Positions 1 to 64,000 of a DNA stretch of 64,000 nt are shown piece by piece; the first letter of the stretch is position 1; each line of letters starts with the position of its first letter. Source of the stretch: Rudaea sp. (lineage in GTDB: Bacteria; Pseudomonadota; Gammaproteobacteria; Xanthomonadales; Rhodanobacteraceae); the NCBI GenBank assembly GCA_031291055.1, contig JARLJU010000340.1:1-64000 (forward strand), read 5' to 3'. The notes beneath the pieces are model-generated. The model made no database searches, was not told the DNA's origin, and saw nothing but the letters and a program-made list of their open reading frames with translations. Position numbers and translations under genes: made by a program.

Positions 1-145
1 CCAGCGACCCCACAGCAGTCTGGGCTATCGATCCCCAGCGCCAGAGACAATCTTACCGATCCACCTAGGAGCTATCGAACCAATCAATAAAGCCGCGTAA
101 ACTGACTTAACATCTGGACCAGTCAATGCAGGCCAGTCAATCAAC
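1..145. other. leading stretch without a recognisable gene
   Basis: No start codon with a ribosome binding site, tRNA or terminator is visible here. In the frame of the following Sel1 protein there is a TAA near base 100, so that protein cannot be extended further upstream in one frame. The stretch may hold the decayed N-terminal part of that gene or a neighbouring one outside the window. Confidence 0.4.
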
Positions 146-652
146 ATGCGCCAAGCCTTTGGCTGCTACCGGCAAGCTGCCGAGCTCGGCGATGCGTGGG
201 CGCAATACAATCTCGGACACTTGTATCTTGATGGCAACGGCGTAGATCGGGATCCCTTGTTGGCAAGTCACTGGTATGCAGCAGCGGCAGCACAGGGGCA
301 TCCTCGCGCGATGAATCTGCTGGCGCGTTGCTACGAGGAGGGTTGGGGCGTTGCACGAGATTCAACGCTGGCCGAATATTGGTATGAGAAATCTGCGGAG
401 GGCGGCTATTTTCGCGGCCAATACAACTGGGCAACAATTCTCGTGCGCATGAATCGAGTCGAAGAAGCCGTCGTCTGGTTGGCGCGCGCAGCGACCGCGG
501 CGACGCCGGCTGTTCGCCAGGCAATCGTCGCGTTCTCAAAGCGAATCGATCATGTGTACCCCATTGATTTCAGTGCTTTTTGTAAATCTTTGTGCAATAG
601 CGCCTGGTGCGATAGACGTCGGCGGCGCGGTTGCGCTACGCTTTGTGCATGA
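146..652 (+). CDS. Sel1-repeat (TPR-like) protein, possibly a truncated remnant
   Basis: The 168-residue product has about three Sel1-like repeats. Each carries the typical pattern of an AA-x-x-G segment, an AQYNLG-type helix, a G-x-GV-x-x-D loop and a WY-x-x-AA helix (roughly residues 1-35, 36-72 and 73-110). Sel1 repeats form alpha-helical solenoids that mediate protein-protein contacts; nothing here points to a specific partner. The gene begins abruptly inside a repeat, has no clear ribosome binding site and no signal peptide, and its last 35 residues are Arg/Cys-rich and unlike the family. That suggests a fragment whose N-terminus and possibly C-terminus were lost by frameshift. Its TGA overlaps the next ATG as ATGA. 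The repeat assignment is firm; that the gene is functional is doubtful. Confidence 0.6.
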   Translation: MRQAFGCYRQAAELGDAWAQYNLGHLYLDGNGVDRDPLLASHWYAAAAAQGHPRAMNLLARCYEEGWGVARDSTLAEYWYEKSAEGGYFRGQYNWATILVRMNRVEEAVVWLARAATAATPAVRQAIVAFSKRIDHVYPIDFSAFCKSLCNSAWCDRRRRRGCATLCA

Positions 653-1026
653 GCGCACATTCAGCCATGGCGCAATTCGACTTTGAAGACAGCGACCGTA
701 CCTGGACGCTGTGGATCGAGGCGTTGCGCCCCAACGATCAGTGGATCCGGCTGTTGTATCAGCGGCATTCGGACAAGTCGCCTGCGTCCGGCAAGACGGT
801 TGCCAAGATCACCGACCGCGAGCGGGTATACTGTTTCCTTGAGCAGGTGTGCGATCACGATAGCGGCGATCCGGTCGAACTGGCTGCGCAGATCCTCGAC
901 ATGCTGGTGACGCTGGCAAGCGAAAAACCTCCCGAGGACGCCGTCGCCTACCTGAAGTGGCGGACGGGCGAATGGATCCGCGACGCGCGCGGCCGGGGCA
1001 TGGGCAGGGAAGACGCGGCTGCCTAG
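649..1026 (+). CDS. hypothetical protein, small and acidic
   Basis: I do not recognise this 125-residue product. It starts at an ATG overlapping the previous stop (ATGA); an internal ATG at 667 (MAQFDFED) is an equally possible start, and neither has a strong ribosome binding site. The protein has no signal peptide or membrane segment. It is rich in Trp and charged residues (TWTLWIEALRP near the N-terminus, YLKWRTGEWIRDARG near the C-terminus) and looks like a small soluble alpha/beta protein. Composition and clean codon use suggest a real gene. It lies tail to tail with the patatin-like lipase, 75 bases away. Confidence 0.55.
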   Translation: MSAHSAMAQFDFEDSDRTWTLWIEALRPNDQWIRLLYQRHSDKSPASGKTVAKITDRERVYCFLEQVCDHDSGDPVELAAQILDMLVTLASEKPPEDAVAYLKWRTGEWIRDARGRGMGREDAAA

Positions 1027-1101
1027 ATATGCTTTATGCCCGTTTCTGATGACGCTGCATGCCTGCAGCGTAGCCGTGTTGCAAAGTATAGGAATATATA
1101 A

Positions 1102-2136
1102 CTACAGGAATTCCGCCTGCAGATCGACGCTCGAGCGCCGGCCGATATCGGCGTAGTGCGCACGCAGCCACTGCCGTGTCGTTGCGCTTCCGCTGTCCCG
1201 GAGCTCGCACAGAAAACCCCAGTCGGGATTCATCTTCGACGCGACCGGATGCGCGGTCATGGCTGCGTCGTCGCGGATCGAATGGATCAGCATCTGCTTC
1301 ATCTCGGAGGCCTTCAGCTTGCCGTGTTCGATCAGACGCGTGACGAAGGCGATTGCGCGCATCTCGCGCATCAGCGACGAGTTGAAGCTGATTTCGTTGA
1401 TGCGATTGAGGATTTCCGGCGCGGTCTTCGGCACGCCGTGGCGCACGATGGGATTGATGTGGATGATGACGACATCGCGGCTGTCCGATGCATAGATCAG
1501 CGGAAAGATCGCGGGGTTGCCGATGTAGCCGCCATCCCAGTAATGCGCTCCTTCGATTTCGATGGTCTGGAACAGGATGGGAAGGCAGGCCGAAGCAAGC
1601 ACGGTATCGGGGGTGACTTCGGCACGATTGAAGATCCGTACCTTGCCGGTTTCGACATTGGTGGCGCACAAGTGGATGGCCATTCCCCTGGTGCGGCGCA
1701 ATTTCTCGAAATCGACGTGTTTCTCGAGTACCTGCCGCAGCGGATTGAAGTTGATCGGGTTGAGCTGGTACGGCGAAAACAGCCGCGTCATCGTATCGAA
1801 CATCCAGTAGAACGGGGATTGCTCGACGGGCAACGCGCGTCCCGACCAGTCACGCAACGGCCGCACCGGATTGTAGGCAGAACCGGCATCGGCGATCGCC
1901 TTCCAGAAGGCGCTTAGGCGTTCGCGCGCATGGTCGCGGTCGCCGTCGGTCAGCGCATCCGCTAGAACCACCGCATTCATCGCGCCCGCGCTCGTCGCAC
2001 TGACGGCCTCGATATCGATGCGGCCATCGTCGAGAATCTGGTCGAGCGCGCCCCAGGCAAAGGCGCCGTGCGAACCGCCGCCCTGCAATGCAAGGTTGAC
2101 GGATTTGCGCGTGGACTTTTTCTTGCGGTTGGCCAT
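1102..2136 (-). CDS. patatin-like phospholipase family protein
   Basis: The 344-residue protein has the three landmarks of bacterial patatin-like lipid acyl hydrolases. The first is a glycine-rich oxyanion-hole loop GGGSHGAF (residues 19-26). The second is a nucleophile elbow SATSAG with Ser49, where the usual first Gly of G-x-S-x-G is Ala. The third is the DGG motif carrying the catalytic Asp201 (YWDGGYIGN). The Ser-Asp dyad would cleave acyl esters of phospholipids or other lipids. There is no signal peptide; the basic N-terminus (MANRKKKSTRKS) fits a cytoplasmic or peripheral membrane location. The start was set at the ATG directly before this Lys-rich stretch, because the open frame upstream is unlike the family. 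It is divergent from the borosin cluster; no functional link is evident. Confidence 0.9.
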   Translation of the reverse strand: MANRKKKSTRKSVNLALQGGGSHGAFAWGALDQILDDGRIDIEAVSATSAGAMNAVVLADALTDGDRDHARERLSAFWKAIADAGSAYNPVRPLRDWSGRALPVEQSPFYWMFDTMTRLFSPYQLNPINFNPLRQVLEKHVDFEKLRRTRGMAIHLCATNVETGKVRIFNRAEVTPDTVLASACLPILFQTIEIEGAHYWDGGYIGNPAIFPLIYASDSRDVVIIHINPIVRHGVPKTAPEILNRINEISFNSSLMREMRAIAFVTRLIEHGKLKASEMKQMLIHSIRDDAAMTAHPVASKMNPDWGFLCELRDSGSATTRQWLRAHYADIGRRSSVDLQAEFL

Positions 2137-2413
2137 GAGGTCCGATCCAGGGCAGTGATCAACGCGCGGTTGGATCGCCATTGATCAGGATGATCGTACC
2201 TGCATTCGCGCCGCTGCGCCGCACACCGCACAAAAGACCGGCGCCGTCGGCCACGCAATGGGGGTGCCGCTGCAAGTTGAGCAGATCAAGGCAAGTCAGT
2301 CTTCCGCTCTCGCGATCACGTTTCGATGATGTCGGCTTGCGCCCGGCGCTTTTCCACCGGCTTGCGATAGACTGCAGACCACGTGTCGAAAAAACGGGCA
2401 ACAGGGGTCTCGT

Positions 2414-3235
2414 TTGAACAGCAATTCGTCTTCCGCCCGCTCGTCGGGGAGCTTGGTCTGTGTGGGCATCGGCATGACGCTGGGCTCGCACATCACTCCG
2501 CTGGCGCGCAGCCACATCGAAAAATCGGACGTCGTGTTTACCGCGGTTTCCGATGGCATCGTCGAGCTGTGGTTGACCGAAATGCATCCGGATGTGCGCA
2601 GCCTGCAGCCGTTCTACCAGGAAGGCAAATCGCGAATGGACACGTATCGGGAAATGGTCGAGGCCATGCTCGCCGAGGTCCGCGCCGGAAAACAGGTTTG
2701 CGGCGCGTTCTATGGGCATCCCGGCGTGTTCGCCTGGCCGCCGCACAGGGCGATACAGATGGCCCGCAGTGAAGGTTATCGCGCGCATATGGAGCCTGGC
2801 ATCTCGGCGGAGGATTGCCTGTACGCCGATCTGGGTATCGATCCGGGCAAGGTCGGCTGCCAGCATTTCGAAGCCAGCCAGTTGTTGTTCTACAAACGTC
2901 GCATCGACCCAACGGCTTATCTGATCCTCTGGCAAGTCGGCGTGGCCGGCGACCAGTCGCTGGCGCGATTCTCCACTGGCGCGGCATACCGGCAGGTGCT
3001 CGTGGATGTGCTTGCGCAGGACTACCCGCTGGATCATGAAGTCGTCATCTACAGGGGAGCGACGCTTCCCATCCACAAGCCGCGCGTCGAGCGGATCGCA
3101 CTCGGCAAGCTGCCGGAGGCGGACATCGATCTTGAAGTGACGGTCGTGATTCCTCCGGCCGCGGCGATGGAGTCGAATCCGGAGATTCGCGCGCGCCTGG
3201 CCGCACTTGACTTGCCGATGGGCACGCCGGCTTGA
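2414..3235 (+). CDS. split borosin peptide alpha-N-methyltransferase (SonM-like)
   Basis: This 273-residue protein belongs to the tetrapyrrole/diphthine methylase fold. It carries the features of the borosin enzymes that methylate backbone amides of a peptide with SAM. Visible are the N-terminal VCVGIGMTLGSHIT loop (residues 15-28), Y68, R74 and Y78 (the same Y-x5-R-x3-Y spacing as the catalytic residues of fungal OphMA), a YGHPG SAM-binding loop (100-104) and MEPGISAEDCLYADLGIDP (126-144). Unlike fungal borosins, the substrate is not fused, so this is the split type known from Shewanella SonM/SonA. The candidate substrates are the two small proteins encoded downstream. Translation starts at a TTG with AGGGG seven bases upstream; the stop overlaps the TTG of the acetyltransferase. 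Family assignment rests on recalled motifs and the precursor context, both strong. Confidence 0.92.
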   Translation: MNSNSSSARSSGSLVCVGIGMTLGSHITPLARSHIEKSDVVFTAVSDGIVELWLTEMHPDVRSLQPFYQEGKSRMDTYREMVEAMLAEVRAGKQVCGAFYGHPGVFAWPPHRAIQMARSEGYRAHMEPGISAEDCLYADLGIDPGKVGCQHFEASQLLFYKRRIDPTAYLILWQVGVAGDQSLARFSTGAAYRQVLVDVLAQDYPLDHEVVIYRGATLPIHKPRVERIALGKLPEADIDLEVTVVIPPAAAMESNPEIRARLAALDLPMGTPA

Positions 3236-3903
3236 CTCGCGTCATCGCGCTGACGGATTTTGATTTAGAGACGGAACGCCTGCGCTTGCGTCCGCTGCAG
3301 GCCTGCGACGAGGCGCTGTACTGCGGCCTGTATACCGACGCGGAAACGATGCGCTACATCGGCGAGCCGCTGGCGCCGGTGCGAGTCGCACGCTGCTTTC
3401 GCAAGGTCCTCTGCCTGATGTATAAACAACCGATCGAGTGGTTGTCCTTGACGGTTCTGGACAAAGCTACGCAGCTGCCGGTCGGCATCTGTGGCGTGCC
3501 GGCATTTGACGCTACCGCCAGCCGGCTTGAAGTGGGCATGATGTTGCGTCGCCAGGCGCGTACCAGAGGATTGGCAAGAGAGGGCCTGGAGGCGCTGGTG
3601 CGGAAGCTGTTTTCAGTATTGTCTGTCGGCGAGATATGGGTAGAGTATTCACCGGAACATTCGGCTGCCGGCGGGTTGGTGAGAAGCATGGGTTTTTCCC
3701 CCCGCGCTGAACCGGTGACCGCGGGTGAAAGTCTCGGGAAGTGCATCTGGTCCGCCTGCCGAGAGACCTGGTACAGCACCGCCGGCGATGTTGACAGACA
3801 AGGGAGAGTTCATGTCGAGCGTAGTCCGGTTTCTGGAAACAATGGGACGAAATGCCGGGCTGAGGCACGCAGCCTTGCCAGCCCTGTACAAGGCTCTGAG
3901 TGA
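3232..3903 (+). CDS. GNAT family N-acetyltransferase of the borosin cluster
   Basis: The N-terminal 180 residues form a RimJ/RimL-like GNAT domain: ETERLRLRPLQ opening, GICGVPAF strand, VGMMLRRQARTRGLAREGLEAL acetyl-CoA region (Q/R-x-x-G-x-A type) and a final strand before GFSPR. The enzyme would transfer acetyl from acetyl-CoA to an amine. In this operon a precursor side chain or N-terminus is the natural guess, but that is inference. Translation starts at TTG in a TTGA overlap with the methyltransferase stop, indicating coupling. The last 40 residues (after WYSTAG) are low in family resemblance and read out of frame through the first 92 bases of precursor gene 1. The original stop may have been lost, or the overlap may couple translation. 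Confidence 0.8.
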   Translation: MTRVIALTDFDLETERLRLRPLQACDEALYCGLYTDAETMRYIGEPLAPVRVARCFRKVLCLMYKQPIEWLSLTVLDKATQLPVGICGVPAFDATASRLEVGMMLRRQARTRGLAREGLEALVRKLFSVLSVGEIWVEYSPEHSAAGGLVRSMGFSPRAEPVTAGESLGKCIWSACRETWYSTAGDVDRQGRVHVERSPVSGNNGTKCRAEARSLASPVQGSE

Positions 3904-4072
3904 GCAACGGGTCGACCAGGACGCGCAATGGGCGATTCTGCGCGGCGATCGAGACCGCCTCCAGACATTGCTTGGAGCCAGGCGCGGGCTGATTTGTGCG
4001 TTAATGTCGCCGGAAGGAGATATCGACGAGAAAGTCGACCGGGAAACTCGTCCGATGGCTGGGGCAGGATAG
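3812..4072 (+). CDS. borosin precursor protein 1, core LICALM
   Basis: The 86-residue protein resembles SonA-type split borosin precursors. Residues 1-56 form a small helical binding domain (MSSVVRFLETMGRNAGLR, then ALYKALSEQRV and DAQWAILRGDRDRLQTLLG, with the D-x-x-x-L-x-x-L-L end typical of the family). A short tail holds a hydrophobic segment (GLICALM, residues 59-65) and then a charged end that includes RPMAGAG. By analogy with SonA, the hydrophobic residues of the tail are the expected sites of backbone N-methylation. The start has a good ribosome binding site (AGGGAGA). The gene overlaps the 3' end of the acetyltransferase gene in another frame and is followed by a hairpin before precursor 2. 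Confidence 0.85.
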   Translation: MSSVVRFLETMGRNAGLRHAALPALYKALSEQRVDQDAQWAILRGDRDRLQTLLGARRGLICALMSPEGDIDEKVDRETRPMAGAG

Positions 4073-4104
4073 CATCTTGCACAAATATACAAAGTCGCTC
4101 GCTA

Positions 4105-4141
4105 TTGGCTGTCGAGCGGCTCTGTACGCGTATACAGCCAA
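4105..4141 (+). promoter_or_regulatory. hairpin between the two precursor genes
   Basis: An 8-bp perfect inverted repeat (TTGGCTGT / ACAGCCAA) encloses a 21-base loop that itself contains the partial dyad CTGTA-CGCGTA-TACAG. It lies in the 86-base gap and ends six bases before the AAGGGGA ribosome binding site of precursor 2. There is no T-tract, so simple termination is unlikely. It could protect an mRNA end, adjust the ratio of the two precursors, or act as an operator. Confidence 0.4.
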
Positions 4142-4158
4142 CTACCAAGGGGAATACC

Positions 4159-4443
4159 ATGTCGAACGTCATCGGCTTTCTTGAAAGCGTGGGAAAGGAC
4201 GCGAAGTTGCGTTGTGCCGCGAAAGAGGACCTGGAACTCGCGCTGGTCAGCGCGCAGGTCGATCCGGAATTTCAAGCTGCAATATTGGATGGGGATCACA
4301 AATCGCTTGAGGTATTCCTCGGCGTCAAGCCTGTTGTTTGCTGTGGCATGGCGCCCGGCAAGGAAGACGACGACGAGGGTGAGGAAAGTCCGTCCAAGGA
4401 AGACGAGATCACAGCGCAGTCGGCAACTCGCTGCGCGGCCTGA
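4159..4443 (+). CDS. borosin precursor protein 2, core PVVCCGM
   Basis: This 94-residue protein is a paralogue of precursor 1. It starts MSNVIGFLESVGKDAKLR, aligns through the helical binding domain (residues 1-55, ending DGDHKSLEVFLG) and then diverges. The tail begins with KPVVCCGMAP (57-66), followed by a long acidic run and ends RCAA. The short hydrophobic VVCCGM stretch sits where SonA is methylated, so it is the best guess for the modified core. The vicinal cysteines could form a disulfide or bind a metal. The acidic follower may be removed or may keep the product soluble. A strong AAGGGGA ribosome binding site precedes the ATG. That two different cores are served by one methyltransferase is inference from the layout. 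Confidence 0.88.
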   Translation: MSNVIGFLESVGKDAKLRCAAKEDLELALVSAQVDPEFQAAILDGDHKSLEVFLGVKPVVCCGMAPGKEDDDEGEESPSKEDEITAQSATRCAA

Positions 4444-4454
4444 GAGATCCGACG

Positions 4455-6245
4455 GTGTGTCCATGGGGCTGGTTTCGCGCGCTTTTTTTTGCCGGGTGGA
4501 CCAGCCTTGCTTTGCTGCTACTCCCGGGCGCGGCCCTTGCGTCTGCGCCCGATGAGCCCGCGCAGCTGCTGAAATACGCTGACGCGATAAAATCGGAAAA
4601 CAACGCCGAGTTCGTCGATATCCTCAAAAAGCTGGGCGACGCTTCGGCAACGCTGCCGTCGTCGCAACAGCTGTACCTGCGGTATCTCAATGCTTGGCAG
4701 CGGGGATACAGCGGCGACTACGAGGCCGCGATTCCGATGCTCAACGCGATCATCGACCAATCGACCGACGTCACCTTGCGATTTCGCGCAGGCGTCTCCG
4801 CCGTGAACATCCTGGCCATCGCGGCGCACTACGACGAGGCGTATTTGCGATTGAGCCAGTTGCTCGATCTGCTGCCGCATATTTCCGATCGGGATGCCAT
4901 AGAGCAGGCATTCGTCGTCGCTGCGATCCTGTACAACCAGGCCGGCCAATACGATCTTGGATCGAGCTATGCGGAAAAATTGTTTGCCGAAGGCACCAAT
5001 GGTGCGAATGCCTGCAAGGGCGTTCAGTTGAAGAACGAGGCGCTCTACAAGAGCGGAAAGCTGGAAGCGTTCAACAACGAATTCCAGGCGGGAATCGATA
5101 CCTGCGTAAAAGTCAACGAACCATTGTGGACGAACCTGATCCGCACCTATGTTGCGACTTTCGATATAGAACAAGGTCGTGTCGCTGAAGCGATCGCGCT
5201 TTTGAAGAAATACTACGATGAAGCGCAGCGCACGCATTATCCAAGGCTGATGTCGGAATTCGACTCCATATTGGCGCAGGCGTACTGGAAATCCGGTGAT
5301 GTTGTCGACGCAAGGCGATATGCGCAAAGCGCAATCGACAAAAGTGTAAAGAATCAGATAACCAAGCCACTGGTTGATGCGTACCGGGTGCTGTACCAGG
5401 CGGCACAAAAGGAAGGCGACTATCAGTCCGCGCTCGCGTTTCACGAAAAGTACGCCGCTGCCGACAAGGGTTATCTGAACGACGTCAGTGCCCGGACGCT
5501 GGCCTACCAGATGGTGTCGCACCAAGTGACTGCGAACAAACTGCAGATCGACTCGCTGAACAAGCAGAACCAGGTGCTGCAATTGCAGCAGGCACTCGAC
5601 AGGAAAGCGGCAGAGACGGGCCGCCTGTACGTTGCACTGCTGCTCAGCGTTCTGGGATTCATCGCATTGTGGGCTTACAAGACCAAGCGGTCGCAGTTGC
5701 GCTTCAAGACGCTGGCCAGGCGCGACGGCTTGACCGGGATATTCAACCGCCAGCATTTTGTCGAAGCAGCCAAGAGCAGCCTGCAATATTGTGCAAAATC
5801 CGCAAGGGAAGCCTGCGTGGTCGTTATCGACTTGGATCACTTCAAGCTGATCAATGACGCGCACGGCCATGCTGCCGGAGATATGGTGTTGAAACGGGCG
5901 GTATCGGCCTGCCAGGCGCATCTGCGCTCGATCGATAGTTTCGGTCGTCTTGGTGGCGAGGAGTTCGGAATTGCGCTGCCGGACTGCACGTTGGAGACGG
6001 CGTTGATCCGCGCCGAAGAACTGCGCGTGGCCATCGCCGAGCTTGGCGAAGACGCGGACCTGGATTTCACCGTTTCGGCCAGTTTCGGCATCGCATCAAC
6101 GACCGGGTCGGGCTACGACCTGCGGCAGTTGCTCATTGATGCGGATAACGCGCTCTACGAAGCCAAGCGCGAAGGACGCAATCGCGTTTCCGCGTGCCAG
6201 AGCCGTACCTCGGTCGGCGTTCAATCCGGATCGAACCAGGTCTGA
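4455..6245 (+). CDS. TPR-GGDEF diguanylate cyclase, membrane-anchored sensor
   Basis: The 596-residue protein starts at GTG only 11 bases after the precursor 2 stop. It has a signal sequence (residues 1-31), a long helical periplasmic part with TPR-like repeats (about 40-380, YSGDYEAAIPMLN and similar), one transmembrane helix (about 390-410, VALLLSVLGFIALWAY) and a cytoplasmic GGDEF domain. The active-site loop is GGEEF near residue 500, with the DLDHFKLINDAHGHAAGD substrate segment before it. An inhibitory I-site RSID sits five residues upstream. It is therefore expected to make cyclic di-GMP from two GTP with product inhibition. The periplasmic repeats would sense a protein or ligand. Close spacing allows co-transcription with the borosin genes, but a functional tie is unproven. 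Confidence 0.9.
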   Translation: MCPWGWFRALFFAGWTSLALLLLPGAALASAPDEPAQLLKYADAIKSENNAEFVDILKKLGDASATLPSSQQLYLRYLNAWQRGYSGDYEAAIPMLNAIIDQSTDVTLRFRAGVSAVNILAIAAHYDEAYLRLSQLLDLLPHISDRDAIEQAFVVAAILYNQAGQYDLGSSYAEKLFAEGTNGANACKGVQLKNEALYKSGKLEAFNNEFQAGIDTCVKVNEPLWTNLIRTYVATFDIEQGRVAEAIALLKKYYDEAQRTHYPRLMSEFDSILAQAYWKSGDVVDARRYAQSAIDKSVKNQITKPLVDAYRVLYQAAQKEGDYQSALAFHEKYAAADKGYLNDVSARTLAYQMVSHQVTANKLQIDSLNKQNQVLQLQQALDRKAAETGRLYVALLLSVLGFIALWAYKTKRSQLRFKTLARRDGLTGIFNRQHFVEAAKSSLQYCAKSAREACVVVIDLDHFKLINDAHGHAAGDMVLKRAVSACQAHLRSIDSFGRLGGEEFGIALPDCTLETALIRAEELRVAIAELGEDADLDFTVSASFGIASTTGSGYDLRQLLIDADNALYEAKREGRNRVSACQSRTSVGVQSGSNQV

Positions 6246-6314
6246 AGACGTTGGCGCTGGTTGCTCTTCCGGTCCAGCCAATGCGACCAAAGTCCCGTCT
6301 TATATCAGCCTATA

Positions 6315-6333
6315 GATGTATTTTTTGTACATC
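6315..6333. promoter_or_regulatory. AT-rich inverted repeat upstream of the TonB receptor
   Basis: GATGTA and TACATC form a 6-bp inverted repeat around TTTTTTG in an AT-rich pocket 75 bases before the receptor start. It does not match the Fur consensus well. It could be an operator or the weak end of the upstream transcript. Confidence 0.25.
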
Positions 6334-6407
6334 CAGCTGCGCTTCTTCTATGCGACCAAGCGCCCCCATAATGGCTGACATTTTATTTCTTGCGGAGAAA
6401 TTCAGCC

Positions 6408-8498
6408 ATGCAATTTCGTCCGCTTGTCGCGGCGGTGCTGATCGGTATCAGTGCCATTGCCCACCCTGCAGAATCCGATCAAACGCTGCCGGTGATCGAG
6501 GTCACAACTTCGAAGCTGCCCGAGCCGGTCGACCAGACGCCTGCGATGATCAGCATCGTCGACGGCGACGAATTGAACAGCCGCGGCGCGTCCAACATGG
6601 CCTCCGCACTGGACCTGGTTCCGGGCGTCGAGGCGCCGGCGGGCGGCGACGCCGGACCGTCGAGCGCGGTGCCTTCGTTCTGGGGCCTGCACGAATTCGA
6701 TGCTTTCCTGCTGGTGGTGGATGGCGTGCCCTGGGGCGGCGCGTTCAATCCAATGATCACCACGTTCGACTTGAACGACGTGCAACGCATCGAAGTCCTG
6801 AAGGGAGCCGCACCGGTCATGTTTGGCGCGACCTCTTTCGTGGGCGTCGTGCAGGCGCTCCACTATCCGGCGGGCCAGGCCTCCAATGAAGTCGACATCG
6901 CTTATGGCAATCACGATTCGTGGAGTGGCTCGGCGGCAATCGCGCTGCCGCAGTCGGGCGACTACAAGCAGTCGTTCGCGATCGACGGTGAGAATCTCGG
7001 ATTTTCGGACCCGCGCGAGGTCGTAAAGAACGGGCAGGCCCTGTACCGCGGCTCGCTGAGCCTCGAGGACAGCACGTTGACAGTCGATGCCAACCTGTCG
7101 ATCGTCCGCGACGTGCCACCCAGCCCCGTCATCCGGGTCGGTACGACGCTCACTCCCGCGACGCCGATCGATGCCAATTTCAATCCGGCCGACGCCAGGA
7201 TCGACCAGGACCAAAACCACCTTGCCCTGGGATATACGCGCAGCGTGGGATGGGGTGAGTGGAGCACTACCATCTCGGCAACCCATTCCAACATCACCGA
7301 CATCCGCGCGTTTCTGCACCCGGATCTGAGCGGCACCGCCGATACCCAGAACCAGAGTCGCCTGATCGACGACGACTATTTCGATACCCACCTGACCCAT
7401 CTGTTCGGCAACAGTGTCAGCCTCACCGTCGGCGCCGACGCGCTTTACGGACACGGCACCCAGACCACCCTGAACGGCAACAGTGCCTATACGGTGCCAC
7501 TGGACGGATCCGTACTGCCGCCGCCGACAACGGCGGTGACCGTCAACGAAATCGGCGTGGTCGACGATCGCCGCGATTTCCTTGGGCAATACGCACAGGT
7601 CGACTGGAAGCCGGACAATCAATGGGATGTCGCGGCCGGCCTGCGCCTGAACGAGACCAACGAGAACAAGTTCTCCTCCGACCTGGTCGATCCCGATCCG
7701 CTGGTGTCCGAATCCGACAAACGGAATGTCGTCAAGCCGACCGAAACGCTGGGCACCAGCTACCGCTTCTGGCAGAGCGGCCCCGACGAAGCGGTGCTCT
7801 ATGCCGATTTCCGCAATGCCTTCAAGCCTTCGGCGCTCGACTTCGGACCGGACTACCAGCCCGCCGTGCTGCTGCCCGAGACGGCGAAAAGCTACGAAGC
7901 AGGCCTCAAGGGAGCTGCCATCGACGGTCGACTGACCTGGCAGACCGAAGTGTTCCTGTTGAATTTCAAGAATCTTGTCGTGCCCACCGCCGCCGGAGAT
8001 CTGGTCAATGCTGCAGGGGAACAGTTGAAGGGTGGTGAGTTCGAAGCACGCTTGCAAGTCGCCCCCGACCTCGCACTGGCGGGCAATCTCGCCTACCACG
8101 ATGCGCATTTCACCCAGTACCTGTTCGCCGATCCCAACACCGGCAACTACGTCGATGTGGCCGGAAGGGCCCTGCCGCTCTCTCCGCACGTCCTGGCTTC
8201 GGCAGGGATTCTCTACACGCCGAAGACCGGCTTCTACACTACCGTCGTCGGCAACTTTGTCGGCCGACGTTACCTGGACGAGGAGAACACGGCGCCTGTC
8301 GGCGCCTATGCGACCCTGGCCTCGACCGTCGGCTATCGCTTTGAACGCTACGCGGTGTCCGTCGAAGGCACCAACCTGTCCAATCGCCGCCCGCCTGTTA
8401 CGTCCAGCGAATTCGGCAGTGAATCGTTTTATCTGCTCAATGGCCGCATGGCCTGGTTGAAATTGAGCTATTGCCTTGATGCAAAGGGCTGCGGCTAG
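6408..8498 (+). CDS. TonB-dependent outer-membrane receptor
   Basis: The 696-residue product has a signal peptide (MQFRPLVAAVLIGISAIAHPAES). It continues with a plug domain (about residues 30-150: PVIEVTTSKLPEPVDQTP, LLVVDGVPWGGA, VQRIEVLKGAAPVMFGATSFVGVV) and a C-terminal 22-strand-type barrel ending in an aromatic-rich strand. TonB receptors import siderophores, vitamins, sugars or metals across the outer membrane using TonB-ExbBD energy; the substrate cannot be told here. The start was placed at the ATG preceded by GGAG rather than the TTG 18 bases earlier. The next gene downstream is a second, unrelated TonB receptor. Confidence 0.9.
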   Translation: MQFRPLVAAVLIGISAIAHPAESDQTLPVIEVTTSKLPEPVDQTPAMISIVDGDELNSRGASNMASALDLVPGVEAPAGGDAGPSSAVPSFWGLHEFDAFLLVVDGVPWGGAFNPMITTFDLNDVQRIEVLKGAAPVMFGATSFVGVVQALHYPAGQASNEVDIAYGNHDSWSGSAAIALPQSGDYKQSFAIDGENLGFSDPREVVKNGQALYRGSLSLEDSTLTVDANLSIVRDVPPSPVIRVGTTLTPATPIDANFNPADARIDQDQNHLALGYTRSVGWGEWSTTISATHSNITDIRAFLHPDLSGTADTQNQSRLIDDDYFDTHLTHLFGNSVSLTVGADALYGHGTQTTLNGNSAYTVPLDGSVLPPPTTAVTVNEIGVVDDRRDFLGQYAQVDWKPDNQWDVAAGLRLNETNENKFSSDLVDPDPLVSESDKRNVVKPTETLGTSYRFWQSGPDEAVLYADFRNAFKPSALDFGPDYQPAVLLPETAKSYEAGLKGAAIDGRLTWQTEVFLLNFKNLVVPTAAGDLVNAAGEQLKGGEFEARLQVAPDLALAGNLAYHDAHFTQYLFADPNTGNYVDVAGRALPLSPHVLASAGILYTPKTGFYTTVVGNFVGRRYLDEENTAPVGAYATLASTVGYRFERYAVSVEGTNLSNRRPPVTSSEFGSESFYLLNGRMAWLKLSYCLDAKGCG

Positions 8499-8742
8499 GA
8501 AGTCTGGGTAAGAGTCGCAGGGCCGCGCGAGGGCCTGTTTCCAATCACCTGCGCACTGCGCACGGGACGCGGTGCCAGTTGCTCTGCAAACGCGTCATCG
8601 GGGCCGTCTATGACTCAGACTGAAGACTGAGCGTGATAGTCATTAAGTCCTAGGAATTACGGCACTGTTCTGCTGCAAAAGAACTGTCAAAAATTCGCCC
8701 GGTGCTGCCGATCCGGAGCAGCATTACCACTGGGGGATACAC

Positions 8743-10950
8743 GTGAAGAGCTTTTTTCAATTCCCGGCCGCCTTGGCCGTTGGGGTAGTCTGTGCCATTG
8801 CTTTTCCTGCCGCAGCGCAGGACGCGACGCAAACACTTGAGCAGGTCAACGTCAAAGACCGTGCTTCGCAGGACGATACGCGTCCGAAGCTGCAGCACAT
8901 CATGAAGGAGGTCGACGGGGCACAGATCACGGTGACCAAGAAGACATCGATCACCAAGCTCGACAACATTCCAACCGTCGTCGACAACAATTTGCGCGAG
9001 CTGTTTTCGCAGACGCCGGGCTTGTTTGTCTCCGAGCAACAGACCGGAAGCCAGTTCAATCTGAGCTATCGCGGTATCGGCAATCCGCAGGAATCCGAAT
9101 TCGTCTCCGTGATGCAGGATGGCATACCGCTGGAAGGTGACTGGATCGGTTTCCCGACGCTGTACGTGTTGCCGTTGCCGCAGACCATTTCGCAGGTGCA
9201 ACTGATCCGTGGCGGCAGTTCGCTGCTGTACGGACCGGAGCCCGGCCCGGTCGTGAACTTCATCAGCCGCCTGCCGGATCCGAATCGCGAATCCGGCGGC
9301 TACAGCGAAAATATCGTGGGCAAGAATGGACTATCCGGCACGTTCAACAGCATTTCCGGAACCAAGGAACAGTGGGACTACCTGCTGGATGCGCACTATC
9401 GCACCGACGACGGCCAGCGCGAAAACGGTGGTTCGATCCTCAAGGGCGCGGACATGCATATCGGCTATCGCCCCGACGATGCAGGTTACTGGGCGCTGGA
9501 TTTCCACGGCTACGCACTGGCGGCGGGCGATCCCGGCAAATATGGATTCCCGGTTTTCCAGCGTGACGAGGACTTCACGCCCACGCCGTACAACAAGGAT
9601 TGGGTCAATCGTTACGTGTTGTCGCTCAGCAATCAGCAGCACTTCGGCCGTGATGCGGAACTGATTACCAAGATCTGGAGCGGTTATCAGAACCAGACCA
9701 CGCGTGCCGCCGCAGCGCTGCAGGATGTGCCGATGCCGACTTATCCCGCATCCTCGACAGTGCAGGACGAAACATTCCGTTTCACCGGCATCGATTCGCG
9801 TCTCGTCGATCATTGGGGCCACGGCAACGCATTCACGGCGGGGTTTGTGCTGTATCACTCCGATGCGCCATTCCGGCAGTGGGTGGATTCAAACCTCTAT
9901 GCCGACCGCGCGGACGAATTCACGCCAGCCTGCAGCGCGAGCGTGAAGGTCAATTGCCTGACCCTCAGCCAGCAGCGATCGACCGATTACGGTGCGATCT
10001 TTGCCGAGAATGTGTTCCGCCTGCCGGGTGAGTGGCACATCGTGCCGTCGGTGCGGCTGGAACGCGAAAACGTGGATATCAATGAAAGCGACCACGGCCT
10101 GCGCGGCACGCCAGGGCAGTTGCCGCTGGTCGATCGCTCCGTCGACCACACCGTGCCGCTGTTCGGTCTGGGCGTGGGCAACGATTTCGGCCACGCCAAC
10201 GAGACCTACTTCAACGTATCGCAGGGATGGCGGCCGGTGCGCTACTACGACATCGGCTCGCCGTTCGGCAATCTGGACCCGACCGCCGCAAACGATCCGA
10301 CCCCGACCCATGTATTGTCATTTGAAGGTGGCGTGCACGGTACGCCGGTCAATGGCTTGTTCTATGACGCCAGCCTGTTCTGGGTCAACGTCAAGGATCG
10401 CATCGAAAGCCAGCCCACGGGCGTTGGCAGCAATACGATCGATGTCAATACCGGCGATACGCGCAATCGCGGCTTCGAGGGACAGATAGACTACGATTTC
10501 CTGGCTGCCCGCGATCCGCACAGCACACAGCATTTCTCCGTATTTGCAAACGTGAGTTTGCTCAATGCGCGCTTCACGGCCTCGCGCACGCCGGCGCAGA
10601 TCGGCAAGATTCCCGCCTTTTCGCCGCGCTATCTGGCACGTGCCGGACTGGTCTATCGCGAGGACAAGAAGCTCAAACTGGCGCTCTCGGCGGTTTCCGC
10701 CGCCAGCCAGTATGCGCAGGATTCCAACAATCCATTTGGAACCGCCGGCACCGATTCATTCATTCCGGCCAAGGTGCCGCAATATACGGTATGGGACTTC
10801 TCCGGCGATTATTGGCTGGTGCCGAACGTGCGTCTGCTCGCTGGCATATCCAACATCGGCGACAAGAAATACTACGACCGCGTATTCTCGAACGGCATCG
10901 AGCCCGGATTGGGACGCACCTACTACGGTGGCTTTTCCTACGAGTTCTGA
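8743..10950 (+). CDS. TonB-dependent receptor, FecA-like
   Basis: The 735-residue protein begins at GTG after a GGGGGA ribosome binding site and has a clear signal peptide ending FPAAAQD. The plug domain (about residues 60-180) contains IPTVVDNNLRELFSQTPGLFVSEQQ and VQLIRGGSSLLYGPEPGPVVNFISR; the barrel ends GRTYYGGFSYEF with the terminal Phe needed for BAM insertion. The plug resembles Fe(III)-dicitrate-type receptors, so ferric citrate or a related chelate is a reasonable guess. There is no N-terminal signalling extension of the FecA/FecR type. A 12-bp hairpin follows the stop, then a histidine kinase and response regulator, which may sense the same stimulus. Confidence 0.9.
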   Translation: MKSFFQFPAALAVGVVCAIAFPAAAQDATQTLEQVNVKDRASQDDTRPKLQHIMKEVDGAQITVTKKTSITKLDNIPTVVDNNLRELFSQTPGLFVSEQQTGSQFNLSYRGIGNPQESEFVSVMQDGIPLEGDWIGFPTLYVLPLPQTISQVQLIRGGSSLLYGPEPGPVVNFISRLPDPNRESGGYSENIVGKNGLSGTFNSISGTKEQWDYLLDAHYRTDDGQRENGGSILKGADMHIGYRPDDAGYWALDFHGYALAAGDPGKYGFPVFQRDEDFTPTPYNKDWVNRYVLSLSNQQHFGRDAELITKIWSGYQNQTTRAAAALQDVPMPTYPASSTVQDETFRFTGIDSRLVDHWGHGNAFTAGFVLYHSDAPFRQWVDSNLYADRADEFTPACSASVKVNCLTLSQQRSTDYGAIFAENVFRLPGEWHIVPSVRLERENVDINESDHGLRGTPGQLPLVDRSVDHTVPLFGLGVGNDFGHANETYFNVSQGWRPVRYYDIGSPFGNLDPTAANDPTPTHVLSFEGGVHGTPVNGLFYDASLFWVNVKDRIESQPTGVGSNTIDVNTGDTRNRGFEGQIDYDFLAARDPHSTQHFSVFANVSLLNARFTASRTPAQIGKIPAFSPRYLARAGLVYREDKKLKLALSAVSAASQYAQDSNNPFGTAGTDSFIPAKVPQYTVWDFSGDYWLVPNVRLLAGISNIGDKKYYDRVFSNGIEPGLGRTYYGGFSYEF

Positions 10951-10960
10951 TACTTCGCCG

Positions 10961-10988
10961 GCCTTCCTCCGCGCAGGCGGGGGAAGGC
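10961..10988. repeat. CC-rich palindromic hairpin (REP-like)
   Basis: The two arms form a 12-bp stem (one G-T pair) around the loop GCAG, starting 10 bases after the receptor stop. There is no T-tract. Its arm GCCTTCCTCCGC is close to the CCTTCTCCC arms of the double hairpin inside the yyaL-like gene at 36.1 kb, so both may belong to one repeat family. It could also attenuate read-through into the kinase gene. Confidence 0.5.
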
Positions 10989-11071
10989 ATGGCGGGCAGA
11001 AGACGCCGCCCAGGCTCAGCGCGGCCGGGACCGGCTATGCTTGATATCCGATTCGAGTTTCCGGCACCTGC

Positions 11072-12523
11072 ATGAAACCGCTGCGCCCGCAACTTCGTGG
11101 CCTGATTTTCAAACTCGCGCTTTTCTACGTGCTGCTGTCGCTGCCGAGCCTGATCCTGGTCGAATCGGCGATCCTGATTTTCGAGTTCAACGGGTTCATG
11201 CAAGGTGTGGAAGCCGGATCGCTGACGCACGCGGCGGCGCGGGCGGCGAACGATCTTGCGGCTGACTGGCCGAACGTGCCGCAGGATGAAGAGCGCGGAC
11301 TGGCGACCTGGACCGAGGCCTGGATCCTGCGCCTGCAGCGTCCCGACGGCGGCCTGGTCGAGAAAGAGTCGTATATTCTGGTTGAACTTGCCGCGGACCC
11401 GCTCGCCGCCGCCGTGCTGGCCCCCGATGGTCGCGTGATCGCGCAGACGCCGCACGAGCCTCGCTGGCAGATGGAACTACCCGGCGCGAATGCGCCGGAA
11501 TTTGCCCTCGCCAGCGCCAGCGGGTTGCCGCAGCGATTGCCCGGCGCCGAGAGCCCATACCGCATCCGCCGCGTGCTGACACCGGTTCGCGCCAGCGATG
11601 GCAGCCTGCGCGGATTCCTGTTTGTCGAGCTGCGCCTGCCCGTGCCGTGGCACCGGTTTCTGCTCGATCTGAGTCTGGAATGGCCGGTCGTGCTCGGATA
11701 CCTCATCGTGTTCGGCATCGCTTCGTCGTTTTTCCTCGCCGCGTGGGTGACGCGCCGGCTCAACCGCGTCGCCCGGGCTGCCGCCGCCTGGAGCCGCGGC
11801 GACTTCAGCGACCGCATCCAGGATCACTCGCGCGATGAACTGGGCCGCCTGTCCGGGCTGCTCGATGGCATGGCGCTGGAACTCAAGGCTCTGATGCGTT
11901 CGCGCGCACAATTGGCCACGCTCGCCGAACGCCAGCGCCTGGCGCGCGACCTGCACGATACGGTGAAGCAGAAAGCTTTCGCGCTGAACATGCAGCTGGC
12001 GACGGCGCGGCGGCAGCTCAACGCGCATCCGGTCGCGGCGAACGTGGCGCAGGCCGAACGTCTGAGCCAGCAGATCCAGCAGGAACTGGTGCAGATCCTC
12101 GATGAGTTGCGCGCTTCCGACGCCGAATTGCCGCTCACCGAGCGGCTGCGTCGGCGCTCGCTGGAGTGGGCGCAGGTCAGCGGCGTGATCCTGGATCTGG
12201 ACATCGTGGAAGTCCAGCCGCTGCCGGCCGAGATGGAAGAGGCGGTCTTGCGCATCGCCGACGAAGCACTGGCCAATGTATTGCGTCACAGCGGCGCCGA
12301 TCATGTCGCGCTTACTTTGCGCCTCGACGGCGACAGGTTGTATCTGATCATCGCCGACAATGGCCTGGGCACCAGCGGCGCCGCGCCGTCGGGAATGGGG
12401 CTGGCGAACATGCGCGAGCGCGCGCAAGCTCTGCCGAAAGGAACGTTCGACCTCGATAGCGGCGCCGGGCAGGGTACCCGCGTCCGCATCAGCTTCTCAA
12501 TTACCGGGACTACGACTGCATGA
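11072..12523 (+). CDS. sensor histidine kinase, NarL-type (HisKA_3)
   Basis: The 483-residue kinase has two transmembrane helices (about 11-35 and 205-226) flanking a periplasmic sensor of about 165 residues. A HAMP linker follows (227-280), then the dimerisation and phosphoacceptor helix ERQRLARDLHDTVKQKAF with His295, and a HATPase_c domain (N-box EALANVLRHSGA, G-box ADNGLGTSG and MGLANMRERA). It should autophosphorylate and pass phosphate to the LuxR-type regulator whose gene overlaps its stop (ATGA). The signal is unknown. Its position directly after a TonB receptor suggests a nutrient or envelope cue, but that is inference. Confidence 0.92.
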   Translation: MKPLRPQLRGLIFKLALFYVLLSLPSLILVESAILIFEFNGFMQGVEAGSLTHAAARAANDLAADWPNVPQDEERGLATWTEAWILRLQRPDGGLVEKESYILVELAADPLAAAVLAPDGRVIAQTPHEPRWQMELPGANAPEFALASASGLPQRLPGAESPYRIRRVLTPVRASDGSLRGFLFVELRLPVPWHRFLLDLSLEWPVVLGYLIVFGIASSFFLAAWVTRRLNRVARAAAAWSRGDFSDRIQDHSRDELGRLSGLLDGMALELKALMRSRAQLATLAERQRLARDLHDTVKQKAFALNMQLATARRQLNAHPVAANVAQAERLSQQIQQELVQILDELRASDAELPLTERLRRRSLEWAQVSGVILDLDIVEVQPLPAEMEEAVLRIADEALANVLRHSGADHVALTLRLDGDRLYLIIADNGLGTSGAAPSGMGLANMRERAQALPKGTFDLDSGAGQGTRVRISFSITGTTTA

Positions 12524-13176
12524 AGACCGATCCGATCCGCCTCGTCATCGCCGACGATCATGTGCTGGTGCGTCAGGGTATCCGCGCGTTCCTGGAAACC
12601 CACGCCGATCTGTCCATTGTCGGCGAGGCCGACGATGCCGCCAGCGCGACCGCGATTTGTGCCGAACGCAAACCGCAGGTCGCCCTGATCGACATGGTCA
12701 TGCCCGGTGGCGGCATCGCTGCCGTGCGCGACATCCGCGCCGCCAGTCCCGGCACGCAGGTGGTGCTGCTGACCTCGTTCGAGGATGCGCAGCAGATCCT
12801 CGCGGCCGTGCAGGCTGGGGCACTGTCGTGCCTGCTCAAGGATATCGACGCCGACGACCTGGCCGATACCGTGCGCAAGGCCGCTCGCGGCGAAGCGGTG
12901 CTGCATCCGCGCGTCGCCGGACACCTGATGGAAGCCCTGCGCCGCGGCAGCACGGCGCCCGGCGCCGCGCTGCTCGAATCGCTCAGCCAGCGCGAACGCG
13001 AAGTCCTGGCCCTGATGGCCGAAGGCATGAGCAACCAGCAGATCGCCGACCAGCTGGGCATCAGCGAAAAGACGGTGAAGACCCATGTCAGCAACGTGCT
13101 GGCGAAGCTCGAGGTCACCGACCGCACGCAGGCGGCGGTGTATGCGTGGAAGAGCGGGTTGAAGAAGCCTGCGTGA
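12520..13176 (+). CDS. LuxR/NarL-family response regulator
   Basis: The 218-residue regulator has a receiver domain with acidic pocket D12-D13, phosphoacceptor D58 (VALIDMVMPGGG) and the conserved Lys in CLLKD. A C-terminal helix-turn-helix (LSQREREVLALMAEGMSN, then IADQLGISEKTVKTHVSNVL) is typical of NarL/LuxR activators. Overlap with the kinase gene shows they are one two-component pair. Targets are not evident; the upstream receptor genes are candidates. Confidence 0.94.
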   Translation: MKTDPIRLVIADDHVLVRQGIRAFLETHADLSIVGEADDAASATAICAERKPQVALIDMVMPGGGIAAVRDIRAASPGTQVVLLTSFEDAQQILAAVQAGALSCLLKDIDADDLADTVRKAARGEAVLHPRVAGHLMEALRRGSTAPGAALLESLSQREREVLALMAEGMSNQQIADQLGISEKTVKTHVSNVLAKLEVTDRTQAAVYAWKSGLKKPA

Positions 13177-13225
13177 ATGTTCGGCAGCAGGAAAGGTCAG
13201 CACGCGCGAAGCGACCGAAAACGAT

Positions 13226-13255
13226 AGCGCCCACGCCGAGTAAGGCGCGGGCGCT
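13226..13255. terminator. bidirectional hairpin between convergent genes
   Basis: AGCGCCC and GGGCGCT pair, with an inner GCC/GGC pair, between the convergent response regulator and beta-propeller genes. On the minus strand the stem is followed by ATCGTTTTC, so it best serves as the end of the minus-strand transcript. On the plus strand only TTTG follows. Confidence 0.6.
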
Positions 13256-13273
13256 TTGATGCGCACAAGCTAG

Positions 13274-15856
13274 TTAATTGCCATCGAATCCATCGATGAA
13301 GATCGCGTCAAGATTCAGGCGGAAAGCACCGCGTCCATGAGTACACGCGAGAACCGTGTGTGTATCGCGGTTCGCGCTGAGCGAGAACACGGCAACATTG
13401 GGCATGCCCTGGTTGTACGGATACCAAGTTGCGCCTTCATCGGTCGACAAGTACATGCCAATATCGGTTCCTGCCCAGATTTGACCGGGGAATACCGGAT
13501 CCCAAACAACGGTGTTAACCGGAATGTCCGGCAAGCCGTTGGACGCATCAGCCCAAGTGTTGCCGCCATCCGTAGAGATACGCACGTTGTGCGCCGGCGT
13601 GCCGCCGCTGAAACCGGCGCGCGACTCAATCACGATGTTGGGATTGCGCGGATAGACCGCTATCTGAGAGACGTATTGAGCGACCGTACCATCAACATTG
13701 GTGAACGTTGCGCCCGAGTCCGTGGAGCGCCAAACATTGCCATTGCTCGAGCCGACGAAGATCGCGCTGGCGTTGGTATTTGGTACGACATTCGGCACGG
13801 TTTCGATGTAGCTGATGACTCCGGTTGCCGTCGACGGCGAAATCGCGGCGCCGAAATTGGTCGAACCGCCCAGTGGTGAAAAAATATGCATTGTATACGG
13901 CGGATTGCCGGTAAGCGCGTTCCACTGCGTAATGGTCTGGTTGAAAAAATCTGGCGCGATGTACAGCGACTGCGTACCGAAATACAACGTGCTCGGGTTG
14001 CTGTGATCAAGCTGCATCGGCGCATAGAACAACACGGCGTCGCTGGGATTCATTCCGGAAGTAATGAATCCGGGTATTTCGCCAGCAAACGAGAAGTAGT
14101 CCGCCGGTTGCGAAGCCGGCCCGTTCACGGCGGGGCTAGCGCCAATCTGCGAGTTGGATTCGTTGAAATATGTGTGTGTGACAAAGTTTGGTGCGCCCTG
14201 ATCGATCAGTGCAAAGCCACCATCGCCATCGTCGCTGTGCGACCAGGCGGTATTGCCGAGGAAGCTGTCGGTACCATTGTCCTGCGTGCCGCCATAGGCC
14301 TGATTTGGGTCGGTCGGGTGCAGGTCGCAGATCTGAAACTGGGTCAGGACCTGGTTTGTATTGGCGCTGACCCAATGCGCACCGCGGTCAGTTGAATAGA
14401 AAATGCCGCCATCGTTGCCGACCCACACCTCGTTGGGCGCACCCGGCCAGGTCGTGATGTCGTGAATGTCCGCATGCAGCGCGGATTTGCCGTCAACCGA
14501 GCCCAATTCGTCGATAAATGTCACGCCACCATCCGTTGACTGCATGAATGAAGTCGGAAGAGGACTGCCATCACCGCCGTCACCTGCGCCGCCCGTATAG
14601 ACTGTCGTGGCGGTCCCGGGTTCGACGTAAACCGGCATGTCATAGAAACATTGTCCCTGGCAAAAGCCATCGGCAGCGGTAAGGTTTGTCCACGTCGTGC
14701 CACCATCGACCGACTTGTACAATGTACCGCCAAAATAGTTCGGACCACTTTGCTGGCTGACTGGCACATCGCTGGTGCCGAGATAAAGCACAGTGTTGCC
14801 GCCGGCGTAGGTAGTCGTGATCCATGTTCTATTCAGTGCACCGGCAGTGCCGATTTGCGGCAAGCCAGTAGCCACGCCGTCCACGATAGACCACGTCAGA
14901 CCGCCGTCATCGGATCGCAACAACGCTCCACCAACCGTGCCGCTGAGCGTCGCGGCTGCCCAGAATCGGGTATTGGGAGCGGTAAACGACGGATTCGGAT
15001 CCTGGACGATGCGCGCTATGCGCAACGTACCGGCTGGGTTGGGAAATACTTGCGTCCAGGTATTGCCGCCATCCGTCGAGCGATAAATTCCGCGCAATGG
15101 CGGATTGGGTGGAATCTCGCCGTCGATTCCCGCATAACCGGTAGACGAGCCTGCCAAAACGATCTGCGGATTGGTGCTATCGACAACAATCGAGCTCACG
15201 GCGCGATTCAGGAATTGGGCCGATCCCAGCGGCCCTTGCCAGGTCCGACCGGAGTCTGTGGATTTGTATATTCCTATGCCAGCGAAGGAATCGCCGCTGA
15301 AATTCGCCTCGCCGGTGCCAACGTAAATCGTTGCTTGATTGAGTGGATGACTGCCTGGGGCGATAGCAATCGTGCCAATAGCCAAAGAGCCAAGGTAGTC
15401 GGTTAGTGGCACCCAACTATTGCCGTGATCGAGCGAACGCCATACACCGCCCTGCGCGCCGCCGATGTAGACGGCGCTGTCGATGCCGTCGATAGCGATG
15501 GCATTCACGCGGCCGGAGACGGGTGAGCGGCTGCTTGGGCTGGCGTCGGTTGGGGTCTGCCCCAGAACGATCGGTCCAGGGCCGATGTTCTGCCACACCT
15601 CGGAATGCAATTGCGCGTCGAGACTGTGCATCACAGCAGGGTCATTCTTGTCCGCGGTGATCGCCGCTTGAAATTGCTGATAAGCCTCAAGCCGGGCCTG
15701 TGCTGCGTTGAACGGAACGCCATAGGGCGCAGTTCGCCGCAACATGAAATACTCTTCACGCTGTTGTGCGGTATCGCCGGCTTCTTCCGTGACAGTTGGC
15801 GGGAGGCGGACGGCGTGACCGGCGGAACTCAGCAGCGCCAGTGCAAGCGCCGACAA
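13274..15856 (-). CDS. secreted BNR/Asp-box beta-propeller protein with C-terminal IFIDGFDGN
   Basis: About 860 residues with many BNR/Asp-box repeats (S-x-D-x-G-x-x-W type: KSTDSGRTW, RSTDGGNTW, KSVDGGTTW and others), as in sortilin/Vps10-like and GH74-like propellers. No catalytic residues are apparent. The product is probably exported. The open frame begins at TTG without a ribosome binding site, directly with a hydrophobic core (SALALALLSSAGHA). A GTG with a GGAG site at 15875 encodes VNKLTTF in the frame offset by one base. Removing one T of the TTT run would give the ideal signal peptide VNKLTTLSALALALLSSAGHA in two joined parts. The gene is therefore probably frameshifted at its start, or the sequence has an error there. 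The C-terminus IFIDGFDGN looks like a family-specific tail signal. Confidence 0.82.
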   Translation of the reverse strand: MSALALALLSSAGHAVRLPPTVTEEAGDTAQQREEYFMLRRTAPYGVPFNAAQARLEAYQQFQAAITADKNDPAVMHSLDAQLHSEVWQNIGPGPIVLGQTPTDASPSSRSPVSGRVNAIAIDGIDSAVYIGGAQGGVWRSLDHGNSWVPLTDYLGSLAIGTIAIAPGSHPLNQATIYVGTGEANFSGDSFAGIGIYKSTDSGRTWQGPLGSAQFLNRAVSSIVVDSTNPQIVLAGSSTGYAGIDGEIPPNPPLRGIYRSTDGGNTWTQVFPNPAGTLRIARIVQDPNPSFTAPNTRFWAAATLSGTVGGALLRSDDGGLTWSIVDGVATGLPQIGTAGALNRTWITTTYAGGNTVLYLGTSDVPVSQQSGPNYFGGTLYKSVDGGTTWTNLTAADGFCQGQCFYDMPVYVEPGTATTVYTGGAGDGGDGSPLPTSFMQSTDGGVTFIDELGSVDGKSALHADIHDITTWPGAPNEVWVGNDGGIFYSTDRGAHWVSANTNQVLTQFQICDLHPTDPNQAYGGTQDNGTDSFLGNTAWSHSDDGDGGFALIDQGAPNFVTHTYFNESNSQIGASPAVNGPASQPADYFSFAGEIPGFITSGMNPSDAVLFYAPMQLDHSNPSTLYFGTQSLYIAPDFFNQTITQWNALTGNPPYTMHIFSPLGGSTNFGAAISPSTATGVISYIETVPNVVPNTNASAIFVGSSNGNVWRSTDSGATFTNVDGTVAQYVSQIAVYPRNPNIVIESRAGFSGGTPAHNVRISTDGGNTWADASNGLPDIPVNTVVWDPVFPGQIWAGTDIGMYLSTDEGATWYPYNQGMPNVAVFSLSANRDTHTVLACTHGRGAFRLNLDAIFIDGFDGN

Positions 15857-15915
15857 ATGTGGTGAGCTTGTTCACAGCTTTTTTCTCCGTTTGACGGGCA
15901 GGGTGGTTCGAGTAA

Positions 15916-15941
15916 CTAGACTGAGCATATATTAAGTCTAG
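15916..15941. promoter_or_regulatory. inverted repeat CTAGACT-N12-AGTCTAG between divergent genes
   Basis: A 7-bp perfect inverted repeat surrounds an AT-rich spacer (gagcatatatta) in the 238-base region between the divergent beta-propeller and LolA-like genes. The symmetry and AT-rich centre fit an operator overlapping a promoter. No regulator can be named. Confidence 0.3.
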
Positions 15942-16113
15942 AGGCTGAAACAAATACTCCTAAGGATGTATCAGAAGTCTGCAAGATATCGGCCGCACTG
16001 GGTGGCTTTGTACGGCGCGGGCTTGCAGCACATGACTTTCGTCCCATCATCCTTTGGACGGATGCGAGTAAGCTCATGAAGTTGGATTCCCTCCGCCTTG
16101 ACTAGGAGTTGCC

Positions 16114-16866
16114 ATGCGCATCCGTTTGGGGTTCTTGCTGGGTTTGGCATCTGTGGTCGCCATCCCGGCGCACGCCGTCACCGTCGACGAACTGGTTGCG
16201 AAGAACGCCGCGGCACGAGGTGGCCTGGACAAGATCCAGGCAATCAAGACGCTGAAGCTCGATGGCAAACTGCGCTTCACCGGCGGCTTCGGCTCGATCG
16301 AACTGGGTTTTGTGCAATACAAGAAAGCGCCCGACGCGGTGCGCACCGAGGCTACGGTGCAGGGCCTGACCCAGGTGCAGACCTGGGACGGCAAGGAGGC
16401 ATGGCAGATTTCTCCGTTTCAGGGGCGCAAGGATCCGGAACGCATGTCGGACGACGACGCCAAGTCGCTGGCCGATGACGCCGGTATCGCTGGCCCGCTG
16501 ATCGACTATCGCGCCCGCGGCAGTCGGGTTGAATACCTGGGCACCGAGGATGTCGATGGCACGCCGGCGCACAAGCTCAAGGTCGCGCTGAAAAACGGCG
16601 ACACCGAATACGTGTACCTGGATCCGGATCATTTCCTGGAAATTCGCGTGGTCGGCCAGCGCAAGGTGCGCGGCACGGAAAGCGAGGACGTCACCGACTA
16701 CGGTGACTACGAACAGATTGCCGGGGTCTATTTCCCGTTCTCGATCGCTTCCTACACCAAGGGCGATGGCGGTCAACAACAGATCTCGATTGACAAGGCG
16801 GAAGCAAACGTCGCCATCGACGATGCGCTGTTCGCTTTCCCGGCTGCGGCCAAGGTGAGCAAATGA
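16114..16866 (+). CDS. LolA-like outer-membrane lipoprotein-sorting protein
   Basis: The 250-residue protein has a signal peptide (MRIRLGFLLGLASVVAIPAHA) and the half-open beta-barrel pattern of the LolA/LppX superfamily: an N-terminal helix VDELVAKNAAARGGLDKI, then successive strands TLKLDGKLRF, AVRTEATVQGLTQVQTWDGKEAW, and a late IAGVYFPFSIASY. Such proteins carry lipids or lipoproteins through the periplasm. It is longer than classical LolA and is not encoded next to ftsK/rarA as true lolA usually is, so it is a paralogue of unknown cargo. The ATG follows TAGGAG. Its stop overlaps the next ATG (ATGA), so it is coupled to the large beta-propeller protein. Confidence 0.72.
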   Translation: MRIRLGFLLGLASVVAIPAHAVTVDELVAKNAAARGGLDKIQAIKTLKLDGKLRFTGGFGSIELGFVQYKKAPDAVRTEATVQGLTQVQTWDGKEAWQISPFQGRKDPERMSDDDAKSLADDAGIAGPLIDYRARGSRVEYLGTEDVDGTPAHKLKVALKNGDTEYVYLDPDHFLEIRVVGQRKVRGTESEDVTDYGDYEQIAGVYFPFSIASYTKGDGGQQQISIDKAEANVAIDDALFAFPAAAKVSK

Positions 16867-19800
16867 ACGCGAGGATCGCAACCATGAATAACCATTTCCG
16901 CCAGATCCTGCGGCCCGCTCTCGCACTGGCAATGACCGGTTTGATCACGACCGTCGCCACGGCCGAGCCGAAAGCGGCCGATGGCGCCGTGCGTTTCGAC
17001 GCCGGTGCGATTTCCGGCCTCGGCATGCGCAACATCGGTTCGGCGACCATGAGCGGTCGTATCGCGGCACTTGACGCCGTGGCCGGCAAGGATGGCAAGA
17101 CTCTGGTCTACATCGGCGCGGCGTCCGGCGGCATCTGGAAATCCACCGACAGCGGCACGACATTCAAGCCCGTATTCGACAAGCAGCCCGTGCAGTCGAT
17201 CGGCGCGATTGCGATTGATCCCTCCAACACCAGCACGATATGGGTGGGCAGCGGCGAATCCTGGACACGCAATTCGGTATCGGTCGGCGACGGCATCTAC
17301 AAATCGACCGATGGTGGCGAGACCTGGAACAACATGGGGCTGCCCAATTCCGAGCGCATCGCCCAGATCATCGTCGATCCGAAATCCAGCGATACCGTGT
17401 ATGCCTGCGTGCCCGGCAAACTGTGGAGCGATTCGGCCGATCGCGGCCTGTACCGCACCAGCGACGGCGGCAAGACCTGGAACCTCGTGCTCAAGGGCGG
17501 CAACCTGTCGACCGGCTGTGCCTCGATCAGCATGAATCCGCAGGATCCGAACGTGTTGTTCGCCGGACTGTGGGATTTCCGCCGCAAGGGCTGGACGTTC
17601 CGTTCCGGTGGCGAATCGCCGACGGCGAAATCGGGCAGCGGGCTGTTTCGATCGGCTGACGGCGGCAAGTCGTGGACCGAAATCACTTCCGCCGCGAACA
17701 AGGGTTTTCCTGAAAAACCCTTCGGGCGCATCGCGGTGACGATCGCGCCATCGAAGACGGATGTGGTTTACGCCCTGGTCGAGTCCACCGATTCGGCGTT
17801 GTACCGTTCCGACGACGGTGGCAAGACCTGGGACAAGCGCGACAAGAGTCAACTGATGGTGTGGCGGCCGTTCTACTTTGCACGCCTGATTGTCGATCCG
17901 GCCAATCCGGAGCGTCTGTTCAAGCCTGATCTGCAGCTGATCCAGAGCCTGGACGGCGGCAAGAGCTTTTCACCCTCCGGTGGCGGCACGCATGGCGATT
18001 CGCATGTGGTCTGGATCGACCCGACCGATACGAAACACGTCTTCGTCGGCGACGACGGCGGCCTGTGGCAGTCGTACGACGGCGGCAACAAGTGGTGGAA
18101 GCAGAACAACCTGCCGATCTCGCAGTTCTATCACGTCAGCGTCGACGACACCGATCCGTTCCATGTGTACGGCGGCCTGCAGGACAATGCCTGCTGGGTC
18201 GGCGACAGCGCCTATCCGGGTGGCGTCGGCAACGCGCAATGGGAAAACATGTGCGGTGGTGACGGGTTCTGGATGTTTTCCGATCCGGCCGATGCAGACT
18301 ACCTGTACGCGGAAACCCAGGGCGGCGAAGTCGCCCGCGTGAACCGCCACACGCACGAGAGCCGCTCGATCAAGCCCGAAGCCAACTACAACGAGAAGCT
18401 GCGCTGGAACTGGAATACGCCGCTGCTGCCGTCGCCGAACGAGAAAGGCACGATCTACATCGGCGCGCAGTTCCTGTTCCGTTCGCGCGATCACGGCCAG
18501 AGCTGGGATCGCATCTCGCCGGATTTGACCACGAACGATCCCGAGAAGCAGAAGCAGGAAGAATCCGGCGGCGTCACCGTTGACAACTCCGCAGCCGAGA
18601 CGCACACGACGATCTACGCGGTCAGCGAGTCGCCGAAACAGGCCGGACTGATCTGGGTCGGCACCGATGACGGCAACGTGCAGATCACCCGCGACGGCGG
18701 CGCCAAGTGGACGAACGTCATCGCCAACATCAAGGATGTGCCGGCGCATTCCTGGGTCTCGTGGGTGCAGGCCGGCAGCTTTGACGCCGGCACAGCCTAT
18801 GTTGCCTTCGACCGCCACACGTTCGGCGACATGGCCCCTTACATCTACAAGACCACGGACTACGGCAAATCGTGGACGGCTCTGGTGGCACCGAAGGCCG
18901 GGAAAGGTCTGCGCGGCTACGTGCATGTGATCAAGGAAGATACGGCCAAGCCCGGTCTGCTCTACGCCGGAACCGAGTTCGGCCTGTGGATCTCGATCGA
19001 CGGCGGCAATGAATGGGCGCAATTCAAGGCGGCTGACTTCCCCGCCGTCGCGGTACTCGACGTCGCCATCCAGAACCGCGACGCATCGTTGGTGCTGGCC
19101 ACGCACGGGCGCGGCATCTGGATCGCCGACGACATCACGCCCTTGCGGGCGCTCGATGCGAAGACGCTGGCGAGCGAGGCGGTCTTCCTGCCGGTCAAGC
19201 CGATCCAGCAGCGTATCAGCGCGTTCGGCGGCTGGTCCGAAGGCGATGCAAGTTTCAGCGGCCCCAATCCGCGAGCCGGCGCCGATATCGTCTACTACCA
19301 GAAGTCGCGGCATCTGTTCGGCAAGCTCAAGATCGACGTGCTCGATCCCAAGGGCGAGGTGATCGATACGATACCGGCCAGCGTACGTCGCGGCATCAAT
19401 CATGTGTACTGGTCGATGCGCGCGCAACCGCCGCGCGTGCCGCCGGCTGCGCAGGTCGCGTTCAACTCCACTCAGGGACCGCGCGTGCCGCCGGGTTCGT
19501 ACCGCGTGCGCATGACCAAGGACAAGGATGTGTACGAAACCAGGATCGATGTCGGCCTGGATCGCCGCGCGACGTTTTCAATTGCCGATCGCCAGGCACA
19601 GTACGATGCGGCGCAGCGCGTGAGTGCCCTGTTCGGCCAGATGAGCGACTTGACCTACAAGATCAACGCCGTGCGCGCGCAGGCCGATGCAGCGGGCGCG
19701 AAACTCGGCGAGGCCGATGCCGTGCGCAAGCAGCTTGCCGACGTGACCGCGAAGGCCGACGCCATCCGCAAGAAGATTGTCGCGACCAAGGAAGGCGGCG

Positions 19801-20102
19801 CGATCACCGGCGAGGAACGGCTGCGCGAGCACATGGACCAGCTCTACGGCGCAATCATGTCGTACGATGGCAAGCCCTCGGACTACCAGCTTGCGCGCAT
19901 CGACGCACTCAAACGCGAACTGGCTGACGTTGCCACGGATTTCTCGAATTTCGAGAAGTCCGATCTGGCCAGGGCCAACGACGCGCTCAAGGCCAGACAG
20001 CTTGGCGTCATTGCCGTGCCGGCGGCCGCGCCGGCCGCGCCCGGCGGTGCCAGCGGCGAAGAACACAAGGACAACGACGGTCGCTGGCTCGATCGCGATT
20101 GA
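16863..20102 (+). CDS. large secreted BNR/Asp-box beta-propeller protein (Vps10/sortilin-like)
   Basis: The 1079-residue product has a signal peptide (ending TVATAEP) and at least six Asp-box repeats in the first 730 residues (KSTDSGTTF, KSTDGGETW, RTSDGGKTW, RSDDGGKTW and so on), forming one or two propellers. A carboxy-terminal part holds a beta-sandwich-like segment and Ala/Lys-rich helices (about 900-1060) likely to form a coiled coil. This architecture is widespread in secreted proteins annotated as glycosyl hydrolase-like or sortilin-like; no enzymatic residue can be assigned. Start is either the overlapping ATG or MNNHF at 16884, which has GAGG nine bases upstream. A strong terminator follows. 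It is a paralogue of the next gene. Confidence 0.85.
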   Translation: MNARIATMNNHFRQILRPALALAMTGLITTVATAEPKAADGAVRFDAGAISGLGMRNIGSATMSGRIAALDAVAGKDGKTLVYIGAASGGIWKSTDSGTTFKPVFDKQPVQSIGAIAIDPSNTSTIWVGSGESWTRNSVSVGDGIYKSTDGGETWNNMGLPNSERIAQIIVDPKSSDTVYACVPGKLWSDSADRGLYRTSDGGKTWNLVLKGGNLSTGCASISMNPQDPNVLFAGLWDFRRKGWTFRSGGESPTAKSGSGLFRSADGGKSWTEITSAANKGFPEKPFGRIAVTIAPSKTDVVYALVESTDSALYRSDDGGKTWDKRDKSQLMVWRPFYFARLIVDPANPERLFKPDLQLIQSLDGGKSFSPSGGGTHGDSHVVWIDPTDTKHVFVGDDGGLWQSYDGGNKWWKQNNLPISQFYHVSVDDTDPFHVYGGLQDNACWVGDSAYPGGVGNAQWENMCGGDGFWMFSDPADADYLYAETQGGEVARVNRHTHESRSIKPEANYNEKLRWNWNTPLLPSPNEKGTIYIGAQFLFRSRDHGQSWDRISPDLTTNDPEKQKQEESGGVTVDNSAAETHTTIYAVSESPKQAGLIWVGTDDGNVQITRDGGAKWTNVIANIKDVPAHSWVSWVQAGSFDAGTAYVAFDRHTFGDMAPYIYKTTDYGKSWTALVAPKAGKGLRGYVHVIKEDTAKPGLLYAGTEFGLWISIDGGNEWAQFKAADFPAVAVLDVAIQNRDASLVLATHGRGIWIADDITPLRALDAKTLASEAVFLPVKPIQQRISAFGGWSEGDASFSGPNPRAGADIVYYQKSRHLFGKLKIDVLDPKGEVIDTIPASVRRGINHVYWSMRAQPPRVPPAAQVAFNSTQGPRVPPGSYRVRMTKDKDVYETRIDVGLDRRATFSIADRQAQYDAAQRVSALFGQMSDLTYKINAVRAQADAAGAKLGEADAVRKQLADVTAKADAIRKKIVATKEGGAITGEERLREHMDQLYGAIMSYDGKPSDYQLARIDALKRELADVATDFSNFEKSDLARANDALKARQLGVIAVPAAAPAAPGGASGEEHKDNDGRWLDRD

Positions 20103-20128
20103 CCATATACAAGATCAGCAGTAAAGAT

Positions 20129-20163
20129 GGCCGATAGCCGCGCAGGCTATCGGCCTTTTCTTT
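20129..20163 (+). terminator. intrinsic terminator
   Basis: A perfect 11-bp stem (GGCCGATAGCC / GGCTATCGGCC) with a five-base loop is followed by TTTTCTTT, 27 bases after the beta-propeller stop. It ends the LolA-like/propeller transcript, so the next paralogue needs its own promoter. Confidence 0.95.
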
Positions 20164-20208
20164 GGCTGTCGCCGTTTCTGCTTCGCCAGCGTGAATCCGG
20201 GAGTCGTG

Positions 20209-23200
20209 ATGTTTCGTTTTCGTTCTGCCCTTGCAACAGGGCTTGCGCTCGTTGCCATCTCGGCACATGCAGTTGATCCGGCGCTGTTTCAGGACATGCA
20301 CTGGCGTTCGATCGGTCCGTTCCGCGGCGGCCGCGTGCTCGCCGTCAGCGGCGTGCCGGATGAGCCACGGCGATTCTATTTCGGTTCGGTCAACGGCGGC
20401 GTGTGGGAAACCGGCGACGCGGGCCGGACCTGGGAACCGATTTTCGACGCGCAGCCGGTAGGTTCGATCGGCGCACTCGCCGTCGCGCCATCGGATTCCA
20501 AGGTGTTGTACGTCGGCACGGGCGAAGCCGACATGCGCTCGGATATTGCCCAGGGCAATGGTGTATACAAATCCACAGATGCGGGAAAAACCTGGAACTT
20601 TGCCGGGCTCGCCGACTCGCAGCAGATCGGCAAGATTCTCGTGCATCCGCGCAATCCGGACTTGGTCTACGTCGCAGCGCTCGGGCATCCCTACGGACCG
20701 AATCCCGAGCGCGGCGTCTATCGCTCGCGTGATGGCGGCAGCAACTGGCAGAAGGTGCTGGGCAAGGACGACGACACTGGCGCGATCTGCATCGCTTTCC
20801 AGCCTGACGATCCGGGCGTGATCTACGCCGCGCTTTGGCAGACGCGGCGGCCGCCGTGGAATATCTATCCGCCGTCGAGCGGACCCGGCAGCGGCTTGTA
20901 CAAATCCACCGATGGCGGCGATCACTGGTCGCAAGTCACAGGGCATGGATTTCCCGCCACGGTCGGCCGCATCGGCCTGGCGATTTCCGCGGCGGCGCCG
21001 CAGCGCGTGTATGCCATCGTCGATGGCGAACAGGGTGGCCTGTATCGATCCGACGACGGCGGTGCGAACTGGACGCGCAGGAATCCCGATCCGCGCATCT
21101 GGCAGCGCGGCTGGTATTTCGGCGAAATCGCGGCGGATCCGAAGAATGCCGACCGCCTGTATGCGCTGAACACGATCGTGTTGCGCTCGGACGACGGCGG
21201 CGCCAGCTTCATCGCGCTCAAGGGCGATCCGACCGGCGACGATTTCCACGCGCTGTGGATCGACCCGAACGAATCGCAGCGGCAGATCCTCGGTGTCGAT
21301 CAGGGTGCGCTGGTCACGCTCAACGGCGGCAAGACCTGGAGTTCATGGCACAACCAGCCGACCGCGCAGATCTATCACGTCAGTACCGACAAGCACTTCC
21401 CGTACCGGGTCTACGGGTCGCAGCAGGATTCCGGGGCCGTCAGCCTGCCCAGCCGCGGCGACCCCACCGATGGCATCAACATGACCCATTTCCGCGAACT
21501 GGCCGCCGGCGGCGAGAGCGACAATATCGCACCGGATCCGGACGATCCCGACATCATCTTCGGCGGCCGTGTCGACAAGCTCGACCTGCGCACGCAGCAG
21601 GTGCGCAACATCGATCCGACCCTGGCAACGCCGGATCTGTACCGTGGCGCGTGGACGCTGCCGCTGGCGTTCTCGCCGCAGGGCCCGCACATTTTATACT
21701 TTGCCAACCAGCGCCTGTTCCGCACGGCCGACCGTGGCGAGCATTGGGATGCCATCAGCCCGGATCTGACACGCGAGAATCCCGTGGTGCCGAAGACGCT
21801 CGATGCGCCGGCCGTCGCCGACAATCCCGGACAGGGGCCGCGCCGCGGCGTGATCTACGCCATCGCGCCGTCGCCGCTCGCCGAAGGAATGATCTGGACC
21901 GGTACCGACGACGGCTTGATCTGGCGCACGCTCGACGGCGGCGCGCATTGGCAGAACGTCACACCGCGTGCGCTGGGCGACTGGTCGAAAGTCGGCATCA
22001 TCGACGCTTCGCCGTTCGCCGCCGACGGCGCCTATGCGGCAGTCGACCGGCACCGGCTGGACGATGCGCGGCCCTACATCTATCGCACGCGCGATGGCGG
22101 CAAGAACTGGACCGCGATCGTTGCCGGCATTCCGGCGAATCAGCCGGTGAACGTGGTGCGTGCCGATCCGGTGCGTGCCGGGTTGTTGTACGCCGGCACC
22201 GAGAAAGGCATATACATTTCATTCGATGATGGCGATCGGTGGCAATCGCTGCAGAAGAACCTGCCGGTGACCTCGGTGCGCGACATCACGATCCACGATG
22301 CCGACGTCGTCATCGCCACGCACGGACGCGGGTTCTGGATACTCGACGATGTCTCGGCGCTGCGTCAGCTCGATGCAAGAGTGGAAAACGCGACAGCATG
22401 GCTGTTTGCGCCTGCGCCCGCATATCGCGTCCGCCACCCTGATTTTACCGGCACGCCGTTGCCGAAGGACGAGCCGATGGCGGCCAGTCCGCCGGACGGC
22501 GCCTACATCGACTACATGTTGAAGACGGCGGTGCCCGCACCGGAGCAGATCGCACTCGAGATCCTCGATGCTTCAGGCATGCCTGTCAGGCGCTATTCCG
22601 GCATCGACCTGCCGGAGGCGCCCGACCCCAAAAAGCTCGACGCCGCGCCGGAGTGGACAAAGAAAAAAAGTACACTTTCGACCACGCCCGGAATGCACCG
22701 CTTCGTCTGGCCGCTGCGCTATCCGGCGCCGGTGGCTGGCAAGCGCGATCCGTTTGCCGACGGCGTCTGGGCGCCGCCCGGAAAATATACCGTGGTGCTG
22801 CACGTTGGCGACGAGCGCCTGGCGCAGCCCTTGAACGTGGTTGCCGACCCGCGCGTGAACCTGCCCGGGCCAGCATATGCGGAGCAATTCAGGCTCGCGC
22901 GCCAGATCGAGACGGCGCGGGCGAAAGTCGCGACCGCTGCCAGAGAGGCAGCCGCGCTGGTCGAGCAGCTTGGCGCGCGCCGCGCTGCCGGCAGCGCCCT
23001 GGCCGGGGATCTCGACGCCCTGACACAGCGCACGCACGATATCGCCGGCACGCGTGCGGCGGCCAATCCGCACAATGCCTGGGCGTTCCCGCCGCGCAGT
23101 ACACGCTCGCTGCGCTTTGTTGCGGAGTCGCTGGACAAGCTTGGTCAAGCCGTCGACGGCGACGATTCGGCGCCGTCAGCCGACGCGCAACAGGGCGTCA

Positions 23201-23334
23201 GGCAAATCGGTCCGCTCGTGGACGCGTGCCTGCGTACATGGGATGCCTTCAAGGCGGAAGAGGTTGCTGCGTTGAACGACAAGTTGCGTGCTGCCGGTCA
23301 GGTGCCGATTGATTTGAACGCGCCAGGATCATGA
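20209..23334 (+). CDS. large secreted BNR/Asp-box beta-propeller protein, second paralogue
   Basis: The 1041-residue protein starts at the ATG following GGGAG and has a short signal peptide (MFRFRSALATGLALVAISAHA). Repeats such as KSTDAGKTW, RSRDGGSNW, KSTDGGDHW, RSDDGGANW, RTLDGGAHW and RTRDGGKNW mark Asp-box blades through about residue 730. A C-terminal beta-rich segment (MHRFVWPLRYP, YTVVLHVGDERLAQP) and an Ala-rich helical tail follow. The order of domains matches the preceding gene, indicating an old tandem duplication. Function is unknown; binding or breakdown of extracellular polymers is the usual guess for this family. Confidence 0.85.
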   Translation: MFRFRSALATGLALVAISAHAVDPALFQDMHWRSIGPFRGGRVLAVSGVPDEPRRFYFGSVNGGVWETGDAGRTWEPIFDAQPVGSIGALAVAPSDSKVLYVGTGEADMRSDIAQGNGVYKSTDAGKTWNFAGLADSQQIGKILVHPRNPDLVYVAALGHPYGPNPERGVYRSRDGGSNWQKVLGKDDDTGAICIAFQPDDPGVIYAALWQTRRPPWNIYPPSSGPGSGLYKSTDGGDHWSQVTGHGFPATVGRIGLAISAAAPQRVYAIVDGEQGGLYRSDDGGANWTRRNPDPRIWQRGWYFGEIAADPKNADRLYALNTIVLRSDDGGASFIALKGDPTGDDFHALWIDPNESQRQILGVDQGALVTLNGGKTWSSWHNQPTAQIYHVSTDKHFPYRVYGSQQDSGAVSLPSRGDPTDGINMTHFRELAAGGESDNIAPDPDDPDIIFGGRVDKLDLRTQQVRNIDPTLATPDLYRGAWTLPLAFSPQGPHILYFANQRLFRTADRGEHWDAISPDLTRENPVVPKTLDAPAVADNPGQGPRRGVIYAIAPSPLAEGMIWTGTDDGLIWRTLDGGAHWQNVTPRALGDWSKVGIIDASPFAADGAYAAVDRHRLDDARPYIYRTRDGGKNWTAIVAGIPANQPVNVVRADPVRAGLLYAGTEKGIYISFDDGDRWQSLQKNLPVTSVRDITIHDADVVIATHGRGFWILDDVSALRQLDARVENATAWLFAPAPAYRVRHPDFTGTPLPKDEPMAASPPDGAYIDYMLKTAVPAPEQIALEILDASGMPVRRYSGIDLPEAPDPKKLDAAPEWTKKKSTLSTTPGMHRFVWPLRYPAPVAGKRDPFADGVWAPPGKYTVVLHVGDERLAQPLNVVADPRVNLPGPAYAEQFRLARQIETARAKVATAAREAAALVEQLGARRAAGSALAGDLDALTQRTHDIAGTRAAANPHNAWAFPPRSTRSLRFVAESLDKLGQAVDGDDSAPSADAQQGVRQIGPLVDACLRTWDAFKAEEVAALNDKLRAAGQVPIDLNAPGS

Positions 23335-23479
23335 ACCCGGGCAAAAAAATCCGGCAACGGCAAGAGCACGGCCCTTTACAAAATACTTACGCTTTCAGCC
23401 ATCCTTCGTTCAGTCTGCGTGGTGTAGTTTGGAGCCATTGAAGGATGCCTCCCCTCATCTCTTCGATAGTGAACCCGCC

Positions 23480-23601
23480 GCGCGTGAGCGCCGCAAGCCA
23501 GGAAGGACGTGAAGCCAGGAAGGCCGCGTTGGCACCAGCCTTGCGAGGCTGGCGCAAACACAGTAAGCCACGGGCCGGACTCAAAGTCTGGCCCGTGTCT
23601 T
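23480..23601 (+). ncRNA. candidate structured RNA ending in a strong terminator
   Basis: The 364 bases between the propeller gene and the histidine kinase contain no convincing gene. They hold two copies of AAGCCAGGAAGG (at 23495 and 23512), then a CCAGCC/GGCTGG hairpin, then a 12-bp terminator hairpin. Repeated GGA motifs followed by stable stems recall RsmX/Y-type sRNAs that bind CsrA/RsmA, but the GGA motifs are not clearly in hairpin loops. It could equally be the structured 3' end of the upstream mRNA. I do not match it to SRP RNA, 6S RNA, tmRNA or RNase P. Confidence 0.35.
23570..23601 (+). terminator. intrinsic terminator
   Basis: A 12-bp stem with one G-T pair (ACGGGCCGGACT / AGTCTGGCCCGT) and the loop CAA is followed by GTCTTTT. 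It lies 236 bases beyond the propeller stop, which is far for that gene alone and hints at a separate short transcript. Confidence 0.75.
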
Positions 23602-23698
23602 TTCAGCGCGGCGAAAACCCTGCAGTCCGCGCAGCATGAGTCATTGTGCACATTTTGCAAATTGCACCGGCACGCACGATCGCCCGCGAATTGGGCGT

Positions 23699-25051
23699 TC
23701 AGGCCAGCGGCAGCAGGATTTCCACTTCCAGCCCGCCATCCGGCACGTTCGTGGCGTGAATCCGGCCGCCCTGGCGCTCGATCGCGCGTTTGGCGATCGC
23801 CAGGCCCAAGCCACTGCCGCCGCTCGTGCGCTGGCGCGCGTTGTCGGTGCGGAAATAGGGCTCAAAGATGCGCGCGCAATCGCCCGGTGATACTCCCGGC
23901 CCGCAATCGCAGACGCGCAGGCGCGCCTGACCTTCGACGCTGTCCAGGCGCAGCCGCACCGTGGTATTGGGCGCGGTGTAGTTGACCGCGTTGCGCACCA
24001 CATTCTCGATTGCACTGTTGAGCAGATCGGCTTCGGCGCGCACGCGCAGCGGCGCGCTCTGCGCTATGTGCAGCGTGCATTGCCGCGCCTGCGCCTCGAA
24101 TGCGGCGTCGGCGGCGATGTCGGCGAGCAGTTCATCCAGGGCAACATCCTGCGCCTGCGATGGAATCGTCGTTTCCATGCGCGACAGCTGGATCGCCTGC
24201 GCGATCATTTCTTCGAGCCGTTCGGATTCGCGTTCGATGCGCGCAAGCTGCGTCTGCACGTCGCCGCTCACCTGCGCCCGTGCCAATTCCAGGGCCACGC
24301 GCAGGCGCGACAGCGGCGAGCGCATCTCGTGCGAAACATCGCGGATCAGGCGGCGCTGCCCTTCGACGAGATCCTTAAGGCGTGCGGCCATCTGATCGAA
24401 TTCACTGGCCAGTGCCAGGATTTCCGCGCTGCGTCCGAACGGCAGATCGCCCACGCGCGCGGAAAGATCGCCGCGCGCGACGCGGCGAGCGCTGGCGCGG
24501 ATGCGCGCCAATGGCGCGGTAATGTATGCCGCCAGCAACAGGCTGAAGCACGCGCTGATCACCATCGCCAGCAGGACATGCAGCCAAAACGTGTTGGGCC
24601 GGTGATAGAGCATGCGCAACAGCGATGAACCGAGGAATTCCGCAACGGCCGTGTAATGCGCGCCGTCGGCGGCGACGAGCTGGCGCAGGCGCATGCGGTT
24701 GGCATGCAGTCCCTCGCTGTCGGATACCGGATGCGCGACCGCATCGGCGACCTCGTCCGGCACCAGGCGGTCCAGCACATCGTGTTTCTCGCTATCGAGC
24801 ACATACAGGGTCACGCCGCGGAAATTCTGCATCTGCGTCACGGCGCGGCGCAGGCCATCGATGCCGCCGTCGCGCAGCGCATGCGACGCGCTGCGCAATT
24901 CGTCGTTCAGCGCGAAATCCATGCGCGTGATATCCAGACCCGGAAGCTTCTCGTTCTCGAACTTGTTCGACGTAATCCAGGCGATGCCGAGAATCAACAC
25001 CACCGAGCCGGTCCAGAACAGGGCGAAAATGCGCCAGAACAGGCGATGCAT
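23699..25051 (-). CDS. sensor histidine kinase, CpxA/EnvZ-like
   Basis: The 450-residue kinase has a TM helix at 9-27, a periplasmic sensor of about 125 residues, a second TM helix (about 155-178), HAMP, then HisKA with His241 in DVSHEMRSPLSRLRVAL. A HATPase_c domain follows, with N-box NVVRNAVNYT, G1 CDCGPGVSPGD and G2 SGGSGLGLAIAKR. The MHRLFWRIF start and short periplasmic domain are typical of CpxA-type kinases in Xanthomonadales. The open frame extends upstream, but the added residues are Arg-rich and unlike the family, so the ATG before HRLFW was chosen. It follows its response regulator gene by 82 bases. The presumed signal is envelope stress or metal, by analogy. Confidence 0.92.
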   Translation of the reverse strand: MHRLFWRIFALFWTGSVVLILGIAWITSNKFENEKLPGLDITRMDFALNDELRSASHALRDGGIDGLRRAVTQMQNFRGVTLYVLDSEKHDVLDRLVPDEVADAVAHPVSDSEGLHANRMRLRQLVAADGAHYTAVAEFLGSSLLRMLYHRPNTFWLHVLLAMVISACFSLLLAAYITAPLARIRASARRVARGDLSARVGDLPFGRSAEILALASEFDQMAARLKDLVEGQRRLIRDVSHEMRSPLSRLRVALELARAQVSGDVQTQLARIERESERLEEMIAQAIQLSRMETTIPSQAQDVALDELLADIAADAAFEAQARQCTLHIAQSAPLRVRAEADLLNSAIENVVRNAVNYTAPNTTVRLRLDSVEGQARLRVCDCGPGVSPGDCARIFEPYFRTDNARQRTSGGSGLGLAIAKRAIERQGGRIHATNVPDGGLEVEILLPLA

Positions 25052-25133
25052 GGCTAGGCAACCCGCGAACGCGAGATCGCCGCGTTGCCGCCGTCCGCAT
25101 GCAAGCCGCAGCAGGATGCGCGGGCTTGTCCGC

Positions 25134-25841
25134 TCACGATCGCGTCTCCTCGACAATGCGGAACAGGTAGCCGCCGCGATGGATGGTGTTGATCAGGGAT
25201 TCGCCGTCGCCGGCTGGTCCGAGCTTGCGCCGCAATTTGGAAATGTGCACATCAATACTGCGGTCGAACGGTCCCAGCGGACGGCCGAGCACGTCCTGCG
25301 ACAGGGTTTCCTTGCTGACTACGCGGCCCGCATCGCGCATCAGGATGGCGAGGATGTTGAATTCGGTGCCGGTCAGGGTTACCGGTTCGCCGCGCAGGGT
25401 GACGCCGCGCGAGGCTGCGCGCAACGATACCGGGCCGACGTTCAGATCGGTCAGTTGGCCATCGTCGCCTTCACCGCGCGTACGCCGCAGGATCGCACGC
25501 AGGCGGGCCGCGATCTCGCGCGGATTGCACGGCTTGGGTACGTAGTCGTCGGCGCCCAGCTCGAGGCCGAGAATACGGTCGATATCCTCGCCCAGTGCGG
25601 TCAGCATGAGCACCGGCAGTTGCGATTCGCGACGCAGCTCGCGCAACAGCTCCAGACCGGAACGTTGCGGCAGCATCACGTCAAGGATCAATGCATCGTA
25701 GCCGCCGGCACTCGCTCGCTGCAGCGCGCTGTCGCCGTCGTGAGCCACGTCGACGTTGAAGCCCTCGCGCACGAGAAAATCCCGGAGCAGATGGCACAGC
25801 TCTTCGTCGTCGTCGGCAAGCAGGATCCTGGCGTCGTTCAT
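25134..25841 (-). CDS. OmpR/CpxR-like response regulator
   Basis: The 235-residue regulator has a receiver domain with acidic residues D10-D12, phosphoacceptor D54 (LILDVMLPQRSGLELL) and the KPCNPREIAARL switch region. A winged-helix DNA-binding domain follows (LTGTEFNILAILMRDAGRVVSKETLSQDVLGR, then DVHISKLRRKLG). Length and the DRSIDVHISKLRRKLGP segment match CpxR. It pairs with the kinase downstream. A GTAAG-N5-GTAAG direct repeat lies 73 bases upstream of its start, the spacing of the E. coli CpxR box, which suggests autoregulation. Confidence 0.93.
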   Translation of the reverse strand: MNDARILLADDDEELCHLLRDFLVREGFNVDVAHDGDSALQRASAGGYDALILDVMLPQRSGLELLRELRRESQLPVLMLTALGEDIDRILGLELGADDYVPKPCNPREIAARLRAILRRTRGEGDDGQLTDLNVGPVSLRAASRGVTLRGEPVTLTGTEFNILAILMRDAGRVVSKETLSQDVLGRPLGPFDRSIDVHISKLRRKLGPAGDGESLINTIHRGGYLFRIVEETRS

Positions 25842-25913
25842 CGCAATGATTCGATGGATTTCTTTGGGCAAGCATACGGGGGCCTCGCGCCGCTGTCGCG
25901 TCCTTTGCATTCG

Positions 25914-25928
25914 CTTACCTTTGCTTAC
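25914..25928 (-). promoter_or_regulatory. CpxR-box-like direct repeat
   Basis: Read on the minus strand the site is GTAAG-CAAAG-GTAAG. The E. coli CpxR consensus is GTAAA-N5-GTAAA, so spacing and the GTAA cores agree. It is centred between the divergent response regulator and the Gly/His-rich secreted protein gene, able to serve both, as in cpxRA/cpxP. Confidence 0.55.
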
Positions 25929-26005
25929 GCCGATTTTCGCCGGGTCGGGCCATCTCCGGCGCCTGCAAGCGCTAGGATGGGCGGGAATTTTTTCGGAGCA
26001 TGCCG

Positions 26006-26650
26006 ATGAGTGCGCGGGCGTGGGTCCTCTGTTGTGCCGCCCTGCTGCCGCTGCCGGGTGTGGCCGAGACGCCGGCGGACTTCAGCGGCGAATGGGTGTT
26101 GAGCAACGGTCAGGCGGACAAGACTTCGCCGTCGGATACGCAAGCGGCCGATGCACGCTCCGGCGGCGGCGGACACGGCGGTCATGGCGGCATGGGCGGT
26201 GGCGGTGGCGGTGGTGGAGGCATGGGCGGCGGCCACCACGGCCGGCATGCGCAAGATTCAAGCGGCAGCACCGGCGCGAATGCCGCGTTGCCCGCGGACC
26301 CGCGCCTGTACGCCAATGCGCTGATCATCCGCCAGTCGGAGGTGGTGTTCGACATTGCTGCCAATGGCGGCCAGCGCATGGTCTACCGCTTCGACAACCG
26401 CAACAATTATGGCCCGGCCTACGGCGGCACGGTCGCGCTTACCTGGTCGGCGCCGGAGATGGTCATCGAAACCCATCCGGATGGTGGCGGCAGCATCGAG
26501 GAACACTACACGCTGACGCCCGACGGCAAGCACCTGACCTTGCATATCCGCGAACAGGCGGCGGGCGAGGACAGCGTCCGCGAAAGCACGCGCACCTTCG
26601 TGCGCAATGCTGACGACGCGCGTGCGGCGCCCGGGACGCTGCCGCCCTGA
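26006..26650 (+). CDS. secreted Gly/His-rich protein divergent from the CpxAR-like pair
   Basis: The 214-residue product has a signal peptide ending PLPGVAET. A low-complexity Gly/His/Met segment follows (about residues 50-80: repeats of GGHGG, GGMGGGG and GGHHGRH), then a beta-rich domain (DPRLYANALIIRQSEVVFDI, QRMVYRFDNRNNYGPAYGGTVALTW, GGSIEEHYTLTPDGKHLTLHI). His- and Met-containing glycine loops often bind Cu, Zn or Ni, so periplasmic metal handling is plausible. The second ATG is preferred because GGAG lies seven bases before it. It occupies the place that cpxP or zraP takes beside such two-component systems, although no LTxxQ motif is present. Confidence 0.75.
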   Translation: MSARAWVLCCAALLPLPGVAETPADFSGEWVLSNGQADKTSPSDTQAADARSGGGGHGGHGGMGGGGGGGGGMGGGHHGRHAQDSSGSTGANAALPADPRLYANALIIRQSEVVFDIAANGGQRMVYRFDNRNNYGPAYGGTVALTWSAPEMVIETHPDGGGSIEEHYTLTPDGKHLTLHIREQAAGEDSVRESTRTFVRNADDARAAPGTLPP

Positions 26651-26686
26651 GGCGGCGGTGCGATTATTTCCCGGTCACGGGATATG

Positions 26687-28216
26687 TCAGCCGGCGGCCG
26701 CGTTTGCTGCGCTCGCGGCATGCTCGCTGTGCTGGGTCGACAAGCGCTTCATCAGCGGCAACACGGCGATTGCGATCAGCGTGCAGACAATCCCGGCGTA
26801 TCCGAGCCTCGTGAACAAGGCCGTGTAGATCGGCAGGCTCTGCAGCGGATCGGTGATGTCCTGCGGTACCGCTGCGTAGTTGGCGACGATGCCGCCCAGG
26901 TATTGCGAGATGCCCACGCCGACGTAGTACGCACCCATCATGAAGCCGCCCATGCGCGCGGGTACATAGCGGGCGATCATCGCAAGGCCGAGGCCGCTGA
27001 CCAGCAGCTCGCCGAGCGAGTACAGGCCATAGCCCCAGATCATCACCCATGACGAGGTCTTGCCGGCGGCATCCGCGTAGCTGCCGGCGAGACCGTAGAC
27101 GAAGAAGCCCGCGGTCACCATGGCGAATCCAAGCGCGAACTTGCCTGCGATCGGAAGATCCTTGCCGCGATTGCCCGCCCGCGTATAGATCCATGCCAGC
27201 ACCGGCGAGAGCAGCATGACCCAGATAGGATTCAGCGCCTGGTATTGCGCCGGCAGCCAGGTGAACAGGGTCATGCCGAACAGATTCTGGTTCCAGTCCA
27301 CATTGCGCAGCGCGAACAGGGACAGCGACGTGGACATCTGCTGGTAGAAAATGAAGAAGAAGATCGTCTGGATCGTAAGCACCAGCGCGGCTATCAGGCC
27401 GGCGCGTTCGTCGCGATGACTGTTGGCGATCAGATAGCCGAAGATGCCGAGCATCGCGGCCCCGGCCGTCCACACGAACGCGCGCGCGATGTCCTGGTGT
27501 TGCAGGATGATCGTCGAAACGAGCACGCAGACCGCGCCGGCAGCGAGCACCATGGCAAAGCGCTTGACGTTGAACGGCCGCTGATCGGGCTCCGATCCGA
27601 TGTGCGCCATCGACGCACGCATGAAGTAGTAGTTGACCAGGCCGACCAGAAGACCGAGGCAGCACACGCCAAATGCCGCATGCCAGCCGAATTCGTTGGC
27701 GTAGACCTTGTTGACGTAATCCTTGATCAGCGGCGTCAGTAGCATGGAAAAAGTGGAACCGATGTTCACCGCCATGTAGTAGATGGTGAAGGCGCTGTCG
27801 ATCTTGGCGTCGTTGCCATCGTAGATCTTGCGTACGAGGTTGCCGGCGTTCGGCTTGAACAGACCGTTGCCGACCACGATCACGCCGAGCGCGAGGAACA
27901 GGAAATTCACGTTTTCAGTCGGCAGCGTGATCAGTGCATAACCGGAGCTCAGGATGACCGCGCCGGTGAGCATCGTGCGACGCGTGCCCAGGATGCGGTC
28001 TCCGACCCAGCCGCCGATCGCCGGCGCCACATAGATCAGCGCCGAAGCGGCGCCCCACACCAGATTCGCGCGCGTGTCGTCGAAGCCAAGGCGTTGCACC
28101 ATGTAAAACACGATGAGCGCCTGCATGCCGTAGTAGCCGAAGCGCTCCCACAGCTCGATGAAAAAGACCGTGCTGAAAGACCGGGTCTGGGAAACGGGTG
28201 GATTCGAGGTCGACAT
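26687..28216 (-). CDS. POT family proton-dependent oligopeptide transporter
   Basis: The 509-residue membrane protein has the PTR2/POT signature FFIELWERFGYYGMQALIVFYM (E-x-x-E-R-F-x-Y-Y-G core, about residues 17-38). It also has the FKPNAGNLVRKIYD loop after TM4, and about 14 predicted transmembrane helices. It would import di- and tripeptides with protons through the inner membrane. The start is the ATG giving MSTSNPPVSQTRSFS; the much longer open frame upstream is antisense to other genes' coding bias and unlike the family. It ends tail to tail with the Gly/His-rich gene. Confidence 0.93.
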   Translation of the reverse strand: MSTSNPPVSQTRSFSTVFFIELWERFGYYGMQALIVFYMVQRLGFDDTRANLVWGAASALIYVAPAIGGWVGDRILGTRRTMLTGAVILSSGYALITLPTENVNFLFLALGVIVVGNGLFKPNAGNLVRKIYDGNDAKIDSAFTIYYMAVNIGSTFSMLLTPLIKDYVNKVYANEFGWHAAFGVCCLGLLVGLVNYYFMRASMAHIGSEPDQRPFNVKRFAMVLAAGAVCVLVSTIILQHQDIARAFVWTAGAAMLGIFGYLIANSHRDERAGLIAALVLTIQTIFFFIFYQQMSTSLSLFALRNVDWNQNLFGMTLFTWLPAQYQALNPIWVMLLSPVLAWIYTRAGNRGKDLPIAGKFALGFAMVTAGFFVYGLAGSYADAAGKTSSWVMIWGYGLYSLGELLVSGLGLAMIARYVPARMGGFMMGAYYVGVGISQYLGGIVANYAAVPQDITDPLQSLPIYTALFTRLGYAGIVCTLIAIAVLPLMKRLSTQHSEHAASAANAAAG

Positions 28217-28281
28217 GAAGGCTCCGGGCCGAAGGGCTGTTGCGGCCAAGAGTAACCCATCACGGGGCGATTGCGCGCGGC

Positions 28282-28941
28282 TCAGGGCTGCTGGTGGCCC
28301 GCTACAGGCTTGACCCAGCGCTCGAGCAGCACGGCGGCGATCAGGGTGACCAGGGCGGCCAGGGCGATGGCGCTGAGCACGTCGGAAAGAAAATGATAGT
28401 TCTCGTCGATGCGCGCGAACGCGATGAACAGCGGAATGATCAACAGCGGAATCCGGTACTTCGGAAAGGCAAAGACGAGAGGCAGAAACAGGCCCCAGAA
28501 AAACGCGTTGTGTCCGGATGGGAATGAACTGCCGCCAGCGAACCAGACATGGTTCCAGTCGTCGCTGGCGATGACCTGGAATGGCCGCAGCCGGCCGAAC
28601 CAGTCCTTGATCAACCAGGCCGCCTCGATCGTGGCCAGCTGCACCAGGCCCGCGAACATGAGGCCACGACCGACGCGATTTCCACGCCTTGCCACGATCA
28701 GGAGCAGCCCGCTGGCGACGAACAGCGCGCCGAGCAGAAGCTGGCTGAGCCCGACGTAGCTTTCGATCAGGCCGCGTCCGGTAAAGATGTCGAGAAATTC
28801 GCGCGCCCGTACCACCAGTACAGCGTTTTCCAGCCCCGAGCCATGCACGGCCAGCGCGAGTCCGCGGTCGAACGCAAAGATGCTGATGAGGGCAATGACA
28901 GCGGTGATTGCCGCCAGCCACGCGAGGGCGCGTTTGTTCAT
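28282..28941 (-). CDS. PAP2-family membrane phosphatase
   Basis: The 219-residue protein has five or six transmembrane segments and the three PAP2 motifs: KDWFGRLRP (K-x6-R-P), PSGH in SSFPSGHNAF, and ARIDENYHFLSDV (R-x5-H-x3-D). These residues form the vanadium-chloroperoxidase-like active site that removes phosphate from lipid substrates such as undecaprenyl diphosphate, phosphatidate or PGP. UppP is encoded 33 bases upstream in the same direction, suggesting a shared role in undecaprenyl-phosphate recycling or lipid A/peptidoglycan lipid metabolism. Confidence 0.88.
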   Translation of the reverse strand: MNKRALAWLAAITAVIALISIFAFDRGLALAVHGSGLENAVLVVRAREFLDIFTGRGLIESYVGLSQLLLGALFVASGLLLIVARRGNRVGRGLMFAGLVQLATIEAAWLIKDWFGRLRPFQVIASDDWNHVWFAGGSSFPSGHNAFFWGLFLPLVFAFPKYRIPLLIIPLFIAFARIDENYHFLSDVLSAIALAALVTLIAAVLLERWVKPVAGHQQP

Positions 28942-28974
28942 CGCGGGATGATGCCAGAAGTCCTCGGGCCGCTT

Positions 28975-29763
28975 CTAGGCATTGGGCATCAGCAGCAGAA
29001 AGGCCGCGCCCAGGACGATGCGATAGATCGCGAACGGCGTAAAGCGGTGCGTGCGGATGTAGCCGAGCAACCATTTCACTGCGACAAAGGCAGTGACGGT
29101 CGAGACGGCGAAAGCGATCGCCACGGCAGTCCAGTCCTCGTGAATTTCGCCGGCCCTGGACTGCTTCAGCAACTCGTATCCGCTCGCCGCGAACATGGTC
29201 GGGATGCCGACGAGGAAGGCAAATTCCGTGGCGGCGGGGCGATTGCTGGTGCCCGCCAGCATCGCGACGAAAATGGTTGCGGCCGAGCGCGAAGTGCCGG
29301 GAAAAATCGCCGCGACCACCTGCGCCAGGCCGACCAGGATCGCCACCCGCCAGGTCACCTGCGCATTGTCTGTGCGCCTGGCGGCGAAATATTCGGCGGC
29401 AATCATCCACAGTCCGCCGAGCAGCAAGGCCCAGGCAACGGGCGTAATTGTTTCCGGCAGCTTGAAGCCGATGCGCGTCACGACGAAGCCGAGTCCCGCC
29501 GTTATCAGGAACGCGAGCAGCAATTTGAGCGCGTAGTCGCGGGTCTCGGCGCGACCCAGTCCGCCAAGCAGTTCGAGAATGCGGCGGCGGTAGAGCAGGG
29601 TCACCGCAAGGATTGCGCCGGCCTGGATGACGACGTTGAACGTGTCCGAGCGCGCGCCGAGCCAGTGTTCGGCGATCAGGAGGTGTCCGGTACTGGAAAC
29701 GGGCAGGAATTCGGTGATGCCTTCGATCAGGCCGAGGAGGACGACGCGGATCAATTCGGTCAT
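28975..29763 (-). CDS. uppP: undecaprenyl-diphosphate phosphatase UppP (BacA)
   Basis: The 262-residue integral membrane protein carries both UppP signatures: [20 protein letters not shown] (residues 14-33) and the [11 protein letters not shown] loop near residue 154. It dephosphorylates undecaprenyl diphosphate on the periplasmic face so that the lipid carrier can be reused for peptidoglycan and O-antigen, and its loss raises bacitracin sensitivity. Length and motifs match E. coli BacA closely. The divergent gcvPB starts 110 bases away. Confidence 0.96.
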
Positions 29764-29873
29764 GGGCGACTCACGCTGGGATGAACGGGGGAACGCGCTG
29801 CGGCAAGCCGGCGCGACCCGGATTGTGGCATGATACGCCGCCTTTGTTTGCCACTATCCGACGCCCGGAAACC

Positions 29874-31367
29874 ATGCTGATCTTCGAGCTTTCCCAGCCA
29901 GGCCGCAGCGCGGCCGCGCAAATTCCCGCCGCCACGCCGATTCCCGCCGATCTGCCGCCACAGTTCCGGCGCACGACGCCCATCGGCCTGCCCGAAGTGT
30001 CGGAATTGCAGGCGCTGCGTCACTACACGAACCTGTCGCGCAGGAATTTCTCAATCGACACCCAGTTCTATCCGCTGGGCTCGTGCACGATGAAATACAA
30101 CCCGCGCGCCTGTAATTCGCTGGCGATGCTCGATGGCTTTCTCGCGCGCCATCCTTACGCGCCCGAGTCGCTGTCGCAGGGATTTCTCTCCTGCATGTAC
30201 GAATTGCAGGAGATCCTCGCCGACGTCACCGGCATGAAGGGTGGCGTGTCGCTCGCGCCGATGGCGGGCGCGCAGGGCGAGTTCGCCGGCGTGGCGATGA
30301 TCATGGCCTACCACCGCCATCGCGGCGACAGCGAGCGCACCGAAATCATTGTGCCGGACGCCGCGCACGGCACCAATCCGGCGACCGCGACGATGTGCGG
30401 CTGCACCGTGCGCGAGATTCCCACCGACAAGAACGGCGATGTCGATGTCGAAGCACTGAAGAAGGTGCTTGGTCCGAAAACGGCCGGCATCATGCTCACC
30501 AACCCGTCCACGCTCGGTGTGTTCGAGCGCCGCATTGTGGAAATTGCAAAATTGGTACACGATGCCGGCGGCCTGCTCTATTACGACGGCGCCAACCTCA
30601 ACGCCATTCTCGGCAAGGTGCGGCCTGGCGACATGGGGTTCGACGCGATCCACATGAACCTGCACAAGACCTTCTCGACGCCGCACGGCGGCGGCGGGCC
30701 GGGTGCGGGTGCGGTCGGCGTGTCCGAGCGCCTGAAGCCTTTCTTGCCGATTCCGATGATCGAGAAGCGCGCCGACGGCAGTTACGGCTGGGTGCGCAAG
30801 AAAGACCGCCCGCTCACGATCGGCCGCCTGGCCACGTTCGCCGGCAATGCCGGCGTTCTGTTGCGCGCCTACATCTATGCCCGTCTGCTCGGCCGCGAAG
30901 GCATGCCCCGCGTTGCCGAATATGCAACGCTCAACGCCAACTACCTGATGAAGCGGCTGGCCGAGAAAGGCTTCGATCTGGCCTACCCGACGCGCCGCGC
31001 CAGCCACGAGTTCATCGTGACCGTGGCCAGGCAGAAAAAGGAAAACGGCATCACCGCGCTGGATTTTTCCAAGAGCCTGCTCGACGACGGCATCCACGCG
31101 CCGACCAACTATTTTCCGCTGCTGGTGCCCGAATGCCTGCTGATCGAGCCGACCGAGACCGAGGCGAAGGAAACGCTGGACGAGTTCGTCGAGGTCATGG
31201 GCAAATTGCTCAAGCGCGCGAGCACCGATCCGCAGATGATGAAGGACGCGCCGGTGACCACGCCGGTGCGCCGGCTCGATGACGTCAAGTGCGCCAAGGA
31301 TCTTGATCTGGCGTGGCGTGGCGAACACATCCTCGCCGCCGACACCGCGCTGCCCGCCGGCGTCTGA
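29874..31367 (+). CDS. gcvPB: glycine dehydrogenase (decarboxylating) subunit 2, GcvPB
   Basis: The 497-residue protein is the PLP-binding half of the two-subunit P-protein of the glycine cleavage system. It has [13 protein letters not shown] (66-78), [12 protein letters not shown] (165-176) and the PLP lysine K265 in [19 protein letters not shown]. With GcvPA it decarboxylates glycine and passes the aminomethyl group to lipoyl-GcvH. The partner gcvPA and gcvT/gcvH are not in this window, so the system is dispersed. An extended open frame upstream was rejected because family members start MLIFELS-like. Confidence 0.96.
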
Positions 31368-31394
31368 TCGCAAGCTTTGGCAGGGGGCGAAGCG

Positions 31395-31763
31395 ATGCCA
31401 AGCACCGAGCCGCGCGGCCCGAAGCAGATCTACAAGGCGCTGATCTGGTCGCTGAAGGGGCTGCGCGCAGGCTGGACGTTCGAAGCGTCGTTCCGGCTTG
31501 AAGTATACTTGTCCATTGTCCTGTTTCCGCTCGGTCTCTGGGTCGGCAACGGCGCCGCCGAGAAGGCGCTTCTGTGCGGCAGCGTGCTGCTGGTGCTGTC
31601 GGCGGAGCTGCTCAATTCCGCGGTCGAGGCGGTCGTGGACAAGGTCAGTCCGGAGTTCCATGAACTGGCCGGTCGCGCCAAGGACATGGGCTCGGCCGCT
31701 GTTTTCCTGCTGATGGCGAACGTCCTGCTATGCTGGTCGCTCGTGCTTTGGCAGAGATTCTGA
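31395..31763 (+). CDS. dgkA: diacylglycerol kinase DgkA
   Basis: The 122-residue membrane protein has the DgkA pattern. An amphipathic N-terminus (KALIWSLKGLRAGWTFEASFRLE) with the E-A-x-F-R-x-E motif leads into three transmembrane helices, and the catalytic SAELLNSAVEAVVDKVS segment precedes HELAGRAKDMGSAAVFLL. It phosphorylates diacylglycerol formed during periplasmic glucan or lipid A modification, returning it to phosphatidate. It follows gcvPB by 27 bases and begins after a GGGGG-rich site. Confidence 0.92.
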   Translation: MPSTEPRGPKQIYKALIWSLKGLRAGWTFEASFRLEVYLSIVLFPLGLWVGNGAAEKALLCGSVLLVLSAELLNSAVEAVVDKVSPEFHELAGRAKDMGSAAVFLLMANVLLCWSLVLWQRF

Positions 31764-31800
31764 TGCGGAAGCTGCCCGCGCACGCTACCGGAGCGGACGC

Positions 31801-32559
31801 GTGGACTGGCTGACCAACCCGCAAATGTGGATTGCGCTGTTTACGCTCTCTACACTGGAGATCGTACTCGGCGTCGACAACCTCGTGTTCATCTCCATCG
31901 CCGTCGGCCGCCTGCCGCTGGCCCAGCATTCACGTGCACGCCGCATCGGCCTGGCCCTGGCCTGCCTCACGCGCATTGCGTTGCTGCTCGTGCTGGCGCA
32001 TCTGGCCCGGCTCGACGACACCCACGCGCGCCTGTTCATGCTGTTCGGCCAGATCATTTCCGTGCGCGACCTGATCATGATCGGCGGCGGCATCTTCCTG
32101 CTGGTCAAGGGCGCGATGGAAATTCACGATGCGATCTACAGCGAGCCGGAACCGCCGCCAACCAGTGCTTCGGCGGCGAGTTTCATCTTCGTGATCGCGC
32201 AGATCGCGCTGATCGATATCGTGTTCTCGCTCGATTCGGTGATCACCGCGGTGGGCATGGTGCGCAACATCCCGGTGATGGTTGCGGCCATCGTTCTGGC
32301 GGTGGCGGTGATGCTGTTCGCCTCCAATCCGGTCGGCGACTTCATCGATCGCAATCCCACGATCCGCATGCTTGCGCTGGCCTTCATCATGCTGGTCGGC
32401 GTGGCGCTGATCGGCGAAGGTTTCGATATCCATATCGGACGCGGCTACATCTATTTCGCGATGGCGTTCTCGGTCATGGTCGAGGGACTGAACCTGCTGG
32501 CCAAGCGCCAGCGGCGCTTGCGCCGCCGCCAGCGCGAGACCGATCGCGACAATGTATGA
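31801..32559 (+). CDS. TerC family integral membrane protein
   Basis: The 252-residue protein starts at GTG and has about seven transmembrane helices. The two TerC landmarks are visible: TLEIVLGVDNLVFISI (residues 18-33) and its inverted-repeat counterpart LIDIVFSLDSVITAVG near residue 140, whose Asp residues bind metal. TerC/YgaP-like proteins are linked to manganese export and metallation of exported proteins; the exact role here is inferred. A cytoplasmic Arg-rich tail (RQRRLRRRQRETDR) ends the protein. Confidence 0.88.
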   Translation: MDWLTNPQMWIALFTLSTLEIVLGVDNLVFISIAVGRLPLAQHSRARRIGLALACLTRIALLLVLAHLARLDDTHARLFMLFGQIISVRDLIMIGGGIFLLVKGAMEIHDAIYSEPEPPPTSASAASFIFVIAQIALIDIVFSLDSVITAVGMVRNIPVMVAAIVLAVAVMLFASNPVGDFIDRNPTIRMLALAFIMLVGVALIGEGFDIHIGRGYIYFAMAFSVMVEGLNLLAKRQRRLRRRQRETDRDNV

Positions 32560-32598
32560 TGCGCTCGTCGCTGTGCACACTTTCACGCGGAGGTCCTC

Positions 32599-33231
32599 AT
32601 GCAACTTCAACGAATCCCGCTTCAACGAGTCTTGCTGTTGTCGTTCGCATTGCTGTTGCTGGCGGGCTGCGGGTACAACGGCATTCAGCAGAAGGATGAA
32701 GCGGTCAAGGCGGCCTGGTCCGAAGTGGTGAACCAGTACCAGCGCCGCGCTGATCTGGTGCCGAATCTGGTCAATACCGTGAAGGGCTATGCCCAGCATG
32801 AGGAAGAAGTGTTCACCAAGGTCGCCGACGCGCGCGCTTCAGTCGGCAAGATCACGCTGTCGGCCGACGACCTGGCCGACGAAGCGAAGATGAAGCAGTT
32901 CCAGGCAGCGCAGGGGGAACTGTCCAGCGCGCTGTCGCGGCTGATGGCGGTTTCCGAGAATTATCCGACCCTGAAAGCCGACGGCCTGTTCCAGAACCTG
33001 CAGGCGCAACTGGAAGGCACCGAGAATCGCATTGCGGTGGCGCGCAACCGCTACATCACCACGGTGCAGGACTACAACGTCCTGATTCGCAGTTTTCCCG
33101 AGAATCTCACGGCGATGATGTTCGGCTACAAGACCAAGGCCAACTTCACGGTCGAGAACGAGAAGGCAATCTCCACGGCGCCGACGGTCGATTTCAACAA
33201 GCCCGCGCCGGCACCGGAAGCCAAGCCCTGA
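32599..33231 (+). CDS. LemA family lipoprotein
   Basis: The 210-residue product has a lipoprotein signal peptide with lipobox LLAGC (Cys24). The LemA core follows: YNGIQQKDEAVKAAWSEVVNQYQRRADLVPNLVNTVKGYAQHE, FQNLQAQLEGTENRIAVARNRY and NVLIRSFPENLTAMMFGYK. LemA proteins are coiled-coil-rich envelope proteins of unknown function. They are very often encoded next to TPM-domain proteins, as here with two TPM genes downstream. A GGAGG site precedes the ATG. Confidence 0.93.
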   Translation: MQLQRIPLQRVLLLSFALLLLAGCGYNGIQQKDEAVKAAWSEVVNQYQRRADLVPNLVNTVKGYAQHEEEVFTKVADARASVGKITLSADDLADEAKMKQFQAAQGELSSALSRLMAVSENYPTLKADGLFQNLQAQLEGTENRIAVARNRYITTVQDYNVLIRSFPENLTAMMFGYKTKANFTVENEKAISTAPTVDFNKPAPAPEAKP

Positions 33232-33348
33232 GGCGATGAGCCAGGTTTGCGCGATCCGCTCTGCCGTTCGTGCCGAAGTGCCCGGGCACGAACGCTGTGC
33301 AGCCCATTCACGCTGGGATACCCCACGGCGAACGGACGGGTGTTTCCG

Positions 33349-34239
33349 GTGACTACCGTCGTGCGCGGATTCTTGCTGATCCTGGCCGGCATTGGTTTGG
33401 GCGTGGCTGTCGCTGCGGCCGATGGCGGTCTGCAGCCGATCCCCGCCCTGACCGCGCGCGTCACCGACGCCACCGGTACGCTCGACGCGCAGCAAAAGCA
33501 GACGCTGGAGTCCGAACTTTCCGCGCTGGAGCAGCGCAAGGGCTCGCAGCTGGCGGTGCTGATGGTTGCGACGACGCAGCCGGAAGAGATCGAGCAGTAT
33601 TCGATCCGCGTTGTCGACGCCTGGAAGCTCGGACGCAAGAGCGTGGACGATGGCGTCTTGTTGATCGTGGCCAAAGACGACCACCGCGTGCGCATCGAAG
33701 TCGGGCGCGGACTGGAAGGCGCGATTCCTGACGCCGCCACTGCGCGCATCATCCGCGAATACATCACGCCGAAATTCCGCGCCGGTGACTTCTACGGCGG
33801 CATCCATGATGCGACTGACGCGCTGACCAAATTGATCGATGGCGAGCCGTTGCCACCGCCGTTGACCAACGACAGTGTTGGGCGCATATCGCATGGCGAT
33901 ATACCCAACTCGCTGTTCATGTCTCTGTTCATTGGTTTCTGGGCGCGCGCATTCTTTGGTGGCCTGCCGTCCGCGCCGCGCGCCGGCCTGGTGGGCGCGG
34001 CTACGGGTGGCCTGTCCTGGTTCCTGAGCGGGTTATTGCCGCTGGGGCTGGGCATGGGCGCATTCGGCCTCATCCTCGGCTGGCTCGGCGGCAGCGGCGG
34101 CGGTTTTGCCAGCCGCGGCGGTGTTGGTGGATGGGGCAGCGGTGGTTTTGGCGGTGGAAGTTTCGGCGGCGGTGGTGGCGGTGGCTTCAGTGGCGGCGGC
34201 GGTGGTTTCGCCGGCGGCGGCTCCTCGGGCAGCTGGTGA
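33349..34239 (+). CDS. TPM-domain protein, YgcG-like, with Gly-rich tail
   Basis: The product of about 296 residues starts most likely at the GTG giving VTTVVRGFLLILAGIG (signal peptide). It carries a TPM domain (ARVTDATGTLDAQQKQTLESELSALEQRKGSQLAVLMV through VRIEVGRGLEGAIPDAATARIIREYITPKF), two transmembrane segments near residues 185-245 and an extreme Gly/Ser/Phe-rich C-terminal tail. The domain binds divalent cations and has been linked to phosphatase activity and photosystem repair in plants; its role in LemA operons is unsettled. An earlier in-frame start exists but would disrupt the signal peptide. Confidence 0.85.
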   Translation: MTTVVRGFLLILAGIGLGVAVAAADGGLQPIPALTARVTDATGTLDAQQKQTLESELSALEQRKGSQLAVLMVATTQPEEIEQYSIRVVDAWKLGRKSVDDGVLLIVAKDDHRVRIEVGRGLEGAIPDAATARIIREYITPKFRAGDFYGGIHDATDALTKLIDGEPLPPPLTNDSVGRISHGDIPNSLFMSLFIGFWARAFFGGLPSAPRAGLVGAATGGLSWFLSGLLPLGLGMGAFGLILGWLGGSGGGFASRGGVGGWGSGGFGGGSFGGGGGGGFSGGGGGFAGGGSSGSW

Positions 34240-34240
34240 C

Positions 34241-34738
34241 ATGAACCTCGCGCGCATTTTCCGTCATTTGTTCGCTGAAGGCAGTGCACGGCGGCATTTC
34301 CCGTCGCGTGTGCTCGACGCCATCCAGCAGGCGATCGCAGCCGGCGAGAGTCGCCATCGGGGCCAGGTCTGTTTCGCCGTCGAAGGCGCGTTGCCGCTGG
34401 GCGACCTGTGGCGTAATCGCGGTGCGCGCGACCGCGCGCACGAAGTCTTTGCCCATCTTCGCGTATGGGATACCGAGCACAACTGCGGCGTGCTGATCTA
34501 CGTGCTGCTCGCCGACCATGCAATCGAAGTCGTCGCCGATCGCGGCATCGCCGCGCTCGTCGCCGAAACGGAATGGGCTGCGACCTGCGCGCGCATGCAG
34601 GCGCACTTCGCTGGCGGCGATTTCGAGCGCGGCGCGGTCGAAGGCGTGACCGCGGTCTGCGATATCCTCGCACGGCACTTTCCCGCCGACGGGACGCCGC
34701 GCACGAATGAATTGCCGGATCGGCCGGTGTTGCTCTAG
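34241..34738 (+). CDS. second TPM-domain protein, cytoplasmic or peripheral
   Basis: The 165-residue protein begins one base after the previous stop and has the TPM fold without signal peptide or anchor: [97 protein letters not shown]. It completes the LemA-TPM-TPM trio common in Xanthomonadales and Burkholderiales. Its TAG overlaps the TAG of the opposite-strand yyaL-like gene by four bases at CTAG. Confidence 0.8.
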
Positions 34739-36912
34739 ATCCCGGTACCCAGCGCTTTTGCGAGTGTTTCGGCCTCGCCGATCGGTGGCTGGCACCGAGT
34801 GCCGCGGCACAGGTAGGCGGTGCCCCCCGGGCTGTACTCTTGCACTTGAAGTATGCCAGGCAGCAAGCCCGGATTCGCCGGAATGAAGTAGACGTCCGCA
34901 GGTTGCGAGGGCCGTTCCGCAAGGGCCGCACGCCAAGATTCTTCCTCGACGCCGTTCTCACAGCGTACGATGACATGCGCACGCGGACGCAGAAAATCGT
35001 TCAGCGCGCGCAGCAGGCTCGCGCAGCCCAGAGGCATCTGCTGCATGGTCGAATGCGCGGCACGCAGCGTGCGTTCGGCAGCATCCAGGTAGCGCGTTTC
35101 CCCGAGCAGATGGCCGATGCGCAGCAGGGCGCGGGCGGCAACGCCGTTGCCGGAAGGCGCCGCTTCATCCGCCCACGGTTTGGGACGCTGGATCAGGGTT
35201 TCGTGATCGTTCGCGGTGAACCAGAAACCGCCGCGCCCGCGATCTTCGAAACGCTCGAGCAGGGCATCGGCCAGCGCGATCGCCCAGGCCAGGTCGCGAT
35301 CGTTCCAGCGGCATTGCAGGCATTCCAGCAGGGCATCGAGCAGGAAGGCGTAGTCGTCCAGATAGGCGGGCAGCTTTGCCGTGGCGGCGGCGCTCGCGCA
35401 AAGACGGCCATCTCGCCATGCCGTCTTGTATAAAAAATCCAGCGCATTGTCGGCCAGGCCCATCAGCGCCGGGGCGCCGAGCAGGCGCGATGCGCGGGCG
35501 ATGCCGCCGATCATCAAGGCATTCCACGCCGTGAGAATCTTGTCGTCCAGTCCCGGGCGCACACGCTCGCTGCGTGCGGCGAAAAGTCTGGCGCGTGCTC
35601 GATTCAGACGAGCGCGGGCCTCCTCTGGCGTGATGCCGAGTATCCGGGCGACCTCTTCAAGCGCTACCGCGACGACCGGATTCCATGCGATATGCTCGAA
35701 ATTCGCCGGCCGATCGAAACCATAATGCGGTTCGACAACGGCGAATTCCTCGGGCGTCAGCAGGGCGCGCACGTCATCGCGCTGCCAGATGTAGAACTTG
35801 CCTTCCTCGTGTTCGGAGTCGGCATCCAGTGCGCTGTAGAAGCCGCCGCCCGGTGCAGTCATTTCGCGCAGCAGCCAGGCGACGATGTCGTGCGCGACGC
35901 GCATGTTTGACTCGCCGCCCGCGCGCGCCTCATTTTTGTCATTGTTTGCACCTGTGGCGCGGGCAAACAACGGCAGCAATTGTGCGTTGTCGTACAGCAT
36001 CTTCTCGAAATGCGGAATCTCCCAGCGTTCGTCGACGCTGTAACGGCAGAAGCCGCCGCCGATCTGATCGTGGATGCCGCCCGCTGCCATGCGTCTCAAG
36101 GTCAGATCGACCATTTCCTTTCCCTTCTCCCCCCGGGAGAAGGTGGCGCGCGGCGCCGGATGGAGGTTGGGTGGTGACGAGTCGCTCGCTTCGCCCGCTC
36201 CCTCACCCCTGCCTCTCTCCTGCGGGGAGAGAGGTTCATGCGACGTGTCGTGCGCAAGATCAAGCAGCAATTCCATTTCCGGACAATGGGGAAACTTCGG
36301 CGCTCCGGCATGGCCGCCATGGAGCGGATCGAAACTGAGTTCGCTCTGTGCAAGCGCCGCTTGTATCGGTGCATCGGTCAGTGCATCGGTTGCGCTCGCG
36401 CCACTGCCATAGTCGGCAAGGAACTGTGCCAGCGCCGCATTCTGCGAACGGACTTCGTCGCGGCGCTGGTTCCAGAACGCGCGCACTTGTTGCAGCACAT
36501 GTACGAACGGCGGCATGCCGTAGCGCGGTTCTTTCGGAAAATACGTACCGGCGTAGAACGGCAGATGGTCGTCCGGAGTCAGGAACACGGTTAGCGGCCA
36601 GCCGCCGCCACGACGCGTCAGTGCCTGATGCGCGAGCTGGTAGATCTTGTCCAGATCGGGCCGTTCCTCACGATCCACTTTTATATTGATATACAAATCG
36701 TTCATTGCCGCCGCGGTGGCGGCGTCCTCGAAACTCTCGTGCGCCATCACATGGCACCAATGGCAGGCGCTGTAGCCGATCGAGAGCAGGATGGGCTTGC
36801 CCTGCGCGCGCGCCGCTGCCATTGCCGGTTCTCCCCAGGCCCACCAGTCGACGGGATTGTCGGCGTGCTGACGCAGATAGGGACTGCTTTCGGCGACGAG
36901 GCGATTGGACAT
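34735..36912 (-). CDS. thioredoxin-domain protein of the YyaL/SSP411 family with in-frame repeat insertion
   Basis: About 725 residues. An N-terminal thioredoxin-like domain carries the family motif [18 protein letters not shown] (CHWC at residues 50-53) and [10 protein letters not shown]. It is followed by an (alpha/alpha)6-barrel of the epimerase/cellobiose type ([45 protein letters not shown]). Human SPATA20 and B. subtilis YyaL belong here; the biochemical role is unknown. Residues about 226-264 ([18 protein letters not shown] and following) are foreign to the family and are encoded by a double-hairpin intergenic-type repeat. Apart from that insertion the frame is intact. ATG at 36912 was preferred to that at 36921 by family starts (MSNRL). 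Confidence 0.9.
36121..36234. repeat. double-hairpin repeat inserted in frame in the yyaL-like gene
   Basis: Two stems bound the element: CCTTCTCCC/GGGAGAAGG (36123-36143) and CCTCTCTCC/GGAGAGAGG (36212-36234), separated by about 68 bases. CC-rich paired hairpins of this kind are normally intergenic in Xanthomonadales genomes. Here the element lies inside a coding region, keeps the frame and adds roughly 40 residues. Confidence 0.72.
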
Positions 36913-37003
36913 GACGAACATCCGGGGTGTTGCACGCAGTGTAAGCCTTGTGATGGCCGGACACGTCGGCTAACGTGGCGGCATTGCCGGATACGGGAAC
37001 GCC

Positions 37004-38209
37004 ATGACCGAGGAAATCGCCTACCCCGCGCTGTATCTGAAGCGTGGCGAGGAAGCGCGTTTGCGCGCGGGACATCTATGGGTGTTCTCGAACGAAGTGG
37101 ACGTGAAGCGGTCGCCGCTGACTGGTTTTGAGTCCGGCGAGCCCTGCGTCATCGTCGATTCGCACGACAAGCCGCTCGGCATCGGTTATGTCAATCCCGT
37201 CTCGCTGATTGCTGCGCGCCTGGTCCAGCGCGGCGTTGCGCACGCCTTCGATCGCTCGTTGATTGTGCACAAATTGAAGGTCGCTCTCGCCCTGCGCGAG
37301 CGCCTGCACGCCGAACCGTACTACCGGCTCCTGTTCGGCGAAGCCGACGGCTTGCCGGGACTGGTTCTGGATCGCTACGGCGACGTGATCGCCGGCCAGA
37401 TCAGCACGGCCGGCATGGAGCGCATGAAGGACGACATCGCGGCAGCCATCGTCAAGGTGATCAAACCCGCCGCGATCGTATGGAAGAACGATGCCAGCGT
37501 GCGCACGATGGAAGGATTGCCGAACTATGCCGATATCGGCTATGGCGAGCTGACTAAGCCCGTTGTCGCGCACGAAGGCGGTCTGGAATTCCACATCGAT
37601 CCGATCGGTGGGCAGAAGACCGGCTGGTTCTACGATCAGCGCAGCAATCGCGACCAGCTCGCCAGGTATGTGCGCGGCAAACGCGTGCTGGATGTGTTCA
37701 GCTATCTCGGCGCCTGGGGCCTGCGTGCGGGGGCCGGGGGCGCAGGCGAAGTCGTTTGCGTCGATGCTTCGGCGAGCGCCATCGAGGCGACCGAAGACAA
37801 TGCCGCGCGCAACGGACTGGCCGATCGCGTGCGCGCGGTCAAGGCAGACGCCTTCGATCACCTGAAATCATTGCGTGAGGCACGCGAGCATTTCGACGTG
37901 GTGATCCTCGATCCGCCTGCCTTCGTCAAGCGCAAGAAGGATTTCGCCGAGGGCCGTCTGGCCTATCGCCGCATCAACGAAATGGCGATGCAGGTTCTCG
38001 GCAAGGATGGCATCCTGATCACGGCTTCATGTTCGTATCACATGTCGCGCACGGCCTTGCTCGATGCCGTGCAACAAGGCGCGCGCCATCTGGATCGCAA
38101 CGTGCAGGTGCTGTCGCAACTGCAGCAGGCGCCGGATCATCCGGTGCACCCGGCGATTCCGGAAACGGATTACCTGAAGGGATTCATCTGTCGGGTGTTG
38201 TCCGGTTGA
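37004..38209 (+). CDS. rlmI: class I SAM-dependent rRNA methyltransferase, RlmI-like
   Basis: The 401-residue enzyme has an N-terminal PUA domain (LKRGEEARLRAGHLWVFSNEV, SGEPCVIVDSHDKPLGIGYVN), an RlmI/RlmK connector (LLFGEADGLPGLVLDRYGD) and a Rossmann methyltransferase domain (RVLDVFSYLGAWGLRAG, VVCVDASASAIE, DVVILDPPAFVKRKKD, TASCSYHMS). E. coli RlmI makes m5C1962 in 23S rRNA; the sequence supports the same role. It is divergent from the yyaL-like gene. Confidence 0.9.
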   Translation: MTEEIAYPALYLKRGEEARLRAGHLWVFSNEVDVKRSPLTGFESGEPCVIVDSHDKPLGIGYVNPVSLIAARLVQRGVAHAFDRSLIVHKLKVALALRERLHAEPYYRLLFGEADGLPGLVLDRYGDVIAGQISTAGMERMKDDIAAAIVKVIKPAAIVWKNDASVRTMEGLPNYADIGYGELTKPVVAHEGGLEFHIDPIGGQKTGWFYDQRSNRDQLARYVRGKRVLDVFSYLGAWGLRAGAGGAGEVVCVDASASAIEATEDNAARNGLADRVRAVKADAFDHLKSLREAREHFDVVILDPPAFVKRKKDFAEGRLAYRRINEMAMQVLGKDGILITASCSYHMSRTALLDAVQQGARHLDRNVQVLSQLQQAPDHPVHPAIPETDYLKGFICRVLSG

Positions 38210-38345
38210 GCGCAGGGCTGAGAGTTGAAAAACAGCTGGTCATGACAAGGTTTTCGCAACGGCATCGCCCATTCCGATAAACTCCGCGCTTCGCCTCTGC
38301 CTCGTTCGATCTTTCAGCCCCGGCCCTCAACCCTGATTTTCAAGC

Positions 38346-39227
38346 ATGCCCTATTTCCACGACATCAATCCCATTGCTTTCTCGATCGGCCCCGTCGCCG
38401 TGCACTGGTACGGCATCATGTACCTGCTCGGTTTTCTCGGCGCGTGGTGGCTCGGCGAATCGCGACGCAAACAGGGCCGGCTGCCGGTCAGCGCGGAAGC
38501 GTATTCGGATCTGCTGTTCTATGGGATGATGGGTGTCATCATCGGCGGCCGCATCGGCTACATGCTGTTTTACTCCCCGCTCGGCTGGATTGTGCACGAT
38601 CCGCTGGCGCTGTTCCGCGTCTGGGAAGGCGGCATGTCGTTCCATGGTGGCCTTATTGGCGTGCTCGTGGCCGGCTGGTGGTGGTCGCGACGCCGCAAAA
38701 TCCACTTTTTCGATACGATCGATTTCATTGCACCGCTGGTGCCGATCGGCCTCGGACTTGGCCGCTTCGGCAATTTCATCGGTGGCGAACTTTGGGGCAG
38801 GCATACCGATCTGCCGTGGGGCGTGATCTTTCCGCGCGCGCTGGAGTCCCTCGGCAAGTCGCGCGACGAGTTGTATCAAATGTACCTGGCCGGACAGCTC
38901 AACGGCGCGGCCAGGCACCCATCGCAGCTCTACGAATTCGCCCTGGAGGGCATCGTCCTGTTCGCCGTACTGTGGATCTATTCGCGCAAGCCGCGCCCGC
39001 GTTATGCCGTCTCGGGCCTGTTCGCCCTGCTCTACGGAATCTTTCGCTTCAGTGTCGAATTCGTGCGTGAGCCCGACGTGCAATTGGGATTCATCGCCTT
39101 CGACTGGCTGACGATGGGGCAGATTCTCTCAATTCCATTGATCGTTACTGGCGTCGTATTGCTGTTTCTTTCGCGGCGCGCCGCGACGCCGTCATTGCAG
39201 CCTTCAGCCCTGAGCCCGCAAGCTTGA
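38346..39227 (+). CDS. lgt: prolipoprotein diacylglyceryl transferase
   Basis: The 293-residue membrane enzyme has the Lgt signature [14 protein letters not shown] near residue 139, the essential HGG in [37 protein letters not shown] at the N-terminus and seven transmembrane helices. It attaches diacylglycerol from phosphatidylglycerol to the lipobox cysteine of prolipoproteins, for example the LemA protein of this window. thyA starts one base after its stop, the usual lgt-thyA pairing of gammaproteobacteria. Confidence 0.97.
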
Positions 39228-39228
39228 A

Positions 39229-40023
39229 ATGAAACAATACCTTGACCTGCTGCGAGACGTTCTCGAACACGGTGCCGAAAAATCCGACCGCACTGGCACC
39301 GGTACGCTATCGGTGTTCGGGCGGCAGATGCGCTTCGATCTGGCCGATGGTTTTCCGCTGGTCACTACGAAGAAATTGCACACCAAATCGATAGTGCACG
39401 AATTGCTCTGGTTTCTGCGCGGCGACACCAATATCGGCTACCTGAAGGAACACGGGGTCGGTATCTGGGATGAGTGGGCCGATGCGAATGGCGAGTTGGG
39501 CCCCGTCTATGGTCAGCAGTGGCGCGCGTGGCCGGCCCCGGATGGTCGCATGATCGATCAGATTTCATGGGTCGTCGAGGAGATCAGGCGCAATCCGGAT
39601 TCGCGCCGCCTCGTGGTCAGCGCGTGGAATGTCGCCGAGCTGCCGAAGATGGCCTTGCAGCCCTGCCATGCCTTGTTCCAGTTCCACGTCGCCAACGGAC
39701 GCCTGTCCTGCCAGCTGTACCAGCGCTCCGGCGATTTCTTCCTCGGCGTGCCGTTCAATATCGCCAGCTATGCGCTGCTCACGCACATGATCGCTCAGGT
39801 CTGCAATCTGCAGCCGGGCGACTTCGTGCATACCCTGGGCGATGCGCATTTGTATAAAAATCACCTGGATCAGGCGCGCACCCAGCTTGCGCGCACGCCG
39901 TTGCCGCTGCCGCGGCTGAAACTCGATCCGGATGTAGGCTCGATCTTTGATTTCCGCTACGAAGATATCGCCATCGAAGGCTATCAGTCGCACCCGTCCA
40001 TCAAGGCGCCGATTGCGGTTTGA
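39229..40023 (+). CDS. thyA: thymidylate synthase
   Basis: The 264-residue protein is the same length as E. coli ThyA. It has [12 protein letters not shown] (residues 20-31), [27 protein letters not shown] and the nucleophile Cys146 in [12 protein letters not shown], plus the [19 protein letters not shown] folate-binding region. It methylates dUMP to dTMP with methylenetetrahydrofolate, yielding dihydrofolate that the nearby folA product reduces. Confidence 0.98.
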
Positions 40024-40117
40024 CCGTCACGGCGCGAAGGGTGCTTGCGCTGGACCGCCGGCTCGCCGATAGTGCAGCCGGCGAAGTACATTCGCTGCGA
40101 ATCTCACGGGGGGTGGG

Positions 40118-40174
40118 ATGAAAAATTCACAAGCACGTGGCTTGCCGTCAGCCCATGCGGGAAAGCCCGCATGA
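40118..40174 (+). CDS. 18-codon leader ORF overlapping the folA start
   Basis: A strong GGGGGGTGGG site precedes ATG and a reading frame for MKNSQARGLPSAHAGKPA. Its TGA overlaps the folA ATG as ATGA. The folA start itself has no independent ribosome binding site of similar strength and lies within a hairpin, so translation of the leader could open it. Expression is not shown; the arrangement is what is seen. Confidence 0.4.
   Translation: MKNSQARGLPSAHAGKPA
40154..40173 (+). promoter_or_regulatory. start-codon hairpin of folA
   Basis: CATGCGGG and CCCGCATG form a perfect 8-bp stem around AAAG; the last three bases of the right arm are the folA ATG. In mRNA this would sequester the start codon unless a ribosome on the leader ORF melts it. 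Confidence 0.5.
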
Positions 40175-40677
40175 ACGGTGAACTTTCTTCTGCGCGGTTC
40201 ACGTTGATCGCCGCGCTCGACTGCAACTATGCCATCGGCCGCGACCGCACGCTGCCATGGCATCTGCCTGCGGACCTGCAGCGGTTCAAGCGGCTCACGC
40301 TGGGCAAGCCGGTGCTGATGGGACGCCGGACCGCGCTCGCCATCGGCCGCGCGCTGCCGGGCCGGCGCAATCTGGTGCTGACGCATGCTGACTCGGCGCC
40401 GTTTGCCGGCCAGGAAGTAGTCGGTTCGCTGAATGCGGCGATTGCCACGGCGGGCGAAAGTGAGTTGTGTGTGATTGGCGGCGGCGAGGTGTATGCGCTG
40501 GCATTGCCGCATGCGACACGGTTGCTGCTGACCCTGGTCGGCGCCGAGATCAAGGGCGCGGATGCCTTCTTCCCCGCATTCGACCTGGCTGCCTGGCGCG
40601 AGGTTTCGCGCCAGCACCATGCGGCCGACGCCCATCACCAGTACACATTTGACTTTGTGGATTACGAGAAAATATGA
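40171..40677 (+). CDS. folA: dihydrofolate reductase
   Basis: The 168-residue enzyme has the DHFR landmarks FTLIAALDCNYAIGRDRTLPWHLPADLQRFK with the catalytic Asp35, KPVLMGRRTALAIGRALPGRRNLVLT (NADPH binding) and CVIGGGEVYALALP. It regenerates tetrahydrofolate for ThyA, 147 bases upstream. The start is the ATG at the leader-ORF overlap because family members begin shortly before the LIAALD strand. It is convergent with apaH. Confidence 0.96.
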   Translation: MNGELSSARFTLIAALDCNYAIGRDRTLPWHLPADLQRFKRLTLGKPVLMGRRTALAIGRALPGRRNLVLTHADSAPFAGQEVVGSLNAAIATAGESELCVIGGGEVYALALPHATRLLLTLVGAEIKGADAFFPAFDLAAWREVSRQHHAADAHHQYTFDFVDYEKI

Positions 40678-40714
40678 GCAGGCGTCAGCCCCTGCGTTCG
40701 TGACGAGTTCCGGG

Positions 40715-41563
40715 TCATTCGATGAAATTGCCGCCCGGCCGCGGTCGCGTCGACTTGATCGCGACAAATTGCGGCTCCTCCCCATCCAGGCGTAGCGCGA
40801 TCAGCTCACCGCCCCAGACACAGCCGCCGTCGATCGCGTACACACCCATGCCCTGGAAACGCCCGAGCGTGGACCAGTGCCCGCAGACGATGCGCACGTC
40901 GCGCCGGCTGATTCCTGGTACCTCGAACCACGGGTACAGGCCCGGTTTCTGCGTGCCGGGCGCGCCTTTTTCGCCGTAGGCTATGCGTCCGCGCACGTCA
41001 CAATAGCGCATGCGCGTGAGCACATTGATCGTTGCGCGCAGACGTTCTATGCCTTGCAGCCGTGGCGACCATTGATCGGGCTTGTTGCCGAACATCGCCT
41101 TGAGCAGGCGATGCGATCCTTCGCCGCGCAGACGCGACTCGACCTCGCGAGCCGCCTGTTCGGCGCGTTCGACCGTCCAGCGCGGAACCAGCCCGGCGTG
41201 CACGAGCATGAAATTGAGGCTTCGGTCGATATGCAGCAGCGGGCGGGTGCGCAACCAGTCGAGCAAGACATCGCGATCCGGCGCGAACAGCACTTCGCGC
41301 AATTCCGGATTGACCTTTTCCTGGTCCGCGCTGTTGCGTTCGGCGATCGCGAGCAGGCTCAGGTCGTGATTGCCGAGCACGCAGACCGCGCGCTCGCCAA
41401 ACGACTGCACAAGACGCAACACCGCCAGCGACTGGCCGCCGCGGTTGACCAGGTCGCCGCAGAACCACAGGGTATCGCGCGCCGGATCGAACTGCAGTTT
41501 GTCGAGCAACTGGCGAAGTTCATCGTAGCAACCCTGGATGTCGCCGATGGCCCAGGTCGCCAT
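40715..41563 (-). CDS. apaH: symmetrical bis(5'-nucleosyl)-tetraphosphatase
   Basis: The 282-residue protein (E. coli ApaH is of the same size) shows the metallophosphatase motifs AIGDIQGCYDEL (G-D-x-x-G), FCGDLVNRGGQS (G-D-x-x-N-R-G) and VLGNHDLSLLAIA (G-N-H-D). It splits Ap4A into two ADP and also removes NpnN caps from RNA. It directly follows apaG: the ATG overlaps the apaG stop by one base. Confidence 0.97.
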   Translation of the reverse strand: MATWAIGDIQGCYDELRQLLDKLQFDPARDTLWFCGDLVNRGGQSLAVLRLVQSFGERAVCVLGNHDLSLLAIAERNSADQEKVNPELREVLFAPDRDVLLDWLRTRPLLHIDRSLNFMLVHAGLVPRWTVERAEQAAREVESRLRGEGSHRLLKAMFGNKPDQWSPRLQGIERLRATINVLTRMRYCDVRGRIAYGEKGAPGTQKPGLYPWFEVPGISRRDVRIVCGHWSTLGRFQGMGVYAIDGGCVWGGELIALRLDGEEPQFVAIKSTRPRPGGNFIE

Positions 41564-41946
41564 CAGTGTACCGTCCGCGGTATCGACAGGATGAACTGCG
41601 GGATCGTCGCATCGAAGCGGCGTCCATCGTCAGCGAGCATCTGGTAACTGCCGCGCATGGTACCGACGGCGGTTTCGAGCACGGCGCCGGAGGTGTAGTG
41701 GAAATCGTCGCCGGGCCGCAACCAGGGCTGTTCGCCGACCACCCCGTCGCCGCGTACTTCCTGCACCTTGCCGTTGGCATCGGTGATGATCCAGTGGCGC
41801 GTCAGCAGGCGCGCCGGCACATTGCCTGCATTGGCGATGCGGATCGTGTACGCGAACACATAACGGTTGTCATCCGGCGCCGATTGCTCGTCGAGGAAGC
41901 GCGTCTGCACGGTCACGGCAATTTCATAGTTCTTCTTGTCGATCAT
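41563..41946 (-). CDS. apaG: ApaG protein
   Basis: The 127-residue ApaG/DUF525 protein has the fibronectin-III-like fold pattern [67 protein letters not shown] and [20 protein letters not shown]. Its function is unsettled; it is constantly linked to rsmA and apaH. Here it is 192 bases downstream of rsmA, more than in E. coli, and no gene is visible in that gap. Confidence 0.96.
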
Positions 41947-42138
41947 GGCCCGATTCTCGACCACATGAAGCGGCACGGCAAGCCTGTTGAAACCGTGCGG
42001 ACATGTTTCGCGTCCGTTCCCGTCGACCGCTGCAGCGAAGGCGCGAAGTGCGGGACTCTGCCGAACTCTTCGACGTTGCCCCCTGCGGCGGCGATCAGCG
42101 CGAACGCCCGACAGTCCCGGCTTGCCGGTTCGGTGACA

Positions 42139-42942
42139 TCAATGGCTCGCCAGATGTTTCGCCAACGCCACGAACGCCGACGGCGTCAACTGCTCGGCGC
42201 GCGCACGCGGATCGATGCCGGCAGCGTCGAGTTCGCTGCCGGCGGCGATCCCGGACAAGGCATTGCTCAGGGTCTTGCGGCGCTGGCCGAAGGCGGCGCG
42301 CACGATGCGTTCGATCAGGGCGAAATCCACTTGCGGCAACGACGGTGCCGGCAGCGGCGTCAGCCGCACGACGGCCGAATCGACTTTCGGCGGTGGCCGG
42401 AACGCACCCGGCGGTACGCCGAACAGCGGCTGCACCGCGCAGCGCAACTGCAGCATCACGCTGAGCCGGCCATAGACCTTGCTGCCCGGCACGGCGGCCA
42501 TGCGCTCGACCACTTCCTTCTGCAGCATGAAGTGCATGTCGCGGATCGCGGCGGCATGGTCAAGACAGTGAAAAAGTATAGGAGTGGAAATATTGTAGGG
42601 CAGGTTGCCGACCACGCGCAGCGGCTGTCCGGCAGCCAGTGCGGTGAAGTCGACGGTCAGCACGTCGGCACTGACGATGCTCAACTCGCCGACACCGAGT
42701 GCCTTTTTGCGCAGGGGTTCGATCAGGTCGCGGTCAAGCTCGATCGCGATGAGCTTGCCGGCAGCGCGCAGCAGCGGCAGGGTCAGGGCGCCTTCGCCGG
42801 GCCCGATCTCGACCAGCCGGTCGCCGGCTTGCGGTGCGACGGATTCAACGATGCGATTGAGTATGTTCCTGTCATGCAGGAAATGCTGGCCAAAACGCTT
42901 GCGTGCGATATGCCCGCCATGTGCCGCGTCGCGATGTGACAT
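42139..42942 (-). CDS. rsmA: 16S rRNA (adenine1518/1519-N6)-dimethyltransferase
   Basis: The 267-residue enzyme has RKRFGQHFLHDRNIL at its start, the SAM motif VEIGPGEGALTLPLL, the catalytic NLPYNIS motif and FRPPPKVDSAVVRL near the C-terminus. It dimethylates two adenines of the 3' helix of 16S rRNA and its loss gives kasugamycin resistance. Its ATG shares one base with the LysR gene's TGA (TGATG). In related genomes pdxA sits directly upstream; here an accessory block intervenes. Confidence 0.97.
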   Translation of the reverse strand: MSHRDAAHGGHIARKRFGQHFLHDRNILNRIVESVAPQAGDRLVEIGPGEGALTLPLLRAAGKLIAIELDRDLIEPLRKKALGVGELSIVSADVLTVDFTALAAGQPLRVVGNLPYNISTPILFHCLDHAAAIRDMHFMLQKEVVERMAAVPGSKVYGRLSVMLQLRCAVQPLFGVPPGAFRPPPKVDSAVVRLTPLPAPSLPQVDFALIERIVRAAFGQRRKTLSNALSGIAAGSELDAAGIDPRARAEQLTPSAFVALAKHLASH

Positions 42943-43871
42943 CAACCGGCGCCCTTGACGGAGGTTGTCGGTGCGTAAACTGCCGGGGTGGCGCGCAACT
43001 CGTCGAGCAGCCAGTCGCGGAACAGACACACCTCGGTTTTGTCCGCATTGCGGCCCGGGTAGACCAGGTGACAGGTCTGCGGCGAGGCGATGCGCTGGCG
43101 GAACGGCGCAACCAGCACGCCGCTGCGCAGTTTTGCGGCGGCCAGGGAACCGCGCGCGAGCACGACTCCCTGGCCCTGAATCGCAGCCTGCAGCGCGAGT
43201 TCCGAATCGTTGAAAATGGAACCGCTCCGGGGTTCCGGCAGGTTCAGCCCGGCGGCCGCAAACCACGCCGCCCACGGCTGATTGCGTATGCGCAGCAGCG
43301 GCAACCGCGCCAGGTCGGCGGGAACACGAACGCGTTCTGCGCGCTGCAACCTCGGACTCATGGTCGGAAACAATTCATCATCAAACAGCTTGGTGGATTC
43401 CAGCCCCGGATAGTTGCCGGTACCGTAGCGGATCGCGACATCGACGCCATCGTTGCGGAAATCAGCAAGCGCGGTCGTGCTTTCCAGGCGCAGCTCGATG
43501 CCGGGATGACGCTCGAGAAATCCACCCAGACGCGCAACCAGCCATGCGGCCGCGAACGAAGGCAGCACGCTGACCGTGATGGAATTGCCGGCATCGCCGC
43601 CACGCAGACGCTCGACCGCGCTGGCAAGGGCATCCAGCGCCGCGCTGACATCCTGGGCGAGCTGGCGGCCGTGTTCGGTCGCACGCATGCGGCGGCCCGC
43701 GCGCTCGAACAGGTTGACGCCCAGCGCCTCCTCCAGCGCATGCATCTGGTGGCTGACCGCACCCGGGGTCAGGCCAAGCTCGGCGCCGGCGCGAGTGTAG
43801 TTCTCGTGGCGCACGGCGGCTTCCAGGATGCGCAGCGAGCGCAACGGCGGCAGGCGATGCCAGGGATTCAT
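42942..43871 (-). CDS. LysR-family regulator, GcvA-like
   Basis: The 309-residue regulator has an N-terminal winged helix (PPLRSLRILEAAVRHENYTRAGAELGLTPGAVSHQMHALEEALGVNLFERAGRRM) of the GcvA/AmpR type and a periplasmic-binding-like effector domain. It is divergent from an EamA exporter gene, the usual regulator-target pair. A GAAAAT-N4-ATTTTC site lies in the shared intergenic region. Its stop overlaps the rsmA start, so the rsmA-apaGH operon may now be read through from this gene. Confidence 0.93.
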   Translation of the reverse strand: MNPWHRLPPLRSLRILEAAVRHENYTRAGAELGLTPGAVSHQMHALEEALGVNLFERAGRRMRATEHGRQLAQDVSAALDALASAVERLRGGDAGNSITVSVLPSFAAAWLVARLGGFLERHPGIELRLESTTALADFRNDGVDVAIRYGTGNYPGLESTKLFDDELFPTMSPRLQRAERVRVPADLARLPLLRIRNQPWAAWFAAAGLNLPEPRSGSIFNDSELALQAAIQGQGVVLARGSLAAAKLRSGVLVAPFRQRIASPQTCHLVYPGRNADKTEVCLFRDWLLDELRATPAVYAPTTSVKGAG

Positions 43872-43934
43872 CGGCGGCTACTCACGGAATCGAGCAGTTC
43901 ATTGTGCTGTGAATTCCGTTCAAGGTTGAGGCGA

Positions 43935-43950
43935 GAAAATAGCGATTTTC
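43935..43950. promoter_or_regulatory. inverted repeat between lysR and eamA genes
   Basis: GAAAAT-AGCG-ATTTTC is a perfect 6-bp dyad in AT-rich sequence between the divergent genes. It fits the T-N11-A type symmetry expected for a LysR operator. A second small hairpin (TTCGCC-TTTT-GGCGAA, 43994-44009) abuts the AAGGA ribosome binding site of the exporter gene. Confidence 0.35.
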
Positions 43951-44019
43951 CGCCCCGATCGCCAGCATTATGATCGCGTCCGACGACAATGGTTTCGCCT
44001 TTTGGCGAAGGAAGCGTTC

Positions 44020-44940
44020 ATGAATTTCAGGATCCTCGTGCAATTGGTCGTGCTCGGCATGATCTGGGGCAGTTCGTTCCTGTTCCAGCGCATCACGGTA
44101 CCGGCGCTGGGGGCGGGAGCCACGGCATCCGCGCGCATCCTGCTTGCGGTGCTGGTTCTGGGCATCACGCTGGCGGTGATGCGGCGGCCACTGCATTGGC
44201 GCTCGCGCTGGCGCGACTACGTCGGCGTCGGCCTGATCAACTCCGGCATTCCCTTCCTGCTGTTCGCCTTTGCTGCGTATTCCCTGCCTGCCGGCTACAT
44301 CGCCGTGCTGAATGCCACGGTGCCGCTGTTCACCGTGCTGATCGGCTGGATCGGCGGCCCGCGGCCATCGAACTCGAAGCTGACCGGTGTCGTTGTCGGC
44401 ATCCTGGGCGTGGCGACGCTTGCCCGCTTCGGAACGGTGACGCCTTCGTGGATGACCGTCGCCGGATTCGCCGCGGTGCTGGTGGCGTCCATCCTGTATG
44501 CGCTTGGAGCACGTGCCGTGCGTGTGCGATTTGCCGATGCCGATCCGCTCACGGTCGCCTGCGGCACGATGAGCGGCGCGTTGCTGCCGCTGCTGCCTGT
44601 TGCATTGTATACAATGCCCGGCCGGGTGCCTTCTGTCGGCGTGTCTGGCGCGCTGCTTGCGCTCGGCGTCGTCTGCACCGGTCTGGCCTACGCCATTTTC
44701 TATCAGCTCATCCGCGAGGCCGGCAGCGAACGCGCGGTAACGGTTACGTTCCTGGTGCCGCTGTTCGCGCTGGTGTGGGGCGCCCTGTTCCTCGGCGAGG
44801 CGATCACCTGGGCCAGTGCCGTGGGTTGCGGGCTGGTGCTGTTCGCGGTCGCGCTGATCTTCGAGCGCGTGCCCGGGTTGCGTCCACGCGTCATCGTGGC
44901 GCCGCTGCCGCAGCTGTGTGCCCAGGGCGGTCGGCGCTAG
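44020..44940 (+). CDS. EamA/DMT family transporter
   Basis: The 306-residue protein has ten predicted transmembrane helices arranged as two EamA repeats: VLGMIWGSSFLFQRITVPAL with AAYSLPAGYIAVLNATVPLFTVLIGW in the first half, and YQLIREAGSERAVTVTFLVPLFALVWGALFLGE in the second. Such proteins export amino acids or other small metabolites. The ATG following AAGGA was preferred over a TTG 18 bases earlier. Regulation by the divergent LysR protein is likely. Confidence 0.92.
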   Translation: MNFRILVQLVVLGMIWGSSFLFQRITVPALGAGATASARILLAVLVLGITLAVMRRPLHWRSRWRDYVGVGLINSGIPFLLFAFAAYSLPAGYIAVLNATVPLFTVLIGWIGGPRPSNSKLTGVVVGILGVATLARFGTVTPSWMTVAGFAAVLVASILYALGARAVRVRFADADPLTVACGTMSGALLPLLPVALYTMPGRVPSVGVSGALLALGVVCTGLAYAIFYQLIREAGSERAVTVTFLVPLFALVWGALFLGEAITWASAVGCGLVLFAVALIFERVPGLRPRVIVAPLPQLCAQGGRR

Positions 44941-44956
44941 GCAAGGGGCATGGCGA

Positions 44957-45241
44957 TCAGTTTGGATGGGTCAGAGTGAGCGTCGCGGTGAGGGCCGTCT
45001 CGGCCAGCAGCCGCCGCAGGCGCACCTCGACCGTCGCCAGATTGGCGGTCTTCGCCGGGGCGCAAAGTGAATACGTATGGCTTTGCGCGCCGTAGCCGGG
45101 CCCTGAAGCTACCCGGGTTACCTTGACGTCGTCGCTGCCGCAGGCTGTCGACCACAATTTTCGCAGCGCCGCCGGACCGATGCTCTGACCCTGGCCGAGA
45201 CGAAACCGGAATAACGCGATGTAGTGGGACATGATGGCCAT
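44957..45241 (-). CDS. hypothetical small protein
   Basis: A 94-residue product (MAIMSHYIALFRFRLGQG start; the second Met is three codons later). It has no signal peptide, no membrane segment and no motif I recognise. The alternating pattern of strands and the end LLAETALTATLTLTHPN look like a compact alpha/beta protein. It sits tail to tail with the exporter gene inside the accessory block; a decayed gene lies just upstream. Confidence 0.45.
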   Translation of the reverse strand: MAIMSHYIALFRFRLGQGQSIGPAALRKLWSTACGSDDVKVTRVASGPGYGAQSHTYSLCAPAKTANLATVEVRLRRLLAETALTATLTLTHPN

Positions 45242-45369
45242 CGTCTCTAAGGAAGATGACGAGTATGCGCTTTCTGGCGGCGAAGTTTCGCGACCCATTC
45301 GCCAAGATGCCAAGGGCGCAGGCCGGACCATCCTTGATGGTCGTCCGGATCGCGCCCAGGTGGTCAGTG

Positions 45370-45490
45370 AAACTTGCGCTCAAGCACGATTTCGAGCCGT
45401 GCAGATCGGCACCGACGCGTCGGAACAACCGCTTGCCGCTGCCGAGCAGGATCGGGTGCCACTTCGTGCGCCGGACGGCGCCGATCCGTG
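45370..45490 (-). pseudogene. remnant of a RibD C-terminal/DHFR-like domain gene
   Basis: Read on the minus strand, a short window gives TKWHPILLGSGKRLFRRVG, which matches the HP-x-x-LG-x-G-x-x-LF segment near the end of RibD-like dihydrofolate reductase family proteins. Sequence before and after it in the same frame does not continue the family. It appears to be a fragment left by deletion. Confidence 0.3.
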
Positions 45491-45515
45491 CGCAGGCGCG
45501 GATGGCATGCATGGC

Positions 45516-46952
45516 TCAGGCCTCATCATGCGGTGCACCAACTGGCCCGCCAACGAGCCAATCCTCAGGCCGACCTGGTGGCAGGCGCCGCGCGTACCAG
45601 GCATAAAGCGGCAGCCCGAGTGCGACGATGCCCACGCCTGCGAGCACGCGCAAAGGCGTTGCCAGAAACGTGTTGATCATCAGATAAGCTGTGGCGACAA
45701 GGAAGACCGCCGGTACGACGGGGTAGCCGCATACGCGGAATGGCCGCGCTGCATCGGGCAGGGTGTGGCGCAGGACGTAGATCGAAGCGACACCCAGGCC
45801 GTTGAAGAGCAACAGCATGAACACGATCAGGTCCGTGAGCACGTCGAACGTGCCGGAGAATGCGAAGCCGACGGCGCAGGCGCCAAGGAGCACGATCGCA
45901 TGGGCGGGCACTCGAGCCCGCGGTGACACCGTGGCGAACGTGTGCGGCAGGAGGCCGTCGCGGGCCATCGCAAACGGAACGCGAGCCACGGCCAGGCAGG
46001 TCGAATGGAGCGCGCCGAACGTGGAGAGCATCAAACCGATCGTCAGCAGCGAGGCGCCACCGGCCCCGAGCATCCGCACCAGCACGGCGCCCGCGACTGA
46101 CGAGGCTTCGGACACGTTGGCCACGGCTTCCGGGCTGAGCGCGTAGAAGTAGCCTGCGTTGACGAGCAGGTACAGCCCGATGATGAGTACGCTGCCGCCG
46201 ACAAGCGCACGGGGAAGTGTGCGTCCGGGGTCGCGCACCTCTTCGGCGATGAAGCTCACATCCGCCCACCCGTTGTAGCTCCACAACGCGCCGATGACGG
46301 CAGCGCCGAAGCCGGTTGCACCCAGGCGCGCGCCGGCGGGAACTCCCTCGCAGGCACCGTTCGCGCCGCTCGCGCCGAAATGTGCCCACGAGCCGTCGCC
46401 GAAGACGAAGGCGGCCAGGCCTATTCCAGCCACGAGCAGCACTTTCATCGTCGTGATGATCGTTGCCAGAAGTCCGTTGGTGCGCATCGACGCCAGGGTC
46501 AGCAGAGTCACCGCCATGATCGTGCCGGCCGTCAGCAACTGGATCTGTGCGGACGACAAGGATCCTCCCAGAAGGTCGTTCAGGAAGAGGATGAAGACAA
46601 TGGCGACGGCGGCCATGCTCGCGGCTCCGTCCAGCAGCGTTTCCATCCATCCGTAGAGAAAGGCCCAGACCCGCCCGAATGCGGCGCCGATGAAATTGTA
46701 CTGGCCGCCCGCGCGCGGCATCATCGCGCTCAATTCCGCGAACGTGAGTGCTCCGGCAAGGGTGAAGACTCCGGCTACCAGGTATGCCAGCAGCACCATC
46801 CATGGTGTTCCCACATTGCACGTCATCACGCGCGCCTTGACGAAGACTCCCGTGCCGATGACATTGGTCACGATGATGGCTGCCGCCGGAACGAGGGAAA
46901 GCCCCCTGACCAGGGACCTGGAACGACCCGCCGCACTCCGATCCTCAGACAA
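45516..46952 (-). CDS. APC-family amino-acid permease
   Basis: About 478 residues with twelve transmembrane helices. The APC signatures are present: IIVTNVIGTGVFVKARVM in TM1, AELSAMMPRAGGQYNFIGAAFG, ALWSYNGWADVSFIAEEVRDPGRTLPRAL and HSTCLAVARVPFAMARDGLLP. It would exchange or import an amino acid; specificity cannot be read. The open frame extends to 47063, but those residues are not family-like. A TTG at 46952 with GGAAGG upstream (LSEDRSAAGRS) is the probable start. It is in the block between rsmA and pdxA. Confidence 0.88.
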   Translation of the reverse strand: MSEDRSAAGRSRSLVRGLSLVPAAAIIVTNVIGTGVFVKARVMTCNVGTPWMVLLAYLVAGVFTLAGALTFAELSAMMPRAGGQYNFIGAAFGRVWAFLYGWMETLLDGAASMAAVAIVFILFLNDLLGGSLSSAQIQLLTAGTIMAVTLLTLASMRTNGLLATIITTMKVLLVAGIGLAAFVFGDGSWAHFGASGANGACEGVPAGARLGATGFGAAVIGALWSYNGWADVSFIAEEVRDPGRTLPRALVGGSVLIIGLYLLVNAGYFYALSPEAVANVSEASSVAGAVLVRMLGAGGASLLTIGLMLSTFGALHSTCLAVARVPFAMARDGLLPHTFATVSPRARVPAHAIVLLGACAVGFAFSGTFDVLTDLIVFMLLLFNGLGVASIYVLRHTLPDAARPFRVCGYPVVPAVFLVATAYLMINTFLATPLRVLAGVGIVALGLPLYAWYARRLPPGRPEDWLVGGPVGAPHDEA

Positions 46953-47008
46953 GGAAGCCTTCCCCGGACCATGCCAGCCGCGGCGTTGCTGCAGGCTGCA
47001 TGTCCTGC

Positions 47009-47524
47009 TCAGGCGCCATTGTCGCGCGCCTTGATCCGCTCGAATGTCCTGATGCCCAGCCATTGTCGCCCCGCGCTGCTCCAGCGCGGCCTGAGGATCA
47101 ACTGATCTCCGGTCAGCTCAAATGGGCGTTCTTCGTCCTTGCCGTCAAATACGCTCCACAGGTCGCCTTCGACGTGGTGAACGATCACGCTCCGGGCAGG
47201 CTCAACCGAATACGTGCCGAAATACGCCATGTACGAGTCGAACAAAGCCTGCTTTTCCGGCGGTGCGACATTGTCTTCGTCTCCTGATGCAACACCTGGG
47301 TGCGGCTGTTTCACGATCCGTATCGACATCTGTCCGGTCGGGCTATAGATCAGCAGCCCCTTGGGATTCCGGCCAAACGGAAACACGGACGGCCCCTCAT
47401 CTGGACGGTCCTCGTACGTGCTCAGGCGCCACGAGCCGACAACTCGATCCTGCGGTTCGTTGTGGACCCGTGCGGAACCGGCGCAGCCAACCAGGAACAA
47501 AGACGCCAGAGCCATCGCTGCCAT
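47009..47524 (-). CDS. lipocalin-like domain lipoprotein
   Basis: The 171-residue product has a lipoprotein signal (MAAMALASLFLVGC, lipobox LVGC at residues 11-14). A lipocalin-like domain follows: VVGSWRLSTYEDRPDEG, PKGLLIYSPTGQMSIRIV, FGTYSVEPARSVIVHHVEGDLW and ELTGDQLILRP. This family appears as single-domain secreted or lipid-anchored proteins that may bind small hydrophobic ligands. The start ATG overlaps the TGA of a short upstream frame (TGATG). The permease gene follows 57 bases downstream. Confidence 0.78.
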   Translation of the reverse strand: MAAMALASLFLVGCAGSARVHNEPQDRVVGSWRLSTYEDRPDEGPSVFPFGRNPKGLLIYSPTGQMSIRIVKQPHPGVASGDEDNVAPPEKQALFDSYMAYFGTYSVEPARSVIVHHVEGDLWSVFDGKDEERPFELTGDQLILRPRWSSAGRQWLGIRTFERIKARDNGA

Positions 47525-47760
47525 CACCCTGGACTCATACCGGTTGCGAGATCGCCGTACGCCGCCAGCAAGGCAGGAAGCGGGACGCGCCTGGAGCGAG
47601 TGTCCAGCCACCGGAACAGCAAGATCGACACGCACGCTGATAGCGCGAAAAGGTTGTTGCACGTGCTTCCCCAAGCATTGCCCATGCCGCCCGGTTGCAA
47701 ACCGGACCCCGAAAAAACGGCATGTTCCAAGAGTATGGACGCCGCCGCGGACGTCCGCAA
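47524..47760 (-). CDS. possible small ORF coupled to the lipocalin-like gene
   Basis: A 78-codon frame with one hydrophobic stretch (CNNLFALSACVSILLF) ends in TGATG overlap with the lipocalin-like start. It lacks a good ribosome binding site and resembles nothing I know. Together with bases up to 47912 this is a gene-poor stretch of about 390 bases, in which I see only a GCCGG-TTGCT-CCGGC stem near 47870. Confidence 0.22.
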   Translation of the reverse strand: MRTSAAASILLEHAVFSGSGLQPGGMGNAWGSTCNNLFALSACVSILLFRWLDTRSRRVPLPALLAAYGDLATGMSPG

Positions 47761-47912
47761 TCGTCAAGTCCGCAAAGCCGCTGCCCGGCACCGCCGCAAT
47801 GTGAACCGCCGGTTATGCGACCGCGCAGTGAATCGCGCGTGGCGCGTTCACGCGCAAGCTAATAAGGATTCCGGCCGGTTGCTCCGGCTTGAGCCTGTGG
47901 CCGACGTGCAAT

Positions 47913-48374
47913 CTAGCCACGGCGGGCGACGCGCGTGCCATCCTGGCCATCTCCGCCGCCAAAGCGGACATCGGCGATCCAGTTTTGCTTTCTGCGGGCT
48001 AGACGCGACTCGAGGTTCTCTCCTTCAAAATCGACGCTGACGCGGCGAAGCCACGCTGGATCGACGTTGTCGAACGTGTTGACGTTGACGACGGCATACA
48101 GATGTTCGGTGATCTGACTGGTGGCGAGCGGCACGGCGCCGCAGCGCGAACAGACATGGAATACGGCGGTTCGAGTGCCAAAGCCGTACTTCGACACGAG
48201 CGCGCTGTCTTGAATCACGACAGCCAATGTGGCCTGCGGATTGGCCGTCCACACACCGCCATGCTTGGTGCAGAAGGAGCATCCGCACGCACGTGCGGCA
48301 ATTTCCGGGGGATCTCCGGGCCAGTCCAGCTCGAACGAGATATTGCCGCAGTGGCACCTGCCAATGACGAGCAT
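47913..48374 (-). CDS. GFA family (CENP-V/GFA domain) zinc protein
   Basis: The 153-residue protein has the cysteine ladder of glutathione-dependent formaldehyde-activating enzyme-like proteins: GRCHCGNISFEL (C7, C9), ACGCSFCTKHGGVW (C30, C32, C35) and CSRCGAVP (C75, C78), which bind two zinc ions. Members are diverse and mostly uncharacterised, and formaldehyde activity should not be assumed. GGAG lies before the ATG. It begins 14 bases after pdxA and is probably read with it. Confidence 0.88.
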   Translation of the reverse strand: MLVIGRCHCGNISFELDWPGDPPEIAARACGCSFCTKHGGVWTANPQATLAVVIQDSALVSKYGFGTRTAVFHVCSRCGAVPLATSQITEHLYAVVNVNTFDNVDPAWLRRVSVDFEGENLESRLARRKQNWIADVRFGGGDGQDGTRVARRG

Positions 48375-48388
48375 CTGGATCTCCGCCC

Positions 48389-49378
48389 TCAGCGCGCCGC
48401 CAGTTCCAGCGCCAGCTGCGCCGCCGCGATCAAGCTCGATGCGTCAGCCTTGCCGCTGCCGGCCAGGTCCAGTGCCGTGCCGTGATCGACCGAGGTGCGG
48501 ATGAAGGGCAGGCCGAGCGTGACGTTGACGGCACCGCCGAAGCCCAGTGCCTTGAGTACCGGCAGGCCCTGATCGTGAAACATGGCCAGATACGCGTCAT
48601 AGCGCGCACGCGTGGCCGCAACGAAGGCAGTGTCGGCCGACAGCGGACCATCCAGCAGCATGCCCTCGGCGCGCAGCGCGGCGAGGGCCGGTTCGATGAT
48701 GTCGATTTCCTCGCGGCCGAGGTGACCGCCTTCACCGGCGTGGGGATTCAGGCCCAGCACGGCAATGCGCGGGGCATCGATGCCGAAGCGATGGCGCAGG
48801 TCATTGTATACAATGCGCAAAATGCTCACGATGCCTGGTGCGGTGATTGCCGCCGGAACCTGCGCCAGCGGCAGGTGCGTCGTCGCCAGCGCAACGCGCA
48901 GGCCCGGCGCGACGAGCAGCATGGCGACGGCGCAGTTGGCGCGCGCGGCAAAGAATTCGGTATGCCCGGTAAAGGCAACGCCGGCATCGTTGATGATGCC
49001 CTTGTGTACCGGCGCAGTGACGACGGCGTCGAACTCGCCCTCCAGGCAACCATCGGCTGCACGCGCGAGCATGGCGATGACACCGGCCGCATTGCGCTTG
49101 TCGAGCTGGCCCGGCGTGACGGCAGCACGCAGCGGTACGGATATGCAACGCAGCGCACCGCGCGCGCGCGCAGTACGCCACTGGCCGTCGTCGGCTTCGA
49201 CCGTCAGGCTGATGCCGCGGGTTCGTGCGGCGCGTTGCAAAAGGTCCGTGTCGCCGATGGCGATGAGGTCCGCGGCAATATCCGTCTGCGCCAGTTCGGC
49301 AACGATTTCCGCGCCGATGCCGGCGGGCTCGCCGAGCGTTACGGCAAGCCGCGGCAGCCAAGGCCGGCTGGCGTTCAC
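48389..49378 (-). CDS. pdxA: 4-hydroxythreonine-4-phosphate dehydrogenase
   Basis: The 329-residue enzyme equals E. coli PdxA in length. It shows AVTLGEPAGIGAEIV, the metal-binding histidines in FTGHTEFFA, LNPHAGEGGHLG and MFHDQGLPVLKALGF, and VTLGLPFIRTSVDHGTALDLAG at the end. It oxidises 4-phosphohydroxy-L-threonine on the way to pyridoxal 5'-phosphate. It lies in the lptD-surA-pdxA operon; the rsmA-apaGH part of the usual cluster is displaced by about 5.4 kb. Confidence 0.97.
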   Translation of the reverse strand: MNASRPWLPRLAVTLGEPAGIGAEIVAELAQTDIAADLIAIGDTDLLQRAARTRGISLTVEADDGQWRTARARGALRCISVPLRAAVTPGQLDKRNAAGVIAMLARAADGCLEGEFDAVVTAPVHKGIINDAGVAFTGHTEFFAARANCAVAMLLVAPGLRVALATTHLPLAQVPAAITAPGIVSILRIVYNDLRHRFGIDAPRIAVLGLNPHAGEGGHLGREEIDIIEPALAALRAEGMLLDGPLSADTAFVAATRARYDAYLAMFHDQGLPVLKALGFGGAVNVTLGLPFIRTSVDHGTALDLAGSGKADASSLIAAAQLALELAAR

Positions 49379-49446
49379 GGCGACCGGCTCATGGCGTGTG
49401 CATTGCGAGAAAGCGGCACGACGGCAGGATCACCGGCGCAGCAGCG

Positions 49447-50829
49447 TTACGGCGTGGACGGCTTCTTGTCGCCCGTTCCGCGGGCGTTGGCGTCGCCGCA
49501 CAACGGCAGTTCGGTACCGACATTCGCGGCGTCGACGGCGCAGGCGTAGGCTTCCGAGCGCATCTGGCGCAGGAAGTTCTCGTATTCATCCTCGGCCTTG
49601 CGGTTGCGCAGCACTTCACGCGCCTGTTCGCGCTGCATGTCCTCGGTGCGATCCTGCTGACGGGCGCCCAGACGCTGCAGGATATGCCAGCCTGCGTCGG
49701 TCTGGAACGGTTGCGAGATTTCGTCGTCCTTGAGCAGGGTTATCACTTCGGCCACGCGCGTGCCGTATTGGTCGATCGGGAACCAGCCCAGGTCGCCGCC
49801 GGAATTGGCGCTGGGCGCGTCCTCGGAATACTGCTTGGCGAGCTTGGTGAAATCCTCGCCGCCATCGACGATGCGATGGCGGATGTCCGCGATTTTCCTC
49901 TGCGCCTCTTCGCTGCTGACCAATTCGGTGATCTTTGCCAGGATGTGGCGCGCATGATATTCAGTGATGACCTGCTTGCCGCTGGCGCGCGTATCCACCA
50001 GCTTGACGATGTGGAAACCGCTGGGGCCGCGCACCACCTGCGACACCTGGCCGGGCTGCATGCCTTCGACCATGTTGGCGAAGGCTTCCGGCACTTCGTC
50101 GTAGCGCCGCCAGCCCAGATCGCCGCCCTGCAGCGCGTCCTGCGCGCTCGAATAGCGGATCGCCGCGGCGGTGAAATCCATGCCTTCGTCGATCTGCTTC
50201 TTCACGCTGTCGGCTTTTTCGCGCACGCTCTGGATCTGCGCCGCATCGGCGCCATCGGGCACGCCGATGAGGATGTGCTGCAGATGCACTTCGCCGGATT
50301 TCAGGCTGTTGCTGGCCAGCAGTATCTGCACTTCCGAATCGCTGACGTTGGTCTGGTTCTGCACGACGCGCTGCTGCAGATGTTGCACCAGCAACTGTTC
50401 GCGCAGACTCTTGCGGAAGTCGTCGTAGTTCATCCCGTCGTGTTCCAGCGAAGACCGCAGCTGGCGTACGTCCATCTTGTTGTTCTCGGCCACGCGCTGC
50501 ATGGCCTGGTCGATGTCGGCATCGCTGACGCGGATGCCGGTCCCCTGCGCGCGCTGCACCTGCAGGCGCATCATGATCAGGCGCTGCAGCACCTGTTGAT
50601 CGAGTACGTCGCGCGGCGGCAGCTGCTGCGGACTGTTGCGGTATTGCGCCAGGACATTGGCCACGGCGCGGTCGAGTTCGCTCTGCAGGATCACCTCGTC
50701 CTCGGCGATGGCGACGATGCGATCGAGCGGTTCCTTCTGCAGCACCTGCGCGCGGACGACGGAGACGGTGCCGAGTCCGATCAGAAAAAGGCAGCAAAAG
50801 GCAACGAGCTGGTTGAGAAGCTTGTTCAT
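49447..50829 (-). CDS. surA: periplasmic chaperone/peptidyl-prolyl isomerase SurA
   Basis: The 460-residue protein has a signal peptide (MNKLLNQLVAFCCLFLIGLGTVSVVRAQ), an N-terminal chaperone domain (LDRIVAIAEDEVILQSELDRAV) and two parvulin domains (about 175-275 with GGDLGWRRYDEVPEAFANMV, and about 285-385 with GGDLGWFPIDQYG). It chaperones outer-membrane proteins to the BAM complex, including LptD encoded upstream. The open frame extends 63 bases before the chosen ATG without a signal-like sequence. Confidence 0.96.
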   Translation of the reverse strand: MNKLLNQLVAFCCLFLIGLGTVSVVRAQVLQKEPLDRIVAIAEDEVILQSELDRAVANVLAQYRNSPQQLPPRDVLDQQVLQRLIMMRLQVQRAQGTGIRVSDADIDQAMQRVAENNKMDVRQLRSSLEHDGMNYDDFRKSLREQLLVQHLQQRVVQNQTNVSDSEVQILLASNSLKSGEVHLQHILIGVPDGADAAQIQSVREKADSVKKQIDEGMDFTAAAIRYSSAQDALQGGDLGWRRYDEVPEAFANMVEGMQPGQVSQVVRGPSGFHIVKLVDTRASGKQVITEYHARHILAKITELVSSEEAQRKIADIRHRIVDGGEDFTKLAKQYSEDAPSANSGGDLGWFPIDQYGTRVAEVITLLKDDEISQPFQTDAGWHILQRLGARQQDRTEDMQREQAREVLRNRKAEDEYENFLRQMRSEAYACAVDAANVGTELPLCGDANARGTGDKKPSTP

Positions 50830-51015
50830 CGGGAAATTACATCCAGGATTGTTGAGCGGCGACGGCGATTCGGGAACCTTCGCCGGCGCCAATGATGAGG
50901 TCTGCCGGGTAAGAATTCCGTTAGAACCCAGCTCAAAACTACTGCGCTCGGCAACCTGCCTTCGCTCGCTGCGTTTTGAGACGGGTTCCGGTCCGACCGC
51001 GTCTTGATGCCGATT

Positions 51016-53487
51016 CTACTCGTAGCCAAGGATAGCACGGCGCAGGAAATTCTCCGTGCGCGTGCCGGAACTGCCCAGACCCTTGAACTCGACCTCCACA
51101 TACAGGCCGGTATCGGCCTGCACCTGGCCGATGGCGTTGATGTAACGCCGCGCCAGCACGCGCAGGGCCACGCAGCAGCTGTCGTATTCGGCGCCGGCAA
51201 AGGCCTCCAGCAACTGATGGTTCATCAGCGAGTAGTAGTAGCGCCCGACCACGCTCCAGTTCTGGTTCAGCGGGATCAGGGCGGTGGTATCGACCTGTTC
51301 CAGCAGGCCGCGGCGGAAGCGATAGGAGAAATTGACGATACCGTCGCCGGCAAAGCGGTGTTCGACGCTGACCGCCGACAGATCGGTGTGATGCAGGTTG
51401 GCCATCAGCTCCGCCGTCGCCGGGTCCACGACCTGCGATTCCGGGTTGTACTGCTGGTCCCACTTCAGGTCCCAGTTGTCGTTCAGGCGCAGGTCGAGTT
51501 CGGCCACGTAGTCCGAACCGGAATAGTCGACTTCCGGATAGCCGGGCAATTGCACCCGCTGCGGGTCGAAATAGCGGATCTGGCCGAAACTGGCGCTGAG
51601 CAGTTCGTCGCCAGAGGCGTTGTCGATCAGGCGCGAGGTCAAGGCCACGGTCAGGTTGTTCGCGTTGCTCTGGCGGTCCGCGCCGGTGAAGCTGTTGGAG
51701 CGGAACAGACTGGGAAAATCGAACGTCGGCAGCTGCGTGTCGAAGACCGGCAGGTCGTCCTGGTTGCGGTAGGGTACACGCAGGTAGTACAGGCGTGGCT
51801 CAAGCGTCTGGGTGAAATCGCCGCCGAAAAAGCTGGCCTGGCGCTCGAACGTCATGCCGGCGTCGACATCGAAAATCGGCACGCTGCGGGTGGGCGAATG
51901 ATCGACGAACTGCGGGGCGCCCGGATTGTCCAGGTTGTAGGCCTGCACGTCGCGAAGATCGTAGGCGGTGTAGCGCACACCGAGTTCGGGCCGGATGAAG
52001 TAACCGGCGGTTTCGATCGGATAGGCAAGATACGGATACAGGTCCATGCGCTGGCCTTCGAGGGCATCGATGCGCTGGAACGTGGTTGGCGTCGCCGCGA
52101 CGATGTCGTAAGGGCTCTTCTGGAAATTCACGTATTCCGCGTTGATGCCCCAGTCCAGGCCGCCCAGCAGGCTGTGCTCCCCCTGGAACGTGGCGCGCGG
52201 CAGGCGCTCGTAGGGCTCGAACGCTTCGGACAGATAAGGCTCGGTCACCTGGGAACTGTCGCCGCCGAAGCTCGCCGACCACCATTGGCCACGGCCGTTG
52301 AGATAGGCGCTGGATGCCAGCAGTGAAGTGGCCGACGTGGTTAGGCTGTCGCCGTAATCCTGGAAATACTGCTTGTCCGACACATGGTTGATGTCGACCG
52401 CCGCGGCCCAGTTCGGCGAAAGGTAGCTGTAGTCCTGGATCCGCACCGAATAGCGCTGCGACGGGATATCCAGCGGCGATGCCAGTACGTTTTGTCCGTC
52501 GGCCTGCTCGGCGGCGTATTGCGCCGTTTCGTCATCGACCTGATTGTCGTGCGGCACATACTTGAAGTCGATCTGCGCCTTGTCGGTTGGATCGATGAAC
52601 CGGAACTGGCCATCGAGCATTGCGCCGCGTTCGGTCGAAACCAGCGGCTCGATCGTCGCATCGTAGTTGGGCGCCAGGTTCAGGTAGTACGGCGCGCCCA
52701 GCACCAGGCCGCGGCGCTCGGTGTAACCCACCTTCGGCGGCAGAAAACCGGTTTCACGTTCGTTGTCCAGAGGAAAGCGCACGTATGGAAACCAGAAGAA
52801 CGGCATATCGCCGTAGTACATCGTGGCCCCGTGGGCATAGCCTTCGTTGCTGACGTAGTCCATTTCCAGATCGTTGCCGTGGATATGCCAGCGCACATTG
52901 TCCGGATCGCAGGTCGTATAGGTGCCGTCATGCAGCTTGCCGTGGTCCGGGTCGGTCATGTTCGCCGCCGCCGCCGTGCCGTTGCCACGCTGGCTGAGCA
53001 TCTGGTAGCGGACATTGTCGAGAAACGTCGTGTTCGGCGTGCCAGTGCCGCGCGCATGATCGGCGGACAACAGCATGCTGCGATCCTGCATGCGCACATG
53101 GCCGTCGGCGGTGTAGTCGGTGGTTTCGGTTTCGAAGGTGAGATAATCCGAGCGCAGCAACTGGTCGAGGCGCTGCAGTTGCACATCGCCTTCGAGTTTG
53201 TAGTGCGTGCGATCGGTCGCCGACACCTTCTGCGCGCTCAGATCGCTGGCTACCGCCGAGCGATCGCCCTCGGTCGGCAGCCCCGGCGTGTAGAAATCCA
53301 GCAAGTCGTTGCGCTTGCACATCACATACAGGTCTTTCTTGCTTTTCTTCGGACACTTGAGCACGCCGACCGGACAGACGGGGGTCGCATCGTCGTCGTC
53401 GGCAAACGCCAGGTGCATGAGACTCAGCGATAGCGCCAAGACGAGCAGGCGCAGGCAAGGCAGACGATGGCGGCGTAGCTGGGTCAC
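51016..53487 (-). CDS. lptD: LPS-assembly protein LptD
   Basis: The product of about 823 residues has a signal peptide, an OstA-like N-terminal beta-jellyroll (YKLEGDVQLQRLDQLLRSDYLTFETET) and a large 26-strand-type barrel. With LptE it inserts LPS in the outer leaflet. The paired cysteines near the end (DSCCV, residues 771-772) match the E. coli pair that forms disulfides with N-terminal cysteines; three N-terminal Cys (PVCPVGVLKC, MCKR) are present. The mature N-terminus has an unusual DDDD and a Lys-rich CPKKSKKD loop. Both candidate starts are GTG (53487 and 53523) without a strong ribosome binding site. Confidence 0.96.
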   Translation of the reverse strand: MTQLRRHRLPCLRLLVLALSLSLMHLAFADDDDATPVCPVGVLKCPKKSKKDLYVMCKRNDLLDFYTPGLPTEGDRSAVASDLSAQKVSATDRTHYKLEGDVQLQRLDQLLRSDYLTFETETTDYTADGHVRMQDRSMLLSADHARGTGTPNTTFLDNVRYQMLSQRGNGTAAAANMTDPDHGKLHDGTYTTCDPDNVRWHIHGNDLEMDYVSNEGYAHGATMYYGDMPFFWFPYVRFPLDNERETGFLPPKVGYTERRGLVLGAPYYLNLAPNYDATIEPLVSTERGAMLDGQFRFIDPTDKAQIDFKYVPHDNQVDDETAQYAAEQADGQNVLASPLDIPSQRYSVRIQDYSYLSPNWAAAVDINHVSDKQYFQDYGDSLTTSATSLLASSAYLNGRGQWWSASFGGDSSQVTEPYLSEAFEPYERLPRATFQGEHSLLGGLDWGINAEYVNFQKSPYDIVAATPTTFQRIDALEGQRMDLYPYLAYPIETAGYFIRPELGVRYTAYDLRDVQAYNLDNPGAPQFVDHSPTRSVPIFDVDAGMTFERQASFFGGDFTQTLEPRLYYLRVPYRNQDDLPVFDTQLPTFDFPSLFRSNSFTGADRQSNANNLTVALTSRLIDNASGDELLSASFGQIRYFDPQRVQLPGYPEVDYSGSDYVAELDLRLNDNWDLKWDQQYNPESQVVDPATAELMANLHHTDLSAVSVEHRFAGDGIVNFSYRFRRGLLEQVDTTALIPLNQNWSVVGRYYYSLMNHQLLEAFAGAEYDSCCVALRVLARRYINAIGQVQADTGLYVEVEFKGLGSSGTRTENFLRRAILGYE

Positions 53488-53621
53488 GGGATATTCTTGT
53501 GGGGATGGCGCAACGGGCGGCACAGCTTGCCTGATTCGCCGAAAACGGGCAATGCGGGGAACGCAAACGCACCCGTCGCTGTCTGTATCGCGCCACCCTG
53601 CGACTTCCCACGAGGCAACGC

Positions 53622-54026
53622 ATGAATGACAGGATCAGCAAGACCGAGGCCCAATGGCGCGAAAAACTCAGCCCCGAGCAATATGCTGTGTGCCGCTGCT
53701 CGGCCACGGAGCCGGCGTTCACCGGCAAATACTATGATCATCATGAAGCCGGCACCTATGTCTGCGCCGGCTGCGGCGCGCCACTGTTCGAGTCGAATGC
53801 CAAGTATGAATCCGGTTCCGGGTGGCCCAGCTATTTTCGGCCCATCGCAGCAACCGCGGTGGCCGAATACCAGGATACCTCGCATGGAATGCGCCGCGTC
53901 GAGGCCAAGTGCGCGCGATGCGAATCGCACCTCGGTCATGTCTTCCCCGATGGTCCGAAGCCCACCGGTCTGCGCTATTGCATCAATTCGGCGGCGCTGG
54001 GGTTCGAGCCGGCCGAACCGGGTTGA
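53622..54026 (+). CDS. msrB: peptide-methionine (R)-S-oxide reductase
   Basis: The 134-residue enzyme has the zinc site CAGC (C48, C51) and CARC (C97, C100), the substrate segment [20 protein letters not shown] and the catalytic Cys120 in [11 protein letters not shown]. It reduces methionine-R-sulfoxide in proteins with thioredoxin. Without a signal peptide it is cytosolic. It is divergent from lptD and ends one base from the oppositely oriented deacetylase gene. Confidence 0.97.
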
Positions 54027-54027
54027 A

Positions 54028-54948
54028 TCAAGTCATCAGTGCCGCGACATGAGCGGCGGTCGATTCGCGCAGCGCGGTCAGACTGTAGCCGCCTTCCAGG
54101 CTCGAGACCACGCGATTTGAGGCGTATGTTTGCGCGATACCCACAAGCTCCCGGGTGATCCAGAGGTAGTCCTCGTTGCCCAGGTTCAGATTGGCCAGCG
54201 GATCCAGGTAGTGTGCGTCGAATCCGGCCGAGATCAGCACAAGTTCCGGACGGAAGCGGTGCAATGCCGGCAGCACGATATCGTTGCAGGCTTCGCGGAA
54301 CGCGAACGAGCTTGCCGAAGGCGGTAGCGGCGCGTTGACGATATTGCCGACGCCGGTTTCGGCGGCAGCGCCGGTGCCCGGGTAAAGCGGCGATTGGTGC
54401 GTCGAGGCATACAGCACGCGCGGCTCGCTCCAGAAGATGTCCTGGGTACCGTTGCCGTGGTGCACGTCGAAGTCGACGATGGCAACGCGCTGGAGTCCTT
54501 TCGACAGGGCCAGCGCGGCGCCGGCCGCAATATTGTTGAACAGGCAGAATCCCATCGCCGTCGTGCGCGTTGCATGATGGCCGGGCGGCCGCACCGCGCA
54601 GAAGGCGCGGGTTGCATCGCCATCGATGACGGCATCGACCGCCGCACAGACTGCGCCGGCGGCACGTAGCGCGGCCTCCAGCGAGTCCGGCGACATCGCC
54701 GTGTCGGCGTCGAGGCGCACGTAGCCGTCCTTCGGAGCGGCCGCAAGGATCCGCTCGATCAACGCCGCGTCGTGCACGCGCGCAAGCTGCGCGCGGGTGG
54801 CGCGCGGCGCTTCGCGGCGATCCAGCGCGGCGAAGCGTTCGTCATCCAGTGCCTGCAGCACCGCCTGCAGTCGCGACGGCGATTCAGGGTGGCCGGGGCC
54901 GGGCTGATGGGCGAGGCAGGCGGCGTGGGTATACAAAGCGACATTCAT
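54028..54948 (-). CDS. histone-deacetylase-like amidohydrolase
   Basis: The 306-residue protein is a class II HDAC-type arginase-fold hydrolase: RPPGHHATRTTAMGFCLFNN with H124-H125, IVDFDVHHGNGTQDIFW with zinc ligands D161 and H163, and ISAGFDAHYLDPLANLNL with the third ligand Asp. Bacterial members deacetylate polyamines (APAH-like), acetoin-type or protein substrates; the substrate here is open. The start overlaps the upstream gene's stop (ATGA), and it closes a run of overlapping genes with the PduO adenosyltransferase. Confidence 0.93.
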   Translation of the reverse strand: MNVALYTHAACLAHQPGPGHPESPSRLQAVLQALDDERFAALDRREAPRATRAQLARVHDAALIERILAAAPKDGYVRLDADTAMSPDSLEAALRAAGAVCAAVDAVIDGDATRAFCAVRPPGHHATRTTAMGFCLFNNIAAGAALALSKGLQRVAIVDFDVHHGNGTQDIFWSEPRVLYASTHQSPLYPGTGAAAETGVGNIVNAPLPPSASSFAFREACNDIVLPALHRFRPELVLISAGFDAHYLDPLANLNLGNEDYLWITRELVGIAQTYASNRVVSSLEGGYSLTALRESTAAHVAALMT

Positions 54949-55400
54949 GATGCAGGCGTCATTTCGGATTGCAACATTTCGAGCGCGGCCAGGGCCTGCG
55001 GCATGGTCAGGCGGTCCGCCGCGGCCGCGGTTTGCGCCGGCACCCAGGCCGGGAACACGATTTCCTCGACGACATGTTTTCCGCTTTCACTGTGTATCTC
55101 GCGTACACGCGCAAGATGTACGGCCGGAAAATGTATTGCCGCGCGGATGAGGGCTGGCCACAGGCGCTCGTGCACGAAACTGATCTTGGCGTCGACGATG
55201 CGGCAGACTAGCACCTGCGGCGCGGCGCGCACGGCGCGTGTTGCGGCAAAGATCTCGCGACTGCGCGGATGCGACCACCAGTTGCCGCGCAGCGTTTCGC
55301 CGGCCACCGCTTCGGCCAGTACCGGAATCGCCCCGCGGTGTGCGGCTTCGCAGACGACGCCGTGGCGCTCGACGAAGTCCAGGGCCTGTCGTGGCGTCAT
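54945..55400 (-). CDS. conserved hypothetical protein between pduO and the deacetylase
   Basis: A 151-residue soluble protein (MTPRQALDFVERHGVVCEAAH start). Notable are the GNWWSHPRSREIFAATRAVR segment and APQVLVCRIVDAKISFVHERLWPALIR, which suggest a small DNA- or nucleotide-interacting alpha/beta domain, but I cannot assign a function. The gene overlaps both neighbours by ATGA, so its product is made from the same mRNA as the cobalamin adenosyltransferase and the deacetylase. An upstream in-frame start is less likely. Confidence 0.78.
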   Translation of the reverse strand: MTPRQALDFVERHGVVCEAAHRGAIPVLAEAVAGETLRGNWWSHPRSREIFAATRAVRAAPQVLVCRIVDAKISFVHERLWPALIRAAIHFPAVHLARVREIHSESGKHVVEEIVFPAWVPAQTAAAADRLTMPQALAALEMLQSEMTPAS

Positions 55401-55960
55401 GCCGTCGGCTTTTTGCGCCGCTCGTGTTGCCACAGCACTTCGCCGTGGCCGGACGCACGCGCCAGCACGCGCGCAATCACAAACAGCAGATCAGAGAGGC
55501 GATTGAGGTAACGCACCGCTTCCGGCCGCACGGTTTCCGTCCGCGTCAGCGAAACGACTTCGCGCTCGGCGCGCCGGCACACCGTGCGCGCCACGTGGCA
55601 GCATGCCGCCGCCATGCCGCCACCGGGCAGGATGAAATCCTTGAGCGCGGGCAGATCGGCATTGAAGCCGTCGAGCGTGGTTTCCAGGCGTCCGATATCG
55701 GCATCGTGGATCATCGTCATGCCGGGAATGCACAACTCGCCGCCGAGATCGAACAGATCGTGCTGCACCTGAGTCAGCGTTTCGCGCACGTCGGCGGAAA
55801 TTTCCTGCGCCAGCACCATGCCGATGGCGCTGTTGAGTTCATCGACCGTGCCGTAGGCAGCCACCCGCACCGAGTCCTTGGCCACACGGGTGCCGTCGCC
55901 GAGGCCCGTCGTGCCATCGTCGCCGGTTTTTGTATAGATTTTGCTTAGCCGGTTGCCCAC
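55397..55960 (-). CDS. cob(I)yrinic acid a,c-diamide adenosyltransferase, PduO type
   Basis: The 187-residue enzyme has the PduO ATP-binding N-terminus IYTKTGDDGTTGLGDGTRVAKDS, DELNSAIGMVL and the helical bundle residues FILPGGG and ARTVCRRAEREVV, with YLNRLSDLLFVIAR. It transfers adenosyl from ATP to cob(I)alamin, making adenosylcobalamin. It starts at GTG (VGNRLSK); no ATG is available. It lies 13 bases after a DUF6580-like membrane protein gene, and a histidine phosphatase gene is further upstream, suggesting a corrinoid-salvage unit. Confidence 0.93.
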   Translation of the reverse strand: MGNRLSKIYTKTGDDGTTGLGDGTRVAKDSVRVAAYGTVDELNSAIGMVLAQEISADVRETLTQVQHDLFDLGGELCIPGMTMIHDADIGRLETTLDGFNADLPALKDFILPGGGMAAACCHVARTVCRRAEREVVSLTRTETVRPEAVRYLNRLSDLLFVIARVLARASGHGEVLWQHERRKKPTA

Positions 55961-55973
55961 GGTGAGGCTATGT

Positions 55974-56531
55974 TCAAACTGCAGCGCCCTGCAGCGTCGT
56001 CCAGTGCCGGCGCAGCACCTCGAACCCGCCAAACAAAGCCGCGCTCCATACCAGCGTTCCCGCAAGCCAGCTCTTGAGGAAGGGAAGGGCGGCGACATAG
56101 CAGGAGACGATGCCTTCGCGGCAATAGACCGTGTCGCCCATCAGCCATTCGGCAAAGCTCACGACGGCAAAGAACATCAGCGACCCGGCAATGCCGCAGC
56201 CGGCGATGCGGAGCACGCTGACTTTGTCGCGCAGGCTGAAACCGAGCAGCACGCTGGCTGCAATGCAGGCGTAGATCACCGGGATCAGTGGATGCAGGCC
56301 GATGAACAGGTCAGCGAGGAACATCGCGGCCAGTGGCACGATGAAGGCCAGGCGGCGATCGCTGAAGTAGGCGCCCCCGAACAGGGCGATGGCTTCGACA
56401 GGAGTGAAGTTGTACGGGAACACTCCCGGAAAATAGAAGATGACCAGACGCACGCCGACGGCGAACGCGATCATCGCGATCAATACGCCGGTGCGCGGCG
56501 AAAGGATGTTGTCTTGTGGAAAATGTTGCAT
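55974..56531 (-). CDS. DUF6580-like integral membrane protein
   Basis: The 185-residue protein has five or six hydrophobic helices with the pattern NFTPVEAIALFGGAYFSDRRLAFIVPLAAMFLADLFIGLH, as in the small family often annotated DUF6580. The topology and NFTP-A-x-A-L-F-x-G-A segment resemble the membrane components of ECF-type vitamin transporters, which would fit the adjacent cobalamin enzyme; this is inference. GGAG sits nine bases before the ATG. A palindromic repeat occupies the region upstream. Confidence 0.75.
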   Translation of the reverse strand: MQHFPQDNILSPRTGVLIAMIAFAVGVRLVIFYFPGVFPYNFTPVEAIALFGGAYFSDRRLAFIVPLAAMFLADLFIGLHPLIPVIYACIAASVLLGFSLRDKVSVLRIAGCGIAGSLMFFAVVSFAEWLMGDTVYCREGIVSCYVAALPFLKSWLAGTLVWSAALFGGFEVLRRHWTTLQGAAV

Positions 56532-56579
56532 TATGAGGTTCTCCAAGCTTCGATGACGGTCGAGCGGGGATTCAAGATG

Positions 56580-56653
56580 CCGTTCGCCCAGGGGCGAAGG
56601 ATGAACGGTTCAGCGAGGTTGCCGTTCATGGTTCGATAGCTCACCACGAACGG
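56580..56653. repeat. intergenic palindromic repeat of the CCGTTC/GAACGG type
   Basis: Two modules are each bounded by CCGTTC and GAACGG (56580-56608 and 56622-56653) and contain the GCCC-AGGGGC-GAAGG and ATGGTTCG-x-AGCTCACCAC cores. I recognise this as a repeat common in intergenic regions of many proteobacteria. It lies between two co-directional genes and may act as an mRNA stabiliser or terminator. Confidence 0.65.
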
Positions 56654-56662
56654 CCCTGGCCG

Positions 56663-57268
56663 CTATTCCTGCTCGAAGCGCGATGCATTGACATAGCATA
56701 CTTCAAACTGCCCGCTGCGGGAGCGAACGCGCGCGGCGTGGGCGTGATCGATGCGCAGTGCGAAGGCGCGTGACGGCGGCAGTCCGAGCGCGTGGCAGAG
56801 CACGGCGCGGATGGAACCGGCATGCGCCACGGCCAGCACGGTGTCCTCGTCGCGGGTCGAGCCGAGCAGGGACGACAGCCACGCACCGGTGCGGCGGATC
56901 ACATCCGAGAAGCTTTCGCCGCCGGGCGCTTCCTGGATCACCCAGTTGTTGGCCCAGTGCTCGTAACGTGCGCCATCGCTGCGCACGATCTCGTCCCAGC
57001 GTTTTCCATCCCAACCGCCAAGGTTCACTTCGCGCAGGCGTGCGTCGGTCAGCGGCTCGATCGCGAAGCGCGCGGCAAAGATCGCGGCGGCCTGCTGCGC
57101 GCGCTTCAAATCGCTGGAGAACAGGAAACGCGGCGCCGGTTCCGTCCAGGTGGCGGCAAGCTGCTGCACCGCGCCGAAACCCTCTGCCGACAACGGCGCG
57201 TCGGTCTGGCCCAGGCACAGCCCGGGGGCAGCATCGACATCGCCATGGCGGACGAGGATCAGGTCCAT
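56663..57268 (-). CDS. histidine phosphatase (phosphoglycerate-mutase-like), possible CobC
   Basis: The 201-residue protein has the catalytic RHG motif at the N-terminus (LILVRHGDVDAAPG), SSDLKRAQQAAAIFA, LREVNLGGWDGKRWDEI and the second His in VLAVAHAGSIRAVL. LREVNLGGWDGKRW resembles alpha-ribazole phosphatase (CobC), which removes phosphate in nucleotide-loop assembly of cobalamin. Placement upstream of the PduO gene supports that reading, but family members differ widely in substrate. ubiH is divergent, 57 bases away. Confidence 0.82.
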   Translation of the reverse strand: MDLILVRHGDVDAAPGLCLGQTDAPLSAEGFGAVQQLAATWTEPAPRFLFSSDLKRAQQAAAIFAARFAIEPLTDARLREVNLGGWDGKRWDEIVRSDGARYEHWANNWVIQEAPGGESFSDVIRRTGAWLSSLLGSTRDEDTVLAVAHAGSIRAVLCHALGLPPSRAFALRIDHAHAARVRSRSGQFEVCYVNASRFEQE

Positions 57269-57325
57269 GTTCGAGTCCGGGGAAAGGTGATACAGCGTAG
57301 CATTTTGAAGCAGTATGATTGCCCA

Positions 57326-58543
57326 ATGGACAATACTCACGATGTGCTCATCGTCGGCGGCGGTCTGGTCGGCGCGAGTCTGGCGATTGCACTCGACGGC
57401 GCCGGACTGCGTGTGGCCCTGGTCGAGGCCGCACCACCGCGCGCCGATCTGCAGCCCAGCTACGACGAGCGCAATCTGGCCCTGGCCCGGGCCAGCGTCA
57501 ATGCGCTGACGGCGCTGGGTGTCTGGGCCTTGGTGGGTGCGCGGGCCACGCCGATCCGCAAAATCCATGTCAGCCGACAGGGCGAATTCGGCGCGGTGCG
57601 GATGAATGCGGCCGCGCATGGCGTGGATGCCTTCGGTGCAGTGCTGCCGGCGCGTGAACTGGGCAATGGCCTGCTGGCGCGCCTGGATGCCTGCCGCGCG
57701 CTGACGCGCCATGCGCCGGCGAAACTCGATTCCATAAGCATTGCCGACGATGCGGTTACAGCCACGCTGGCAGCCAGCCACGGCCAAATTCAGCTGCGGA
57801 CGCGCTTGCTGGTCGGCGCGGACGGCACCACGTCGTTCGTGCGCTCTGCGCTGGGCATCGACGTGGAAAATATGGACTATGCGCAGGCCGCCTTCGTCTG
57901 CACGATCACGCCGGAACGCGCTCCGGATTGCGCGTACGAGCGTTTCACGGCCACGGGCCCGGTCGCTGTGCTGCCCCTGGCCGATCGCCGCGCCGGTGTC
58001 GTGCTGACCGTTCCGGCGGCCGATGCCGGGCATGTCGCCGCACTGGACGATGCCGGTTTCGTGGAGCTGGTGCAGGCGCGTTTCGGCTGGCGTCTGGGTC
58101 GCCTGAACCGGCCGGGCCGACGCGTGTCTTATCCGCTGCAGCGAGTGCGCGCGACGCGTCTGGTCGCTCCGCGCGGCGTGATCGTCGGCAATGCCGCCCA
58201 GACCCTGCATCCGATCGGCGCGCAGGGCTTCAATTTGGGTCTGCGCGATGCGCTGACTCTGGCCGAGTTGCTGATCGACGGCGCCCGGGCCGGAGGCGAT
58301 CCTGGCGATGCCGCCATGCTTGCCGACTATGCCGCACGCCGGTGCGAAGATCGTGATGGCACGATTGCGATGAGCGACGCCCTGGCACGGCTCACGGCCA
58401 ATGAATCGCCGCCGCTCAAGCTGCTGCGTTCGCTGGGTCTGCTGGCGCTGGATCGCGTGCCGACGCTGCAGGCCGCGCTGGCGCGGCGCGGCATGGGCTT
58501 CCGCGCCGGGGCACCGCGCCTCGCTTTGGGAGAAGGGCCATGA
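57326..58543 (+). CDS. ubiH: 2-octaprenyl-6-methoxyphenol hydroxylase UbiH
   Basis: The 405-residue FAD-dependent monooxygenase has a Rossmann dinucleotide motif DVLIVGGGLVGASLAIAL (residues 6-23), the second FAD motif LVGADGTTSFVRSAL and the third GNAAQTLHPIGAQGFNLGLRDA. The NAAQTLHPIGAQGFNLGLRD form is diagnostic of UbiH, which hydroxylates the ring of the ubiquinone precursor. Its stop overlaps the start of a second hydroxylase gene (ATGA). Confidence 0.93.
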   Translation: MDNTHDVLIVGGGLVGASLAIALDGAGLRVALVEAAPPRADLQPSYDERNLALARASVNALTALGVWALVGARATPIRKIHVSRQGEFGAVRMNAAAHGVDAFGAVLPARELGNGLLARLDACRALTRHAPAKLDSISIADDAVTATLAASHGQIQLRTRLLVGADGTTSFVRSALGIDVENMDYAQAAFVCTITPERAPDCAYERFTATGPVAVLPLADRRAGVVLTVPAADAGHVAALDDAGFVELVQARFGWRLGRLNRPGRRVSYPLQRVRATRLVAPRGVIVGNAAQTLHPIGAQGFNLGLRDALTLAELLIDGARAGGDPGDAAMLADYAARRCEDRDGTIAMSDALARLTANESPPLKLLRSLGLLALDRVPTLQAALARRGMGFRAGAPRLALGEGP

Positions 58544-59724
58544 GCCGGCGCGGCATGCACGATGTCGTCGTGGTCGGCGCCGGCATGGTCGGCGCGGCGC
58601 TGGCGCTGGCGCTGGCGCGCGAGGGTTTCGACGTGGCCGTGATCGAGCCGCGTGCGCCAGCGCCGTGGCGCGTGGAGGACGAGGTCGACCTTCGTGTCGT
58701 TGCCCTGGCGCCCTCGTCGACAGGGCTGTTCGGACGTCTGGATGTATGGAAGTCCATCGTTGCCGCACGCGCCTGCGCCTACCGGCGCATGCACGTGTGG
58801 GACGCGCTGGCGCCCGGAGAACTCGATTTCGATGCCGCGGATCGCGGCGAATCGGCGCTCGGCTGGATCGTGGAAAATCGCCTGATCCAGCAAACGCTGT
58901 GGCAGTCGCTGCAAAACGATGCGCGCATCGCCCTGCACTGTCCGGCACGGGTGACGGCCACCGAGGCGGATGCGCAACGGCGTACGCTTGTGCTCGATGA
59001 CGGCAGGTCGTTGTCGGCGCGTCTTGTCGTCGCGGCGGATGGCGCGGAGTCAGCCCTGCGCGGCATGGTCGGCATCGTCACGCAGGATCGCGATTATGCG
59101 CAACGCGCGATCGTTGCCCACGTCGCTACAGAACGGCCGCACGAATCCACGGCATGGCAACGCTTCCTGCCCGGCGCGACGATTGCCTTCCTGCCGCTCG
59201 CCGACGGCCGCAGCTCGATCGTCTGGTCGGTGCCGGACAACGAAGCCGCACGCCTGCTTATGCTGGATGATGCGCAGTTCTGTGCAGAACTCGGCGCCGC
59301 ATTCGATTTCCGCCTTGGCGTGATCACGGCAACCACGTCCAGAACCGCTTTTCCGCTGCGCATGCGCGTCGCCGAGCGATACCTGGCGCCGCGCTTTGCC
59401 CTGATCGGCGATGCCGCACATGTCGTGCATCCGCTGGCCGGGCAGGGCGTGAACCTCGGGCTTCGCGATGCCGTGGAACTTGCGGTCGTGCTGGTTGATG
59501 CACGCGACGCAAAAAGGGATTTTTCCGCGGAATCCACATTGCGGCAATTTGAACGCGGCCGGCGCAGCGACAATGCGCTGGCGGCGCATGCGTTCGATGC
59601 GATCCAGCGCACGTTTGCGAGCGAGCTTGTGCCGCTGGCGGGTTTGCGCGGCGCTGCCCTGGCCGCTGTGAACCGCATCGGCCCGCTGAAGAATTTCCTC
59701 GCAGCACGCGCCGCCGGACGCTGA
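58540..59724 (+). CDS. second FAD-dependent ubiquinone-biosynthesis hydroxylase (UbiI/UbiF-like)
   Basis: The 394-residue protein is a paralogue of UbiH with GxGxxG (DVVVVGAGMVGAALALALA), VAADGAESALRG and LIGDAAHVVHPLAGQGVNLGLRDAVEL. The GDAAH-x-x-HPLAGQGVNLG form groups it with UbiI, UbiF and VisC rather than UbiH. Which ring position it hydroxylates (C5 or C6) cannot be read. Overlap with ubiH indicates joint translation, and the pair carries out successive steps of ubiquinone synthesis. Confidence 0.9.
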   Translation: MSRRGMHDVVVVGAGMVGAALALALAREGFDVAVIEPRAPAPWRVEDEVDLRVVALAPSSTGLFGRLDVWKSIVAARACAYRRMHVWDALAPGELDFDAADRGESALGWIVENRLIQQTLWQSLQNDARIALHCPARVTATEADAQRRTLVLDDGRSLSARLVVAADGAESALRGMVGIVTQDRDYAQRAIVAHVATERPHESTAWQRFLPGATIAFLPLADGRSSIVWSVPDNEAARLLMLDDAQFCAELGAAFDFRLGVITATTSRTAFPLRMRVAERYLAPRFALIGDAAHVVHPLAGQGVNLGLRDAVELAVVLVDARDAKRDFSAESTLRQFERGRRSDNALAAHAFDAIQRTFASELVPLAGLRGAALAAVNRIGPLKNFLAARAAGR

Positions 59725-59784
59725 GGGCAAAATCCGCCGCCCTTAGGCTATGATGGACGCTGGCTTTCGAGGGAGATCGCAAAC

Positions 59785-60213
59785 ATGTGGCTGCTCAATC
59801 TGATTCTGTTGATTCTGCTGGGCGTGCTGGGAATTGCCTCGTGGCTGAAAAGCCGTCAGCCCAAGGTCAGCGCGCAGATCAACAAGCTCGAGTCGGTGGA
59901 AGGCTGGGTCGGTCTCGCCGGACTGGTCTGGGGCATCGTCATGCTGCTGCAGTGGCTGTCCGCAGCATCCGTCGTCCTGCACTTCGCGCCCGGGCTGGGG
60001 CTGATCGGGCTGGTCACGATCCTAGTCATCCTGGCGCTGTCCCTGATCCTGGCGCTGCCGGTATTGCGCTCGCTGTTCGGCAGCAACGATTTCACCGGCA
60101 AGCTGGGCCAGCTTACGACCAAGCTCGCGCCCTACAAGATCGGCCTGGGGTTCGCCTGTCTGGTACTGGCATTGTATACATTGTTCACAATGGCCAGCTA
60201 CCGCGCGTTCTGA
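59785..60213 (+). CDS. small integral membrane protein
   Basis: The 142-residue product has four hydrophobic helices (WLLNLILLILLGVLGIASWL; GLAGLVWGIVMLLQWL; LIGLVTILVILALSLILALPVL; IGLGFACLVLALYTLFTM) and a short polar linker with GSNDFTGKLGQLTTKLAPYK. I do not know its function. The start follows GAGGGAGA. It ends nine bases from the opposite-strand pseudogene. The last helix is encoded by CATTGTATAC, a motif also seen in two other genes here. Confidence 0.7.
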   Translation: MWLLNLILLILLGVLGIASWLKSRQPKVSAQINKLESVEGWVGLAGLVWGIVMLLQWLSAASVVLHFAPGLGLIGLVTILVILALSLILALPVLRSLFGSNDFTGKLGQLTTKLAPYKIGLGFACLVLALYTLFTMASYRAF

Positions 60214-60222
60214 CGCGCGCCG

Positions 60223-61661
60223 TTATGGCGGGCATGTCGGCGCCGACGGCGCCGGATCGAAGCTGTTGCCGAACAGCTGGTCCGGAATGACGCGAATCAG
60301 GCCTGGGCAATAGCTGCCGTTTGCCGCAGAGCCGGCTATGGCAACGAAAGCATGACCGACGCTATCGAAGGCGAGCGCGTAAGCGAACGTGTCCGATGTG
60401 CCCGACGCGCCAATGTGCAGCGAGGCCCATCCCGGATGTGCTGGGTCACCAAAACTGGTGTCGTAGCCGGAATCGTCGTTCAGGCGCAGCAGGGCGATAT
60501 TGATGGCACCATCCGATGCAGCTATCGGGCCGGCATCGCCGACGGCGAAAATGTGGCCGTCGGGGAGCGTCTGGGCCGCAACAAGATAGTCTGCACTGGC
60601 GTTGCCCGAGACGACAGGGACCGCAAAACCCGGATATCCGGGTTGCTGGCCATTGCGTTGAAGCTCGCGTCCGCGATACCCGCTGGCGTTGCGCGGGCGA
60701 ATCGATATGCAAGGTAATCGACACCGGTAAAGGAATTTTCGGCAACAACCAAGCGCCCCTGGCCATCAAGCGTGGCCGATTCGACCTGAGGATACCCGTT
60801 CGTTTGAAAATCCACGGCATAACTACCAACCACGCCGTATTGATTGTTGATCGCACCAGTCAAATCCACATCAGATACGGCGATACCTTGACCATCCGAT
60901 GAAGTATAGACACTGTCGACGAGCACCGGGTGATCGGACTGGACTTGTACCTGCAGGCCGAAAACTCGATAGGGAAGAGCAGCGATACCGCTGTTGCCAT
61001 ACGAAGTGATCAACGCGCCGCTGGCATCGAAGTGCGCGACCTCGCCATAGGCGAGGTTTGTAGAGGGGCTGGTGAGATACCACGTGTCATCGGAATCAAT
61101 GGCAATTCCGTCGTAGTGTGCTTCATACATGTTGTTCGCGCTGGCAAAGTCATAGCAGAAGCTGCCGCTCTGATCGCTGGCGAAGCTGGTATCGAGCGTG
61201 CCGGTGCCAGTCAGTTTCAACAGCAGCGTGCAGCTATCCAGTGGAAAAAACAGCCCAGGGCCGGCGTAGGCACCACCGGATGCCAGGATACTGCCATCGG
61301 ACATCAGCCCGACCGTCAGCAGGCTGGCGCCGTAGGGCGCCGAGGGGACTCCGTAAGGCAATACGAACAGACCGTTGTCGCCGAACGCAGTATCCCAGCT
61401 TCCATCCGTGTTGAGGCGACCGACAGCGGCCAGAGGTGAGCCCGTGTTGTTTTGCACGCGACCGGCAACGACGATCTTGCCGTCGCCCTGAACCGCCAGT
61501 GCCAGGATGCGTTCCATCGCCTGGCCGCTGGTGGGCGTTGCGCCGAGCAGCAAGAGGCCGCCAGCACCGAACCGCGAGTCCAGGCCCGTCGTGCCGGCAA
61601 GCACAGACGCGCCGACACCGGCGAGCAGCGCAGCGGCGGCGCATAAAATGGGCGGGCGCAT
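60223..61661 (-). pseudogene. secreted delta-60-repeat protein, frameshifted
   Basis: The start ATG has AAGGA upstream and gives a signal peptide (MRPPILCAAAALLAGVGASVLAG). Delta-60-type beta-propeller repeats follow (LDSRFGAGGLLLLG, WDTAFGDNGLFVLP, LDTSFASDQSGSFCYDF). The frame breaks near 60656. Before it reads ADASFN; after a one-base shift it resumes RNGQQPGYPGFAVPVV and runs to a TAA at 60223. A G missing there would restore FNGNGQQPGYPG, the normal repeat turn. The restored C-terminus has LFGNSFDPAP, like the IFIDGFDGN tail of the propeller protein at 13.3 kb. Either a sequencing error or a recent inactivation. Confidence 0.78.
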
Positions 61662-61733
61662 TATTTTTCCTTCGCTCGACAATAAGCGCGTTCAATGCCG
61701 GAATACAAACATGGCGATCCCTTTGTGCCGGTC

Positions 61734-64000
61734 TCATTTCTCGATCTTGTAATTAATGCCCGCCCGGCTGGACAGCGTGCCGTTCTGTATCTCGATATTG
61801 AAAAGGCGCGTCAATCGATAGCGCAGGGTGACGACTTCGCCGGGCGTGAACAAGCCAACGCCGTAGCTCAGGTATAAACGTGGAGAAAGATACTTGCCGA
61901 CCGTGAGCGCGGCGCCGCCGACGGCGGAACTGTCGGCGACACCGACGTCGTCCAGGCCCATGCGGTTGCCGATGCTTTTCGCCAGCAGGTCGCCGCCTGC
62001 CGTGCCGAGCGCACGCGCGGCGCTGCCGACGGCATCGCCTTCGCCGCTTTTCAGCTGCGACATCGGCTTGCCGGCGACGAGGTAGGACAGCGCGTCGGAC
62101 TGTTCCATCGCCGGGTTCGAGAATACCGTGAGCACGGGTACCTGGGCGGTGCCGCGGATCTGCAGGCCGACAGTCACATCCGGATCGGTGAAGGCGCGCG
62201 TCGCGCGCAGATCGAGGCCGGGGTTGTCGATCGGCGTGCCGGCAAACAGCAGACGCCCCTGGTCGATCGTCAGGTCCTGGCCGTAGGCCTTGTACGTGCC
62301 GTTGACGACGACCTGGCCGCGACCGCTGGTAGCGTGTCCGGGACGCTCCTGCACCGCAAGCTGGCCGCCGAGATAGCCGTCCAGACCGAAACCGACAAGA
62401 TGGACTTCGCGGCCTTGGCGCAGATCCAGGTCGAGCTTTTCGCCGGCGCCGAGTTTCACCGTGATGTCGGCATCCAGCAGCAGGCCGGCCGCGGCGGGGG
62501 TGCTTTGCGCATCGGTCACGACGATGTCCGGCGAGGTCTTCGCCGCGCCACCGCCGGGGAGCTTGCCAAGATCGACATCGGCTTTCGGGATCGTGACCGT
62601 GCCGGTGATTGTGTAAGTGCCGGCGTCGCGCGCAAGCGCCAGTTCGGGCGAGATGCGCACCTGCGCGCCGGGAATATCGGCGGCGAGGAAGTTCTCGCCG
62701 CTGATCCTGATCGCGATCGGCGCGTCGGCGGCCACGCCGAGATCGCCGCTGAGCGCCAGTTTGCCGTCGCCCGATCCAACGCTGCCGTCGACGGCAAAAC
62801 TGCGGCCATCGCCGGAACGCAGCCCGATCCTGCCGTCGTGAAGCTTCAAGCCTGCTGCGGGAATCTCGCTGGCGAAATCCGTCAGCGTCAATTGACCGGC
62901 GACGCCGGGTGCCAGCGTCGTGCCGGACAGCACGAGCCGGGTGTCGAGCTTGCCCTGCGTCGCCGACGTCTGCCCGCCGAGCAAATCGATGAAACCGAGA
63001 TTGGCCAGGTTCGCCGACACCTCGCCGGACAGCGGCATGCCGCCGGCAGTTGCCGCGCCGAGGGCGATATGGCCATCCAGACGTCCGCCGTTGTCGAGGC
63101 TGGCATGCATGTCGATGGCGCTTTGCTGTGGCGCCAGGCTTGCGTCGATGTGGAAGTCCTGGTACGCGACCAGCGGCTGCCCGGCATCATCGGGATAGGC
63201 GATCGAGCCGCTGGCCGAGGTCAGGGTCGCATGTCCATTGAGCGCGCCATCGGCGCCACGGGCGATATCGCCGTTGCCATCGACAATGCCATCGAGCTTG
63301 ATCACCGCATCGGGACTGGCCAGGCGCACGATGCTTGCCAGCAGCAAATGCCGGAGCATGAATTTCGCCTGCGCGTTGCCGGCGGCAGCCTGGGTGGCCG
63401 ATGCGCAGACTTCGGCATCGGTCGAATCCAGGCACAGGTCGCCGAGGCTGAAATCGCCCTTTGCATAGGTGAGCGGCGCGGGCTTGCCGAGTGTCCACGC
63501 GGACTGGCTTGCCGGCGCAAGACTCAGTGCCGTGAGCGTGCCGCGCCAGTCATTGCTGCCTTGCGCGAGCGATCCATCGATCGCCACCGTTACGCCCAGC
63601 TGGGGACCGTAGGCATCGAGCGCGAACGTGTGCGCCGCCCGATTGCCGCGCACGTCGAGCTTGAGCGTATCGAAAACGTGGCCGCCGATGGAAAGTGCTT
63701 TCGCATCCAGATTCACTGTGCCGCCGGGTGCGCTCAAGTCGCCGGCATCGACATCCAGCGCCAGTGCGTCGGCATGGATGTCGCCGAATGCGATCTTGCT
63801 GGCCTCGATTTTTCCGCGCGCCGCCAGCCTGGGCCAGGAACCCAGCAAGGCAATATCGCCGCGCAGGCTGCCGCCGGCCTGGGGAATCCAGTCGCCCAGG
63901 CTGGCGATGGACAGGTTCACTTCGACATCGGTCTGTGCGCCGCTCTTGCCGCGTAACGCGATGGAGCTTTTACCCGAGGCAAGCATAAGCACGCCGTCGA
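61734..64000 (-). CDS. tamB: translocation and assembly module TamB, C-terminal part (partial)
   Basis: At least 755 residues, running past the window edge, so the N-terminal anchor is missing. Long beta-taco repeats (GNGDIARGADGALNGHATL, PGVAGQLTLTDFASEIPAAGLKLHDGRIGLRSGDG) lead to the conserved TamB C-terminal domain: GRGQVVVNGTYKAYGQDLTIDQGRLLFAGTPIDNPGLDLRATR, QSDALSYLVAGKP, LYLSYGVGLFTPGEVVTLRYRLTRLFNIEIQNG and the final SRAGINYKIEK. TamB bridges the inner and outer membranes with TamA and moves phospholipids or helps autotransporter assembly. tamA would lie beyond 64000. Confidence 0.93.
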   Translation of the reverse strand, partial: DGVLMLASGKSSIALRGKSGAQTDVEVNLSIASLGDWIPQAGGSLRGDIALLGSWPRLAARGKIEASKIAFGDIHADALALDVDAGDLSAPGGTVNLDAKALSIGGHVFDTLKLDVRGNRAAHTFALDAYGPQLGVTVAIDGSLAQGSNDWRGTLTALSLAPASQSAWTLGKPAPLTYAKGDFSLGDLCLDSTDAEVCASATQAAAGNAQAKFMLRHLLLASIVRLASPDAVIKLDGIVDGNGDIARGADGALNGHATLTSASGSIAYPDDAGQPLVAYQDFHIDASLAPQQSAIDMHASLDNGGRLDGHIALGAATAGGMPLSGEVSANLANLGFIDLLGGQTSATQGKLDTRLVLSGTTLAPGVAGQLTLTDFASEIPAAGLKLHDGRIGLRSGDGRSFAVDGSVGSGDGKLALSGDLGVAADAPIAIRISGENFLAADIPGAQVRISPELALARDAGTYTITGTVTIPKADVDLGKLPGGGAAKTSPDIVVTDAQSTPAAAGLLLDADITVKLGAGEKLDLDLRQGREVHLVGFGLDGYLGGQLAVQERPGHATSGRGQVVVNGTYKAYGQDLTIDQGRLLFAGTPIDNPGLDLRATRAFTDPDVTVGLQIRGTAQVPVLTVFSNPAMEQSDALSYLVAGKPMSQLKSGEGDAVGSAARALGTAGGDLLAKSIGNRMGLDDVGVADSSAVGGAALTVGKYLSPRLYLSYGVGLFTPGEVVTLRYRLTRLFNIEIQNGTLSSRAGINYKIEK

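What the first reader, a model, noticed from the sequence alone, without database searches (positions are those of the whole stretch)
2414..4443. Split borosin RiPP cluster: SonM-like N-methyltransferase, GNAT and two precursor proteins
The methyltransferase has Y68, R74 and Y78 with the Y-x5-R-x3-Y spacing of the catalytic residues in fungal OphMA, plus YGHPG and MEPGISAE motifs. Two small proteins directly downstream share a SonA-like helical binding domain. A GNAT enzyme is translationally coupled between them. Together this predicts a backbone-N-methylated peptide product not described for this organism, possibly also acetylated.
Basis: partly seen in the sequence, partly recalled or inferred. 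Interest (0 to 1): 0.92.

Follow-up and report, generated by a model that had tools for sequence, protein, structure and literature searches.

The report
Split borosin cluster with sensor enzyme
This bacterium carries genes for small peptides whose backbone is probably decorated with methyl groups, and right behind them sits a membrane sensor enzyme that many related bacteria keep beside the same genes, which suggests that such peptides may be signals.

Summary
ORF 2414-3235 is a borosin backbone N-methyltransferase (best PDB match SonM, E 9e-83, then OphMA-type enzymes) with SonM's catalytic Y/R/Y in register. Two small proteins (3812-4072, 4159-4443) carry a SonA-like five-helix binding domain. 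A GNAT ORF overlaps the methyltransferase by 4 nt and lies before both precursors. As a split borosin it is a new member of a known family.

Its sensor part accompanies these methyltransferases: within 6 kb of 96 of 108 methyltransferase rows among 148 genomes and of 86 of 106 in a second order, including a locus about 90% identical to Shewanella SonM-SonA. Elsewhere the sensor carries a histidine kinase or stands alone, or the cyclase is fused to the methyltransferase. I infer that SonM-type borosins are peptide signals read by a TPR receptor. Methylation, export and binding are untested; a within-locus pairing test was inconclusive; a GGDEF domain is already named in one borosin figure legend, so part of the link is in print.

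The parts
2414..3235 (+). Borosin alpha-N-methyltransferase (SonM-like), 273 aa
   Evidence: phmmer vs PDB: SonM 7ltc_A E 8.8e-83, dbOphMA fusion 8.4e-58, OphMA 7.3e-54; Pfam TP_methylase; Y68/R74/Y78 conserved
3232..3903 (+). GNAT acetyltransferase (Acetyltransf_3), 223-aa ORF; last 92 nt overlap precursor 1 in another frame
   Evidence: Pfam E 8.6e-19; GNAT relative in 12 of 41 named loci, with the same 4-nt overlap in L031, L033, L049, L059, L060
3812..4072 (+). Borosin precursor 1, 86 aa: binding domain about 1-54, predicted core about 59-66 (3986-4009)
   Evidence: profile hit in own genome E 8.6e-20 (this sequence is a row of the profile); core by register with SonA, inferred
4159..4443 (+). 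Borosin precursor 2, 94 aa: five-helix binding domain 2-54, predicted core about 59-65 (4333-4353), then Pro66 and acidic follower
   Evidence: AlphaFold2; SonA chains are Foldseek ranks 1-7; profile matches SonA
4455..6245 (+). Membrane TPR-GGDEF diguanylate cyclase, 596 aa, proposed receptor
   Evidence: Pfam GGDEF E 1.3e-39 and weak TPR hits; hydrophobic segments near residues 10-29 and 389-409
4530..5624 (+). TPR sensor domain, probably periplasmic, with long exit helix
   Evidence: AlphaFold2 pLDDT 94.1; Foldseek; C162 and C192 invariant in 57 rows
5718..6185 (+). GGDEF catalytic domain with GGEEF and RxxD

Best explanation
An operon that makes split-borosin peptides and, most likely, the receptor that reads them. 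Supported by homology: the methyltransferase docks the binding domain of each precursor and methylates backbone amides of the short hydrophobic stretch behind it. Inferred: the GNAT acetylates a precursor or the released peptide; the cores are cut out by a protease not encoded here; the N-methylated product, perhaps membrane-permeant, reaches the periplasm; it binds the TPR solenoid of the neighbouring membrane protein, whose long exit helix passes the signal through the membrane to the GGDEF domain and so changes c-di-GMP. Other lineages keep peptide and TPR sensor but exchange the output for a histidine kinase.
For: Borosin part. Receptor part: sensor hit within 6 kb of 96 of 108 methyltransferase rows in 148 genomes (147 relatives and the window's own); by genome 83 both, 1 methyltransferase only, 3 sensor only, 61 neither (recount and Fisher p 1e-36, not corrected for phylogeny; dropped: weak hits G090 and G041, two pieces of a broken copy in G142). 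Sensor in 39 of 41 named loci. In a second order 86 of 106 rows. A SonM-SonA-like locus has it directly after the precursor stop. 18 of 31 loci with a sensor but no methyltransferase within 6 kb still have a precursor directly upstream of it. Arrays repeat precursor-sensor pairs (L104: 5 sensors, 3 precursors, 1 methyltransferase). One-frame fusion sensor-GGDEF-methyltransferase, 859 aa (L121). Output swap to histidine kinase by Pfam in L143, L145, L276, L277, L278; TPR-only proteins in L274. Precursor cores covary with the sensor beyond GGDEF (partial Mantel r 0.22, p 0.002, the least that 500 permutations allow), not with GGDEF beyond the sensor (r 0.01, p 0.42).
Against: No exporter or protease is conserved: apart from methyltransferase, precursor/GNAT and cyclase no ORF cluster occurs in more than 7 of 42 loci. 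So how a cytoplasmic product reaches a periplasmic domain is unexplained. In loci with several precursor-sensor pairs the cognate pairing beat all swaps in only 3 of 6 for core plus tail, 5 of 6 for the binding domain, 3 of 6 for the whole precursor. The sensor may simply evolve faster than GGDEF, which would also give the Mantel result. TPR folds are generic. 13 of 31 orphan sensor loci show no precursor. In a class-wide sample only 2 of 8 methyltransferase loci read have the sensor, so the link belongs to one subfamily.
Confidence: 0.55

Rival explanations
1. An ordinary split-borosin biosynthetic cluster whose TPR-GGDEF neighbour controls when the peptide is made or released, sensing some other ligand.
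For: Close gene order and fusions fit regulation as well as reception; 13 of 31 orphan sensor loci lack a detected precursor; within-locus pairing is inconclusive.
Against: The sensor part, not the output, is what is kept; precursor-sensor pairs occur without the methyltransferase near.
Confidence: 0.27
2. The modified precursor acts as a whole protein inside the cell, for instance its binding domain or tail touches the cyclase or the methyltransferase-cyclase complex, and no small peptide is released.
For: No protease or exporter is conserved; a methyltransferase fused to the cytoplasmic end of the cyclase exists (L121); tails differ strongly between lineages, acidic here, Lys/Pro/Ala-rich in genus relatives.
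Against: Cores covary with the sensor rather than with GGDEF; the sensor is predicted outside the cytoplasm.
Confidence: 0.14
3. Tetrapyrrole-type methylase with unrelated small proteins and chance neighbours.
For: Pfam names only the TP_methylase superfamily and finds no family for the small proteins.
Against: SonM and OphMA-type enzymes are the PDB hits, SonA is the precursor hit, and the gene order recurs.
Confidence: 0.02

Closest known systems
SonM-SonA of Shewanella oneidensis (type IV split borosin)
   Same: Homologous methyltransferase with the same Y/R/Y triad and a separately encoded precursor with a five-helix binding domain.
OphMA (fungal fused borosin)
   Same: Homologous methyltransferase domain (E 7e-54).
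   Different: In OphMA the core is fused to the enzyme; here the precursors are separate genes.
RRNPP pheromone receptors (Rap, NprR)
   Same: TPR solenoid similar in fold to the predicted sensor (Rap 8rsv_A TM 0.63, NprR 4gpk about 0.50); gene next to that of a small peptide precursor.
   Different: Those are cytoplasmic receptors of imported, unmodified peptides in Firmicutes (PMC9765709 abstract in a search listing, and recall); this one is predicted membrane-bound with the TPR outside and a GGDEF output. TPR folds are generic; no common descent is claimed.
Membrane-bound GGDEF diguanylate cyclases
   Same: GGDEF domain with GGEEF; RxxD site in the window's copy.
   Different: This TPR sensor family is found with borosin genes in most genomes that I searched.

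Membership tests
Split (type IV-like) borosin pathway | Borosin-family alpha-N-methyltransferase, not a cobalamin or diphthine methylase | tested here: met
   SonM E 8.8e-83; all 25 sequences matched are borosin enzymes
Split (type IV-like) borosin pathway | Active-site Tyr/Arg/Tyr (SonM Y58, R67, Y71) | tested here: met
   alignment; conservation; roles from PMC8429565 section 9
Split (type IV-like) borosin pathway | Separately encoded precursor with five-helix borosin binding domain | tested here: met
   Foldseek E-values are weak (best 0.89), as the domain is small
Split (type IV-like) borosin pathway | Backbone N-methylation of the core | not testable with these tools
   needs mass spectrometry
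Split (type IV-like) borosin pathway | Core at the very C-terminus, as in SonA | tested here: not met
   a follower of about 20-28 residues comes after the predicted core. The definition in PMC8429565 asks only for a separate enzyme and precursor, so this marks a variant
Diguanylate cyclase | GGDEF domain with intact signature | tested here: met
   GGEEF in 112 of 117 sensor-bearing ORFs, RxxD found in 59 of 117
RRNPP receptor family | Cytoplasmic TPR receptor with HTH or phosphatase function | tested here: not met
   predicted membrane protein with GGDEF; compared as an analogue only

The most novel reading that the evidence does not exclude
SonM-type split borosins are signals rather than antibiotics or toxins: a Gram-negative pheromone system in which a backbone-N-methylated peptide is read by a periplasmic TPR receptor with exchangeable outputs (diguanylate cyclase, hybrid histidine kinase, or none), including the founding SonM-SonA pair of Shewanella.
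Probability: 0.4. Interest if true: 0.9.

Novelty: new variant of a known kind. Interest (0 to 1): 0.66.

Why it matters
[quoted passage not shown] A sensor that stays with the pathway in two bacterial orders, through fusion, duplication and exchange of its output, gives a concrete and cheap test of what these peptides do, in a laboratory organism (Shewanella oneidensis). If right, a class of RiPPs becomes a signalling system that feeds c-di-GMP.

Tried and rejected
Tetrapyrrole or diphthine methylase: rejected. NCBIfam gave only sub-threshold methylase hits for the enzyme and nothing for the precursors. Single-sequence PDB searches of the precursors gave nothing meaningful; profiles were needed. 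Lysine acetylation of the core by the GNAT: not supported, since the core of precursor 1 and those of several GNAT-linked relatives have no lysine. GNAT and cysteine: scoring one precursor per locus in 51 loci, 12 of 12 GNAT loci have a Cys in the core against 7 of 39 without GNAT, but L175, L200, L203, L205 and L263, L264, L270 have a GNAT near and no Cys in the core, L177 and L209 have Cys and no GNAT, and relatedness is not corrected: a correlation only. GNAT-precursor fusion: in five genus relatives (L049, L196-L199) the GNAT frame stays open into the precursor, and in L084 on a contig end, but a Met at the usual precursor start, with AGGGGA upstream of an ATG in L049, leaves separate translation possible. 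Pairing by within-locus swaps: inconclusive. Small ORFs before 12 orphan sensors without a detected precursor: nothing convincing. Papers by Imani 2022 and Lee 2024 are not held; Cho 2022 was not tried. From recall only: Imani 2022 reports over 1600 pathways, and Lee 2024 shows the peptidase shewasin A cutting a borosin precursor; neighbours such as GGDEF or TPR proteins may be noted in these papers. In one search a GGDEF profile contaminated by the L121 fusion put a false GGDEF label on methyltransferases; a clean profile was used. In one search I set the number of genomes to 149 instead of 148; one search corrects it (61 neither, not 62).

Full report
What was checked. The ORFs lie where the finding says. 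The genome is a fragmented assembly (5.07 Mb, 371 contigs, completeness 99.82, contamination 5.37). The closest named loci are from Rhodanobacter, Dyella, Luteibacter and Frateuria, so the host is most likely in the Rhodanobacteraceae (inference).

Methyltransferase. phmmer against the PDB gives SonM (E 8.8e-83), then dbOphMA, OphMA and MroMA; nothing else passes E 0.01. Y68, R74 and Y78 align with SonM Y58, R67 and Y71, residues whose mutation cuts SonM turnover (PMC8429565, section 9). The stretch between the first Tyr and the Arg is three residues shorter than in SonM.

Precursors. A profile of 54 precursors finds SonA in the PDB at E 1.1e-12. That profile includes SonA-like rows; a profile of 35 without them still has SonA on top at 4.4e-5. 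AlphaFold2 predicts helices 2-13, 15-18, 22-31, 36-44 and 47-54 of precursor 2 with high confidence and a disordered tail. The top seven Foldseek hits are SonA chains (TM 0.50-0.77 by target length), with weak E-values (best 0.89). By register with SonA, which is methylated at 63 and 65 (PMC8429565), the cores are about VVCCGMA in precursor 2 and GLICALMS in precursor 1. Which residues are methylated is not known.

The neighbour that matters. The next gene, 4455-6245, has an N-terminal hydrophobic segment, a TPR region, a second hydrophobic segment near residue 390 and a GGDEF domain with GGEEF and RxxD. In the 41 named loci the sensor-cyclase is found in 39, a precursor in 37 by profile, a GNAT in 12. 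The two without a sensor are L056, whose contig ends 121 bases after the methyltransferase, and L070. One of the 39 is an alphaproteobacterial assembly (L071).

Co-occurrence. I searched the sensor part alone in the same 148 genomes (147 relatives and the window's own) as the methyltransferase: 83 genomes have both, 1 the methyltransferase only, 3 the sensor only, 61 neither (weak hits in G090 and G041 counted as absent). Of 108 methyltransferase rows (all except G090 and two further pieces of a broken copy in G142), 96 have the sensor within 6 kb; of the 150 sensor rows that I took from a list that was cut off, 115 have a methyltransferase within 6 kb. Inside the window's own genus eight other genomes have both and seven neither. 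None of these tests is corrected for phylogeny.

Sensors away from the methyltransferase. I fetched all 35 such rows as 31 loci. In 18 a precursor lies directly upstream on the same strand (profile E < 1e-4); in 13 none was found. Several loci are arrays of precursors and sensors (L031, L065/L104, L084, L108, L109, L126).

A second order. In 295 genomes of the order of G492, 70 have the methyltransferase and 71 the sensor (profile E <= 1e-15), 63 both, 7 and 8 one only, 217 neither. In most of these genomes the sensor search scored only 6 candidates, so some absences are uncertain. 86 of 106 methyltransferase rows have the sensor within 6 kb. I read 40 regions chosen by me from these rows, 20 of the 22 rows of one genus (g382) and 20 others; all 40 have a sensor-family protein near, at a looser cut-off (E <= 1e-5). 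The row of g382 without a sensor within 6 kb (G770:C1:209463) was not among those read. Genus g382 looks like Shewanella: in L239 the methyltransferase is 92% identical to SonM and the precursor 87% to SonA (my count of the alignments), and the frame of the TPR-GGDEF gene opens directly after the precursor's stop codon. In the family of G492, 21 of 22 regions read have the sensor. In an even draw of the whole class 12 of 369 genomes have a methyltransferase hit, two of them very weak, and of 8 loci read only 2 have the sensor. So the link is a trait of the SonM-like subfamily, not of every split borosin.

Fusion and exchange of outputs. L121 encodes TPR sensor, GGDEF and methyltransferase in one 859-residue frame; in G146:C41 both hits lie in a frame of 857 residues, by coordinates only. 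In L143, L145, L276, L277 and L278 the sensor protein carries histidine kinase domains by Pfam. L187-L191 and L266 match my sensor and kinase profiles. L274 has TPR-only proteins. In several loci where my profile missed a precursor there are small ORFs between methyltransferase and sensor that look like SonA by eye (for example L187, L188, L189); this is my reading, not a scored result.

Sensor structure. The model (pLDDT 94.1) is a helical solenoid with a 66-residue exit helix. Two cysteines are invariant in 57 rows, which would fit a disulfide outside the cytoplasm. Foldseek's hits include TPR proteins with bound peptides: LGN complexes, Rap with pheromone (8rsv_A, TM 0.63), RapF, NprR; they also include other TPR proteins such as APC/C subunits. 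TPR folds are common, so this is a hint only.

Covariation. Of 80 precursor-sensor pairs 74 were used; duplicates and cut-off sequences were dropped. Core distance follows sensor distance after allowing for GGDEF distance (r 0.22, p 0.002 with 500 permutations) and not the reverse (r 0.01, p 0.42); 65 pairs without the SonA-like rows give 0.21 and 0.03. In 6 loci with several pairs, cognate pairing beat every swap in 3 for core plus tail, 5 for the binding domain and 3 for the whole precursor. So the covariation may reflect shared descent or a faster-evolving sensor.

GNAT. It is Acetyltransf_3 (the RimJ/RimL-like group, recalled); the only NCBIfam hit is a sub-threshold one to RimJ. It overlaps the methyltransferase by 4 nt here and in five named loci. 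Its target is unknown.

Literature. PMC8429565: abstract, part 1 of Results, section 9 and Discussion read; its held text has no occurrence of diguanylate, GGDEF, tetratricopeptide or TPR. PMC11395268: abstract, introduction, references, legends and passages read; its Figure 1 legend names a GGDEF domain, so part of the link is in print; I could not see the figure. PMC11285071: passages only. Searches for borosin with diguanylate and with tetratricopeptide found no paper, with GGDEF only PMC11395268, in a library that lacks most subscription journals. The main genome-mining papers are not held, so I do not claim that the TPR-receptor link is unpublished.

Verdict. The finding is right and, as a borosin cluster, ordinary for its family. 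The conserved receptor-like partner raises it.

Noticed in passing
L049, L084, L195-L199 (same-genus loci): Precursors in the window's own genus carry long Lys/Pro/Ala-rich tails instead of the acidic tail, and in several the GNAT frame stays open into the precursor.
   Followed up: partly
window 2414-3235 versus L031: The window's methyltransferase is closer to that of Rhodanobacter sp. MP7CTX1 (81%) than to the hits of its own genus (65-73%), which hints at transfer of the cluster or a mixed assembly.
   Followed up: no
L104:3344-15120: Five TPR-GGDEF genes around one methyltransferase, three of them with a precursor directly before.
   Followed up: partly
L121:1788-4367: Single 859-aa frame joining TPR sensor, GGDEF and borosin methyltransferase.
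   Followed up: partly
L274:6095-9304: Three TPR-only proteins in a row after a borosin precursor and methyltransferase: receptors without an output domain.
   Followed up: partly
window 6390-8498 and 8743-10950: Two TonB-dependent receptors follow the cluster on the same strand.
   Followed up: no
window 1102-2181 (-): Patatin-like phospholipase upstream on the other strand.
   Followed up: no
L033:7277-7637: The first precursor is split over two overlapping frames, so it is broken or misread; the second precursor of that locus is intact.
   Followed up: no
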